This document shows, one piece after another, positions 1-42,076 of a stretch of 42,076 bases of DNA. The position numbers and the translations under genes are program-made. The notes beneath the pieces were generated by a model that saw only the letters and a list, made by a program, of their open reading frames with translations, was not told where the DNA came from and made no database searches. Source of the DNA: Candidatus Peregrinibacteria bacterium (lineage in GTDB: Bacteria; Patescibacteriota; Gracilibacteria; Peribacterales; Peribacteraceae); assembly GCA_018648865.1 (NCBI GenBank), contig JABGQH010000001.1, positions 1 through 42,076 of the forward strand, read 5' to 3'. Position 1 is the stretch's first letter. Each line of letters begins with the position of its first letter.

Positions 1-55
1 TATGAGCTATGAGCTATGAGCTATGAGCTATGAGCTATGAGCTATGAGCTATGAG
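1..55. repeat. Tandem heptamer repeat, unit TATGAGC
   Basis: Nearly eight perfect head-to-tail copies of the 7-base unit TATGAGC fill the left edge, so the array may extend beyond the window. It lies upstream of nnrD in non-coding DNA. Other 7-base-period arrays occur at 101-128, 3193-3213, 29582-29639, 35405-35425 and 41961-41988. Confidence 0.95.
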
Positions 56-100
56 AAATTTTATTTAAAAATACAATAGATAAATTACTATATTAAATAC

Positions 101-128
101 TCAAAGCTTAAAGCTTAAGTCTTAAAGC
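101..128. repeat. Degenerate heptamer array (TTAAAGC type)
   Basis: Four consecutive 7-base units in strict register: TCAAAGC, then TTAAAGC, then TTAAGTC, then TTAAAGC. The same units in another order occur at 41961-41988, and related ones at 35405-35425. The array ends about 45 bases before the nnrD promoter. Confidence 0.85.
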
Positions 129-170
129 TATTCTAAAATTCGATTCAAAAAGCTTTCTTAATACATATTC

Positions 171-179
171 TGATACAAT
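171..179 (+). promoter_or_regulatory. Extended -10 promoter of nnrD
   Basis: TGA-TACAAT is an extended -10 element that ends 7 bases before the ATG at 187. Transcription would begin at or within a base or two of the start codon, implying a leaderless mRNA. No Shine-Dalgarno sequence is present. Confidence 0.6.
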
Positions 180-186
180 ATGATCC

Positions 187-972
187 ATGATTGATCGAAA
201 CCCATCATCACACAAAGGAGAAAATGGCAAAGTAGCAATTATCGGTGGATCCCCTACTATTCATGGCGCACCGCTACTAAGTGCTCTTGCTGCAGAGGCT
301 AGTGGAGCGGATTTAATATTCGTATGTTTACCAAGCTGCCATAAGGCAGTTGCCAAAACTACTTCACTTAATTTTCAGGTTCATCCATTTAAAAATGATC
401 TACTTAAAGATGAAGACATCGAACCAATCCTGGAACTGCTAGCTACAATGGATAGTGCTGTAATTGGTCCTGGTATTTCAAAAGACCCATCTGAACAAAA
501 AGTACTAGATCAAATTATACAAGCTGCCAGTTGTGATTTAGTATTAGACGCTACAGCTCTACAAAAAAATACCCTGTCTTTAGTCAAAGGGAAAAACGCA
601 ATAGTCACTCCTCATTTAGGTGAACTGGAGCGCATGGGCATTGATCAAGATCAGCTAAGTAAAGTAGCAAGTGAAAACAACGCAACCATATGTCTAAAAG
701 GTGAAACAGATTTGATAACTCACTCAAATGGTGATCAAACTGAAATAGATGGAGGAAGCGCAGGATTAACTGTTGGTGGCACTGGAGATGTATTAGCAGG
801 CTTGATCGGGGGCTTGATCAGTCAGGGGCTTGATCATCCTTCAGCATGCGAGCTATCTTCTAAGATAATGAAGAGCGCTGGCGAAATACTGCAAATAGAA
901 TTTGGATACGCATATACAGCGGTTCAGATAATTAACATTATCCCCCGTCTGGTTTCTAAGCATGATCAATAA
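187..972 (+). CDS. nnrD: ADP-dependent NAD(P)H-hydrate dehydratase
   Basis: The 261-residue protein matches the carbohydrate-kinase-like domain of YjeF/NnrD, which dehydrates damaged NAD(P)H hydrates back to NAD(P)H in the cytosol using ADP or ATP. Visible signatures are the N-terminal GKVAIIGGS strand-loop, VIGPGIS in the middle, TPHLGELERM near residue 140 and the nucleotide-binding GGTGDVLAG near residues 197-205. The N-terminal epimerase domain found in fused NnrD/YjeF proteins is absent, so this is the stand-alone dehydratase form. The ATG at 187 is supported by the -10 box just upstream; an ATG at 180 leads straight to a stop. Its 3' end overlaps the next gene by 11 bases, so the two are probably co-transcribed. 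Confidence 0.9.
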   Translation: MIDRNPSSHKGENGKVAIIGGSPTIHGAPLLSALAAEASGADLIFVCLPSCHKAVAKTTSLNFQVHPFKNDLLKDEDIEPILELLATMDSAVIGPGISKDPSEQKVLDQIIQAASCDLVLDATALQKNTLSLVKGKNAIVTPHLGELERMGIDQDQLSKVASENNATICLKGETDLITHSNGDQTEIDGGSAGLTVGGTGDVLAGLIGGLISQGLDHPSACELSSKIMKSAGEILQIEFGYAYTAVQIINIIPRLVSKHDQ

Positions 973-1645
973 AATGATTGAGTCACCTTTTTTATTATTG
1001 GCCCCATACTCAGATAGATTGCGAGTGGATATTTTTACGAAGGAGGATGATATGAAAAAGAGCTCAGATTTATCTAAAATAATTGGTAATGAATCAGTCT
1101 GCCTAAACCAAGTTCATGGAACTAAAACTGTAGAAATTAAAGATCCAATTAATAACAAACAAGATGCAGATGGAATGATTACCGAAATGAAGAATGTTTC
1201 TTTGTGCAGCTTTTGGGGTGACTGCCAAAACTTTGTTATTTTTGCTCCAGCGCAAAATATTCTAGGGGTATTGCATGCAGGCTGGCGAGGAATAAATGCA
1301 GGAGCTATAAATGAGTTTTTTAATACATTACATAGTTCATATAGCATTATTCCTTCAGAAACCTTGGTCGCTGCAGGGCCTTCTCTTTGTACAGACTGTG
1401 CAGAGTTCTCTGATCCTATAACAGAGCTGTCGAATGTTGATTCTAAGTTTTTCCATGAAAAACACGTAGATTTGCGCTGCGCTGCCTTGGAACAGTTTTT
1501 GGGGGTTGGAGTACCCAAATCTAACATAGAGCGCTCTACGGACTGTACATGCTGCATGCCAGAGAAATATTGGACATACCGAGGGGGCGATAAAGCAGAT
1601 ATGCGGAACGGATCCACGAATGTGCTTGTTTGCACACTGCTCTGA
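962..1645 (+). CDS. pgeF: PgeF/YfiH-family protein (laccase-domain, Cu-oxidase_4)
   Basis: The 227-residue protein has the signatures of the YfiH/PgeF family: LNQVHGT near residue 48, a GDC motif, the hallmark HAGWRG near residue 105, and a C-terminal block DCTCC...YWTYRGGDKADMRNGS that corresponds to the usual C-T-x-C...F-S-Y-R-R...R. Members have been described as purine nucleoside phosphorylases/adenosine deaminases and as peptidoglycan-editing factors; the exact role here cannot be read from sequence. The His and Cys residues that bind the metal in the family appear to be present. It overlaps nnrD by 11 bases, suggesting a two-gene operon. An alternative ATG lies four codons downstream at 974. 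The protein ends with TGA. Confidence 0.85.
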   Translation: MINKMIESPFLLLAPYSDRLRVDIFTKEDDMKKSSDLSKIIGNESVCLNQVHGTKTVEIKDPINNKQDADGMITEMKNVSLCSFWGDCQNFVIFAPAQNILGVLHAGWRGINAGAINEFFNTLHSSYSIIPSETLVAAGPSLCTDCAEFSDPITELSNVDSKFFHEKHVDLRCAALEQFLGVGVPKSNIERSTDCTCCMPEKYWTYRGGDKADMRNGSTNVLVCTLL

Positions 1646-1688
1646 ATAAATGTTTTGGTGTCCTGTTTGATTGATACAAATTATTAGC

Positions 1689-1787
1689 ATGTCTAGTTTT
1701 TATAACGAAATGTACTATCTGCTTTACGCATTTTTGATTACACACATTTTTGTTTTGACAGTCCCCCATGCCTTCTGCAAGCCGTAA
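1689..1787 (+). CDS. Possible 32-residue hydrophobic peptide
   Basis: An ATG-initiated frame after pgeF encodes a 32-residue peptide with one hydrophobic stretch (YYLLYAFLITHIFVLTV), long enough to span a membrane. There is no recognisable family and no clear ribosome binding site. It could be a chance ORF in an AT-rich spacer. It overlaps the next frame (ATG 1768). Confidence 0.2.
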   Translation: MSSFYNEMYYLLYAFLITHIFVLTVPHAFCKP

Positions 1788-2055
1788 ACATCGACATAGA
1801 GCGAATGTAAATATAACGTAATAAGCAATCTCAACGTCCCGTCAGAGTGGTTACGTTTCTTCTCTATCAGTTCTTAACGGGAGGCCAAATCACATAGATC
1901 CGTGGATCAATGTTGCGGCCACCCACCTGGATGAATCCAGGGACGAACGTACTACTCAGCGATCGCTTGGACCCACAAATCGCAAACAGTTACAAAAGAA
2001 AGCAATCAAAAAACATACACGTAAGGATATTAATGATTCATACTGGCTCTGTTGA
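1768..2055 (+). pseudogene. Interrupted reading frame upstream of dgt
   Basis: One frame runs from ATG 1768 to TGA 2053-2055 and is broken only by two adjacent TAA codons at 1819-1824. The 76 codons after the break have no ATG, GTG or TTG start but read like a polar, basic protein (for example HIDPWINVAATHLDES and later QLQKKAIKKHTRKD). The terminal TGA overlaps the TTG start of dgt as TTGA, the geometry of translational coupling. Three short palindromes (1904-1915, 1926-1941 and the CCCGT/ACGGG pair at about 1838/1876) also occur here. It could be a decayed gene, an ORF with an unusual start, or a structured leader. I do not recognise a family. The rest of the 1646-2051 spacer holds only the small ORF at 1689. 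Confidence 0.3.
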
Positions 2056-3149
2056 GCTCAGATATATTCAAATTAAATAGGCTACAAGAAGCAAATGCCA
2101 TGCTGGCATCATATGCTGTGCCCTTGGAAGGTGTAATTGGTAGAGAACATCCAGAAAGCCCAGATTCAACGCGTCTGCCTTTTCAACGTGATCGAGACCG
2201 ATTATTACACACTCAGGCTTTCCGTCGCTTACAGGGCAAAACACAGGTCTTTGTGACAGGGCAAGGAGACCATTACAGAACACGACTAACTCATACTCTA
2301 GAAGTTGCCCAAATTAGTAGAGACATAGCTAGGACACTTAAGCTGAATGAAGACCTAGTAGAATGCATAGCACTCGCTCATGATCTTGGACATCCTCCAT
2401 TTGGACATACGGGGGAAGAAGCAATTGATAAATGGATGAGGAAATACAATATGACTTTTGAACATAACGAACAGTCATACAGAATTGTTACTCTACTTGA
2501 AAACCATACCAATTCTTACCTTGGTCTTAATTTGAATAGGGAAGTATTAGATGGATTAAAAAAACACAAAACTGTTCATGATCAAAAAGACAAAACATTT
2601 AGCGGCCAAACACTAGAGGCACAAATAGTTAATATCGCTGATGAGATAGCTTATAGCGCTCATGATAGTGATGATGGCATGCATGAAGATCTGTTTACAA
2701 TGGACCAAATAACTTCTGTTTCCCTGGCAAGCGAGGCAAGGGAACTATCCAAGGGTAGAGACACATCATTACGTGGTGCACTAATACATATATTAGTAAC
2801 CGATCTATACGAAGAATCATTAAATCGACTTAAAAAAGAGGGGATTGATTCACTCGAAGATGTGCAAAGCACAAAGATTCAGCTAATTGGATTTTCTAAA
2901 AAAATGTGCAGCCGACTATCTGAACTAAGAACATTCTTGTGGGACAACATGTATCAACATCCATCCATTCTTTCTAAAAGTATAGAAGGATCAAATAAAA
3001 TTTCTGAATTACTTACAAAGGAATATAAAAATCCATCTAAAAAAATTATTGCTCTACAGAAAGAAAAAGGAAGTACATTAGAGGAGGCAGTAAAAGACTA
3101 TGTGTCTGGTATGACAGAAAGATATGCGGAAGAAACTGTTAATAGTTAA
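2052..3149 (+). CDS. dgt: Deoxyguanosinetriphosphate triphosphohydrolase-like protein
   Basis: This 365-residue HD-domain protein should hydrolyse dNTPs to deoxynucleosides and triphosphate. It shows the family start block YAVPLEGVIGREHPE, RLPFQRDRDRLLHTQAFRRLQGKTQVF, the first metal-ligand histidine in RLTHTLEVAQ near residue 79, the HD pair in ALAHDLGHPPFGHTGEEA near residues 107-123, and a third-ligand region DEIAYSAHDSDD near residue 198. The proposed start is TTG at 2052: it gives the usual 15-20 residues before the conserved YAV block, and a CATACT -10-like box lies 7 bases upstream. An internal ATG at 2100 would leave almost nothing before the block. It is convergent with the M23 peptidase gene. 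Confidence 0.88.
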   Translation: MSSDIFKLNRLQEANAMLASYAVPLEGVIGREHPESPDSTRLPFQRDRDRLLHTQAFRRLQGKTQVFVTGQGDHYRTRLTHTLEVAQISRDIARTLKLNEDLVECIALAHDLGHPPFGHTGEEAIDKWMRKYNMTFEHNEQSYRIVTLLENHTNSYLGLNLNREVLDGLKKHKTVHDQKDKTFSGQTLEAQIVNIADEIAYSAHDSDDGMHEDLFTMDQITSVSLASEARELSKGRDTSLRGALIHILVTDLYEESLNRLKKEGIDSLEDVQSTKIQLIGFSKKMCSRLSELRTFLWDNMYQHPSILSKSIEGSNKISELLTKEYKNPSKKIIALQKEKGSTLEEAVKDYVSGMTERYAEETVNS

Positions 3150-3187
3150 TAACTAATAATTTATTAAACAAAAATACTAAGAAGAAT

Positions 3188-3265
3188 TATGTATTAAGGA
3201 TTAAGAATTAAGCATGCAAACAGGCAAAATAAATCACAGGATACATACATAATACTTAATACATA
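3188..3265. repeat. Inverted repeat and heptamers between convergent genes
   Basis: An 11-base perfect inverted repeat (TATGTATTAAG at 3188-3198, its complement at 3255-3265) lies between the ends of dgt and the M23 gene. The left arm continues as 7-base units ATTAAGG, ATTAAGA, ATTAAGC (3193-3213), and the right arm shows the same period on the other strand (ATTAAGT, ATTATGT). It could fold as a hairpin serving both convergent transcripts, but there is no classic GC-rich terminator. Confidence 0.6.
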
Positions 3266-3266
3266 T

Positions 3267-4148
3267 CTACTGATCTCTAACTATTTTTACTGAAGATGAA
3301 TACGGAAGATATGGCATAGGATCAATCTTCTCTCCTCCTGAAATTAGCTCAAAATGAACATGAGGTCCTGTTGTTAGTGCGCCCGCACCAAGTGTTCCTG
3401 GTGCCCCACCAGATAGCGCGATCACATCACCCTCCCTTACCTCGTCTCCCTTCTTTACTAAGAATTTATTTACATGCCCATACAGCGTTGCGAATCCTTC
3501 ATGACGAACAATTATGTAGCTATATCCCATTCCATTGTTTGCAACCAAACTAACAACTCCATCTGCAGCAGATAAAACATCTGACTTTTGGCGTACTGGA
3601 ATATCTATAGCTTGATGAGAGATCCCAAATCTAGTCTTATAAGATGTGTCTCCAAATGTTGCAGAAATTCCTTTCCTAGGAGTAACTGGCCAAGACATAA
3701 CAATATTATTTGCAGATTCCATCCCCATGGTTGCGACCCTTGCCATTCCATCTGCCTCCCACATTTGCTGAAAGAAGTCTGCTAACTTTTCGTTTGTATC
3801 TTCTTGATCCTGCAAAAGCATTACAAGAGCGTCTCTACTTCTTCTAATCTCTTCTTCGTTTGATCTATTTTGCTTTACTTCAATCATTCTAAGTTTATAT
3901 CTAATGATTTCTTCTCTTCTGCTTAATACGGACTGTTTTGTTCTTAATCTACGTACACCTTCTATCTTACTAGATGGGATCTCTGCCACTGATCCACCAA
4001 TTGCTAAGTCGCTGCTTGAAATATTCTTGAATAATGAACTATTTTCAATTACTTCAGGGCCTTCAATTATTAGTATGAATAGCACTGCTCCCAAAAGAGC
4101 TATTTTCTTTATTGGATTCCTTTTATTATTTTTTTCTTTCAAATACAT
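3267..4148 (-). CDS. M23-family peptidase (membrane-anchored peptidoglycan endopeptidase)
   Basis: The 293-residue protein has a short basic N-terminus, one membrane segment (about residues 14-30, KIALLGAVLFILIIEG), a charged probable coiled coil (about 60-125) and a C-terminal LytM/M23 domain. Zinc ligands are visible: H178 and D182 in the HxxxD motif SHQAID, and H265 in the HxH motif GPHVHFEL (residues 263-265), with a further conserved His in LYGHVN near 225. The family cleaves peptide cross-links of peptidoglycan; coiled-coil M23 proteins may instead regulate amidases, but here the catalytic residues are intact. Its -10 box lies 6 bases before the ATG. The next gene upstream on the same strand, 4212-4931, ends about 60 bases before this start. 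Confidence 0.9.
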   Translation of the reverse strand: MYLKEKNNKRNPIKKIALLGAVLFILIIEGPEVIENSSLFKNISSSDLAIGGSVAEIPSSKIEGVRRLRTKQSVLSRREEIIRYKLRMIEVKQNRSNEEEIRRSRDALVMLLQDQEDTNEKLADFFQQMWEADGMARVATMGMESANNIVMSWPVTPRKGISATFGDTSYKTRFGISHQAIDIPVRQKSDVLSAADGVVSLVANNGMGYSYIIVRHEGFATLYGHVNKFLVKKGDEVREGDVIALSGGAPGTLGAGALTTGPHVHFELISGGEKIDPMPYLPYSSSVKIVRDQ

Positions 4149-4154
4149 CGGATT

Positions 4155-4163
4155 AGTATAGCA
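4155..4163 (-). promoter_or_regulatory. Extended -10 promoter of the M23 peptidase gene
   Basis: On the minus strand TGC-TATACT ends 6 bases before the ATG at 4148, predicting transcription starting on the start codon itself. No Shine-Dalgarno sequence can fit between them. Confidence 0.65.
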
Positions 4164-4211
4164 GAAATAAGAGAAGTGTGGAAGAAGGGTCCTATTTACA
4201 TGCTTTTACGT

Positions 4212-4931
4212 CTATTTTCTTTTAGTTCTACCTATATCTTCTCCAAATGCGCTCTTTGCGAATACCTTATTAAGCAAAAAGCCCCATCTAGAAGCCTCTG
4301 CCATCATTCTTCTGCTTATACGCTCGTTCTCTGGCTTTTTAACTTCAAATAACTGACTGTCTGCTATGTATATTCGACAAGGTGAATCTTTTGCAACTAA
4401 CAAATTCGCCATCTGCGGATGGCAAATTTTTAGAGCTGAAAGTGTTGTTTTTATACAACCTTCCTGCCCAAAAAAATCTAGAGAGTAACCTTTTTCTTCT
4501 AATAGCTTTTGATTTCTACTTAGGATATCTGAGAATTGTTTCGCAATTTCTAGATCATTCACAATGTGATCTGCTCTAAGATTAGAGAAAGAAAAAACTC
4601 TATTTTGCGTAATGCAATAGCTGTTACTAAATTCATGACAGTGGATTTCTGAATTTAAAATATATGGCTCAAATCTTTCTTTGACTATATCAATATTTTT
4701 CTTAGCATCGTCTGCAGTAAGCACAGAAAGTCTGCTCTTCACCCATTTTAAAAATGGAATCTTTACGACCAAATCGTTTCCATATGCAAACACAATATGG
4801 CCTGCACCCCTACCAAGCTTTGAACCAAGTAAGGCTGGATCTAATGAACAATCCCGAAGATGTTTCTTACGTTGTTTTAAAAGCATATAAGGTTCGACGA
4901 GCAGTGTAGCGCACTGCACCAAACTCAACAC
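4212..4931 (-). CDS. Protein-kinase-like fold hypothetical protein
   Basis: I do not recognise a named family. The 239-residue soluble protein begins, after a variable N-terminus, with a motif that looks like the nucleotide-binding lobe of protein-kinase-like enzymes: LGSKLGRGAGHIVFAYGNDLVVKIP, where the glycine-rich loop (residues 40-44) is followed by a strand with a lysine (K57) in the place of the ATP-anchoring lysine. Further on, LLEEKGYSLDFFGQEGCI could be a degenerate catalytic or metal-binding segment, but there is no clear HRD or DFG motif, so activity is uncertain. The start at GTG 4931 is weak; ATG at 4886 (residue 16) is equally possible. It may be an atypical kinase or a pseudokinase. 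Confidence 0.5.
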   Translation of the reverse strand: MLSLVQCATLLVEPYMLLKQRKKHLRDCSLDPALLGSKLGRGAGHIVFAYGNDLVVKIPFLKWVKSRLSVLTADDAKKNIDIVKERFEPYILNSEIHCHEFSNSYCITQNRVFSFSNLRADHIVNDLEIAKQFSDILSRNQKLLEEKGYSLDFFGQEGCIKTTLSALKICHPQMANLLVAKDSPCRIYIADSQLFEVKKPENERISRRMMAEASRWGFLLNKVFAKSAFGEDIGRTKRK

Positions 4932-5025
4932 ATTCTATGCTGCTTTCTTATAATTCTTCCAATTAGTTAGAATCCAACTTGGCAAGGCGTACTGAACATC
5001 AAACGTAGAAAAAAAGCTTTGGATA

Positions 5026-5034
5026 TGCTATAAT
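5026..5034 (+). promoter_or_regulatory. Extended -10 promoter of the membrane glycosyltransferase gene
   Basis: TGC-TATAAT is a perfect extended -10 element ending 10 bases before the ATG at 5045, predicting a leader of only about 3-4 bases. Confidence 0.7.
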
Positions 5035-5044
5035 AGCCGGAAAT

Positions 5045-6658
5045 ATGAAACAAAAATTAATAACAGTGTGTAGCTACATATGCAGAAAAAACCTTCTTGC
5101 ATTATCTGTATTGCTACTTGTGGGAACTGTTCTTGGGTACCATCTCTTTGAACGAATTCTGTACGAACTTCAGGGGCCTCTAAATGCAGACTCAACACTA
5201 TACCTGGGAGTAGGAAGAGGTATTTTAAATGGATTGATACCGTATATTGATCTTTTCGAAACAAAGCCTCCGGGAGTCTTTCTACTCTCAAGCCTCTCTT
5301 TGTGGCTCACAAAAGGTACGATGTTGATTTCAGTACTTCAGATCATCAGTATTGCTATCATCCCAATCTCTCTTCTTTTAATTGCGCGCAACATTTCAAA
5401 AAATAATAACAAAAACTTAGGACTTTTATCGCAAGTGATCACTGTGCTTCTGGGATTAGTTTGGGCGCTCTACATGGGTGAGCGCAGTGGTGAATTTCAG
5501 GTGGAGTCCTTTGGTTCCATGTTCGCCACTCTCTACCTTGTCACCATCACTCTTGATGATAAAAAGCACATGTCAGTACGGCGTACCGTAACTGCAGGAC
5601 TCCTTCTTATGTGCGCCATAGGTATGAAAGAGCCATTCGTACTTACTGCACTAGCCAGTGTTCTTTTGATCTATGCCACATCTCCATCACGCATTATCGA
5701 TCGTTTCGTCAAGCCGTGTGCATTGGCCGCTGTACTTGGGTTTTTTGCCCTGTCTGTCCTGCGGTACCTTGGACCATTCCTTAGCATTTACCTGCCGGAA
5801 ATGCTTGGCAATCACATTCACTCGCATGGTCCTTTGTGGCAGCGTGCGCTCAATTGGCAAAAACTCTTCTATAATCTTGAGCAGTTCATTCCATTCTTGG
5901 GATTTAGCACACTTGTATTCTTCGGGTGTGTCTTCTGCACCCGCTTAATGGATACGCAGTTGCGTACATTCCCAATAGCCATCATCAGTATGGTTGTTGC
6001 TATTGTTCTAACAGTACTATCAGTAGGGCTTGGTGGTCAGTATTGGAATCACCATTTTGCCTTTGCCGTTCCAGTGTATATTGCAGCCTCTGCCCTCTTT
6101 GTTACCGGCATCCCCAAGATGTGGCCACATATGCAACGCATATCTCTGATGGCATGCATCGCTGTCTTGATATCCTTTTCTTTGCATATTCCCGAATCAC
6201 ATCTGGAATCCAGACTAGTGTCTATCCAAAAGAATATTGCGAAAACGAAAGACGCGGCATCGGACATCGATGACATTCTTTTGGCATGCAAGCAACCACG
6301 TTATATGTTTATAGGCGCCAATGGCATGCAGCCATACGCATTTACGGAGCACTCTCCTCTCGGGCCAAATTTTTTCCAGTATAACTATTTTTTTACAGAG
6401 GATAGACCGTACTTCCGACAATCATTTGTACAGAATCTTTTTACAGCAAATATCGTTGTAATCAATCAAAGGTACGAATTGGGCGCATTGACTCCTGCAG
6501 TCGAGCGTTATTTGGATGATAGTTTTTCTACACAACCATGGAAGTGTGCTCAAAAGTCCGACATGCCGGATAAATACCAGATTCTTTTCCGAAAGCGCAA
6601 AAGAATCGCTCTGACACAATCAAAAAATGAACTGATCAGCATCGCGCACGCACAGTAA
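5045..6658 (+). CDS. Multi-pass membrane glycosyltransferase (GT39/PMT-like)
   Basis: This 537-residue integral membrane protein has an N-terminal membrane segment followed by an extracytoplasmic loop with the GT-C hallmark acidic residue: NADSTLYLGVGRG (D49) and then PYIDLFETKPPGVFLL (residues 66-80). This D-x-Y...PY.D....KPPG pattern is typical of dolichyl-phosphate-mannose-like and ArnT-like transferases that move sugars from a polyprenyl phosphate to a protein or lipid. About ten hydrophobic helices follow, then a soluble C-terminal domain of about 150 residues. Donor and acceptor are unknown. From about 5460 the gene looks more GC-rich than its neighbours, with codons such as GCG, CTG and CGC more common, which may reflect transfer or local composition. 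Confidence 0.75.
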   Translation: MKQKLITVCSYICRKNLLALSVLLLVGTVLGYHLFERILYELQGPLNADSTLYLGVGRGILNGLIPYIDLFETKPPGVFLLSSLSLWLTKGTMLISVLQIISIAIIPISLLLIARNISKNNNKNLGLLSQVITVLLGLVWALYMGERSGEFQVESFGSMFATLYLVTITLDDKKHMSVRRTVTAGLLLMCAIGMKEPFVLTALASVLLIYATSPSRIIDRFVKPCALAAVLGFFALSVLRYLGPFLSIYLPEMLGNHIHSHGPLWQRALNWQKLFYNLEQFIPFLGFSTLVFFGCVFCTRLMDTQLRTFPIAIISMVVAIVLTVLSVGLGGQYWNHHFAFAVPVYIAASALFVTGIPKMWPHMQRISLMACIAVLISFSLHIPESHLESRLVSIQKNIAKTKDAASDIDDILLACKQPRYMFIGANGMQPYAFTEHSPLGPNFFQYNYFFTEDRPYFRQSFVQNLFTANIVVINQRYELGALTPAVERYLDDSFSTQPWKCAQKSDMPDKYQILFRKRKRIALTQSKNELISIAHAQ

Positions 6659-6789
6659 AACATCCAAGAGTTTTATTCGACCCTCCATCGCCTAAGCCAG
6701 CCTTCGCACCGCATTCTCGGCGCTTCGGCCGGCCAAGTATCTTGCGACTCACTGCGTCACTACGCTCCTTGTTTGTCTGCAATTCATCT
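6659..6789. other. GC-rich non-coding segment next to tRNA-Trp
   Basis: This 130-base stretch is much richer in G+C than its surroundings and contains the palindrome GGCCGGCC and CGGCGCTTCGGCCGG-type complementary runs. A minus-strand open frame crosses both it and the tRNA, so it is not a gene. It is the 3' flank of the tRNA and may be a dispersed repeat, which a genome search would decide. Confidence 0.4.
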
Positions 6790-6866
6790 TGGCAGGCGCG
6801 GCAGGATTCGAACCTGCGACCCCTGGTTTTGGAGACCAGTGCTCTAGCCAACTGAGCTACGCGCCT
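6790..6866 (-). tRNA. trnW: tRNA-Trp (anticodon CCA)
   Basis: The minus strand folds as a 77-base cloverleaf. The acceptor stem is AGGCGCG paired with CGCGCCT, followed by discriminator G and an encoded CCA end. The D arm is GCTC...GAGC, the anticodon stem CTGGT/ACCAG encloses the loop CTCCAAA with anticodon CCA, and the T arm carries GGTTCGAATCC. Anticodon CCA decodes UGG (Trp). Confidence 0.97.
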
Positions 6867-6968
6867 ATTTATATATAAAGATCTTACTTAACTGCTTATA
6901 TTCTAGCTGAATATTACATTAAGTAGAAATCCCATTGCATATTTCTGCTTCTAATTTAGAAATCTAAC

Positions 6969-7189
6969 TGATCACTCAATGAACATGATCTGATCAACTG
7001 TCTGGTATTTTTGAAAAGATTTGCCTATTTCATTAAGAATTCTCTAGCTTAATTTAGATGAACCCTAGTAATAGACAACAATTCAGATGCCTCCTCTAGT
7101 CATCAAATTTGCATGACCTATCATGATCAGTACAATGAACTCGATCATGATCATGCACTGATCAATTAATGATATATGCACTGATCAAT
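6969..7189. promoter_or_regulatory. Array of TGATCA palindromes upstream of the HTH gene
   Basis: The 360-base spacer between tRNA-Trp and the HTH gene contains six copies of the palindrome TGATCA, at 6969, 6991, 7124, 7148, 7159 and 7182, plus two more GATC sites. The two copies nearest the gene lie within a perfect 14-base direct repeat, ATGCACTGATCAAT, at 7153-7166 and 7176-7189, spaced 23 bases (about two helical turns). The layout resembles operators for a DNA-binding protein, plausibly the product of the gene at 7231. No gene is seen in the spacer. Confidence 0.5.
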
Positions 7190-7230
7190 CCAGAAATTAT
7201 TCATTTATTAACAAATTAACTACTTAACTC

Positions 7231-7716
7231 ATGTCATCTTACCTAACTATAAAAGAAGCAGCAGATCGTGCCGGAAAAGCAGAAATTACCATACGACGTT
7301 TCGTTCAATCCATTGTAAAAGATCAGCCAAAGTCGGCAGGTAGAAAGCTTATTCAGCCAAATCCAACCCAAGTAAGGGGCTTAAAGAAGCAGAAAAAGCC
7401 ATTTAGCTGGAAAATATCTGAAGAGCTTTTGGTAAAGAAGTTCACAACAGATGTAAAAGCCGCTAAGAAAACTACAGATAAGAAAGTAGAAGCTACTGGA
7501 TCTGTTATGAAGACATTGCAGGGTGAACTTTCTTGTAAGGAAAACCAATTAGAAGTTAAGGATAAACAGATAGAAGCTCTTACTGAAATCGTACAATCAT
7601 TAAATGAACGAATGAGAGAGGGGAATGTTCTAATGGCATCTTTGCAAAAGCATCTAGCTCTGCCAGAAGGCAAAGAGGAAGGAAAGAAATCTTGGGTAAA
7701 GAAAATGTTTAGCTAA
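7231..7716 (+). CDS. Helix-turn-helix protein with coiled coil
   Basis: The 161-residue protein starts with an excisionase/MerR-like helix-turn-helix (SSYLTIKEAADRAGKAEITIRRFVQ, residues 2-26). A lysine-rich linker follows (about 50-100), then a coiled coil of about 50 residues (KENQLEVKDKQIEALTEIVQSLNERMREGNVLM) and a short basic tail. The architecture, HTH plus coiled coil ending in LNERxREGNxLMxSLQK, resembles plasmid- or chromosome-binding proteins of the RacA/DUF3967 sort; this comparison is from memory and not tested. The TGATCA array just upstream suggests autoregulation. Its last 4 bases overlap the convergent TPR gene. Confidence 0.65.
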   Translation: MSSYLTIKEAADRAGKAEITIRRFVQSIVKDQPKSAGRKLIQPNPTQVRGLKKQKKPFSWKISEELLVKKFTTDVKAAKKTTDKKVEATGSVMKTLQGELSCKENQLEVKDKQIEALTEIVQSLNERMREGNVLMASLQKHLALPEGKEEGKKSWVKKMFS

Positions 7717-9431
7717 ATTCCAACACTTAGTTTTTTTGCTATCTCGGAATGTGTATCCGAGCCCTTGTTGTCGCCCTCTTCTTTAAGTATCTGTGCAAGT
7801 AATTCATGTGCCTGAATAGAATTTGAATTCCATTCTAGTGCTAGTTCGATTTGCTCTTTTGCATCTAACAAATTACCTGAGTCATATAAAATACTAGCAA
7901 GCTTTACTCTAGCAATTACATACGAAGGATCTAGATCAATTGCTTCTTTGTAATATTTTTGAGCTAATGAAGTATTACCAATTTGTTCTTCTAGTGACCC
8001 TAAAGAAAACACAGGTTCAGCAGATTCCATGTCCATCTTTCTGGCTAGCACAAACTGATTTCTAGCTTCTGGGACTTGTCCAACCCGAGCATAAATATAT
8101 CCCGCACCCAAATGCATTACAGGATGATCTTCAAAGGGGAGCCCTTCTTTTAAGACTGCAAATGCCTCTTCATACTCTCCTGATTCTCTTAGTATACGTG
8201 CCAAGCTTGCACGTGCTGGAACAGACTCTGGGTACACATCTATTGCATGGTTATATAGATGCTCAGAGTCCACCCATGTCCTAGTCTGAGAGATTGAAAG
8301 GAGCCCCAGTACAAGCGATATACTAACTAATGATCCAATTAATATTTTTGATTTACAATTTAATTTAGAGAACACAAAAGCAACTATTAAAAAGATTCCA
8401 ATTGATGGAACATATGCGTATCTATCTACAGCAAAAAATATGAATCCTGCTTTGCTAGCGTTACTAAATGTTGGCACAAGTGTTAGTGCAAACCATAGTA
8501 ATCCAAACGCAATAAGTGGTGATTTTTTAATCGCAAATATTCCACCCCCTATCATCAATAAGATTCCAATGATGTATGGAAAGAAGGTGCCAATTGTAAT
8601 CGCTTCGTTGAATGGATAAATGATTGTTAACCCAACAGGAATAAATATTTTTTGAACATAAAAGAGCGTGCTCTTACTAGCGAGCATTGCCATCTCTTGT
8701 ATAGAGAGCACGCTAACCACGCGTTCCTTTCCACCAAGCGCAATAATAATAAAAATTATTGAAAGGATGATGAACGGAAGTTTTTCAATTATTATTTTCT
8801 TTATGCCCCTTCTGTTATCTATCAAATAATCATAGATAATTAAGATAGCAGGCAAGGTAACTACCATCACTTTAGAAAGTAACGCTAAAACAAAAATGAT
8901 CATACTCAGTAGATAGTACCTCTTGTCTTTTGCTCTACTATAAGCCAAATAACTACTAAAAGTGAGTAGGAAGAAAAATGTAGAAAGTAGATCTTTTCTG
9001 GCAGATATCCATACAACTGACTCTGTATTAATTGGATGAATAGCAAAAATCAAGGAAGCAAAGAACGCAGCTGTGCGATGCTTTGTGATGCGAAAGAATA
9101 TCCAAAAAATTAAGATGGAGTTAAGTGAATGAATCAAAATATTACTTAAATGGAATATTGATGGATTTAGACCACCAACTAAATAATCAATCTGATAACT
9201 TACAAAGGTTAACGGAATATATAGCTCTGGATCATAAGTTGAAAATACTGTTTTTATGTTCTGAAAAGTTGGTCCTCTAATCGCTAGATTCTGTACTACC
9301 AAAAACAAATCATCGCTTGGGGCATAACCAAAAGTCACCGCCATTCCAAAAGAAATGCCTATACAAGTAACAAGTGCAACAATCATTGCGAATGTAACTC
9401 TGTGCAAACGAAAAATATTTAGAAAGTTCAT
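7713..9431 (-). CDS. Membrane protein with C-terminal TPR repeats (TMTC/OGT-like)
   Basis: The 572-residue protein has about ten or eleven membrane helices (residues 12 to about 385) and a soluble C-terminal part with at least four tetratricopeptide repeats (about 400-565; for example AEPVFSLGSLEEQIGNTSLAQKYYKEAIDLDPSYV). The membrane part carries HPINTESVVWISARKDLLSTFFFL, the motif typical of the TMTC-like family of polyprenyl-phosphate-mannose-dependent O-mannosyltransferases, and an early acidic pair (APSDDLFLV) where GT-C enzymes have their catalytic Asp. It may glycosylate exported proteins, but the substrate is unknown. A TATACT box lies 9 bases before the ATG. It lies about 25 bases downstream of topA on the same strand but seems to have its own promoter. 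Confidence 0.75.
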   Translation of the reverse strand: MNFLNIFRLHRVTFAMIVALVTCIGISFGMAVTFGYAPSDDLFLVVQNLAIRGPTFQNIKTVFSTYDPELYIPLTFVSYQIDYLVGGLNPSIFHLSNILIHSLNSILIFWIFFRITKHRTAAFFASLIFAIHPINTESVVWISARKDLLSTFFFLLTFSSYLAYSRAKDKRYYLLSMIIFVLALLSKVMVVTLPAILIIYDYLIDNRRGIKKIIIEKLPFIILSIIFIIIALGGKERVVSVLSIQEMAMLASKSTLFYVQKIFIPVGLTIIYPFNEAITIGTFFPYIIGILLMIGGGIFAIKKSPLIAFGLLWFALTLVPTFSNASKAGFIFFAVDRYAYVPSIGIFLIVAFVFSKLNCKSKILIGSLVSISLVLGLLSISQTRTWVDSEHLYNHAIDVYPESVPARASLARILRESGEYEEAFAVLKEGLPFEDHPVMHLGAGYIYARVGQVPEARNQFVLARKMDMESAEPVFSLGSLEEQIGNTSLAQKYYKEAIDLDPSYVIARVKLASILYDSGNLLDAKEQIELALEWNSNSIQAHELLAQILKEEGDNKGSDTHSEIAKKLSVGI

Positions 9432-9440
9432 CTAATTAAT

Positions 9441-9446
9441 AGTATA
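9441..9446 (-). promoter_or_regulatory. -10 box of the TPR membrane protein gene
   Basis: TATACT on the minus strand ends 9 bases before the ATG at 9431, implying a leader of about 2-3 bases. The three bases upstream are GCG, so it lacks the TGn extension. It lies in the short gap after the topA stop codon. Confidence 0.5.
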
Positions 9447-9457
9447 CGCAAATTTAC

Positions 9458-11800
9458 TTATTTTTTCTTTTTCCATTTTTTCTTTGGCTGAGCACGTTTC
9501 TTCTTGAGCATTTCTACAGCTATTTCGAAAGTTACTTCTTCTATAGTAACTTTCTTCCCTAGTGATACATTTGTTTTTCCATCTGTTATATATGGTCCAT
9601 ATCGCCCTTCTTTTAGCTGTATTTCTCCTTTGCTTTCTGGATCTTCACCAAATTCTTTTAATGGTTCAGACATCTTTTTTGCTTTTTCTTTTGCCTCTTT
9701 CATAACTACTTGTGCTTCTTCGAACGTAATTGTTATAGGGTCATAATCTTCACCTAGTGAAGCTGTCTTTTTACCAAGACGAAGATAAGGACCAAATCGA
9801 CCATTGTTTGCTTGTAGTACCTCTCCATCTATTTCTCCTAGGTCTCTTGGCAATGTAAACAATGTAAGAGCTTGCTCTAATGTGATGCTGTCTTTGTCCA
9901 TTCCATCTGGAATAGATGCGCTTTTTGGCTTTTCTTTCTTCTTGGTTTTTTTATCTGCTGGGTCTGGCCTACCGAGCTGAACATATGGACCAAATCGCCC
10001 TGTTCTTACAATTACTTCCTCTTCTGTTGCTGGATCTTTTCCTAAAATTCTCTCTTGTAATATGTCTTCCTTCTTTATCTCTATACCTTTCTCTTCTATT
10101 AACTTTTTAAATGGAACAAAGAAGCCTCGCAAGAACTCCGTTCGCTCTCTTTGACCACCTGCAATTTCATCAAGCTCATGCTCCATCTTGGCTGTAAATT
10201 TAAGGTCTACAATATTGCTAAAATGATCAGCAAGTAGATCTGTTACTGTAAATGCAATATCTTGTGGCACAAGCTGCTTACCATCCTTTTGAATATACCC
10301 ACGGTTCTGAACCGTACTAATTGTAGGTGCGTATGTACTTGGTCTTCCTATGCCTTCCTCTTCCATCTTCTTAACCAAGCTTGCCTCTGTGTATCTAGCT
10401 GGTGGCTTAGTAAAATGCTGCTCTGGGTCTAGCCTATCCAAAGATAGATCCTGCCCCTTTGCAAGTGGTGGCAAGAATTTTTCTTTGTCTTTGTCCTTAT
10501 CACCATCTGCCCCTCCTTCGTCATCACGTCCTTCTTTGTAAACTCTGAAATAACCATCAAATAATACTGTTTGTCCGGTAGCACGGAATATGTACTTCGC
10601 TGCGCTAATATCTGCACCTATTCTCTTTAGTTCTGCAGTCGCCATCTGCGTAGCCATAGTCCTATTCCAAATTAATGTGTATAGCTTTATTTGCTGGCTA
10701 TCTAAAACATCTTTTAGGGATTCTGGAGTTCTACATACCTCTGTTGGACGGATGGCTTCGTGCGCCTCTTGTGCCCCTTTTGATTTCGTCTTGTACTTTC
10801 GTGGAGCACTAAGAACATATTCTCGACCAAACATTTTTTGAACTGTTTCTTTTGTATCGTCTAAAGCTTTTTGGCTTAAATTAACACTATCTGTCCTCAT
10901 ATATGTAATTAAACCTGCCTGACCACTACCCTTGCCTAGATTCACACCTTCGTACAATTGCTGAGCTACAACCATTGTTTGTTTTACAGAAAATCCTAAT
11001 TTTCTGCCTGCCTCTTGTTGCAATGTAGATGTTGTAAATGGTGGAGGAGGTGTTCTTTTTAATTCTTTTTCATCTACAGATGAAACCGACCACTCTGCAC
11101 CCTCTAAATCTTTTAGGATTGTATCAATTTCTTCTTTTGAAGTTGGGACAAGCTTTTCCCCCTCTTTGGATTTTAGATCAGCAACAAAACATTCATTTTT
11201 ATCTGTCTCTAGTTCGGCACCTATTGTCCAATACTCATCAGAGATAAACGCTTTTATCTCTCGCTCTCTATCTACAATTATTCTTACAGCAACAGATTGA
11301 ACTCTTCCTGCAGATAGCCCCCTATATACCTTTTTCCAAAGGAATGGTGACAATGTATACCCCACAAGCCTATCTAAAATTCTACGTGCCTGCTGTGCCT
11401 CTACAAGATTTTCATCTATCTCTCTTGGATTTTTTATTGCATCAGAAATTGCTGTCTCTGTAATTTCATGAAATACAATTCTTTTTATTGGCTGATCGCT
11501 TTTTCTCTTTAGTGCCTGGACCAAATGCCATCCAATAGCTTCTCCTTCTCTATCTTCATCAGTTGCTATCCATAGATCTTCTGCATTGTTTAACGATGCC
11601 TGTAGTTGTTTTATTATGTGTTTCTTGTCATCAGATACGTTGTACTCTGCTTCGAAAGTTTCTTCGTCTACTGCAATTTTATTACTTGGAAGATCACGTA
11701 CATGCCCCATACTTGCTTGTACGTCGTAATCTTTTCCCAAAAAGCGCTTAATGGTCTTAGCTTTTGTTGGACTCTCTACAATAACTAAATGTTTACTCAT
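9458..11800 (-). CDS. topA: DNA topoisomerase I
   Basis: This 780-residue type IA topoisomerase relaxes negative supercoils. The N-terminal Toprim domain has the catalytic Glu in LVIVESPTKAKTI and the DxDxE motif in ATDEDREGEAIGWHL (about residues 79-93). The active-site tyrosine is Y300 in GLITYMRTDS. RPSTYAPTI and the domain fold blocks follow. The C-terminus lacks the CxxC zinc fingers of E. coli TopA and instead has three Topo C-terminal repeats (RTGRFGPYVQLG, NNGRFGPYLRLG and KEGRYGPYITDG), ending in a very basic KKKRAQPKKKWKKKK tail that probably contacts DNA. The ATG at 11800 is fixed by the conserved MSKHLVIVESPTKAK start. Confidence 0.97.
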   Translation of the reverse strand: MSKHLVIVESPTKAKTIKRFLGKDYDVQASMGHVRDLPSNKIAVDEETFEAEYNVSDDKKHIIKQLQASLNNAEDLWIATDEDREGEAIGWHLVQALKRKSDQPIKRIVFHEITETAISDAIKNPREIDENLVEAQQARRILDRLVGYTLSPFLWKKVYRGLSAGRVQSVAVRIIVDREREIKAFISDEYWTIGAELETDKNECFVADLKSKEGEKLVPTSKEEIDTILKDLEGAEWSVSSVDEKELKRTPPPPFTTSTLQQEAGRKLGFSVKQTMVVAQQLYEGVNLGKGSGQAGLITYMRTDSVNLSQKALDDTKETVQKMFGREYVLSAPRKYKTKSKGAQEAHEAIRPTEVCRTPESLKDVLDSQQIKLYTLIWNRTMATQMATAELKRIGADISAAKYIFRATGQTVLFDGYFRVYKEGRDDEGGADGDKDKDKEKFLPPLAKGQDLSLDRLDPEQHFTKPPARYTEASLVKKMEEEGIGRPSTYAPTISTVQNRGYIQKDGKQLVPQDIAFTVTDLLADHFSNIVDLKFTAKMEHELDEIAGGQRERTEFLRGFFVPFKKLIEEKGIEIKKEDILQERILGKDPATEEEVIVRTGRFGPYVQLGRPDPADKKTKKKEKPKSASIPDGMDKDSITLEQALTLFTLPRDLGEIDGEVLQANNGRFGPYLRLGKKTASLGEDYDPITITFEEAQVVMKEAKEKAKKMSEPLKEFGEDPESKGEIQLKEGRYGPYITDGKTNVSLGKKVTIEEVTFEIAVEMLKKKRAQPKKKWKKKK

Positions 11801-11958
11801 TCGTTGTAGCAGCCTAGAGATGTGAGTGGATTATTGTCAAAGAGGATATGAGATTTTTTTACTTTTTTCCTTATTAAAAAAGTATCTCTAGTGCCCTGAT
11901 TTTGGTCTCTACTCATGTTTCTGTAGTTTTTTTTGTATTTGCAAATGATTCTTGACTA

Positions 11959-12001
11959 CGTTTGTTGCTCAATGAATTTGGCTTTTAGAAGCCAACAAAC
12001 G
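11959..12001. promoter_or_regulatory. Nested inverted repeats upstream of the HU gene
   Basis: In the 303-base spacer between the divergent topA and HU genes, a perfect 9-base inverted repeat (CGTTTGTTG at 11959-11967, CAACAAACG at 11993-12001) encloses a second hairpin, TTGGCTT/AAGCCAA (11978-11984 and 11989-11995). The two right arms overlap by a few bases, so the structures partly compete. This could be a regulator site or a structured HU leader. No gene is seen in the spacer. Confidence 0.4.
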
Positions 12002-12103
12002 GTGGATACTGATGATTCTTGGTGTAAATTACTCATTCTTGGCTTGCCCTAGCGGAAACGTTGCGTAGACTGAAAATGCTTATTTCTTTTCCCTATACGT
12101 AAT

Positions 12104-12379
12104 ATGACTAAGCAAGAACTTATCAATGCAATCGCTGACGCTTCTGGTATCACCAAACGTTCAGCAGCAGATGCTCTAGACTCTTTTATTTCTACAATTA
12201 CAAATCAGCTCAAGAAAGGTAATTCTGTTACAGTAACTGGTTTCGGAACTTTCAAAGTATCACATAGAAAAGCCCGAACAGGAGTTAACCCAAGAAATCC
12301 AAGTCAGAAGATTTCTATCCCAGCAATGACTGTACCTTCATTTAAGTCAGGAAAGACTTTGAAGGATGCCGTTAGATAA
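12104..12379 (+). CDS. hup: HU-family DNA-binding protein
   Basis: This 91-residue protein has the standard length and layout of the histone-like HU/IHF family. An N-terminal helical dimerisation part (MTKQELINAIADASGITKRSAADALDSF) is followed by the beta arm with the signature GFGTFKVSHRKARTGVNPRNP (about residues 46-66), where the NP tip intercalates into DNA, and by the closing IPAMTVPSFKSGKTLKDAV. It compacts and bends the nucleoid DNA as a dimer. A rho-independent terminator follows 18 bases after the stop, so it is probably expressed alone. It is divergent from topA, sharing a spacer with inverted repeats. Confidence 0.95.
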   Translation: MTKQELINAIADASGITKRSAADALDSFISTITNQLKKGNSVTVTGFGTFKVSHRKARTGVNPRNPSQKISIPAMTVPSFKSGKTLKDAVR

Positions 12380-12397
12380 AAACACTTTCAATCAAAG

Positions 12398-12433
12398 AAC
12401 CTCTACCTCGTAAAAAAGGATAGAGGTTTTTTT
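12398..12433 (+). terminator. Rho-independent terminator of the HU gene
   Basis: AACCTCTACCT pairs with AGGATAGAGGTT (one bulged base), closing an A-rich loop, and is followed by a run of seven or more T. Confidence 0.9.
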
Positions 12434-12477
12434 GTTTTGAGTATGAGGATTCTCACGCTAAGATCTAGCGCTGAACT

Positions 12478-13041
12478 ATGACTGACTCAATTATCTCTGA
12501 AACACTTACGGCTTTGTTACAAGAACTTAACCTCCCTTTTGCTTCTATAAAGGTATCAAAGGAAGATGACATAACAAGAGTAGATATCGAATCCTCTAGT
12601 GCTAGCAGGATTATTGGCTGGCATGGCGAAACTCTAAATTCTATTCAACATATTTTAAAAGCTATTGTTCGATCAAAAGAAAATCTTGAAAGAAGTCCTT
12701 TTATTGTTTTGGATGTAGATGGATATAGAAGAGCTCAAGAAATTAAGGTACAAAATTCAGCCCAAAAGAAAGCAGACTTCGTAAGAAGGACTGGTAATAG
12801 AGTTGCCTTGCCACCTATGAGTCCTTATTTCAGACGAATTGTTCATTTATTTGTCGCAAGTGCAAAAGACATGCAAGACATCACAACCGAAAGTAGTGGG
12901 GAAGGCGATTACAGACAGATCATCCTAAGGCTAAAAGATGAAAGTGCTCCTAAAAAAGAGGAAAAGCCTGCTGCTGCTGAGCAAAGTGAAGAGCTTTCTC
13001 CTGTTATAGAAGAAGATGGATTGGGGAATCTAGATATCTAG
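12478..13041 (+). CDS. khpB: KH-R3H RNA-binding protein (KhpB/Jag family)
   Basis: The 187-residue protein has a KH domain with the signature SRIIGWHGETLNSIQHIL (about residues 43-60; the GxxG loop is GWHG) and an R3H domain (about 85-150) containing YFRRIVHLFVA. This is the order in SpoIIIJ-associated Jag/KhpB, an RNA-binding protein that in Firmicutes affects cell elongation and division. The extra N-terminal Jag-N domain is missing, as in compact versions. An acidic 35-residue tail follows. In many genomes the gene lies beside yidC; here it follows HU. It is convergent with dnaJ, with a 28-base gap. Confidence 0.85.
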   Translation: MTDSIISETLTALLQELNLPFASIKVSKEDDITRVDIESSSASRIIGWHGETLNSIQHILKAIVRSKENLERSPFIVLDVDGYRRAQEIKVQNSAQKKADFVRRTGNRVALPPMSPYFRRIVHLFVASAKDMQDITTESSGEGDYRQIILRLKDESAPKKEEKPAAAEQSEELSPVIEEDGLGNLDI

Positions 13042-13069
13042 TTTGTTCAAACTGCAATTATATATGTTA

Positions 13070-14131
13070 TTAAGACGACTGTTTTTTCCATTCTTCTAAA
13101 ATTTTCTTTTCTTTTTTGTTAAGTTTTTTTGGAACCTCCACATTTGCTGTTACAAAATGATCTCCTTTTCTGCTGCTATTTACAACTGGCATTCCTTTTC
13201 CTTTTATTCGGAATACTTGCCCTGGTTGCGTACCTTCTGGGATTTTTAATGAAACTGGACCATGTACTGTCTCTACAGAAATACTAGAACCAAGTATTGC
13301 ATCTACAACAGGAATTAAAACACTTGTATGAATATCATCTGCTTCCCTGTGAAATCTATGATCACGAGGAACTCTAATGTGAACATATAAATCACCTGAG
13401 TCCTGGCCTTGCCTACCGGCTTGTCCTTTTCCTCTTATTCTAAGTGTTTGAGTATCATGCACTCCTGCAGGGACTTCTATAGAAATATTATCTCTTTCCA
13501 CTCTGCGCCCTTCCCCTTTGCAATGTGAACATGGTTTTTTAGGAACTTTCCCCGATCCATTACATGAACCACAAACAACACTTTGTTGTATTGTTCCAAA
13601 AAATGATTGCTGTGTTCTAACTTGTTGACCTGTTCCTTTACAGCCAGAACATGATTCCATTTCGGTTCCGTCATCTGCTCCTGATCCCTTACATGTTTTA
13701 CATGTAACCTGTTTATCAATAGATATTTCTCTTTGCATTCCAGATACTGCATCTGTGAAATTGATGGAGATTTCTACTTCTATATCTCCTCCTTTTTGCG
13801 AAGGTCTACCTGGTTGCTCTCTGGATCCAGAAAAGAAATTCTCAAATATGTCAGAAAATCCACCGCCAGTATTAAAGCCAGAAAAATCAAAACCTCCAGC
13901 TCCACCCGTTTGATTACCGGTTGAGCCAAACTGATCATACATCTGCTTCTTTTTTGGGTCTTTTAGTGTTTCGTATGCTTCGTTTACTTCTTTAAATTTA
14001 TTTTCTACATCTTTGTCTCCTTTGTGCTTATCTGGATGCAGTTTTTTGCTCATTTTTCTATAGCCAGACTTTATCTCTTCTAAAGAAGCAGAACGCTCTA
14101 AGCCAAGTATTTTATAGTAATCTTTAGCCAT
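13070..14131 (-). CDS. dnaJ: Chaperone DnaJ
   Basis: This 353-residue type I Hsp40 has all four parts: the J domain with the HPD motif at residues 32-34, a Gly/Phe-rich linker (about 70-105), a zinc-binding domain with four CxxCxGxG-type motifs (CKTCKGSG, CSGCKGTG, CGSCNGSG, CSHCKGEG; about 140-205), and the C-terminal substrate-binding domain with a basic end (KKLNKKEKKILEEWKK). It stimulates the DnaK ATPase and hands over unfolded proteins. dnaK and grpE are not in this window, and no CIRCE element is seen upstream. The start ATG is fixed by the conserved DYYKILGLERSAS. Confidence 0.96.
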   Translation of the reverse strand: MAKDYYKILGLERSASLEEIKSGYRKMSKKLHPDKHKGDKDVENKFKEVNEAYETLKDPKKKQMYDQFGSTGNQTGGAGGFDFSGFNTGGGFSDIFENFFSGSREQPGRPSQKGGDIEVEISINFTDAVSGMQREISIDKQVTCKTCKGSGADDGTEMESCSGCKGTGQQVRTQQSFFGTIQQSVVCGSCNGSGKVPKKPCSHCKGEGRRVERDNISIEVPAGVHDTQTLRIRGKGQAGRQGQDSGDLYVHIRVPRDHRFHREADDIHTSVLIPVVDAILGSSISVETVHGPVSLKIPEGTQPGQVFRIKGKGMPVVNSSRKGDHFVTANVEVPKKLNKKEKKILEEWKKQSS

Positions 14132-14252
14132 ATTTATGTTACAACGACGATGAACTTTAGCATTTGTACAAAATGAATCACAGGCTATTACACAGTAAAT
14201 ATCATCTCTTTTTAATGTTTAACATGCAATATGTGACTTTTAGGTCAATTTC

Positions 14253-14261
14253 TGGTATAAT
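14253..14261 (+). promoter_or_regulatory. Extended -10 promoter of the TSP3-repeat protein gene
   Basis: TGG-TATAAT, a perfect extended -10 element, ends 6 bases before the ATG at 14268. Transcription would start on the start codon, giving a leaderless mRNA. Confidence 0.75.
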
Positions 14262-14267
14262 TATTCG

Positions 14268-15281
14268 ATGTTTAAGAAAAAACATTCATCCACTCGGGGA
14301 GTTCTAATGGGGCTTACAGCAGCCCTTGGAATTCTTTCTGTTGTACTTATTGGTTACTCATTTGGCAATCCAATTACAAATCAGGAAAGTAATTTATATG
14401 GAAGGCTTTTGCCAAAGCAGCTAAAAGAGAATCAAAAATGGGTAACAATAACCGAAGAAGACGTTAGAACGGGTTATTCCTTACAGCCTGATGTAAATAA
14501 CCTTTTGCATATACCAGAAGAAATTGATCGCATTACAAGACGTACTCTTTTTGGCCGTGATAGCACTGATGTTCGTTACTGGGGATACTGTTTCCCAAGA
14601 ACTTACGAAGAAGCAGAAGCATTAAAGCGCGCTGGATTTCCTGGAACTATCTTCCTTTCAGAGAAAGAGAGAGAGATTCGAAGGCAGATATTTATTTCGA
14701 ATAGAGCAAACTCTATAACCTCATACAAAGAATTAAGTGATGATGTGCTAAACAATAGAATCCCTAGAACATATGGCGCAATCCGCCATCAACAAGAGAT
14801 ATTTGAAGGTGGCATGATTTGCTATGTAATGTCATCTGAGACTCTTGCGATTGGATCAGATGAAGATGGGGATGGAGCAAATATTAGAATAGAAAATGAC
14901 CATGGATCTGATCCTAAATTATATGACACAGATGGAGATGGTATTTGGGATGGCCTAGAAATTTTTAACCTAGGTACTAGCCCCATCCAGCGTGATAGTG
15001 ACGGAGATGGATTGATTGATGGAATAGAAGATGCAAACCGCAATGGACGTACAGATGTTGGAGAACCAAATCCAATGAAGTGGGATACAGATCGTGATGG
15101 ACTCTGTGATGGTCTTTGCAAAGTTAAGAATGGAACAGAGCTTCGCGGAGAAGACAAAAATCTGGATGGCATTTTGGATGAAGGCGAAACTGATCCAACA
15201 ACAAATGATACAGATGGAGACGAAATATTGGATGAGCAAGAATACTTTAACTGCGTTCTAGCAGGTGGTGATGATTGTTAG
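14268..15281 (+). CDS. Exported protein with thrombospondin type 3-like calcium repeats
   Basis: The 337-residue protein has a basic N-terminus and one membrane segment (about residues 13-32, GVLMGLTAALGILSVVLIGYSFG), acting as signal or anchor, then a 150-residue unassigned domain. From about residue 197 come repeated Asp-rich loops of the type DxDGDGxxDxxE: DEDGDGANI, DTDGDGIWDGLE, DSDGDGLIDGIED, DTDRDGLCDG, DKNLDGILDEGE and DTDGDEILDEQE. These match thrombospondin type 3 / EF-like calcium-binding loops common in bacterial surface proteins. It probably lies outside the membrane as a calcium-stabilised rod. The next gene, 25-50 bases downstream, encodes another exported protein, so they may form a surface pair. 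Confidence 0.8.
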   Translation: MFKKKHSSTRGVLMGLTAALGILSVVLIGYSFGNPITNQESNLYGRLLPKQLKENQKWVTITEEDVRTGYSLQPDVNNLLHIPEEIDRITRRTLFGRDSTDVRYWGYCFPRTYEEAEALKRAGFPGTIFLSEKEREIRRQIFISNRANSITSYKELSDDVLNNRIPRTYGAIRHQQEIFEGGMICYVMSSETLAIGSDEDGDGANIRIENDHGSDPKLYDTDGDGIWDGLEIFNLGTSPIQRDSDGDGLIDGIEDANRNGRTDVGEPNPMKWDTDRDGLCDGLCKVKNGTELRGEDKNLDGILDEGETDPTTNDTDGDEILDEQEYFNCVLAGGDDC

Positions 15282-15297
15282 ATAAGCAAAATTCCTG

Positions 15298-15303
15298 TAT
15301 AAT
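15298..15303 (+). promoter_or_regulatory. -10 box between the two exported-protein genes
   Basis: A perfect TATAAT sits only 3 bases before the ATG at 15307 and 27 before the in-frame ATG at 15331. Transcription would begin near 15310, which favours 15331 as the start. Confidence 0.5.
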
Positions 15304-15330
15304 AATATGATTTTAAAAACAATAACCCCA

Positions 15331-15864
15331 ATGAAACAAAATAAAATTAGAATTGTCGGCTTACTGCTTGGATTAAGTATTCCATTGCAAGCACTTGCAT
15401 ATTTCACACCAGAAGATGTACTGCTTTCTAAGGATTTCTTTTTACCTCCAACCCCAAGAGAGGTTGATGCAAGAATAGAAGAACAATATCAACGAAGTGA
15501 AGAGGCTAGATTGATTCGGGAAGCCGAACTAGTAACTATTCAAGAAGAAGAGGAAATTGATATTCTAGATGAAGAGACAGCAGAAAAATCCGCTGCTCCA
15601 GAGATAGAAATGACCGAAAGAGAAATGGAAATTTGGCGTGCAGTTCAATTACTTGATGCACGAGAATCTCGTTTACTGGATAGGATTGATGATAGGCAAC
15701 GAACACAGGAGTTCCAGAGTAGGTATGGAACGACACATGGTGGCGCTCCACTAGCCCCTACAGGCGCAGGAGGTATCCTGACAGCCATAACAATGATCGG
15801 AGCTGTTGCGTGGACTATAAGGCGTGCAAAAAGATCTGAAGCAGGAACACGAAAAGCAATTTAA
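15331..15864 (+). CDS. Exported protein with LAPTG-like C-terminal sorting signal
   Basis: From ATG 15331 the 177-residue protein begins with a classical signal peptide (MKQNKIRIVGLLLGLSIPLQALA, cleavage probably after ALA). The central part is very acidic and helical (for example VTIQEEEEIDILDEETAEK). Near the C-terminus comes LAPTGAGG, then a hydrophobic helix (ILTAITMIGAVAWTI) and a basic tail (RRAKRSE). This motif-helix-basic tail order is that of sortase substrates; LAxTG is the variant known for class E sortases. No sortase gene lies in the window, so wall anchoring is inference; the tail may just be a membrane anchor. An ATG at 15307 would add 8 residues but would sit upstream of the predicted transcription start. 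Confidence 0.65.
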   Translation: MKQNKIRIVGLLLGLSIPLQALAYFTPEDVLLSKDFFLPPTPREVDARIEEQYQRSEEARLIREAELVTIQEEEEIDILDEETAEKSAAPEIEMTEREMEIWRAVQLLDARESRLLDRIDDRQRTQEFQSRYGTTHGGAPLAPTGAGGILTAITMIGAVAWTIRRAKRSEAGTRKAI

Positions 15865-15912
15865 AAAAGTCATTCAGAGAGACACTTATATTTATATCCA
15901 GCCTTTTGCCTC

Positions 15913-15921
15913 TGCTATGAT
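15913..15921 (+). promoter_or_regulatory. Extended -10 promoter of recJ
   Basis: TGC-TATGAT ends 9 bases before the ATG at 15931. The alternative TTG start at 15922 directly abuts the -10 box and would lie upstream of the transcript, so it is rejected. Confidence 0.6.
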
Positions 15922-15930
15922 TTGGCATAC

Positions 15931-17532
15931 ATGTCAGATCAGCTTTCATTCACAGGTAAAAAATGGGATATCGATTCATCCTTACAAAATATAGATCCAT
16001 GCGATCTTGCTGATTCACTTATTCAAAATAGATCCTTGAGTTCAATTATAGAAAATGGATCTTACCCTGGAATGCAAATAGCAATTAATCGTATTTTACT
16101 TGCGATAAAACAAGGGGAAGCAATCGGAATCTTTGGTGATTATGACTGTGATGGTATTACGGGCACCGCTCAATTGCTTCGTTTTTTTCGCAGGCACGAT
16201 ATTGAACCATCTGTTCGTTTGCCACATCGTGTTAATGATGGATATGGACTTAATGAAGAAGCGATCCGCCAATTTAAAACAGATGGAATAAATTTACTTA
16301 TTACTGTTGATACTGGAATAACCAGCGTAAATGAAATTGATTTAGCAAACGAACTTGGAATAGATGTAATAATTACAGATCATCATAAACCAAGGAAAAA
16401 CATTCCAAACGCACTTTGCATCTTGCACCCACATCTTGCTAGTAACATGCCAGAACCTTTTCCATCTGGCGCAGGTGTTGTTTATCAACTCTTATGTGAA
16501 TTAGAAGATAACCAATGGGAAGAAAAAGATACAGATTGCGCTCTTGCAATGATTGGAACTATTGCAGACGTCGTACCTCTTATTGGCGCGAATAGAACAT
16601 TGGTAGAAGAAGGTTTAATTAGTTTGAAGAAGCTTAATAACTGTCCATTGTCTGATCTAAGAGATAGTACAGGCGCACAAACAAGTACAGATATTGCTTT
16701 TAAAATAGCACCAAGAATAAATGCAGCCGGGCGAATGTCCGATCCAATGATTGCATTGAACGCAATAGTAGATGGAGGACAGAATCAAATAGACCTAGAA
16801 GAGCTAAATAGTAAAAGACAATCTGAGATGAATGATCTATACGAAAAGGCTATTGAAGAAATTAGAAAAACAGAGTCTAGCCCATTACTTATGACTGCCT
16901 CTGCTGATTATCCACATGGAATAATAGGATTAATTGCGGGCAGACTGACTGAAGCCTATGGGAAACCAAGCTGTGCAATTGCAATTAATAATAATATTTG
17001 CACGGCATCACTTCGCAGCCCTGCTTGTTATAATATTACTGATGGGCTTGAGCAGTGCTCTAATCTACTTATGTCTTTTGGCGGTCATGCGCAAGCAGCC
17101 GGATGCACATTTGAGTTAAAGAATATGGATGAGATTCGCTTACAACTCTCTAAAGATATTTTACAAAAAGTTTCTTTAGATGATTTAAGGCCATCCATTT
17201 CAATATCAACCTTATTACAACTTTCTGATATTTCACTTAAATTTATAGAATCACTAGATGCGCTTGAGCCTTTTGGGCAAGGTAATCCACAGCCAATATT
17301 TTTATTAAAAAACATACATATGGAATACATAAAAAATGTAGGTATAGATAAATCCCACATGCAAGCGAAGATTGGACACTGTAAAGCAATTGGCTTTCGA
17401 CTGGGCCACCTAGCTCATGAATGCTCACAACCTGTAGATGTCGCCTGCAAAATTGGTATTGATAATTGGAATGGCAGAAAACAACCACAATTGTTTATAG
17501 AAGACATCCGAAAAACAATTGGAGTTCTTTAG
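15931..17532 (+). CDS. recJ: Single-stranded-DNA-specific exonuclease RecJ
   Basis: This 533-residue DHH/DHHA1 phosphoesterase degrades single-stranded DNA 5' to 3' in recombination and mismatch repair. It shows motif I FGDYDCDGITGTAQLLRF (about residues 67-84), motif II LITVDTGI, the DHH motif VIITDHHKP (about 146-154), the central IADVVPLIG and RINAAGRM blocks, and the DHHA1 nucleotide-contact motif FGGHAQAAGCTF (about 383-394). The C-terminal OB-fold region is shortened. The ATG start is chosen because of the -10 box position. It ends 15 bases from the convergent XRE regulator gene. Confidence 0.93.
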   Translation: MSDQLSFTGKKWDIDSSLQNIDPCDLADSLIQNRSLSSIIENGSYPGMQIAINRILLAIKQGEAIGIFGDYDCDGITGTAQLLRFFRRHDIEPSVRLPHRVNDGYGLNEEAIRQFKTDGINLLITVDTGITSVNEIDLANELGIDVIITDHHKPRKNIPNALCILHPHLASNMPEPFPSGAGVVYQLLCELEDNQWEEKDTDCALAMIGTIADVVPLIGANRTLVEEGLISLKKLNNCPLSDLRDSTGAQTSTDIAFKIAPRINAAGRMSDPMIALNAIVDGGQNQIDLEELNSKRQSEMNDLYEKAIEEIRKTESSPLLMTASADYPHGIIGLIAGRLTEAYGKPSCAIAINNNICTASLRSPACYNITDGLEQCSNLLMSFGGHAQAAGCTFELKNMDEIRLQLSKDILQKVSLDDLRPSISISTLLQLSDISLKFIESLDALEPFGQGNPQPIFLLKNIHMEYIKNVGIDKSHMQAKIGHCKAIGFRLGHLAHECSQPVDVACKIGIDNWNGRKQPQLFIEDIRKTIGVL

Positions 17533-17547
17533 ACTTAATATCTATCT

Positions 17548-17772
17548 TCAAACAGGAGCTAAGTTTCCCTCCATCTGGAAAGCTAAAGAGACTTCTACTT
17601 CTAATGCTGCAGAGATTTTATAAGCAAGTAGAACAGAAGGATTTGTTTGTCCACGTTCAATACTCATAATTGTTTGTCTGCTTACTCCACAACGTAGAGC
17701 TAGTTCTTCCTGTGTCATGTTTTTATCGAAACGAAGTTTTCGAATTGAGTTTTTTAGTATCGGTCCAGACAT
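17548..17772 (-). CDS. Small XRE-family HTH regulator
   Basis: This 74-residue protein is a stand-alone Cro/CI-type DNA-binding domain: IRKLRFDKNMTQEELALRCGVSRQTIMSIERGQTNPSVLLAYKISAALEV, where the recognition helix is in VSRQTIMSIERG. Such short proteins (YozG/HipB-like) act as dimeric repressors, often of their own gene or of a neighbouring membrane protein. No partner toxin lies beside it. A GTG at 17778 is an alternative start two codons upstream. Upstream, 17779-17925 holds no gene; the 3' end of uppP follows. Confidence 0.85.
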   Translation of the reverse strand: MSGPILKNSIRKLRFDKNMTQEELALRCGVSRQTIMSIERGQTNPSVLLAYKISAALEVEVSLAFQMEGNLAPV

Positions 17773-17925
17773 AATCACAGGGGAAAGATGTAGTAGGTTG
17801 AGGCATTGTACTGATTGCCTTCTTTAGTTCAAGTAGAAAACCAACAAGGTTTATATAAAAGTTAATATTAGACTATGCACTTGCATATATTTACTTGGCT
17901 TCGACCATTATACACACGATATAAT

Positions 17926-18717
17926 CTACAATTCTAGAAAAATCAGGACTAAACCAATAACTATTAAATAAACACTAAACCACGAAAGCGAATGGCTACG
18001 CACAAACTTCTTTAAGAATAGCAAAGCTGCAATGCTAACAGCACAAGATGATATGAATCCAACAACCAAAATATTTATATCTGGTATCGCAATATTTTCA
18101 TTAATAATATCTAGCCCCGTTAGTAATATTGCCCCCATTAAGATTGGTACAAGCATCAAAAAGGAAAAATCCAATGCATCTGATCTAGAAAGTCCTACCG
18201 AGCGTCCTGCACTTATTGTTAATCCCGATCTAGATATTCCAGGAACCAGTGCACATGCTTGAAATACTCCAATCCAAAGTGCTCCTAAATATTTAACATT
18301 TTGATCCTTTCTTTTTTTGCCTATCCATTCACCAAGCCACAAAACAAGTGCAGTTATTAATAAGCTAATCCCAACCGATCTAAGTGAAGAAAAAATTCCA
18401 GATACCAAATCATCTACCAGCACTCCTGCAATACCAGCAGGAATTGTAGCTATTATAAGAAGAAAAACGACTCGTCTCTTTGGCCTATTATTTGTAACCA
18501 ATGAAAACACCATTTCTACCCATCTACTAAAATACATAATTAAAAGCGCTAGGAGTGTGCCCGCATGCAACACGACATTTACACTTAGTAATGCTTTTGG
18601 ATCTATATCTACTCCTAAAAAATTTTCTGCTATTACCAAATGCCCCGAACTAGAAATCGGCAGAAACTCTGTTAGCCCCTGTAGAATGCCAAGAAATAAA
18701 GACTGTAATATGGTCAT
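17926..18717 (-). CDS. uppP: Undecaprenyl-diphosphate phosphatase
   Basis: This 263-residue BacA/UppP membrane enzyme removes a phosphate from C55-PP on the outer face of the membrane to regenerate C55-P for peptidoglycan and other envelope polymers. Both catalytic motifs are visible: GLTEFLPISSSGHLVIAENF near residues 15-34, with the Glu and the SSSGH run, and VPGISRSGLTISAGRSVGLSR near residues 159-178, with the catalytic Arg. About eight hydrophobic helices span the protein. It lies 58 bases downstream of popT on the same strand, so dephosphorylation and flipping of the same lipid carrier are probably co-expressed. No strong promoter of its own is seen. Confidence 0.95.
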   Translation of the reverse strand: MTILQSLFLGILQGLTEFLPISSSGHLVIAENFLGVDIDPKALLSVNVVLHAGTLLALLIMYFSRWVEMVFSLVTNNRPKRRVVFLLIIATIPAGIAGVLVDDLVSGIFSSLRSVGISLLITALVLWLGEWIGKKRKDQNVKYLGALWIGVFQACALVPGISRSGLTISAGRSVGLSRSDALDFSFLMLVPILMGAILLTGLDIINENIAIPDINILVVGFISSCAVSIAALLFLKKFVRSHSLSWFSVYLIVIGLVLIFLEL

Positions 18718-18775
18718 CTCTAAATAAGTTTAGCTTATGTATTAATCCTTGTCTTACCTTACTTAAATATACAAA

Positions 18776-19636
18776 TTATCTATTTGATAGCTTATCTAAA
18801 GCTAAAACAACTATTGCTCCAGCTATCATTAAACTAATACCTAGCCATGCATCTGGACCAAGTTGAGGTATTATATTTTTTATTGAATCTGCTGATTCTT
18901 TCCATGGCCATACCTTCTGTAAGCTACCGATCATTAATCCTGTAAGACAAGCGATAGTGACGTCGTGATACTTATGCAATAACCAACTTAAGAAGTGAGA
19001 GAAAATAAGCAGACCACCAACTGCACCAATCCCTACATACATAAGTGTCGCAATATCTTTTGTGTTAACAGCCGAAAGTATAATTTCATACTTTCCAAGT
19101 ATTACTAATAGGAATGATCCAGAGATCCCTGGCAAGATCATTGCACAGATTGCTATCGAACCACTAAGAACTAAAAACCAAGGAGCATCTGGCGTATTAA
19201 CTGGAACCAGTCCAACAATAATATATGCAATCAGCGCTCCAACTATTAATGAAATTATTTTTTCTGGCCCCCAGGCAGACACTCTTTTAGAGACAATAAG
19301 TGCAGATGCTAAAACCAAACCAAAAAAGAAACTCCAAATAGCAACTGGATGTTCTGTAAGTAGTTTTTCTAAAAAATGCGAAAGTAGTATTACTGCAAGT
19401 AAAATTCCAAAAGCAACAGAAGAAAGGAACTGCCAATTACTACGTTTGATAACTGTTTTAATGTCTCGTCTTAGCAAGGGAGACCATAATTCCTTGCTTC
19501 CAAATCTTCGTATTGAATCTACAAGCTCTTCGTAAATACCAAGTATAAATGCCATTGTTCCGCCAGATACACCCGGAACAATATCTGCAGCACCCATGCA
19601 AAAACCTATCGCTATTCTGTGTAATGTTTTAATCAT
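18776..19636 (-). CDS. popT: DUF368 polyprenyl-phosphate transporter (PopT family)
   Basis: This 286-residue multi-pass membrane protein has the DUF368 start HRIAIGFCMGAADIVPGVSGGTMAFILGIYEELVDSI and the internal repeat of the same motif, AICAMILPGISGSFLLVILGKYE (about residues 161-183). DUF368 proteins were recently identified as undecaprenyl-phosphate translocases that return C55-P to the cytoplasmic face. The two PG-S-G motifs in inverted halves agree with that transporter fold. The neighbour uppP makes its substrate, so the pair would carry out the last two steps of lipid carrier recycling. A TAGAAT box lies 6 bases before the ATG. Confidence 0.88.
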   Translation of the reverse strand: MIKTLHRIAIGFCMGAADIVPGVSGGTMAFILGIYEELVDSIRRFGSKELWSPLLRRDIKTVIKRSNWQFLSSVAFGILLAVILLSHFLEKLLTEHPVAIWSFFFGLVLASALIVSKRVSAWGPEKIISLIVGALIAYIIVGLVPVNTPDAPWFLVLSGSIAICAMILPGISGSFLLVILGKYEIILSAVNTKDIATLMYVGIGAVGGLLIFSHFLSWLLHKYHDVTIACLTGLMIGSLQKVWPWKESADSIKNIIPQLGPDAWLGISLMIAGAIVVLALDKLSNR

Positions 19637-19642
19637 AAAAAT

Positions 19643-19648
19643 ATTCTA
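19643..19648 (-). promoter_or_regulatory. -10 box of popT
   Basis: TAGAAT on the minus strand ends 6 bases before the ATG at 19636, the spacing expected for a leaderless transcript. It probably drives popT and uppP. Confidence 0.45.
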
Positions 19649-19719
19649 TATGAATTTAATCAGTAAATCAGTTTGATTAGTATAACTTTTCAAAGTTGCG
19701 CTTTACTACTGTCTTTCTG

Positions 19720-19725
19720 TACGAT
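19720..19725 (+). promoter_or_regulatory. -10-like box of the Hsp20 gene
   Basis: TACGAT ends 8 bases before the ATG at 19734. The match to TATAAT is moderate, but the spacing agrees with other genes in the window. Confidence 0.35.
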
Positions 19726-19733
19726 AGCTACCA

Positions 19734-20204
19734 ATGATCCCTTCCTCGTTCCATGGAATCTTTAGCTCGCTCAATCAAGAGCGGTCTTCTGCTGCCGCTA
19801 CCGCGCCAAAGGAATCATTGCGTATTGTTGATCAATCAGAAGCTCAGCAGGAAATTGAGGAGGCGCCAAAGAAATCTGGTCAGATCTCTGTAGACGTTTA
19901 CGAGCATGACACATACATAATTGTTAGAGCTCCAATTGCAGGAGTTAAGCTAGCTGATTTAGATATAGAAGTTGATGGAAAAGTAATTACAATCCGTGGC
20001 AGAAGATCTTTGAATGATAATCTCTCAAAAGATCAGTATTACGTACAAGAATGTTTCTGGGGTGAATTTAGTAGAAGTATTACCATGCCTACAATTATAG
20101 ATCCCAAAAAAATACGAGCTACTTTTAGTAAGGACTGCATACTAAAAATAATTGTTCCAAAAGAAGAGAAAGTAAAAATAGTTAGAATAAACGAAAGCGG
20201 TTAA
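19734..20204 (+). CDS. Hsp20/alpha-crystallin family small heat shock protein
   Basis: The 156-residue protein has a variable N-terminal arm (residues 1-50, Ser/Ala/Glu-rich) and an alpha-crystallin domain: ISVDVYEHDTYIIVRAPIAGVKLADLDIEVDGKVITIRGRR, then YYVQECFWGEFSRSITMPTIIDPKKIRATFSKDCILKIIVPK. These are the beta strands of the ACD, with the usual E-x-x-x-G-x-F/Y-x-R segment present as ECFWGEFSRSI. The I-x-I type C-terminal tail is represented by VKIVRI. It is expected to be a cytosolic ATP-independent holdase forming oligomers. It is divergent from popT. Confidence 0.9.
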   Translation: MIPSSFHGIFSSLNQERSSAAATAPKESLRIVDQSEAQQEIEEAPKKSGQISVDVYEHDTYIIVRAPIAGVKLADLDIEVDGKVITIRGRRSLNDNLSKDQYYVQECFWGEFSRSITMPTIIDPKKIRATFSKDCILKIIVPKEEKVKIVRINESG

Positions 20205-20229
20205 TAAATATCGTTAACTCCTTTTGATA

Positions 20230-20487
20230 TTATTTCTTTTTTGATAAGAACTTTTTTATTCTTACTGAAACTTGTTTTCTTAGTTCTTCTAATCCTTCAA
20301 GGATATCTTCTCCTCCCATAAAACCTGAGTCTGCTACTTTTAGTAGGCTAGTAAACTCCCTAAGCTGTTTTTTTACTTGTGGAGTTTGTTTTTTCGCAGA
20401 GTATGTATCTGATTCTAAGTAGTCAGATAATTCAATCTGTATAAGATACAATTGTTGAACTGCCTCTAGTCCGGATGTTTTTGTCAT
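20230..20487 (-). CDS. Small helical protein of unknown function
   Basis: I do not recognise this protein. From ATG 20487 it has 85 residues, predicted almost wholly helical, with a basic end (VSVRIKKFLSKKK). The segments AVQQLYLIQIELSDYLES, QVKKQLREFTSLLKVADSG and EDILEGLEELRKQVSVRIKKFL could form a three- or four-helix bundle. A TTG eight codons upstream (20511) is an alternative start, but the ATG seems better. It is convergent with the Hsp20 gene and divergent from galU. Confidence 0.5.
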   Translation of the reverse strand: MTKTSGLEAVQQLYLIQIELSDYLESDTYSAKKQTPQVKKQLREFTSLLKVADSGFMGGEDILEGLEELRKQVSVRIKKFLSKKK

Positions 20488-20607
20488 GTGTAGAATTAGT
20501 TTATATTTCAACGTATTGTATACTTTTTGACAAAAATAGTCAAATTGTATGTCCTAGAGGCTAATATAGATCTATTATGTTTTTGTATTAATTACTATCT
20601 AATTTAG

Positions 20608-21435
20608 ATGAGCATCACTCAAGCCATATTGCCAGTAGCAGGACTAGGAACTCGTTTCCTTCCTTGGACAAAATCTGTACCAAAAGAACTTTTGCCACTC
20701 GGCAATAGGCCTATTATCGCGCACCTTGTGCATGAATGTTTAGATCAAGGGATAGATGATATTTGTTTTGTAATTAGCAGAGGCAAGGAGGGGATACCTG
20801 AATATTTTCAAAGACACCCAGAATTAGAGGCAGAGTTGGCAGGAAGAGGTAAGTCTCATCTACTTGAAGAACTATCTAGATATGACAATGTGCGATTCCA
20901 TACTGTGTATCAAGACCAACAACTTGGCGACGGGCATGCAATATTGCAAGCAAAGGATTGGGTAGATTCCGATTACATCGCAGTTTTATTCGGTGATGAT
21001 TTGTTTACTGAATCAGATAGCGCATTAAAACAATTACAAGATGCTTTGCATTCTCTTTCAGAAGATGAGAAGGGTGCAATCATTGCTCTAGAAAATATCC
21101 CATTGGAACACACACCAAGATACGGAATTGTTTCTGTTGAAAAAGAACATGATGCCAAACCAAGAATTAAAAAATTAAATGGCTTGGTAGAAAAACCAAA
21201 ATCAGAAGATGCTCCATCTACACTTGGTATTGTTGGAAGATATATTATCCCCCGTTCAACTGTAGAAATACTTCCCAATGTAGAGGGAATGGAAGGAGGA
21301 GAAATAAGACTTATCGATGCGCTAATTGCTCAGCTTGGATCTGAGCATATGTACGGATACGAATGCGAAGGCAAACGTATAGATACTGGTAACCCAGAAG
21401 GTTACAAGCATGCTGTTAATATCTTCTGTGAATAA
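20608..21435 (+). CDS. galU: UTP-glucose-1-phosphate uridylyltransferase
   Basis: This 275-residue nucleotidyltransferase makes UDP-glucose from UTP and glucose 1-phosphate, feeding glycosyltransferases. The family motifs are clear: AILPVAGLGTRFLPWTKSVPKELLPLGNRPII (residues 6-37; UTP-binding loop and metal site), YQDQQLGDGHAILQAKDW, the FGDDLF metal-binding acid motif near residue 128, LVEKPK near 195 and a GEIRLIDALIAQL block near 231. Length agrees with the bacterial GalU family of 270-300 residues. It is convergent with the small exported protein gene, whose stop lies only 3 bases away. Confidence 0.94.
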   Translation: MSITQAILPVAGLGTRFLPWTKSVPKELLPLGNRPIIAHLVHECLDQGIDDICFVISRGKEGIPEYFQRHPELEAELAGRGKSHLLEELSRYDNVRFHTVYQDQQLGDGHAILQAKDWVDSDYIAVLFGDDLFTESDSALKQLQDALHSLSEDEKGAIIALENIPLEHTPRYGIVSVEKEHDAKPRIKKLNGLVEKPKSEDAPSTLGIVGRYIIPRSTVEILPNVEGMEGGEIRLIDALIAQLGSEHMYGYECEGKRIDTGNPEGYKHAVNIFCE

Positions 21436-21438
21436 GAT

Positions 21439-21876
21439 TTACCTACGCAAACATTTAAAATCTGTTGGAGGCATTCTGTTATTGCGCCTTGTGTAACTAT
21501 ATTCACTACAAGAAAAAACGTTTGGAGCTTGTAAATATGGAAAACTCTCCATGTAAAAACGACGTTGAATTTCTGCTCTTCTGCTCGTATCTCTTACAGT
21601 AAGGATATCGTCATAGTGACCACGATAATATGGATGCAATGCATATGTTTCTGTCCTTCTGTAATATGGATCATTCCTTATTGCCTGTGTTGATCTATAT
21701 GATCTACGCCTACTGCCATGCTTGCGATCTGACTGATCCCAAGGATGTGTCTCTGATGACCTAGTGGTTGTTTCTGGCACAAAAAGAACAGCCGTTGCTG
21801 CACTAGCAACAGTAGAAACTGTAAGAGCTAGAAATAGAGAGGTCGGAATGATGATGTGGAGTCGTAGTCTAAACAT
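21439..21876 (-). CDS. Small exported protein, paralogue A
   Basis: I do not recognise a family. From ATG 21876 the 145-residue protein starts with a signal peptide (MFRLRLHIIIPTSLFLALTVSTVASA). The mature part is very rich in Arg, Tyr and Ser (for example DRKHGSRRRSYRSTQAIRND) and carries only two Cys near the end. It shares a series of motifs with the next gene: THP(W/Y)D, Y-R-R/T-T-x-x-x-LHPY(Y/F)R, and (L)xxRDxxR followed by an R-x-Y ending. These in the same order show that the two are distant tandem paralogues. A TTG three codons upstream (21885) is an alternative start. It lies 3 bases from the galU stop codon, convergent. Confidence 0.65.
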   Translation of the reverse strand: MFRLRLHIIIPTSLFLALTVSTVASAATAVLFVPETTTRSSETHPWDQSDRKHGSRRRSYRSTQAIRNDPYYRRTETYALHPYYRGHYDDILTVRDTSRRAEIQRRFYMESFPYLQAPNVFSCSEYSYTRRNNRMPPTDFKCLRR

Positions 21877-21956
21877 AGGAGGCAAATGCTACTGCTCCTA
21901 CAAAAAGAGTCAACTTAGCTGTGTGGCACCAAAAACTATTTTATGTTCTGCGATTC

Positions 21957-22292
21957 TTAAAAAGCCCATCCGCCTGACTGATACCTTTCCCAATCCTGTT
22001 GAACAATTCTTGGGTGTATCCTTCTTATATCTCTAGCTAGATACATCTTTCCAGGGTTCTTTCTAAAATACGGATGCAACATATGAGTTGTCGTTCTGTA
22101 TGGGCTTCGTTCATAGTCTAATAATGATCTATAACCCCAAGTACTTGAGTTTCTAGATGCTGATCCTGAACTTTGAATTCTGGTTGCTCTGTCATATGGA
22201 TGAGTTCCTTCTACCGAAGCAGCCCAAGCATTACCTAAACGCAGGAACGTGAAGGCAGAAACTAAAACTACAGAGAATATAAAGCGCAACAT
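21957..22292 (-). CDS. Small exported protein, paralogue B
   Basis: From ATG 22292 the 111-residue protein has a signal peptide (MLRFIFSVVLVSAFTFLRLGNAWA) and a short basic, tyrosine-rich mature part. It shares with paralogue A the order THPYD, SPYRTTTHMLHPYFRK, LARDIRRIHPRIVQQDWERY. No known domain is evident. Being tandem, exported and adjacent to pilin-like genes, it may be part of a surface structure, but that is inference. Longer in-frame starts would add a non-signal N-terminus and are rejected. Confidence 0.6.
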   Translation of the reverse strand: MLRFIFSVVLVSAFTFLRLGNAWAASVEGTHPYDRATRIQSSGSASRNSSTWGYRSLLDYERSPYRTTTHMLHPYFRKNPGKMYLARDIRRIHPRIVQQDWERYQSGGWAF

Positions 22293-22362
22293 AATTAAAT
22301 AAAAGAAAGTATTCGATTCTAGAACCAATTTAATTAGTGTCAATGTTTATATATAAAATCTT

Positions 22363-23442
22363 CTATTCAGTTATTGGATTTGCCTCATTTCTAAGTAATG
22401 CAATTTCTTCATCAGAAAGTGCACGATCATACATACGGATATCATCTATAAGCCCACGGAATGTACGCGATGAATATGCGCCCATACGCTCTGTCGTAGG
22501 AGTCGGTGGCATAACAGCATGATCAGAGCCCAAATTGTCAACGATTGAATTATCATCAATAAAGAACTTATGATAATCAGCACCAACATAGACTCCACAT
22601 ACATGATGCCAATTATTTAGTGTTAATCCATTTAAATAAATTGAAGTTGCATCATCACCATTATTAGTTCCAACATAGAATCTACTTCCTGGTGTACCTT
22701 CTGGGGCTTCATATCCCAGAATATAATTTCTAGTTACTGATGAATAATCAGAAATTATACTACTTCCACTTCGATATTCATTCTTATAGACACGCGCACA
22801 AATGGTAAATTCTGTTGCACTAAGTAGTGGATCTTCAAATGATATATATTTTGAATCTAAATTTGGAAATTGAATAGCATATCCATCATTTGGCGATGCA
22901 ACGCCTGCAGCACTTGGGCATGTTGATGTACAAGATGCGGTATATCCATTCCCAGATGTATCTTCAAATGTTCCCATGCTTGTCTCTGTAAACCTCCAAC
23001 GAGCAATGTAATCAACTGGCATGGTTTCACCGAGTCGTGGAGCCACAACAAATGCCTGACCAGAAGCTTGGAAAACCTCGTACCATGTGTGTAATGCTCC
23101 AACTTCTGCTAGTGGATCAATTGGAATTTCTGATACATAGTCTGGGACTATTGCATCTATATTTAGACAAGAATCATCTGTTTGGCCATATTGGCAAATA
23201 GGATATGCGTTTCCATATCCTGGCAGGATTGTTTCTGGAAAGTCTCCATTCTTAATTTGATATTGGTTTAATGCTTTTTGTAGTTCTGCTATTTCTGATC
23301 TTCTTTCTGAGTCTCTAGTTTTTCTAAGTTGTTTAGTAGGATTAACTGCAACTACTACAATTGCAGAGAGTGTCCCTACTATTCCAATAACAAGTATTAG
23401 TTCTAGTAAGGTGAAGCCTTTTCTATTTTTAAGAGTGGTCAT
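22363..23442 (-). CDS. Type IV pilin-like protein with LamG-like C-terminal domain (pilin 1)
   Basis: The 359-residue protein has a short basic leader (MTTLKNRKG) with the prepilin peptidase site KG/FTLLE, the conserved Glu five residues into the mature protein, and a hydrophobic helix (LILVIGIVGTLSAIVVVAV). A helical and linker region follows to about residue 150 (QLRKTRDSERRSEIAELQKALNQYQ). The C-terminal 200 residues form a LamG/concanavalin-like sandwich: WRFTE...DTSGNGYTA, FTICARVYK, NWHHVCGVYVG, and the closing FRGLIDDIRMYDRALSDEEIALL. Such proteins are surface minor pilins or adhesins. Its central part is identical at the DNA level to pilin 3. An extended -10 box lies 9 bases upstream of the ATG. 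Confidence 0.85.
   Translation of the reverse strand: MTTLKNRKGFTLLELILVIGIVGTLSAIVVVAVNPTKQLRKTRDSERRSEIAELQKALNQYQIKNGDFPETILPGYGNAYPICQYGQTDDSCLNIDAIVPDYVSEIPIDPLAEVGALHTWYEVFQASGQAFVVAPRLGETMPVDYIARWRFTETSMGTFEDTSGNGYTASCTSTCPSAAGVASPNDGYAIQFPNLDSKYISFEDPLLSATEFTICARVYKNEYRSGSSIISDYSSVTRNYILGYEAPEGTPGSRFYVGTNNGDDATSIYLNGLTLNNWHHVCGVYVGADYHKFFIDDNSIVDNLGSDHAVMPPTPTTERMGAYSSRTFRGLIDDIRMYDRALSDEEIALLRNEANPITE
22931..23373. repeat. 443-base identical block, copy 1 (pilin 1)
   Basis: These bases are identical to 25151-25593 in pilin 3 at a constant offset of 2220. The block covers the end of the membrane helix, the linker and the first part of the LamG domain; outside it the genes differ sharply on the C-terminal side. 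Confidence 0.95.
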
Positions 23443-23451
23443 TCAAACTTG

Positions 23452-23460
23452 AGTATACCA
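23452..23460 (-). promoter_or_regulatory. Extended -10 promoter of pilin 1
   Basis: On the minus strand TGG-TATACT ends 9 bases before the ATG at 23442. Confidence 0.65.
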
Positions 23461-23483
23461 ATTCTATTTAAGGTTTGTAGTTT

Positions 23484-24536
23484 TTAATATCCACGGCATT
23501 TATATACTCGAGCAATTTCTGAAGGACTTAGCTCTCTATCATAAAAAGCAATATCATCTAATTGGCCATCAAACCAATATGATCCACTTGTATAATTACC
23601 GATTACCAAATTACTAATAGGCACAGAAATGGAATCATACGTGCTACTTTGAATACTTAGATCGCCATTTATATAAATTCGTTCATATGTACCATCTGTC
23701 GTAACAAATACATGTGACCACTGATTTAATGGCAGATCACCTGAACTAGTATATAAACTTCGCTGTGTAGAACTGGTATCCCTCCAAGAAAAATGCATTC
23801 TTGTAGTAAGAGCACGAAAATATGGTAATCCTCTACTAGCAAAAATTTCATTACCAGATCTATTGGGATACACGAGCGCCTCAAATGAATAATCTTCCCC
23901 AAGTGCAGGAGCACTACTGACTAAGACGCGATCATTCACTCCATCAAAATCTAGTGCATATGAATTACTATCTCCAAAACTAGATTCTACCCAGTCTGTT
24001 GCTGGATCCATATCTGTAAGTGTTCCATGTTTTTCGTTTCTAGATGAGTCTGACAGATTTGACCCCTGCCCATCATTAAATTTCCACTTTCCTACAAGCC
24101 CATCTGACCAGCATGTCACATATGCAGAGCTAACATGTGGTTGCCCTTCTAAGTCTTTGTATACAACATATCCAGAGTAGTCTGAGTTATTTTCGTAATC
24201 ATCAAGTGGTATTTCTGATAAATAATCTGGAATGAGAATTGAATCTAAACTTATGCATTCGCTAGAAGATACTCCTTGTTTACAAATTGGTTCTGCATCA
24301 TCTGATTCATTTAAAGTTGGAGTATCAGATGGAAGTGATCCTTCATCTATCGCATATTGTGCTAGTGCTTTTTCAAGTTGAGAAGCTTCATGAACTAGTT
24401 TTCTTACTTTTGCTCTTTCAAATTGTTCTGCGGGGTTTATGGCAACAACAACGATTGAAGAAAGCACCCCCATTATTCCAATTACAATTAGAAGTTCTAG
24501 TAGAGTGAAGCCTGATCTGTTTTTCCTACGAATCAT
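23484..24536 (-). CDS. Type IV pilin-like protein with LamG-like C-terminal domain (pilin 2)
   Basis: The proposed start is ATG 24536, giving 350 residues and a normal short leader (MIRRKNRSG) before the cleavage site SG/FTLLELLIVIG; a TATACT box lies 9 bases upstream. The layout is that of pilin 1, but the sequence is clearly divergent: AINPAEQFERAKVRKLVHEASQLEKALAQYA follows the helix, and the LamG-like part reads WKFNDGQG...DSSRNEKHGTL, YALDFDGVNDRV, WSHVFVTTDGTYERIYINGD and FDGQLDDIAFYDRELSPSEIARVY. It sits between the two near-identical pilins and does not share their 443-base block. An upstream extension of 15 residues is possible but would spoil the pilin leader. Confidence 0.85.
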   Translation of the reverse strand: MIRRKNRSGFTLLELLIVIGIMGVLSSIVVVAINPAEQFERAKVRKLVHEASQLEKALAQYAIDEGSLPSDTPTLNESDDAEPICKQGVSSSECISLDSILIPDYLSEIPLDDYENNSDYSGYVVYKDLEGQPHVSSAYVTCWSDGLVGKWKFNDGQGSNLSDSSRNEKHGTLTDMDPATDWVESSFGDSNSYALDFDGVNDRVLVSSAPALGEDYSFEALVYPNRSGNEIFASRGLPYFRALTTRMHFSWRDTSSTQRSLYTSSGDLPLNQWSHVFVTTDGTYERIYINGDLSIQSSTYDSISVPISNLVIGNYTSGSYWFDGQLDDIAFYDRELSPSEIARVYKCRGY

Positions 24537-24545
24537 TCTATTAAC

Positions 24546-24551
24546 AGTATA
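24546..24551 (-). promoter_or_regulatory. -10 box of pilin 2
   Basis: TATACT on the minus strand ends 9 bases before the ATG at 24536, the same geometry as pilin 1. Confidence 0.55.
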
Positions 24552-24585
24552 CGCAATATCGCACCTATTGAAATAACTCAAAATA

Positions 24586-25662
24586 CTACTCAGTTATTGG
24601 ATTTGTTTCATTCCGAAGTAATACAATTTCTTCGTCTGAGAGTGCTCTATCATAAATACGAATGTCATCTATAAGCCCACGGAATGTTGCTGCAGTATAA
24701 TATGCTCCTATATTTTCTCTGCCGGACTCGTTTGTCGAAATAGATGAAAATGTAGCATCTATATTTAGTACTCTGGACTCATCATCAACAATATACTTAA
24801 TATAATCCGCACCAACATAAATCCCACAAACATGATGCCAATCGTTCAATGTAAAGTTATCTAAGTATGTTGACTCTGGAGTAGGCCCATTACCAATATA
24901 AAATCTAGTTCTTAATGTATCTTCTGATCCATATCCAAGAATAAAATTTCTAGATGTAGTTGAATAATCAGAAATTATGCTACTTCCAATACGATGTCCG
25001 GTTTTATAAGCCCAAGCACAGATAGTAAACTCAGATGCTCCAAGAAGAGGATCTGTATACAAAAGATTCTTTGAATCTTGATCTATAAATTGAATAGCAT
25101 ATCCATTATTTTGAGAATTTACACCTGCGGCTGCAGGGCATGATGTTGTGCAAGATGCGGTATATCCATTCCCAGATGTATCTTCAAATGTTCCCATGCT
25201 TGTCTCTGTAAACCTCCAACGAGCAATGTAATCAACTGGCATGGTTTCACCGAGTCGTGGAGCCACAACAAATGCCTGACCAGAAGCTTGGAAAACCTCG
25301 TACCATGTGTGTAATGCTCCAACTTCTGCTAGTGGATCAATTGGAATTTCTGATACATAGTCTGGGACTATTGCATCTATATTTAGACAAGAATCATCTG
25401 TTTGGCCATATTGGCAAATAGGATATGCGTTTCCATATCCTGGCAGGATTGTTTCTGGAAAGTCTCCATTCTTAATTTGATATTGGTTTAATGCTTTTTG
25501 TAGTTCTGCTATTTCTGATCTTCTTTCTGAGTCTCTAGTTTTTCTAAGTTGTTTAGTAGGATTAACTGCAACTACTACAATTGCAGAGAGTGTTCCTATT
25601 ATCCCAATAACAAGTATTAGTTCTAGTAGAGTGAAGCCTTTTCTATTTTTATTGTTTCCCAT
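24586..25662 (-). CDS. Type IV pilin-like protein with LamG-like C-terminal domain (pilin 3)
   Basis: The start at ATG 25662 gives 358 residues with leader MGNNKNRKG before FTLLELILVIG; a TGT-TATAGT box lies 7 bases upstream, so the upstream in-frame start at 25704 is rejected. Residues of the helix, linker and early LamG domain are the same as in pilin 1 (443 identical bases, three silent or near-silent changes just upstream). The LamG part then diverges (SQNNGYAIQFIDQDSKNLL, FTICAWAYKTGHRIG, DWHHVCGIYVGADYIKYIV) before converging on FRGLIDDIRIYDRALSDEEIVLL. This points to recent duplication or gene conversion with diversification of the exposed domain. Confidence 0.85.
   Translation of the reverse strand: MGNNKNRKGFTLLELILVIGIIGTLSAIVVVAVNPTKQLRKTRDSERRSEIAELQKALNQYQIKNGDFPETILPGYGNAYPICQYGQTDDSCLNIDAIVPDYVSEIPIDPLAEVGALHTWYEVFQASGQAFVVAPRLGETMPVDYIARWRFTETSMGTFEDTSGNGYTASCTTSCPAAAGVNSQNNGYAIQFIDQDSKNLLYTDPLLGASEFTICAWAYKTGHRIGSSIISDYSTTSRNFILGYGSEDTLRTRFYIGNGPTPESTYLDNFTLNDWHHVCGIYVGADYIKYIVDDESRVLNIDATFSSISTNESGRENIGAYYTAATFRGLIDDIRIYDRALSDEEIVLLRNETNPITE
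25151..25593. repeat. 443-base identical block, copy 2 (pilin 3)
   Basis: Identical to 22931-23373. The next bases toward the gene start differ at only three positions in about 40 before the leader region diverges. Confidence 0.95.
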
Positions 25663-25669
25663 TACAAAA

Positions 25670-25678
25670 ACTATAACA
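25670..25678 (-). promoter_or_regulatory. Extended -10 promoter of pilin 3
   Basis: On the minus strand TGT-TATAGT ends 7 bases before the ATG at 25662. Confidence 0.6.
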
Positions 25679-25705
25679 CTGCGTGCTAATTTAGTGCAGC
25701 CCAAA

Positions 25706-27685
25706 TTATGCTTCTTTCCTAAGCAATTCTATCTCATCTCTCAAATCTGCAGCTTTTTCAAACTCCATATTTTGTGAAGCAAGTTCCATTTGTCTTCCAA
25801 GCTCTTCTACTAAGCGCTTTTTCTCATCCTTTGGAATTTTACCATGGTTCCTCTTTGGTCTTCTTAGTTCTAATTTACGTGCTTCTTCAGAAATATCATG
25901 TACCGCTTTAACAATAGATTGAGGGGTTATTCCATGTTTTACATTGTACGCATGTTGTATTTCACGACGTCTTTCTGTCTCTGACATTGCCTGCTCCATT
26001 GCGTCTGAAACCTTATCTGCATATAAAGTCACATGACCATTTACGTTTCTAGCAGCGCGACCAATGGTTTGAATCAGTGCATCTCTGGACCGTAAAAATC
26101 CCTGCTTGTCTGCATCCATAATTGCAATAAAACTTACCTCTGGTAAATCTAGACCCTCTCTTAATAGGTTTATTCCAACAATAATATCAATGTCCCCTAT
26201 GCGTAGTTGTCTAAGTATTTCGATTCTTTCCATTGTTTCTATATCACTATGTAAATACCTAACCTTGTAATCTGCATCTATTAGATAGTCTGTAAGCTTT
26301 TCAGACATCTTCTTTGTAAGTGTTGTTATTAAAACTCTTTCTCCTCTAGCTATAGTCTCGTTTAATTCACGAGTTAAATCATCTATCTGATTAACAGAAG
26401 GCTTAACTGTTACTGGTGGATCTAGTAATCCAGTTGGACGAATAATCTGCTCTACGATTCCTTTTTTTGGAGTGTTCTTGTATTCATATTTTCCTGGTGT
26501 AGCAGACACATACACTGCCTGCTTAACACGATTCTCAAATTCATCGAATTTGAGAGGACGATTATCGTGTGCACTTGGCAAACGGAAACCATAATCAACT
26601 AATGTTTGTTTCCTGCTCTTGTTTCCCTCATACATTCCACCAACTTGAGGAATGGAGATGTGTGATTCATCTACGAAGAGCAAGAAATCATCTGGAAAAT
26701 AATCCAGTAGTGTACTTGGTGGAGTCCCTGGTTTTGATCCATTTAAGTACCTAACATAATTTTCTATTCCCATGCAGTATCCTGTCTCTCTTAACATCTC
26801 TATATCATATTCTGTTCTTTGACGAATGCGTTCTGATTTAGCTATTTCACCAATATCAAAAAGTTCTTTCTCTCTTATCTCCATATCAGACATTATTCCA
26901 TCTACAGCACGGTCAATTTTCTCTTGGCTTGCTACATTATGAGATGCAGGAAAAATATTTACCTCTTCTAATTCTTGTAGAACTTCACCTGTAAAACTAT
27001 CCACCTCTTGGATTGTTTCAATTTCATCGAATGGCATTTCCATTCTAATTACTGTGTCCGCACTTGGTGGAAAAACTTCTACTGTGTCACCCAAAACATG
27101 CACCATTCCTTGCTTAAATTCCATTCCGCTCCGTGTGTATCTAATGTCTGTTAGCTGACGAAGTAGTTTGTCTCGCTGTACTGGATCACCAATTTTTAAT
27201 TTTACTGCCAAGGACTCGTAATCCTTCACATCTCCTAGACCATAAATACAGGATACAGATGCAACAATTAATACATCACGCCTTGTTAGTAGATGATGTG
27301 TAGCTGCATGCCTAAATTTATTTATCTCTTCGTTAATACTCGCATCTTTTTCTATGTATGTATCTGTTGCTGGCATATATGCCTCTGGCTGATAATAATC
27401 ATAATAAGAAACAAAATAAGAAATCGCATTATGAGGAAAAAATGACTGGAATTCGCTACAGAGTTGAGCAGCCAATGTTTTGTTATGCGCCAAAATAAGT
27501 GTTGGGCGCTGCAATTCTTCTATTACTTTTGCTATCGCGAACGTTTTTCCTGTTCCTGTTGCACCAAGCAATACCTGATGCCTATCCCCTCTATTTATGC
27601 CTTTTATTAGGCCATCAATAGCCGCAGGCTGATCACCTTTTGGCTCAAATGGCGATTCTAATACAAATTTTTGGTCCTTGTTCAC
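25706..27685 (-). CDS. uvrB: Excinuclease ABC subunit B
   Basis: This 659-residue helicase-like subunit of nucleotide excision repair has Walker A GATGTGKT at residues 41-48, the beta-hairpin block YYDYYQPEAY that clamps the damaged strand, the Walker B region FVDESHISIPQ, the C-terminal helicase motifs (VLITTLTKKMSEKL, GINLLREGLDLPEV, QTIGRAARN) and a C-terminal UVR domain (MELASQNMEFEKAADLRDEIELL). Length agrees with the family. The start is GTG at 27685, supported by the conserved FVLESPFEPKGDQP beginning; no strong -10 box is seen next to it. Pilin 3 follows on the same strand, its start lying 43 bases beyond the uvrB stop, but with its own promoter. Confidence 0.97.
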   Translation of the reverse strand: MNKDQKFVLESPFEPKGDQPAAIDGLIKGINRGDRHQVLLGATGTGKTFAIAKVIEELQRPTLILAHNKTLAAQLCSEFQSFFPHNAISYFVSYYDYYQPEAYMPATDTYIEKDASINEEINKFRHAATHHLLTRRDVLIVASVSCIYGLGDVKDYESLAVKLKIGDPVQRDKLLRQLTDIRYTRSGMEFKQGMVHVLGDTVEVFPPSADTVIRMEMPFDEIETIQEVDSFTGEVLQELEEVNIFPASHNVASQEKIDRAVDGIMSDMEIREKELFDIGEIAKSERIRQRTEYDIEMLRETGYCMGIENYVRYLNGSKPGTPPSTLLDYFPDDFLLFVDESHISIPQVGGMYEGNKSRKQTLVDYGFRLPSAHDNRPLKFDEFENRVKQAVYVSATPGKYEYKNTPKKGIVEQIIRPTGLLDPPVTVKPSVNQIDDLTRELNETIARGERVLITTLTKKMSEKLTDYLIDADYKVRYLHSDIETMERIEILRQLRIGDIDIIVGINLLREGLDLPEVSFIAIMDADKQGFLRSRDALIQTIGRAARNVNGHVTLYADKVSDAMEQAMSETERRREIQHAYNVKHGITPQSIVKAVHDISEEARKLELRRPKRNHGKIPKDEKKRLVEELGRQMELASQNMEFEKAADLRDEIELLRKEA

Positions 27686-27803
27686 AAATTAAGTTGGTAA
27701 TAAAAGTCAGCTTATTGTACAAGACATACCAGCTTTAAAAAGCCTCTAGTCAATTTTTTAGAGAGAAATAGAATATTTAAGTGATGATTCCTAATGTTTT
27801 CGC

Positions 27804-27809
27804 TATTAT
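27804..27809 (+). promoter_or_regulatory. -10 box of serS
   Basis: TATTAT ends 8 bases before the ATG at 27818. It lies inside the longer open frame that starts at 27794, so that longer start would be upstream of the transcript. Confidence 0.5.
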
Positions 27810-27817
27810 CCAACTCG

Positions 27818-29128
27818 ATGATTGATATAGACGACCTAAGAAAACGGCCAGCCGCATACCAAGATGCTGCAACTAAAAAGGGAATTAACCTCTCTGTAGA
27901 GGAGTTCCTAGGACTAGATAAAGAAAGAAGAGATCTGCAGCAATCTGCAGATGACATGCGTGCAAAGAAAAATGAAGTAAGTAAAAAGGTGCCTGCCATG
28001 AAAGAAGATGAAAGACTCAAGGCGTTTGAAGAGATGAAGGCTCTATCTAGTGATCTAAAAGAGAAAGAGGCGATCTTAAAAGAGGTTGAATCCAAGTGGC
28101 TTAGTATTCAACTTGGCCTACCAAGTATTCCACTCGACTGTGTACCAGTAGGAAAAACAGAGGAAGACAATGTAGAAGTTCGTAAAGAAGGCGAACTACC
28201 AAAATTTGATTTTGAACCAAAGGATCACGTAACTTTGGGCGAAGAACTAGATATTTTAGATATAACAAGAGGTGTAAAAGTAAGTGGGTCACGTAGTTAT
28301 TATTTGAAAGGTGATGGAGCACGTCTTCAACATGCTCTGATTCAATACACAATAAATTCCTTGTCACAAAAGGGATGGACACTATTTAGTCCTCCTCTTA
28401 TGGCATCTTATGAATGTTTTATGGGAACAGGATTCTTCCCTGGCGTAGATCAATCCAATATTTACGCAGTAGGAGGACAAGAGCAAAAAGATGAGCAGAT
28501 TGAAAGTGACAATCTGTATTTGATTGGAACATCCGAAATCACAGTATGTAGTTATCATTCAGGCGAAACACTAAAATCTGAAACCCTACCAAGAAAATAT
28601 GCAGGGTATAGCGCATGCTTTAGAAGAGAAGCAGGAACATATGGAAAAGACACAAAGGGCTTATATCGCGTTCATCAATTCGAGAAAGTTGAGCAAGTAG
28701 TAATCTGCAAAGCAGATCAAGAGGAGTCTATGAAATTGTTTAAAGAGATTAGGAACAACGCAGAAGCCATCTTAAAAGAACTTAAGCTACCTTATCGTGT
28801 CTTAGATATTTGCACAGGAGACATGGGAAAAGGAAAAGTATTTATGCAAGACATAGAAACATGGATGCCTTCCCGTAATTCTTATGGAGAAACCCACAGC
28901 TGTAGCTACTTAGGGGATTTTCAAGCACGTAGACTCAAGCTTAAATACGAAACAGAGGATGGTAAAAAAGAATTCTGCCACACTTTAAATAACACATGTA
29001 TCGCAAGTCCTAGAATCTTGATCCCAATTATAGAAACGTATCAGAATGCAGATGGCAGCATAACTATTCCAGAGGTACTAAGACCTTATATGGGTGGGCA
29101 AGAAATTATAAAGAAACGCGTAGAATAA
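27818..29128 (+). CDS. serS: Serine-tRNA ligase
   Basis: This 436-residue class II synthetase charges tRNA-Ser. It has the N-terminal tRNA-binding coiled coil (MIDIDDLRKRPAAYQDAATKKG... to about residue 110), then the catalytic core with LIGTSEITVCSYHSGE, the motif 2 region KYAGYSACFRREAGTYGKDTKGLYRVHQFEKVEQVV, DICTGDMGKG, and motif 3 CHTLNNTCIASPRILIPIIE. The ATG at 27818 gives the usual SerRS beginning (M-x-D-I/L-x-x-L/I-R); an upstream ATG at 27794 adds an untypical MFSLLSNS and overlaps the -10 box, so it is rejected. The gene is divergent from uvrB. Confidence 0.97.
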   Translation: MIDIDDLRKRPAAYQDAATKKGINLSVEEFLGLDKERRDLQQSADDMRAKKNEVSKKVPAMKEDERLKAFEEMKALSSDLKEKEAILKEVESKWLSIQLGLPSIPLDCVPVGKTEEDNVEVRKEGELPKFDFEPKDHVTLGEELDILDITRGVKVSGSRSYYLKGDGARLQHALIQYTINSLSQKGWTLFSPPLMASYECFMGTGFFPGVDQSNIYAVGGQEQKDEQIESDNLYLIGTSEITVCSYHSGETLKSETLPRKYAGYSACFRREAGTYGKDTKGLYRVHQFEKVEQVVICKADQEESMKLFKEIRNNAEAILKELKLPYRVLDICTGDMGKGKVFMQDIETWMPSRNSYGETHSCSYLGDFQARRLKLKYETEDGKKEFCHTLNNTCIASPRILIPIIETYQNADGSITIPEVLRPYMGGQEIIKKRVE

Positions 29129-29174
29129 CAGGAATTTCTATAGCACAATCAAGTTGGTAAGCAGAAGATTTTTG

Positions 29175-29240
29175 ATGATTAGTTTTTGGCTTTTTGTTGC
29201 CATTTTCTCTGCATACATGAACCCCTTTGCACTGCGATAA
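29175..29240 (+). CDS. Possible 21-residue hydrophobic peptide
   Basis: A short frame after serS would encode a 21-residue peptide, hydrophobic over most of its length (MISFWLFVAIFSAYMNPFALR). There is no clear ribosome binding site. It may be chance in T-rich DNA, or a leader peptide for the small-protein cluster that follows. Confidence 0.15.
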   Translation: MISFWLFVAIFSAYMNPFALR

Positions 29241-29288
29241 AAAGCTATACAGAATGAGTTTGCTTTTATATTTTTTCACTAATTATTT

Positions 29289-29453
29289 ATGTATTTAGAA
29301 ACAGCAGAAGGAGATATACCTATGGGATCACCAGAAAGATTGCCAGAAACAAATCGATTTAGAACTCGAGAAAAAAAGAATGAAAGCAATGTGGTTGACG
29401 ATAAGAAACAGGAAACTTCTAGAAAGGCTGCTGCCGTACTTGGAAAAAAATAA
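29289..29453 (+). CDS. Small charged protein 1 (54 or 43 residues)
   Basis: The frame encodes a highly charged peptide with no Cys and no membrane segment. ATG 29289 gives 54 residues; ATG 29322 gives 43 and is preceded by AAGGAG with an 8-base gap, one of the few clear Shine-Dalgarno sequences in the window. The shorter product is basic and polar (RFRTREKKNESNVVDDKKQ) and ends AAAVLGKK. I do not recognise a family. A strong terminator follows 25 bases after the stop, showing that a defined transcript ends here and supporting the gene. It is the first of three tiny genes between serS and a glycosyltransferase gene. Confidence 0.45.
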   Translation: MYLETAEGDIPMGSPERLPETNRFRTREKKNESNVVDDKKQETSRKAAAVLGKK

Positions 29454-29478
29454 AACTTATAAAATGTATTATTATATT

Positions 29479-29505
29479 GGAGCCGTAAGCAAAACGGCTC
29501 CTTTT
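29479..29505 (+). terminator. Rho-independent terminator after small protein 1
   Basis: GGAGCCGT (29479-29486) pairs perfectly with ACGGCTCC (29494-29501) around a 7-base loop and is followed by TTTT. Confidence 0.88.
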
Positions 29506-29581
29506 AAATTGTTTACAGAAGCCTTGCAAATCACTTTATTCTATTTGCGTATTTGCGCAAGTATGCAAATGCTAAATAGTC

Positions 29582-29639
29582 GAATGTCGAAGGTCCAAAT
29601 GTCCAATGTCTAAAAGTCTTTCGACCTTTGACCTTTGAC
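29582..29639. repeat. Degenerate 7-8 base repeat array
   Basis: Units GAATGTC, GAAGGTC, CAAATGTC, CAATGTC and TAAAAGTC are followed by inverted-sense units TTTCGACC, TTTGACC and TTTGACA. The array lies in the 330-base non-coding stretch 29454-29783, which also has a hairpin AGGGCT/AGCCCT (29678-29695) without a T run and the sequence AGGAGGAGG at 29737-29745 directly followed by ATG TGA. Confidence 0.7.
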
Positions 29640-29783
29640 AAAATTCACAACTCCAACCTACAGACAACCCCTTTTAAAGGGCTAATAAAAGCCCTCTAAA
29701 ACATAAAATAAGAACAAGCTTGCATATTATTATATTAGGAGGAGGATGTGATTTAAATCTTTATTCTTTAACTATTTTTTTTT

Positions 29784-29948
29784 ATGGAATTTCAAGGTAA
29801 TCCAGATGACAATGAAACAGATGAAGCAGGGACAGAAGGTACAGAATCAAAGGAGACTCCTGTATCTGGAACAAGAACTTCAACATCAGAACAGGTTTCG
29901 CAGACTTTTCGTGAGCCAGAGGCTGGGAATGAATCAGATTTTGAATAA
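29784..29948 (+). CDS. Small acidic protein 2 (54 residues)
   Basis: An ATG-initiated frame encodes a 54-residue, strongly acidic, Thr/Glu/Gly-rich peptide with no Cys or hydrophobic core (for example NPDDNETDEAGTEGTESK and an end EPEAGNESDFE). It is probably disordered. It has no recognised family. Its upstream sequence, TTTAACTATTTTTTTT before ATGG, is closely similar to that of the next small gene, which argues that both are real and related in expression. There is no Shine-Dalgarno sequence next to the start; a U-rich leader is present instead. Confidence 0.5.
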   Translation: MEFQGNPDDNETDEAGTEGTESKETPVSGTRTSTSEQVSQTFREPEAGNESDFE

Positions 29949-29987
29949 ATTTATATTTTATATCATTATTATTTAACCATTTTTTCT

Positions 29988-30143
29988 ATGGCAATAGGGG
30001 AACCACAGGAAATTACAGGAAATGAAGCTGATGAAGTAGTATTCGAAGAGCCAGTCCATCCAGAATCAGATAGAATCAAAGAATTATTGGCAAAGGGAGG
30101 AGATTCTGTCTATGACATTCTTGGACCAGAAATTTTAGAATAA
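29988..30143 (+). CDS. Small acidic protein 3 (51 residues)
   Basis: The frame encodes a 51-residue acidic peptide (EVVFEEPVHPESDRIKELLAKGGDSVYDILGPEILE) with a possible amphipathic helix in the middle. No family is recognised. The leader, TTTAACCATTTTTTCT before ATGG, matches that of small protein 2. A strong terminator follows 21 bases after the stop, closing the cluster. Function is unknown; small disordered acidic proteins may be regulators, chaperone clients or phage-derived inhibitors, none of which the sequence decides. Confidence 0.5.
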   Translation: MAIGEPQEITGNEADEVVFEEPVHPESDRIKELLAKGGDSVYDILGPEILE

Positions 30144-30164
30144 ATCCATTTTATAAACTTAATT

Positions 30165-30191
30165 AGGAGCTACTTCTATGTAGCTCCTTTT
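30165..30191 (+). terminator. Rho-independent terminator after small protein 3
   Basis: AGGAGCTAC (30165-30173) pairs perfectly with GTAGCTCCT (30180-30188) around a 6-base loop, followed by TTT. Confidence 0.9.
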
Positions 30192-30236
30192 ATAGATTAA
30201 ATGTTATTATCTGCATAACTACTTATTAATAGTTAT

Positions 30237-31352
30237 ATGAAAATCTTGTTTACACGTTTTCCTTACGAAAGTACGCATGGTGGTGCAGAGGTTCAAACTA
30301 TTTCACTAATGACAGAGTTTAAGAAGCGTGGACACAATGTAGCTTTTTTGGGTAGCTGCCCAACTCTACTCGTAATGTGTGAGCAGTTTAATATTCCGTC
30401 TCTGTCTTTAAAGATAGGTCGTCCGCCAGTTAGCAAATGGACATTAATTACGTTCTTTTTTAGAAAAAGAAAAATGAAAAAGAAATTAGAAAAATCTTTT
30501 CATCATTTCTTTCAGCATGGATTAGAGGCAGTCTGCATGATGAGTCTTTCAGAGAAGCTACTGCTAACTCCATATGCAATAAAAGCTGGAATGAAGGTAA
30601 TTTGGATAGAGCACGACAGTATTGGTAAATGGCTTACACTGAATCCATTTTTGAGGAGGCTCGTAAAATTGAGTAAAAATGTAAAAACTATATGTGTATC
30701 AGAATTAAGCAGATCTAAATATATTAAACTCGGATGGGATCCAAAAACTGTTATTGCGATTCCTAATGGAATTGATCCAACTCGATTTGAGAAAGGGAAG
30801 AAACAATCAGCTAAAAAAGTAAATGAATCAAAGCCTATACAGATAGGTGCTGTCGCTCGCCTAGATCATGAAAAGGGATTAGATATTTTAATTAAATCTA
30901 TGGAGGAATTACCAAATGCAGAACTAACGATTGTAGGTGTAGGAGATCAAGAAAAATATTTGCAAAGCCTAATAAAAAAAGTTGGTATATCTGATCGTGC
31001 TAGCATTATTAGAAGGATTGGAAAATTAGGAGATTTTTATGAGTCCATTGATATTTTTGTTCTTCCTTCTCGCTCTCACGATCCATTTGGGCTAGTCGCT
31101 GCAGAGGCTATGTGTGTTGGCACTCCTGTAGTCGTTACAGACGCCTGTGGTATAGCCAGTGAGCTTAAGCAGGGTAAGAATGCACTAATTGTAAAGGCTG
31201 GGTCAGAGAAGGAGCTTAAAAGCTCTATTTCCGCTTTAACAGATAATAAAAAGACTCGGCTATCTATCGGCAAAGAGGGCAAAAAGAAAGCCCTTAAAGA
31301 CTTCACAATCAAAAGCATGGTAGATAATTACGAATCATTACTACTTAAATAG
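30237..31352 (+). CDS. Glycosyltransferase family 4 (GT-B fold)
   Basis: The 371-residue cytosolic or membrane-associated enzyme has the GT4 layout. The N-terminal acceptor half starts MKILFTRFPYESTHGGAEVQTISL with the glycine-rich GGAE loop. After the linker VIAIPNGIDPTRF come the C-terminal donor half with GAVARLDHEKGLDILIKSM, and the E-x7-E-type motif in FVLPSRSHDPFGLVAAEAMCVGTPVVVTDACGIASEL (about residues 274-310). Such retaining enzymes add a sugar from a nucleotide donor to lipid-linked glycans or other acceptors; the acceptor is not predictable. It is 19 bases upstream of the amidase gene, but that gene has its own -10 box. Confidence 0.88.
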   Translation: MKILFTRFPYESTHGGAEVQTISLMTEFKKRGHNVAFLGSCPTLLVMCEQFNIPSLSLKIGRPPVSKWTLITFFFRKRKMKKKLEKSFHHFFQHGLEAVCMMSLSEKLLLTPYAIKAGMKVIWIEHDSIGKWLTLNPFLRRLVKLSKNVKTICVSELSRSKYIKLGWDPKTVIAIPNGIDPTRFEKGKKQSAKKVNESKPIQIGAVARLDHEKGLDILIKSMEELPNAELTIVGVGDQEKYLQSLIKKVGISDRASIIRRIGKLGDFYESIDIFVLPSRSHDPFGLVAAEAMCVGTPVVVTDACGIASELKQGKNALIVKAGSEKELKSSISALTDNKKTRLSIGKEGKKKALKDFTIKSMVDNYESLLLK

Positions 31353-31353
31353 C

Positions 31354-31362
31354 TGCTATACT
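31354..31362 (+). promoter_or_regulatory. Extended -10 promoter of the amidase-SpoIID gene
   Basis: TGC-TATACT ends 8 bases before the ATG at 31371, right after the stop codon of the glycosyltransferase gene. Confidence 0.6.
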
Positions 31363-31370
31363 TTTGTTAT

Positions 31371-33551
31371 ATGAAAAAGCTGGTTCGTAATTTTGTTCTC
31401 GGCTCGTTGGTAATCACATTTTTTGGTGCGCAAACTGCCAATGCAGCGCAGTCCTTTAGAGTTATTTCTCGTCGCAGTTGGGGTGCAGATGATTCTCTTC
31501 TTTTTAGAACTACTGCTTCTGCTCCTTCTAGCTCTACAACAAGTTCCAGCACATCTAATATTAGTGATGCTACTAGGAAAAGAATAAATGAATGCAATGA
31601 GGCACAAGAAAACTATCCTAATGACTTTAAGCCAAAGAACACAGTAAGTAGCTTTGGTGGCAAAAATTTGAGGTGGCCCAGAAGGTATTCTGAAAGTGTA
31701 AAACAAATAGTTTTGCATCACACTGCAATGGAGGTTAGAAATGACGGCAGAAGTGGTAAAGAAAAAATGCAAGCGCTATATACATATCACGCAGATAAGC
31801 TTGGATGGGGAGACATCGGATATAACTATGTAATAGATGAGGACGGAAATGTGTATGAAGGAAGAAGTGGGGGAGAATTTGTAGTTGCAGGCCATGCCTA
31901 TTGTCATAATGTTGGGACAATTGGAATCGCACTAATGGGTAATTTTGAAATAGAAAAACCAACCCATAAACAAACTGTAGCCCTGCGAAAACTGCTTGAT
32001 TCACTTACAAATACTTACAGAATAAATCCTACTGGAACTGTAGTTCGCCATGGCAAGCGTGTGCCAACAATTGTTGGTCATGGTGATTTACTTTCTACCC
32101 TTTGCCCTGGCTTTATGATGCAAAGTGTAGCCAGCACTTTACGAATAATGGTTAAAAATAAAGATTTTACTTCTAGTATTGTTTTCCCTTCTTTGCCTAG
32201 TAAAAGAAGAGTAAGTAGCACAGCAGATAGGCGCAGCGAACGCATGAAGAATCGTGGAATAACCACTCCAGTTAAGGAGCTATCACCTGTAGACACTACA
32301 GAATTTGTTGGTAGGCCTGGGGGATTTGTTCTTACATCTATACGGTTCACTGCATTACGTAAATATAACAGCAGAGAGCGTATTGCTACTGTTAAAAGGT
32401 CAAATACCCGTATAGGAATCTGGCAAGGCTCTGGCGACAATTCTGTGCGTGTGCGCAATGAAATTGTTATACCTAATACTATTAATCCTGGTAGCTCAGT
32501 TTCTATTCCTATTCGCTTCCAATTACCTAGGGAAGAAGGTGTTTACACTGTAGATATAGGAGACAGCACCTATATTTTGAAAGCGGAAGGTAGAAGAGCT
32601 CGATCAGAAAGATCTGCAACCTCCTTTCAAACATTTTCTACCCAAACTAGAGAAAATACTCAAACACCTGGATACCGCAGAGCTCAAGCTAGAGAGATTC
32701 TACAAAGAGAGAGAAGCCCATCTGCAACCAACACTCCAACTGGATCCACAGCTTCTGCTCCTACAAAAGGGATTCGTATAAGACTTGAGTTTGACGGTAG
32801 AAACTTGCAGATATCTAATAATGAAGGAGTGTTCTACCTAAATAAAGAAGGTAGCCAATGTGTATTAAGAAAAGCAGGATCAATTGTTCAGTCAGGAATC
32901 GTTCGAATAGGAACAAGTGGTTCTATTAATACAATTAGTAATTGGGGATCATCATTTAATAAATTTAGAGGAGTACTAGAGTGCCAAGTATTGAACGGAG
33001 AATTAACCATAATTAATGAACTCAGTCTAGAAAACTACATGGCAGGCCTTGCAGAAGAGCCAGATACAGAACACTTCCAAAAACAAAGAGCATTTTCAAT
33101 CGCTGCACGTAGTTACGCAGCCTTTTATATGAATGCGAAAGGTACAAATAGAAAATTCCAATCTATGCCATACGATGGAAGTGATAGCCCAGCTTCGTTT
33201 CAAATTTATAGAGGTTATGTATTTGAAAAACAAAATCCTAGTTGGGCAAAAGCAGTTAGAGACACAGCTAATAAAATAATTACCAAGAATGGAGAAATTG
33301 TGAAGGCTGCATATTTTTCTAGTAGTGATGGCAGAACCAGAAGTCCCGCAGAAAATGGATGGAACAACTTTCCATTTGCAGAAGTCTTTGTAAGCAAGCC
33401 AGATCCTTGGTGCTCAGGACTACCACTGCGCGGACATGGCGTAGGCATGTCCGGATGTGGCGCATCCGCTCAAGCTGAGGAGGGCAAGACTGCAGAAGAG
33501 ATTCTGCGTTATTACTACACAGGAACTAAGATAGCTTCCCTACAGCATTAA
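31371..33551 (+). CDS. N-acetylmuramoyl-L-alanine amidase fused to a SpoIID-like domain
   Basis: This 726-residue exported protein has a signal peptide ([25 protein letters not shown]). An amidase_2/PGRP domain follows (about 95-260): [13 protein letters not shown] with the first zinc His, [21 protein letters not shown], and [13 protein letters not shown] with the His and Cys ligands. A middle region (about 300-455) includes a beta-rich part and a Ser/Thr/Arg-rich linker. The C-terminal SpoIID domain (about 465-726) has [43 protein letters not shown] and [31 protein letters not shown]. SpoIID cuts glycan strands already stripped of peptides, which the amidase would produce, so the fusion may carry out both steps. 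Its 3' end overlaps the convergent metK gene by 26 bases. Confidence 0.88.
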
Positions 33552-34671
33552 CTAGGTCATCAACCTTGTCTTTTCTTTCCCATGTGAATTCTGGTTCTTC
33601 TCTTCCAAAGTGACCATAACATGCAGTCTTTTTGTAGATAGGACGTTGTAGATCTAGATGATCAATGATTCCTCTTGGTGTTAGGTCGAACTGATCACGA
33701 ATCAATTTAGTTAATACGCTGTCATCTACTTTTCCTGTTCCATTTGTTCTAACATATATAGAAACAGGCTCTGCAACACCAATGGCATATGCAAGTTGTA
33801 TCTCACATTCATCTGCCAAGTCTGCGGCAACAATATTCTTTGCAATGTATCTAGCCATATATGCAGCAGATCTATCAACTTTCATAGGTTCTTTACCAGA
33901 GAAAGCTCCACCTCCTACTGCAATGTATCCTCCGTAACTATCTACAATAATTTTTCTTCCAGTCATTCCTGCATCTGCTACTGGACCCCCTGTAACAAAC
34001 TTACCTGTTGGGTTAACGTGGAAAATTGTATCTGCATCTATGCGATCACCTAGTACTGGACGAATAATATTATTAATACAATCCTGCTTAAGTTGTTCGT
34101 GCTCTATGTCTTCATTGTGTTGTGTAGAGAACACTACAGCCTGTACTCGTTTAGGAGTAAATGGATCTGCGTACTCTACAGTTACTTGGCATTTTCCATC
34201 TGGTCGTAGATATGGAATTGTTCCAGCCCTACGTACTTCTGCTGCTTTTTTAGAAAGATCATGTGCCAATTGGATTGGTAAGGGCATCAATTCTGGTGTC
34301 TGCTTACATGCGAATCCAACCATCAATCCTTGATCTCCTGCTCCTCCTGTATCTACACCCTGAGCTATATCTGGGCTCTGTTTATCGATGGAGACTAAAA
34401 CAGCACATGTTCTGTACTCAAACCCAAAGTTTGGATCTGTGTATCCGATATCTCTAATTACATCTCGTGCTACTTGAGCCACATCTACATATGTAGAAGT
34501 TGTAATTTCCCCTGCGATTAGCACAAGACCAGTAGTAACAAATGTTTCGCATCCACTACGGCAGTGTGGATCATCTTTTAACATTTCATCTAATACTGCA
34601 TCGCTAATTTGATCGGCAATTTTATCTGGGTGCCCTTCGAAAACTGATTCGGATGTAAATAAATGAGACAT
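33526..34671 (-). CDS. metK: S-adenosylmethionine synthase
   Basis: The 381-residue enzyme makes SAM from methionine and ATP. It has the conserved start [51 protein letters not shown], the hexapeptide signature [13 protein letters not shown] (here in [16 protein letters not shown]), and the P-loop-like [31 protein letters not shown]. Length matches the bacterial family. Upstream on the same strand lies a SAM-I-like riboswitch (34745-34854), so SAM probably represses its own synthesis. GGAGGAG is present in the leader about 35 bases before the ATG, too far to act as its Shine-Dalgarno sequence directly. The 3' end overlaps the amidase gene by 26 bases, convergent. Confidence 0.97.
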
Positions 34672-34744
34672 GAATAGGTTAGGAATGTAAGTAATTAAAC
34701 AAAGCTCTCCTCCAGAGGTTGGAAGAACAATTTAATAATTTTAA

Positions 34745-34854
34745 ATCTATCTTCCCTTATCGGGGCTGGATTTCCCACTTACTTAGATCTTTTGAATCTA
34801 AGAGTTGGGGGGTGCTTCACTGGGCCAGTTCCCTCTGCACCTCTCTAAATAGAA
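34745..34854 (-). ncRNA. SAM-I-type (S-box) riboswitch upstream of metK
   Basis: On the minus strand the leader carries the S-box core in order: AGAGAGGTGCAGAGGGA, then CTGGCCC-AGTGAAGC, CCCCCCAAC, a variable hairpin (ACTTAGATC region), AATCCAGCCCCGA and GGGAAGATAGA. P1 is closed by TCTAT (34849-34853 complement) with ATAGA (34746-34750 complement). These agree with the S-box consensus GAGG...GGCCC.ATGAA...CGGCAACC...AATTCC.GC...GAAAGAT. The position directly before metK fits known biology. The expression platform is unclear: no terminator with a T run is seen, and the GGAGGAG further down may be involved in translational control. Confidence 0.85.
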
Positions 34855-34871
34855 CTGTGGTGTACGCAGAC

Positions 34872-34898
34872 TTTATACGGCTAAAGATGTGTTGTCCA
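34872..34898 (-). promoter_or_regulatory. Promoter of the riboswitch-metK transcript
   Basis: On the minus strand TGGACA (34893-34898) and TATAAA (34872-34877) are separated by 15 bases, giving a start near 34865, about ten bases before the riboswitch. It begins just after the stop codon of the gene at 34901. Confidence 0.5.
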
Positions 34899-34900
34899 GA

Positions 34901-35287
34901 TTATGAAGAAACAACTTCTTGTAATACTTCTTCAACTTCTTCAGTAGAAGCAACATTTACACAAATAGATGGTCTATCTGCATCTCCAAATTTTCCATTA
35001 TCTATATCATCATTTTGTTTTGTGTTAATCGCAGATAAAACTTCTCTTATTCTATTTCTGTGCTCAGTTTTGTGTATTGAAACAATAACTATTGCCCCTC
35101 CATCAGGTCCAAGACCTAAGCTATCGAATGACGCACAATCTTTAGCTCTCAAATCACCTGGTAGCGCATCTGTAACTGCATCCTGAATTTCCCGCATATA
35201 TGCATCAAACCCCATAAAAACTGATGTTTTTGACCCCCTATACCAATCTGGCATCTCTGGCCAAGGCTTTTCTGGTTTAGAATACAT
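34901..35287 (-). CDS. Hypothetical protein, 128 residues
   Basis: I do not recognise this protein. It is soluble, acidic and without signal peptide or membrane helix. The N-terminal part is Pro/Trp-rich (KPEKPWPEMPDWYRGSK), followed by a mixed alpha/beta pattern with a helix (DAYMREIQDAVTDALPGDL), a strand GGAIVIVSIHK, a helix RIREVLSAIN, a strand RPSICVNVAS and a final helix TEEVEEVLQEV. That alternation suggests a small ferredoxin-like fold. It lies upstream of the metK promoter on the same strand and may read into the riboswitch. Confidence 0.65.
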   Translation of the reverse strand: MYSKPEKPWPEMPDWYRGSKTSVFMGFDAYMREIQDAVTDALPGDLRAKDCASFDSLGLGPDGGAIVIVSIHKTEHRNRIREVLSAINTKQNDDIDNGKFGDADRPSICVNVASTEEVEEVLQEVVSS

Positions 35288-35404
35288 GTTTATAAGGTAT
35301 TTAAGATAAAGCTATCACAAAACTTTTAGAGTTCAATACAACTTATTTCAGCCCTAACAAATGCCAAATCCAGCACTTGACGATACTTCGTGCTACTTTT
35401 GAAT

Positions 35405-35425
35405 TTCAAGCTTAAAGCTTGAAGC
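35405..35425. repeat. Degenerate heptamer array (TTAAAGC type)
   Basis: Three 7-base units in register, TTCAAGC, TTAAAGC and TTGAAGC, lie just upstream of the zwf promoter. The same unit type occurs at 101-128 and 41961-41988. The spacer 35288-35404 also has a hairpin AGCAC/GTGCT near 35371-35393. Confidence 0.8.
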
Positions 35426-35442
35426 TTTTCTTAATACTCATC

Positions 35443-35451
35443 TGCTATAAT
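35443..35451 (+). promoter_or_regulatory. Extended -10 promoter of zwf
   Basis: TGC-TATAAT, a perfect extended -10 element, ends 6 bases before the ATG at 35458. The in-frame start at 35419 would lie upstream of the transcript and inside the heptamer array. Confidence 0.75.
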
Positions 35452-35457
35452 CCAAAT

Positions 35458-36900
35458 ATGATCTGCGCTACCAATCCCTTCAGCTTTATACTATTTGGTG
35501 CCTCTGGTCATTTAGCTAAATTAAAAATTTATCCAGCCCTATATACACTCGCTTCCAGAAAGCGATTGCCAGACAATTTCGCAATTGTTGGTTTTTCTAG
35601 ATCAGAAATGAACAACAATTCATTTAAAACTCTGGTGGAAGAATCTATTAGAATGCATGTATCAGATATTGATGAAGATGTTCTTAGTAGCCTCTTAGAA
35701 AAGACCTATTATCAACAGGGGCAATACAATTCAAAAGAAAGTTTTGAAGAGCTACAAAATAAATTAAATGAAATAGAAAAGCCTTGGGACTCACCCATAA
35801 GGATTGGGTACCTGTCTGTTCCCCCTAGTGTTTTCCCTGACGTGCTTAAAAATATGTGCGCTGCACATATACATGCTGATAAAGAGAATTTTAGATGTAT
35901 CGTTGAAAAACCAGTAGGGAACGATCTAAAAAGTGGAGAGGAGATTTACAAAAAACTACGAAATTGTTTTGATGATAAAGAAATATTTTTCTTGGATCAT
36001 TTCTTGGGCAAAGAAGCAGTTAGAAATGCGTATTTCTTGCGACATGCTAACCCTGTATTGGAGCGATTATTTAAAAACACTTTAATTCATCACGTCGAAA
36101 TTACTGCATCTGAATCCGTTGGGATAGAAGGCAGATCAGGATATTTTGATAATGTTGGGACGTTTAGAGATATGGTTCAATCCCATTTATTGCTAACTGC
36201 CTCGCTATTAACAATGAGGCTCGTAGAAAACTTTGATTTGTTTAGAGCCAAAAGACAAAGTGCAATGGAGCAACTGTATTTACCTCCAGCAAATTCTTTG
36301 GACGATGTTGTACTGCAAGGTCAATACACATCTGGAGTAGTAGAAGGAGAAGATGTTATAGGGTATCTAGAAGAAGAAGGAATTAGTAAATCATCCAGAA
36401 CAAATACTTATGCAGCTATTAAATTGCTTTCTAGAACATCTAGATGGCAAGGAGTTCCTTTCTATCTAAAAAGTGGAAAACGCTTAGATAAAAAAGAAAC
36501 ACGAGTCTCTATTCAGTTCCAAGAAACAAGCCCGATAGGGGAAGGGTCCGAACCAAATAGACTAGATATCATATTGCAGGGGGAAGCAGGCATGCGACTA
36601 CATCTGCAAACAAAATTAGGGGGAACAGACCCATCATTCAGACCCTTAATTATGGAGGATCCATTGGTATGTATAGGGGACTGTTTACCAGAACATGGTC
36701 TACTTTTGCTAGAGGTTATAAATGGAAACCAACAATGGTTTTTATCTTTTGATGAAGTAAAAACTGCATGGAATATTATTGATCCTTTGCAAAAATATTT
36801 AGATAATAAGAACACTCCTTTATATACATATAAAGCTGGTACTTCTGGGCCAGAAGAAGCTAATAAATGGATTAAGAAGGATAATATTAATTGGTTTTGA
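35458..36900 (+). CDS. zwf: Glucose-6-phosphate 1-dehydrogenase
   Basis: The 480-residue enzyme oxidises glucose 6-phosphate to 6-phosphogluconolactone in the oxidative pentose phosphate pathway. It has the N-terminal nucleotide fingerprint ILFGASGHLAKLKIYPALYTL (family consensus GASGDLAxRKLxPALY, here with His for Asp and Leu for Arg), EKPVGNDL, the active-site signature FFLDHFLGKEAVRNAYFLRHAN (about residues 177-198), the block HHVEITASESVGIEGRSGYFDNVGTFRDMVQSHLL and the C-terminal WQGVPFYLKSGKRLDKKETRVSIQF. ATG 35458 is chosen because of the -10 box 6 bases upstream. The next enzyme of the pathway, pgl, lies downstream after a toxin-antitoxin pair. Confidence 0.95.
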   Translation: MICATNPFSFILFGASGHLAKLKIYPALYTLASRKRLPDNFAIVGFSRSEMNNNSFKTLVEESIRMHVSDIDEDVLSSLLEKTYYQQGQYNSKESFEELQNKLNEIEKPWDSPIRIGYLSVPPSVFPDVLKNMCAAHIHADKENFRCIVEKPVGNDLKSGEEIYKKLRNCFDDKEIFFLDHFLGKEAVRNAYFLRHANPVLERLFKNTLIHHVEITASESVGIEGRSGYFDNVGTFRDMVQSHLLLTASLLTMRLVENFDLFRAKRQSAMEQLYLPPANSLDDVVLQGQYTSGVVEGEDVIGYLEEEGISKSSRTNTYAAIKLLSRTSRWQGVPFYLKSGKRLDKKETRVSIQFQETSPIGEGSEPNRLDIILQGEAGMRLHLQTKLGGTDPSFRPLIMEDPLVCIGDCLPEHGLLLLEVINGNQQWFLSFDEVKTAWNIIDPLQKYLDNKNTPLYTYKAGTSGPEEANKWIKKDNINWF

Positions 36901-36925
36901 TGTTGTGCAATACTAAATTTTGCAC

Positions 36926-36952
36926 TATAATTAGTACTGAATTTAGTACTAA
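36926..36952 (+). promoter_or_regulatory. Promoter and palindromic operator of the toxin-antitoxin pair
   Basis: A perfect TATAAT (36926-36931) is followed at once by a perfect inverted repeat TTAGTACT-GAATTT-AGTACTAA (36931-36952) that covers the expected transcription start. Each arm contains the palindrome AGTACT. This is the usual layout for autorepression by an antitoxin or antitoxin-toxin complex. Confidence 0.7.
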
Positions 36953-36960
36953 CCTTTATT

Positions 36961-37188
36961 ATGAAAACTATAACTATCCAAAACCTTAAGACTAATGGAG
37001 CAAAAGCAATCCCAGAAGATCAGGTTGTATATTTAATTGTTAATTCTAAACCAAAAGCTGTGCTATTGCCTGTTGATCAATATGAAATGTTTGTAGAGGC
37101 TCTAGAAGAATTGGAAGACATACGAGATATAGAAGCTAGAAAAAATGAAGATTTAATCGATGCAGATCAGATTTTTCCTGAAAAATAA
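36961..37188 (+). CDS. Type II antitoxin, Phd/YefM-like
   Basis: The 75-residue protein has the layout of Phd/YefM antitoxins: an N-terminal DNA-binding part (MKTITIQNLKTNGAKAIPEDQVVYLIVNSKPKAVLLPVDQYEMF) in which VVYLIVNSKPKAVLLPVDQYE matches the core strand-turn-helix of the family, and an acidic C-terminal tail (EALEELEDIRDIEARKNEDLIDADQIFPEK) that would wrap around and neutralise the toxin. Its stop codon overlaps the toxin start by one base (TAATG), so translation is coupled. The palindrome just upstream is the likely operator. In plasmids and chromosomes such pairs stabilise DNA or respond to stress. Confidence 0.85.
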   Translation: MKTITIQNLKTNGAKAIPEDQVVYLIVNSKPKAVLLPVDQYEMFVEALEELEDIRDIEARKNEDLIDADQIFPEK

Positions 37189-37451
37189 TGACATATAAAA
37201 TTCAATATAAAAAATCTGTTGAAAAAGATTTAAGACGGATTCCAATTGTTCTGCAGAAAAAGATACGATCAGAAATTGATAAACTTAAATCTAACCCTTT
37301 CAAGAGGGGTGCAATTAAGATTCATGGGTATGAGAATTACTTTCGCTTACGAATTGGTGAATATCGTGTTATTTATAATGTTCATAAGCAAATTGAAGTT
37401 CTTATAGTTGTAAAAGTTGGACATCGTAAAAATGTATATAAATTCTATTAA
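37188..37451 (+). CDS. RelE/ParE-family toxin
   Basis: The 87-residue basic protein has the typical RelE pattern: MTYKIQYKKSVEKDLRRIP, the helix VLQKKIRSEIDKLKSNPFKRGAIKIHGYENYFRLRIGEYRVIYNV and the C-terminal strand VLIVVKVGHRKNVYKFY. The conserved Arg in RLRIGEYRVIY and the C-terminal GHRKxVY are those expected of RelE-like mRNA interferases, which cleave mRNA in the ribosomal A site; the ParE branch instead poisons gyrase, and the sequence fits RelE better. It overlaps the antitoxin by one base, and the pgl gene begins 19 bases downstream. Confidence 0.88.
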   Translation: MTYKIQYKKSVEKDLRRIPIVLQKKIRSEIDKLKSNPFKRGAIKIHGYENYFRLRIGEYRVIYNVHKQIEVLIVVKVGHRKNVYKFY

Positions 37452-37470
37452 TCAATTTACCAATTATTTT

Positions 37471-38154
37471 ATGGATTACGCACAAATCGCTACAGATACG
37501 GATCAGGAATTTATTATGGGTAGCTCCATAATTCTTACCAGCCTAATTAATGCCTCACTACTTGAAAAAGGTGCATGTCTAATTGCACTTTCGGGTGGAT
37601 CCACACCAAGAGAGGTTTATACAGAACTTGGAAAATCAACCGAAATAGATTGGCAAAATGTATGGCTATGCTTGGTAGATGAAAGATACGTCCCAGCAGG
37701 TGACAAAGACAGCAATGCACAAATGATACGAGAGACACTTCTAAAATCTGCAAACATCCCAGAGGATCATCTTATCTTTCCAGATACATCATTGCCTATT
37801 GATGAATGCATAGATCAATACAACAAAGCATTTGAGAATATAAAACCAGATATCGTGACACTTGGTCTTGGCCCAGACGGACACATTGCTTCTATTTTCC
37901 CACCAGTTACAGAGGCGGCTATGGATAGAGGAACTCAAATTATTCATACAGAAACAGATATATTTGATGTTCATGATCGAATAAGTATGACACTGCCTGC
38001 CATCGCCAGAATAGAATCTACTGTGTTTATGCTGAAGGGGGAGGATAAATTAAAAGTATGGGAAGAAATGCAGCGTAGTACGGATAACAGTAAGCGTTGG
38101 CCTGCAAAAGCAATCCTACAATCCAGTGGGGTAACTGTTGTTACTAGTAAATAA
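37471..38154 (+). CDS. pgl: 6-phosphogluconolactonase
   Basis: The 227-residue enzyme of the NagB/RpiA/PGL family hydrolyses 6-phosphogluconolactone, the product of Zwf. Motifs are LIALSGGSTPREVYTELG (near residues 38-55), VWLCLVDERYVPAGDKDSNAQMIRETLL (near 67-94) and TLGLGPDGHIASIFPP (near 130-145), with the catalytic His in DGH. The ATG at 37471 is chosen; a longer frame from 37417 would run 35 bases into the toxin gene and add an untypical N-terminus. The gene is separated from zwf by the toxin-antitoxin pair. No 6-phosphogluconate dehydrogenase is in the window. Confidence 0.92.
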   Translation: MDYAQIATDTDQEFIMGSSIILTSLINASLLEKGACLIALSGGSTPREVYTELGKSTEIDWQNVWLCLVDERYVPAGDKDSNAQMIRETLLKSANIPEDHLIFPDTSLPIDECIDQYNKAFENIKPDIVTLGLGPDGHIASIFPPVTEAAMDRGTQIIHTETDIFDVHDRISMTLPAIARIESTVFMLKGEDKLKVWEEMQRSTDNSKRWPAKAILQSSGVTVVTSK

Positions 38155-38179
38155 AAAACGCCAACTGTTGGGCTGGCGT
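38152..38179 (-). terminator. Rho-independent terminator for the small membrane protein gene
   Basis: ACGCCA (38158-38163) pairs with TGGCGT (38174-38179), and on the minus strand the hairpin is followed by TTTTTTA. It overlaps the last bases of pgl and serves the gene at 38198-38389, perhaps both strands. Confidence 0.75.
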
Positions 38180-38197
38180 CTAGTCGGAATGATCTGC

Positions 38198-38389
38198 TCA
38201 CAATGTCGCCTGCATAATTAGCAAAATAATTACTACAAGAAACACCACAGAAACTAAAAGTGGGAATCCAAAATTCTTTTTCTCCCCACTTGAACATGCC
38301 TTGGCAAAGCGATAAATAGCCTCTACTGAGGACCAGATAATCACTACCAGGCAAATTAGCAATAAAAATCCAAATCCATATGGATTCAT
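38198..38389 (-). CDS. Small two-helix membrane protein
   Basis: From ATG 38389 the 63-residue protein has two hydrophobic helices (YGFGFLLLICLVVIIWSSVEAIYRF and FGFPLLVSVVFLVVIILLIM) joined by a short charged loop (AKACSSGEKKN). No family is recognised. AAGGGG lies about 6 bases before the ATG and may act as a ribosome binding site. A TTG-started extension to 38455 would add 22 residues and is less likely. A clear terminator follows the stop, supporting a real transcript. It is downstream of yraN on the same strand. Confidence 0.6.
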   Translation of the reverse strand: MNPYGFGFLLLICLVVIIWSSVEAIYRFAKACSSGEKKNFGFPLLVSVVFLVVIILLIMQATL

Positions 38390-38488
38390 AGCTAGCCCCT
38401 TTTTTAAAAGAACATCCCATAATTGAATCTCTTTCCAAAGTGGAATATGACTCAACTAATAGTATTATTTTACTTAAATTTGATTGTG

Positions 38489-38896
38489 TCAATTATCTAT
38501 CCACTCTATTTCTTTCACGTGTTGTAGTACCTTGCCTGCTGCAATGTATACAGCATCTATCCTGTATCCACCTTCATATTTATATTTTGCAATCCATCGC
38601 CTAGCAGATCTGCATAGTTTTCTTTTTTTACTAAAAGTTAAATTTACTGATGGGAGTATGTCTTCTTTATAAAAAGTTCGTGTCTTAACTTCTGCAAAAA
38701 CTAAAACTTTATCGAATGGATCATAAGCAAGTATGTCTATCTCGTCTCTACTTAAACGAATGTTCTTTCCTCTAATTTTATAACCAATCGAGATTAAATA
38801 ATTAGCAGCAATTTGCTCGCCTTTTTTACCAGTCTTTAAATGACTTGTCTTTGGCGCCAGCTCCTTAACCTGAGTCTTGGAACAATTCCTATTCAT
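38489..38896 (-). CDS. YraN/UPF0102 family endonuclease-like protein
   Basis: From ATG 38896 the 135-residue protein has the UPF0102 layout: KTGKKGEQIAANYLISIGYKIRGKNIRLSRDEIDILAYDPFDKVLVFAEVKTRTF, where the E-I-D and E-V-K residues form the PD-(D/E)XK-like nuclease core, then SARRWIAKYKYEGGYRIDAVYIAAG. Function is not established; Holliday-junction-resolvase-like nucleases have the same fold. A TACAGT box lies 9 bases before ATG 38896; longer starts at 38923 or beyond would add residues not usual for the family. It is divergent from comM, its common genomic neighbour. Confidence 0.82.
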   Translation of the reverse strand: MNRNCSKTQVKELAPKTSHLKTGKKGEQIAANYLISIGYKIRGKNIRLSRDEIDILAYDPFDKVLVFAEVKTRTFYKEDILPSVNLTFSKKRKLCRSARRWIAKYKYEGGYRIDAVYIAAGKVLQHVKEIEWIDN

Positions 38897-39021
38897 GTTT
38901 CTGTGACTGTATCTATATTCCATGACACTACTTTGCAACAGAGGTGTACGTTCGTCCAGTCTAGTCACTGGATTCCATAGGTGTACTTGCGTACACTCAG
39001 GCAGATGTTCCCTCAAATCCC

Positions 39022-40524
39022 ATGCTTGCTCAGTTGTTTTCATTTGGAAATATTGGTTTACACAGCGAAAAAATCACCGTAGAAGTCGGACTATGTTGCG
39101 GGGAGGGGAAAATGCACATAGTCGGACTAGGAGATACCGCCGTACAAGAAAGTAGGAAAAGGGTGAAGATGGCTATCCGTACTAGCGGATACAAAGCTGC
39201 TACAGGGCAAGATATAACCGTAAATCTTGCCCCAGCAGATATTAGAAAGGTAGGACCAAGATACGATCTGCCAATTGCATTGGGTCTGTTAATTGCTAAT
39301 AAATCTATTTCTGTTTCAGAAGATTTATTAAAAGAATCAGCATTTATAGGTGAGCTAGCTTTAGACGGATCACTTCGCCATATCTCTGGAGTTATTTCTT
39401 GTGCGATTGCATGCAAAGCGCATGGAATAAAACGACTCATCGTTCCATCTATGAATGCAGCAGAAGCGTCCCTTATCCCGGGGATTGAAGTTATTGGAAT
39501 AGATAACTTAATCGAAATTATTTCTATAGTTACAGGTGAAAAAGAAGCAGAGCCAACACTGCCACCAAAGAATGATTTTGATAAGAAGGCATCTGATGGC
39601 TATGTAGATTTTTGTGATGTTCGTGGCCAAGAGCACGCCAAGCGTGCTTTGGAAATTGCTGCCGCAGGAGGACACAATGTTTTATTAAGTGGAGCTCCAG
39701 GCACCGGTAAAACATTACTTGCAAGAGCCTTTCAGGGCATATTGCCCCCTCTTTCTTACGAAGAATCTATAGAGGTAACTCAGCTTTATTCCGTTGCAAA
39801 TATTTTGCCAAAGGACACTCCACTTATTACCGAGCGTCCTTTCCGAACAGTTCACCACACAGCTAGTGGTGTAAGTATTGTTGGAGGTGGGCAAGTTCCA
39901 GGTCCAGGGGAAATTAGTTTGGCACATAGGGGGGTTCTATTTTTAGATGAACTTGCTGAGTTTCCAACACAAGTGTTGGAAGTGCTAAGGCAACCAATAG
40001 AGGATAGGAAAATAACAATTACAAGGGCACAGGGGACAGTAACATTCCCTGCAGACTTTATATTGGTTGCAGCCATGAACCCGCCCAAATACAGCGCAGG
40101 TTCTGCTATGAGGATTACCAGAAAAATATCTGCCCCACTGCTCGATCGCATAGATATGACGATCTCTGTTGACTCCGTAGATATAGAAGATTTACAAAAA
40201 GCTCCTAATGAGAATTCTGAAACTAGTGAGATTGTTCACACTCGCGTAATAAATGCGCGCAGCATGCAAAGGAAAAGATTTAGCGATCTGCCGATACAAA
40301 CCAACAAAGAAATGAGTGTAAAACATATAGATACTCTCTGCATTCTGGATGAAGAATGCCAAGCGCTGCTTAAGTCTGCTGTGCAGCGCATGAACCTGTC
40401 TGCTCGTGGATATCACAGAACTATTAAGGTCGCACGAACGATTGCAGATATATCCGAAAGCAAGAACATTAAATCTACACACGTCGCCGAAGCGCTGCAG
40501 TATAGGCAAAACATTGATTTATAG
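39022..40524 (+). CDS. comM: YifB/ComM-family Mg chelatase-like AAA ATPase
   Basis: The 500-residue protein has the N-terminal ChlI/Lon-protease-like domain (VEVGLCCGEGKMHIVGLGDTAVQESRKRVKMAIRTSGY, ITVNLAPADIRKVGPRYDLPIALGLL), then an AAA+ core with Walker A SGAPGTGKTLLARAF (about residues 223-237), Walker B GVLFLDELAEFPTQVLEVLRQPIEDRKITI, and a C-terminal Mg_chelatase_C helical domain (LSARGYHRTIKVARTIADI). ComM is a hexameric helicase that promotes branch migration in natural transformation, and it shares this layout. In a cell with pilins and RecJ this fits DNA uptake and recombination, though no ComEC or DprA is in the window. Confidence 0.93.
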   Translation: MLAQLFSFGNIGLHSEKITVEVGLCCGEGKMHIVGLGDTAVQESRKRVKMAIRTSGYKAATGQDITVNLAPADIRKVGPRYDLPIALGLLIANKSISVSEDLLKESAFIGELALDGSLRHISGVISCAIACKAHGIKRLIVPSMNAAEASLIPGIEVIGIDNLIEIISIVTGEKEAEPTLPPKNDFDKKASDGYVDFCDVRGQEHAKRALEIAAAGGHNVLLSGAPGTGKTLLARAFQGILPPLSYEESIEVTQLYSVANILPKDTPLITERPFRTVHHTASGVSIVGGGQVPGPGEISLAHRGVLFLDELAEFPTQVLEVLRQPIEDRKITITRAQGTVTFPADFILVAAMNPPKYSAGSAMRITRKISAPLLDRIDMTISVDSVDIEDLQKAPNENSETSEIVHTRVINARSMQRKRFSDLPIQTNKEMSVKHIDTLCILDEECQALLKSAVQRMNLSARGYHRTIKVARTIADISESKNIKSTHVAEALQYRQNIDL

Positions 40525-40614
40525 GTGCTTAATCTGCAATGATTATAATCACAAGAATCTACTTGAATACAAGTGACAAGTTCTTATAACATCTAACACT
40601 TTCCAATCAATTTT

Positions 40615-40839
40615 ATGCCCCTATCAAACAACCCAGACCAAGCACTTTATGGATCTAGTCGTGCAGAGCAAGTTAGAACTATCCCTGATCTAGGAATGAC
40701 ATTTGCTGCAATGGCTTTATTGTTTAGTCGTGCAGGATCTTATAATAAAAGAGAAGGAGGTCACTCTGGCCCAGTCGCAAACTCATCTTCTAGAGGTCAA
40801 AGAACTGGTAATGTATGCCATAATTCACCTCGCCATTAA
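40615..40839 (+). CDS. Hypothetical small protein, 74 residues
   Basis: No family is recognised. The frame encodes a polar peptide with one weak hydrophobic stretch (LGMTFAAMALLFSRAG, about residues 26-41) and a Ser/Gly/Arg/His-rich end (GHSGPVANSSSRGQRTGNV). A TATAAC box lies about 22 bases before the ATG. There is an overlapping frame (40703-40891) that runs into pyrF; the 40615 frame has the better start. It lies in the 350-base gap between comM and pyrF. Confidence 0.35.
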   Translation: MPLSNNPDQALYGSSRAEQVRTIPDLGMTFAAMALLFSRAGSYNKREGGHSGPVANSSSRGQRTGNVCHNSPRH

Positions 40840-40877
40840 AGCTAGCCCCAACTCCTTCACTCTAGTAAAGTATAAAC

Positions 40878-41717
40878 ATGCACTTTGCTGACGCTCTAAC
40901 CAAGGCCACAAAAGAAAAATCTCCTGTTTGTGTTGGGCTAGATCCCAACTTACAAAAACTTCCAGAGGGAATAAGCCGAGACCCAGAAGGAATGTTGATT
41001 TTTTGCAAAGGAATTATAGATGCAGTAAAAGATTCTGCCTGTTGCGTTAAGCCTCAATTGGCTTACTTTGAAATACTAGGATGGGAAGGGATGAAAGTGT
41101 TTTGGGAAACATGTGAATATGCAAAAGAGAATGGATTACTAGTCATTGCAGATGGCAAGAGAAATGACATTGGATCCACATGTGATGCATACGCAGAAGC
41201 GTATTTAAATGAAGAAAGCCCAATAGATGCACTTACTGTATGCCCATATCTGGGAACAGATGGAATAAAACCTTTTATAGAAAGATGTACCGCGAACGAA
41301 AAAGGAATATTCGTTTTGATCAAAACTAGCAATCCTAGCTCTGGTGAATTACAGGATCTACCAATAGGAGACGAAGTTGTTCATGAACACATGGCACAAA
41401 TAATTGAGGGGCTAGCTGCACAGCACATTGGTCCAGAAACCAATCTATCTTGCATTGGAGCAGTTGTTGGAGCTACTTATCCAGAGGAATTAAAGTATCT
41501 ACGAACACTTATGTCTCATGTTCCTTTCTTAATCCCCGGATTTGGTGCACAAGGCGGAGGCAAAGAGGATGTAAAACATGGATTCGTTCCAGATGGGACA
41601 GGAGCTGTAGTAAATTCCTCTAGAGGAATAATATTCTCTAGCAGTGGAACAGATTGGCAAGACGCAGCAGGTAAGGCAGCTGAAAAAATGGCAAAAGAAC
41701 TAAAGAGTTTGTTTTAA
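40878..41717 (+). CDS. pyrF: Orotidine 5'-phosphate decarboxylase (type 2)
   Basis: This 279-residue enzyme makes UMP from OMP, the last step of pyrimidine synthesis. It shows SPVCVGLDPNLQKLPEG, CCVKPQLAYFEILGWEGM, the catalytic D-K-x-x-D motif in VIADGKRNDIGSTCDAYAEAYL (about residues 89-110), VCPYLGTDGIKPF and, near the end, FGAQGGGKEDV with the phosphate-gripping loop. The length of about 280 residues, longer than the 230-residue type 1 enzyme, and GKRNDIG place it in the type 2 group. No other pyr genes are in the window. Confidence 0.94.
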   Translation: MHFADALTKATKEKSPVCVGLDPNLQKLPEGISRDPEGMLIFCKGIIDAVKDSACCVKPQLAYFEILGWEGMKVFWETCEYAKENGLLVIADGKRNDIGSTCDAYAEAYLNEESPIDALTVCPYLGTDGIKPFIERCTANEKGIFVLIKTSNPSSGELQDLPIGDEVVHEHMAQIIEGLAAQHIGPETNLSCIGAVVGATYPEELKYLRTLMSHVPFLIPGFGAQGGGKEDVKHGFVPDGTGAVVNSSRGIIFSSSGTDWQDAAGKAAEKMAKELKSLF

Positions 41718-41767
41718 AAACTAGATTGGAATGGCTTATGTGTTTTTTATTTTATAATTCATTACAC

Positions 41768-41799
41768 GTTCATTTTTTGTCTTAATACAAAAAACGAAC
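41768..41799. other. U-rich hairpin downstream of pyrF
   Basis: GTTC-a-TTTTTTGT (41768-41780) pairs with ACAAAAAA-c-GAAC (41787-41799) around a 6-base loop, 12 pairs with one mismatch. It may end the pyrF transcript, although the GC content is low and no T run follows. The rest of 41718-42002 holds a second inverted repeat, GACTCGT/ACGAGTC (41823-41829, 41869-41875), and no gene. Confidence 0.4.
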
Positions 41800-41960
41800 C
41801 AAAAAAGATCAAGGCAAGCGCAGACTCGTTCGTCGCATATTTGCTAGATATAAGTTTGACTCACAGAGACGAGTCATCTGTTCGTGTATCACTAGAAACT
41901 ATGCAATGCTCCTCACTCAGACAAATGCGCTCGCCACCTTTTTACTGTACATAACAACAC

Positions 41961-41988
41961 TCATAGCTTAAGTCTTAAAGCTTAAAGC
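41961..41988. repeat. Degenerate heptamer array (TTAAAGC type)
   Basis: Four units in register: TCATAGC, then TTAAGTC, then TTAAAGC twice. The units are those at 101-128 in another order. Confidence 0.85.
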
Positions 41989-42002
41989 TTCTTACCAACT
42001 AC

Positions 42003-42076
42003 CTACTCTTGGACCCATACCTTTCCAGAAGAGATTGGTGCTTCACTTTCTATCCAAAGGAATGAAGCAGTACCAT
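42003..42076 (-). CDS. C-terminal end of a gene that continues past the window
   Basis: On the minus strand an open frame enters from the right edge and ends at a TAG (42003-42005) after 23 readable residues (GTASFLWIESEAPISS followed by GKVWVQE). The composition looks like real coding sequence, but the fragment is too short to name. Confidence 0.35.
   Translation of the reverse strand, partial: GTASFLWIESEAPISSGKVWVQE

Follow-up and report, generated by a model that had tools for sequence, protein, structure and literature searches.

The stretch of DNA analysed here (the window, 42,076 nt) belongs to contig C6 of a 1.13-Mb Peribacteraceae MAG, whose closest named relatives are Candidatus Peribacteria/Peregrinibacteria MAGs. 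The seryl-tRNA synthetase gene serS (27794..29128, + strand; 58–77% identity to Peribacteraceae serS) and a gene for a GT4-type glycosyltransferase (30237..31352, + strand; matched in relatives) delimit a gap that contains three short frames on the same strand, as had been reported in the preliminary description. The first of them, orf1 (29289..29453; 54 aa, or 43 aa from the ATG at 29322), begins 160 nt past the serS stop codon and is followed by orf2 (29784..29948; 54 aa) and orf3 (29988..30143; 51 aa). A terminator-like hairpin with a perfect 8-bp stem and a T-rich but short tail closes orf1 (29479..29501, + strand), and a second one, read directly from the sequence, with a perfect 9-bp stem and a short T tail, closes the orf2–orf3 pair (30165..30188, + strand). 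Rfam matches in the window comprised one tRNA and one SAM riboswitch and nothing else; the riboswitch (34744-34855, - strand) is located upstream of a - strand gene (33526-34671) recognized by eye as that of S-adenosylmethionine synthetase.

The serS–GT4 gap is a spot of variable cargo. The gene order serS–GT4–PGRP is kept across the family, the GT4 gene being present in 65 of 74 family genomes (E ≤ 1e-60) and downstream of serS in most of them, and the content of the gap varies. In G001, the only same-genus genome compared (75% complete), the gap is 133 nt long and lacks orf1–3, and in several other family genomes it measures from a few to 100 nt. Elsewhere the spot is filled with receiver-domain genes (PF00072), a P-loop-like gene, a gene for a four-helix protein or a MazF-like pair. 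A pair encoding a 131-aa P-loop-like protein that matches nothing in Pfam, together with a single-domain receiver (PF00072), recurs between serS and GT4 (L121:5814-6589, L132, L142 and others) and is absent from the window genome. Between orf1 and orf2 we also noticed a short-period quasi-palindromic repeat (29579..29639, read from the sequence). Repeats of this kind occur between genes in L120, L090, L076 and L074, similar elements are found in other serS–GT4 gaps, and their theme differs from genome to genome (e.g., GTAGAATGTAGAATGTAAAATG...CATTTTACATTCTACATT); in a rough screen of the window's own genome 26 scan segments passed, some of which are coding or represent other repeat types.

Codon composition clearly sets the three frames apart from the surrounding non-coding DNA. 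When 282 small intergenic ORFs from 400 kb of the organism's own genome were ranked under a codon model trained on that genome, orf2 came first, orf3 second and orf1 eighth, and the scores exceeded those of dinucleotide shuffles with z of 5.2, 4.6 and 3.4, respectively (p ≤ 0.001; the score of orf1 was 0.28). The gap harbors five + strand ATG-initiated ORFs of at least 50 aa, as compared with 0.34 expected from dinucleotide shuffles; these are orf1–3 and two overlapping frames of 77 and 56 aa, both with a negative coding score. Since the shuffled sequences score lower and the overlapping frames are negative, the richness in purines alone is insufficient to account for the coding scores. We conclude that orf1, orf2 and orf3 are almost certainly genuine protein-coding genes.

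These genes belong to no family known to us, as the preliminary description had stated: no Pfam, NCBIfam, PHROG or PADLOC family was matched by any of them above the library threshold. Direct sequence search with orf1–3 in 74 family genomes revealed no homologue, nor did orf3 have one in the GTDB representatives; neither orf2 nor orf3 had a match in IMG/VR, and none of the three matched phage records. As a side observation, a 56-aa protein encoded at L104:7467-7637 (- strand) displayed weak similarity to the histone fold (PF00808, E 0.0026, under the curated cut-off) and is possibly a bacterial histone. Absence of conservation in close relatives, originally proposed as a refutation of the three genes, was indeed what we observed as far as detectable sequence is concerned, both in the 74 family genomes and at the locus in G001. 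We do not count it as a refutation, given that the opposite is indicated by codon composition and, in the case of orf1, also by synteny and a common block upstream.

The position of orf1 is occupied by a small gene in other members of the family as well. Among 55 distinct serS 3' flanks, some truncated and a few from outside the family, seven flanks from five genera (L121, L122, L125, L132, L133, L142 and L146) contain, right after serS, a small, mostly acidic ORF with no signal sequence. Like orf1, these ORFs directly follow serS and have no Shine-Dalgarno (SD) sequence, and most of them share the upstream block described below; they are 63–78 aa long and mostly disordered by charge-hydropathy, but their protein sequences, unlike these features, are scarcely alignable with that of orf1. 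In the homologous pair L142/L125 the differences were distributed over the codon positions as 27/19/38, with dN of 0.40 and dS of 2.4 (saturated); since dN is below dS and the differences are so distributed, a coding gene under purifying selection does exist at the serS-adjacent position. The proteins of L132, L146 and L133 are mutually related and have in common a C-terminal WYxxHGxxD motif, which is absent from orf1, orf2 and orf3. Profiles built from the serS-adjacent proteins (A1 and A2), among them one of the L132, L146 and L133 proteins, retrieved their own members only, plus one weak match each, and a relationship of orf3 to the L133 protein was rejected, the two giving no alignment.

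At the protein level orf1 displayed weak N-terminal similarity to the L121 and L132 products (shuffle p 0.003–0.01, uncorrected for the many pairs compared), and BLASTP aligned it to one serS-adjacent protein with an E value of 0.018 over 9 residues, a likeness noticed prior to testing. The DNA upstream provided a further link. A MAFFT alignment of the regions between serS and the small ORF yielded the consensus GAAM-N4-TTGC-N18-CARNNT, which in the window takes the form GAAC-N4-TTGCAC-N17-CAGAAT (29219..29255, + strand), 70 nt before the orf1 ATG. With a leave-one-out PWM the orf1 block ranked first of 254 positions (shuffle p about 0.003), and the block was the best position with p ≤ 0.01 in six of the eight regions (the window, L142, L125, L122, L132 and L146), these p values being somewhat optimistic because the blocks were cut from an alignment containing each tested sequence; in L121 and L133 the leave-one-out test was not significant. 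The distance from block to ATG is 66–70 nt in six of the eight regions, and this spacing suggests that the block is probably a promoter. A structured RNA upstream of orf1 was rejected, as the consensus fold of the alignment contained no pairs, and so was a genome-wide regulon based on the 37-nt block, for which no convincing further sites were found.

Considering the same position, the shared upstream block and the weak N-terminal similarity, we regard orf1 as probably an ortholog of the serS-adjacent small gene; among the three genes it is the only one with likely orthologs elsewhere, orf2 and orf3 having no counterpart among the serS-adjacent small ORFs of other Peribacteraceae. The comparison also bears on the translation start. 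Both orf1, when read from the ATG at 29289, and the L132 protein begin with MYL-ET, for which reason this ATG is preferred to that at 29322 and the 54-aa form is the likely one. With this start, the pET-like 'SD' AGAAGGAGATATACC in front of the 43-aa version would be coding sequence, located in frame within the 54-aa orf1 and encoding A-E-G-D-I-P.

The GAAC-N4-TTGCA core of the block occurs once more in the gap, as GAACAAGCTTGCA (29712..29724, + strand; motif match), 72 nt before the orf2 ATG, and the remainder of the 37-nt block has no match upstream of orf2. Of the 12 matches to GAAC-N4-TTGCA in the whole genome, none but the two in the serS–GT4 gap (70 nt from orf1 and 72 nt from orf2) stand within a gap and 70–72 nt ahead of a small ORF; as the motif was chosen after inspecting orf1 and L142, the orf2 copy makes a partial test only. 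One may tentatively envisage, as a possibility that we consider rather doubtful, that Peribacteraceae have a dedicated small-protein gene directly after serS in which the control block has been conserved better than the largely disordered product, and which has here been expanded to three genes, two of them sharing GAAC-N4-TTGCA.

The opposite possibility is that orf1–3 form an islet of orphan cargo, all three being recently acquired or of de novo origin and unrelated to the serS-adjacent genes elsewhere. The 133-nt empty spot of the same-genus genome, the lack of detectable homologues and the unrelated cargo of other genomes (receiver, P-loop-like and four-helix proteins, the MazF-like pair) would all be expected under this explanation; the upstream block common to orf1 and the serS-adjacent genes, as well as the orf1 protein similarity, speak against it, and we find it fairly improbable. 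The reading that we favor, and hold to be probably correct as a whole, is that three genuine genes occupy a variable spot, with orf1 as the local version of the serS-adjacent gene and orf2–orf3 as a lineage-restricted second transcript.

According to this favored reading, orf1 would be the local version of a fast-diverging small gene that recurs after serS in several genera; its expression would be driven by a conserved block of its own upstream, the probable promoter, with transcription ending at the first hairpin, and the lineage-restricted orf2 and orf3 would share another transcript, terminated at the second hairpin. These transcript boundaries and the expression are inferred. One functional system comprising all three genes is no more than a possibility, as orf1 has its own hairpin and is alone in having likely orthologs elsewhere, while orf2–orf3 form a second unit. 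The hairpins had been taken for perfect terminators: their stems are perfect, but the T tails are short, and a consensus terminator scan accepted the 30165-30188 hairpin on the - strand only.

Translation of the three genes would start without SD pairing, as elsewhere in the window genome. The leaders of orf2 (TTTAACTATTTTTTTTT, 29767..29783, + strand) and orf3 (TTTAACCATTTTTTCT, 29972..29987, + strand), both read from the sequence, are nearly identical (TTTAAC, T or C, ATTTTTT, then ATGG) and have no SD sequence, just as had been pointed out; that of orf2 is of the type found throughout the genome. An SD motif stands before 3 of 505 genes examined in this organism, as compared with 3.4 expected from shuffling, and the upstream regions are enriched in TTTCC/TTCCC/TTCCT (54 vs 30 expected) and in TANNNT ending 4–9 nt before the ATG (237 vs 126). 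Leaders in this genome are as a rule pyrimidine-rich or -10-adjacent. The 3' end of its 16S rRNA (G000:C9:175463-175487) reads TGGAACACTTCCTTAC instead of the usual TGGATCACCTCCTT, with CTTCC in the anti-SD position where CCTCC is usual, and of the 62 family genomes in which a 16S tail was detected, nearly all have CTTCC, TCTCC or TTTCC. Candidatus Peribacter riflensis was previously listed among SD-scarce organisms without CCUCC (PMC10783764), and joint loss of the SD and anti-SD signals is a general pattern (PMC6107228). The window genome resembles those organisms in the loss of SD and the degenerate 16S tail; the reports concern the start of translation in general and not orf1–3, and the observation is extended here to 62 family genomes, a family-wide extent of anti-SD degeneracy in Peribacteraceae that we did not find described in the literature searched. 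As a special leader motif, TTTAAC...ATTTTTT was rejected: with up to 2 mismatches it had 10 matches genome-wide vs 3 for the reversed control, most of them away from start codons. Being a genome-wide property, a U-rich leader without SD says nothing about a special system. The proposal of an undescribed small-protein system is supported as regards real small-protein genes, by coding statistics, and unsupported as regards the idea that the shared U-rich leader and the missing SD define a system.

The products are mostly disordered by charge-hydropathy, in line with the first impression of them, and their sequences contain neither signal peptides nor transmembrane segments. They had been called acidic or highly charged; orf2 and orf3 are indeed acidic (pI 4.1 each), whereas orf1 is not, being slightly basic with a pI of 9.2. 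A single-sequence AlphaFold2 model of orf3 (mean pLDDT 75, pTM 0.24), which we treat as weak evidence for its fold, predicts an extended N-terminal half and short C-terminal helices at residues 25–35 and 41–50. Since the proteins are largely disordered and have no signal peptide or transmembrane segment, our best guess is that they are small cytosolic binding or regulatory proteins, which may act via short segments, the C-terminal helices of orf3 being an example.

Two small genes lying side by side in a cargo spot might also suggest a toxin-antitoxin or other conflict module made up of orf2 and orf3, and in the same spot of L190 (G052) a Phd-like and MazF-like toxin-antitoxin pair was identified by eye. 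However, both products are acidic, with at least half of the chain disordered; neither resembles a toxin or matches PADLOC, Pfam or PHROG, which makes such a module quite unlikely. About as improbable are regulatory leader ORFs translated only to control the hairpins that stand close behind orf1 and orf3, with orf3, for instance, attenuating GT4: the codon composition is that of genuine genes across the full length, there is no residue-rich run of regulatory codons, and GT4 has its own -10-like sequence beside the ATG (noted by eye) and stands behind different genes in relatives. Chance ORFs within purine-rich non-coding DNA would agree with the missing sequence conservation, yet composition-preserving shuffles fail to give such scores (p ≤ 0.001), and we consider this explanation just as improbable as the preceding one. 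Ubiquitin-like modifiers of the Pup/UBact kind, likewise small, disordered and acidic, can practically be dismissed, as the Pup ligase (PF03136) is absent from the genome, with a matching C. glutamicum positive control, and the C termini of orf1, orf2 and orf3 (LGKK, SDFE and EILE) have no GG-Q/E ending.

Taken together, orf1–3 are real genes, ordinary in kind and undescribed in sequence, small in size, restricted to their lineage and located at a variable locus; orf1 is probably a long-standing resident there that diverges fast and has a conserved control block. They are the same kind of object as the short, taxonomically restricted coding sequences from uncultivated bacteria collected in the GMSC small-ORF catalogue (PMC11364881), and they resemble, in kind only, the FESNov families (PMC10849945), restricted coding sequences of uncultivated bacteria with no functional annotation. 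An over-readable clue is thereby corrected: in a lineage with a decayed 16S anti-SD, a U-rich leader lacking SD is what one normally finds. Even when sequence search fails, very short family-less genes of Peribacteraceae can be recognized from their codon composition, their position and the block upstream of them; annotation leaning on SD sequences or homology would miss such genes or pick the wrong start.
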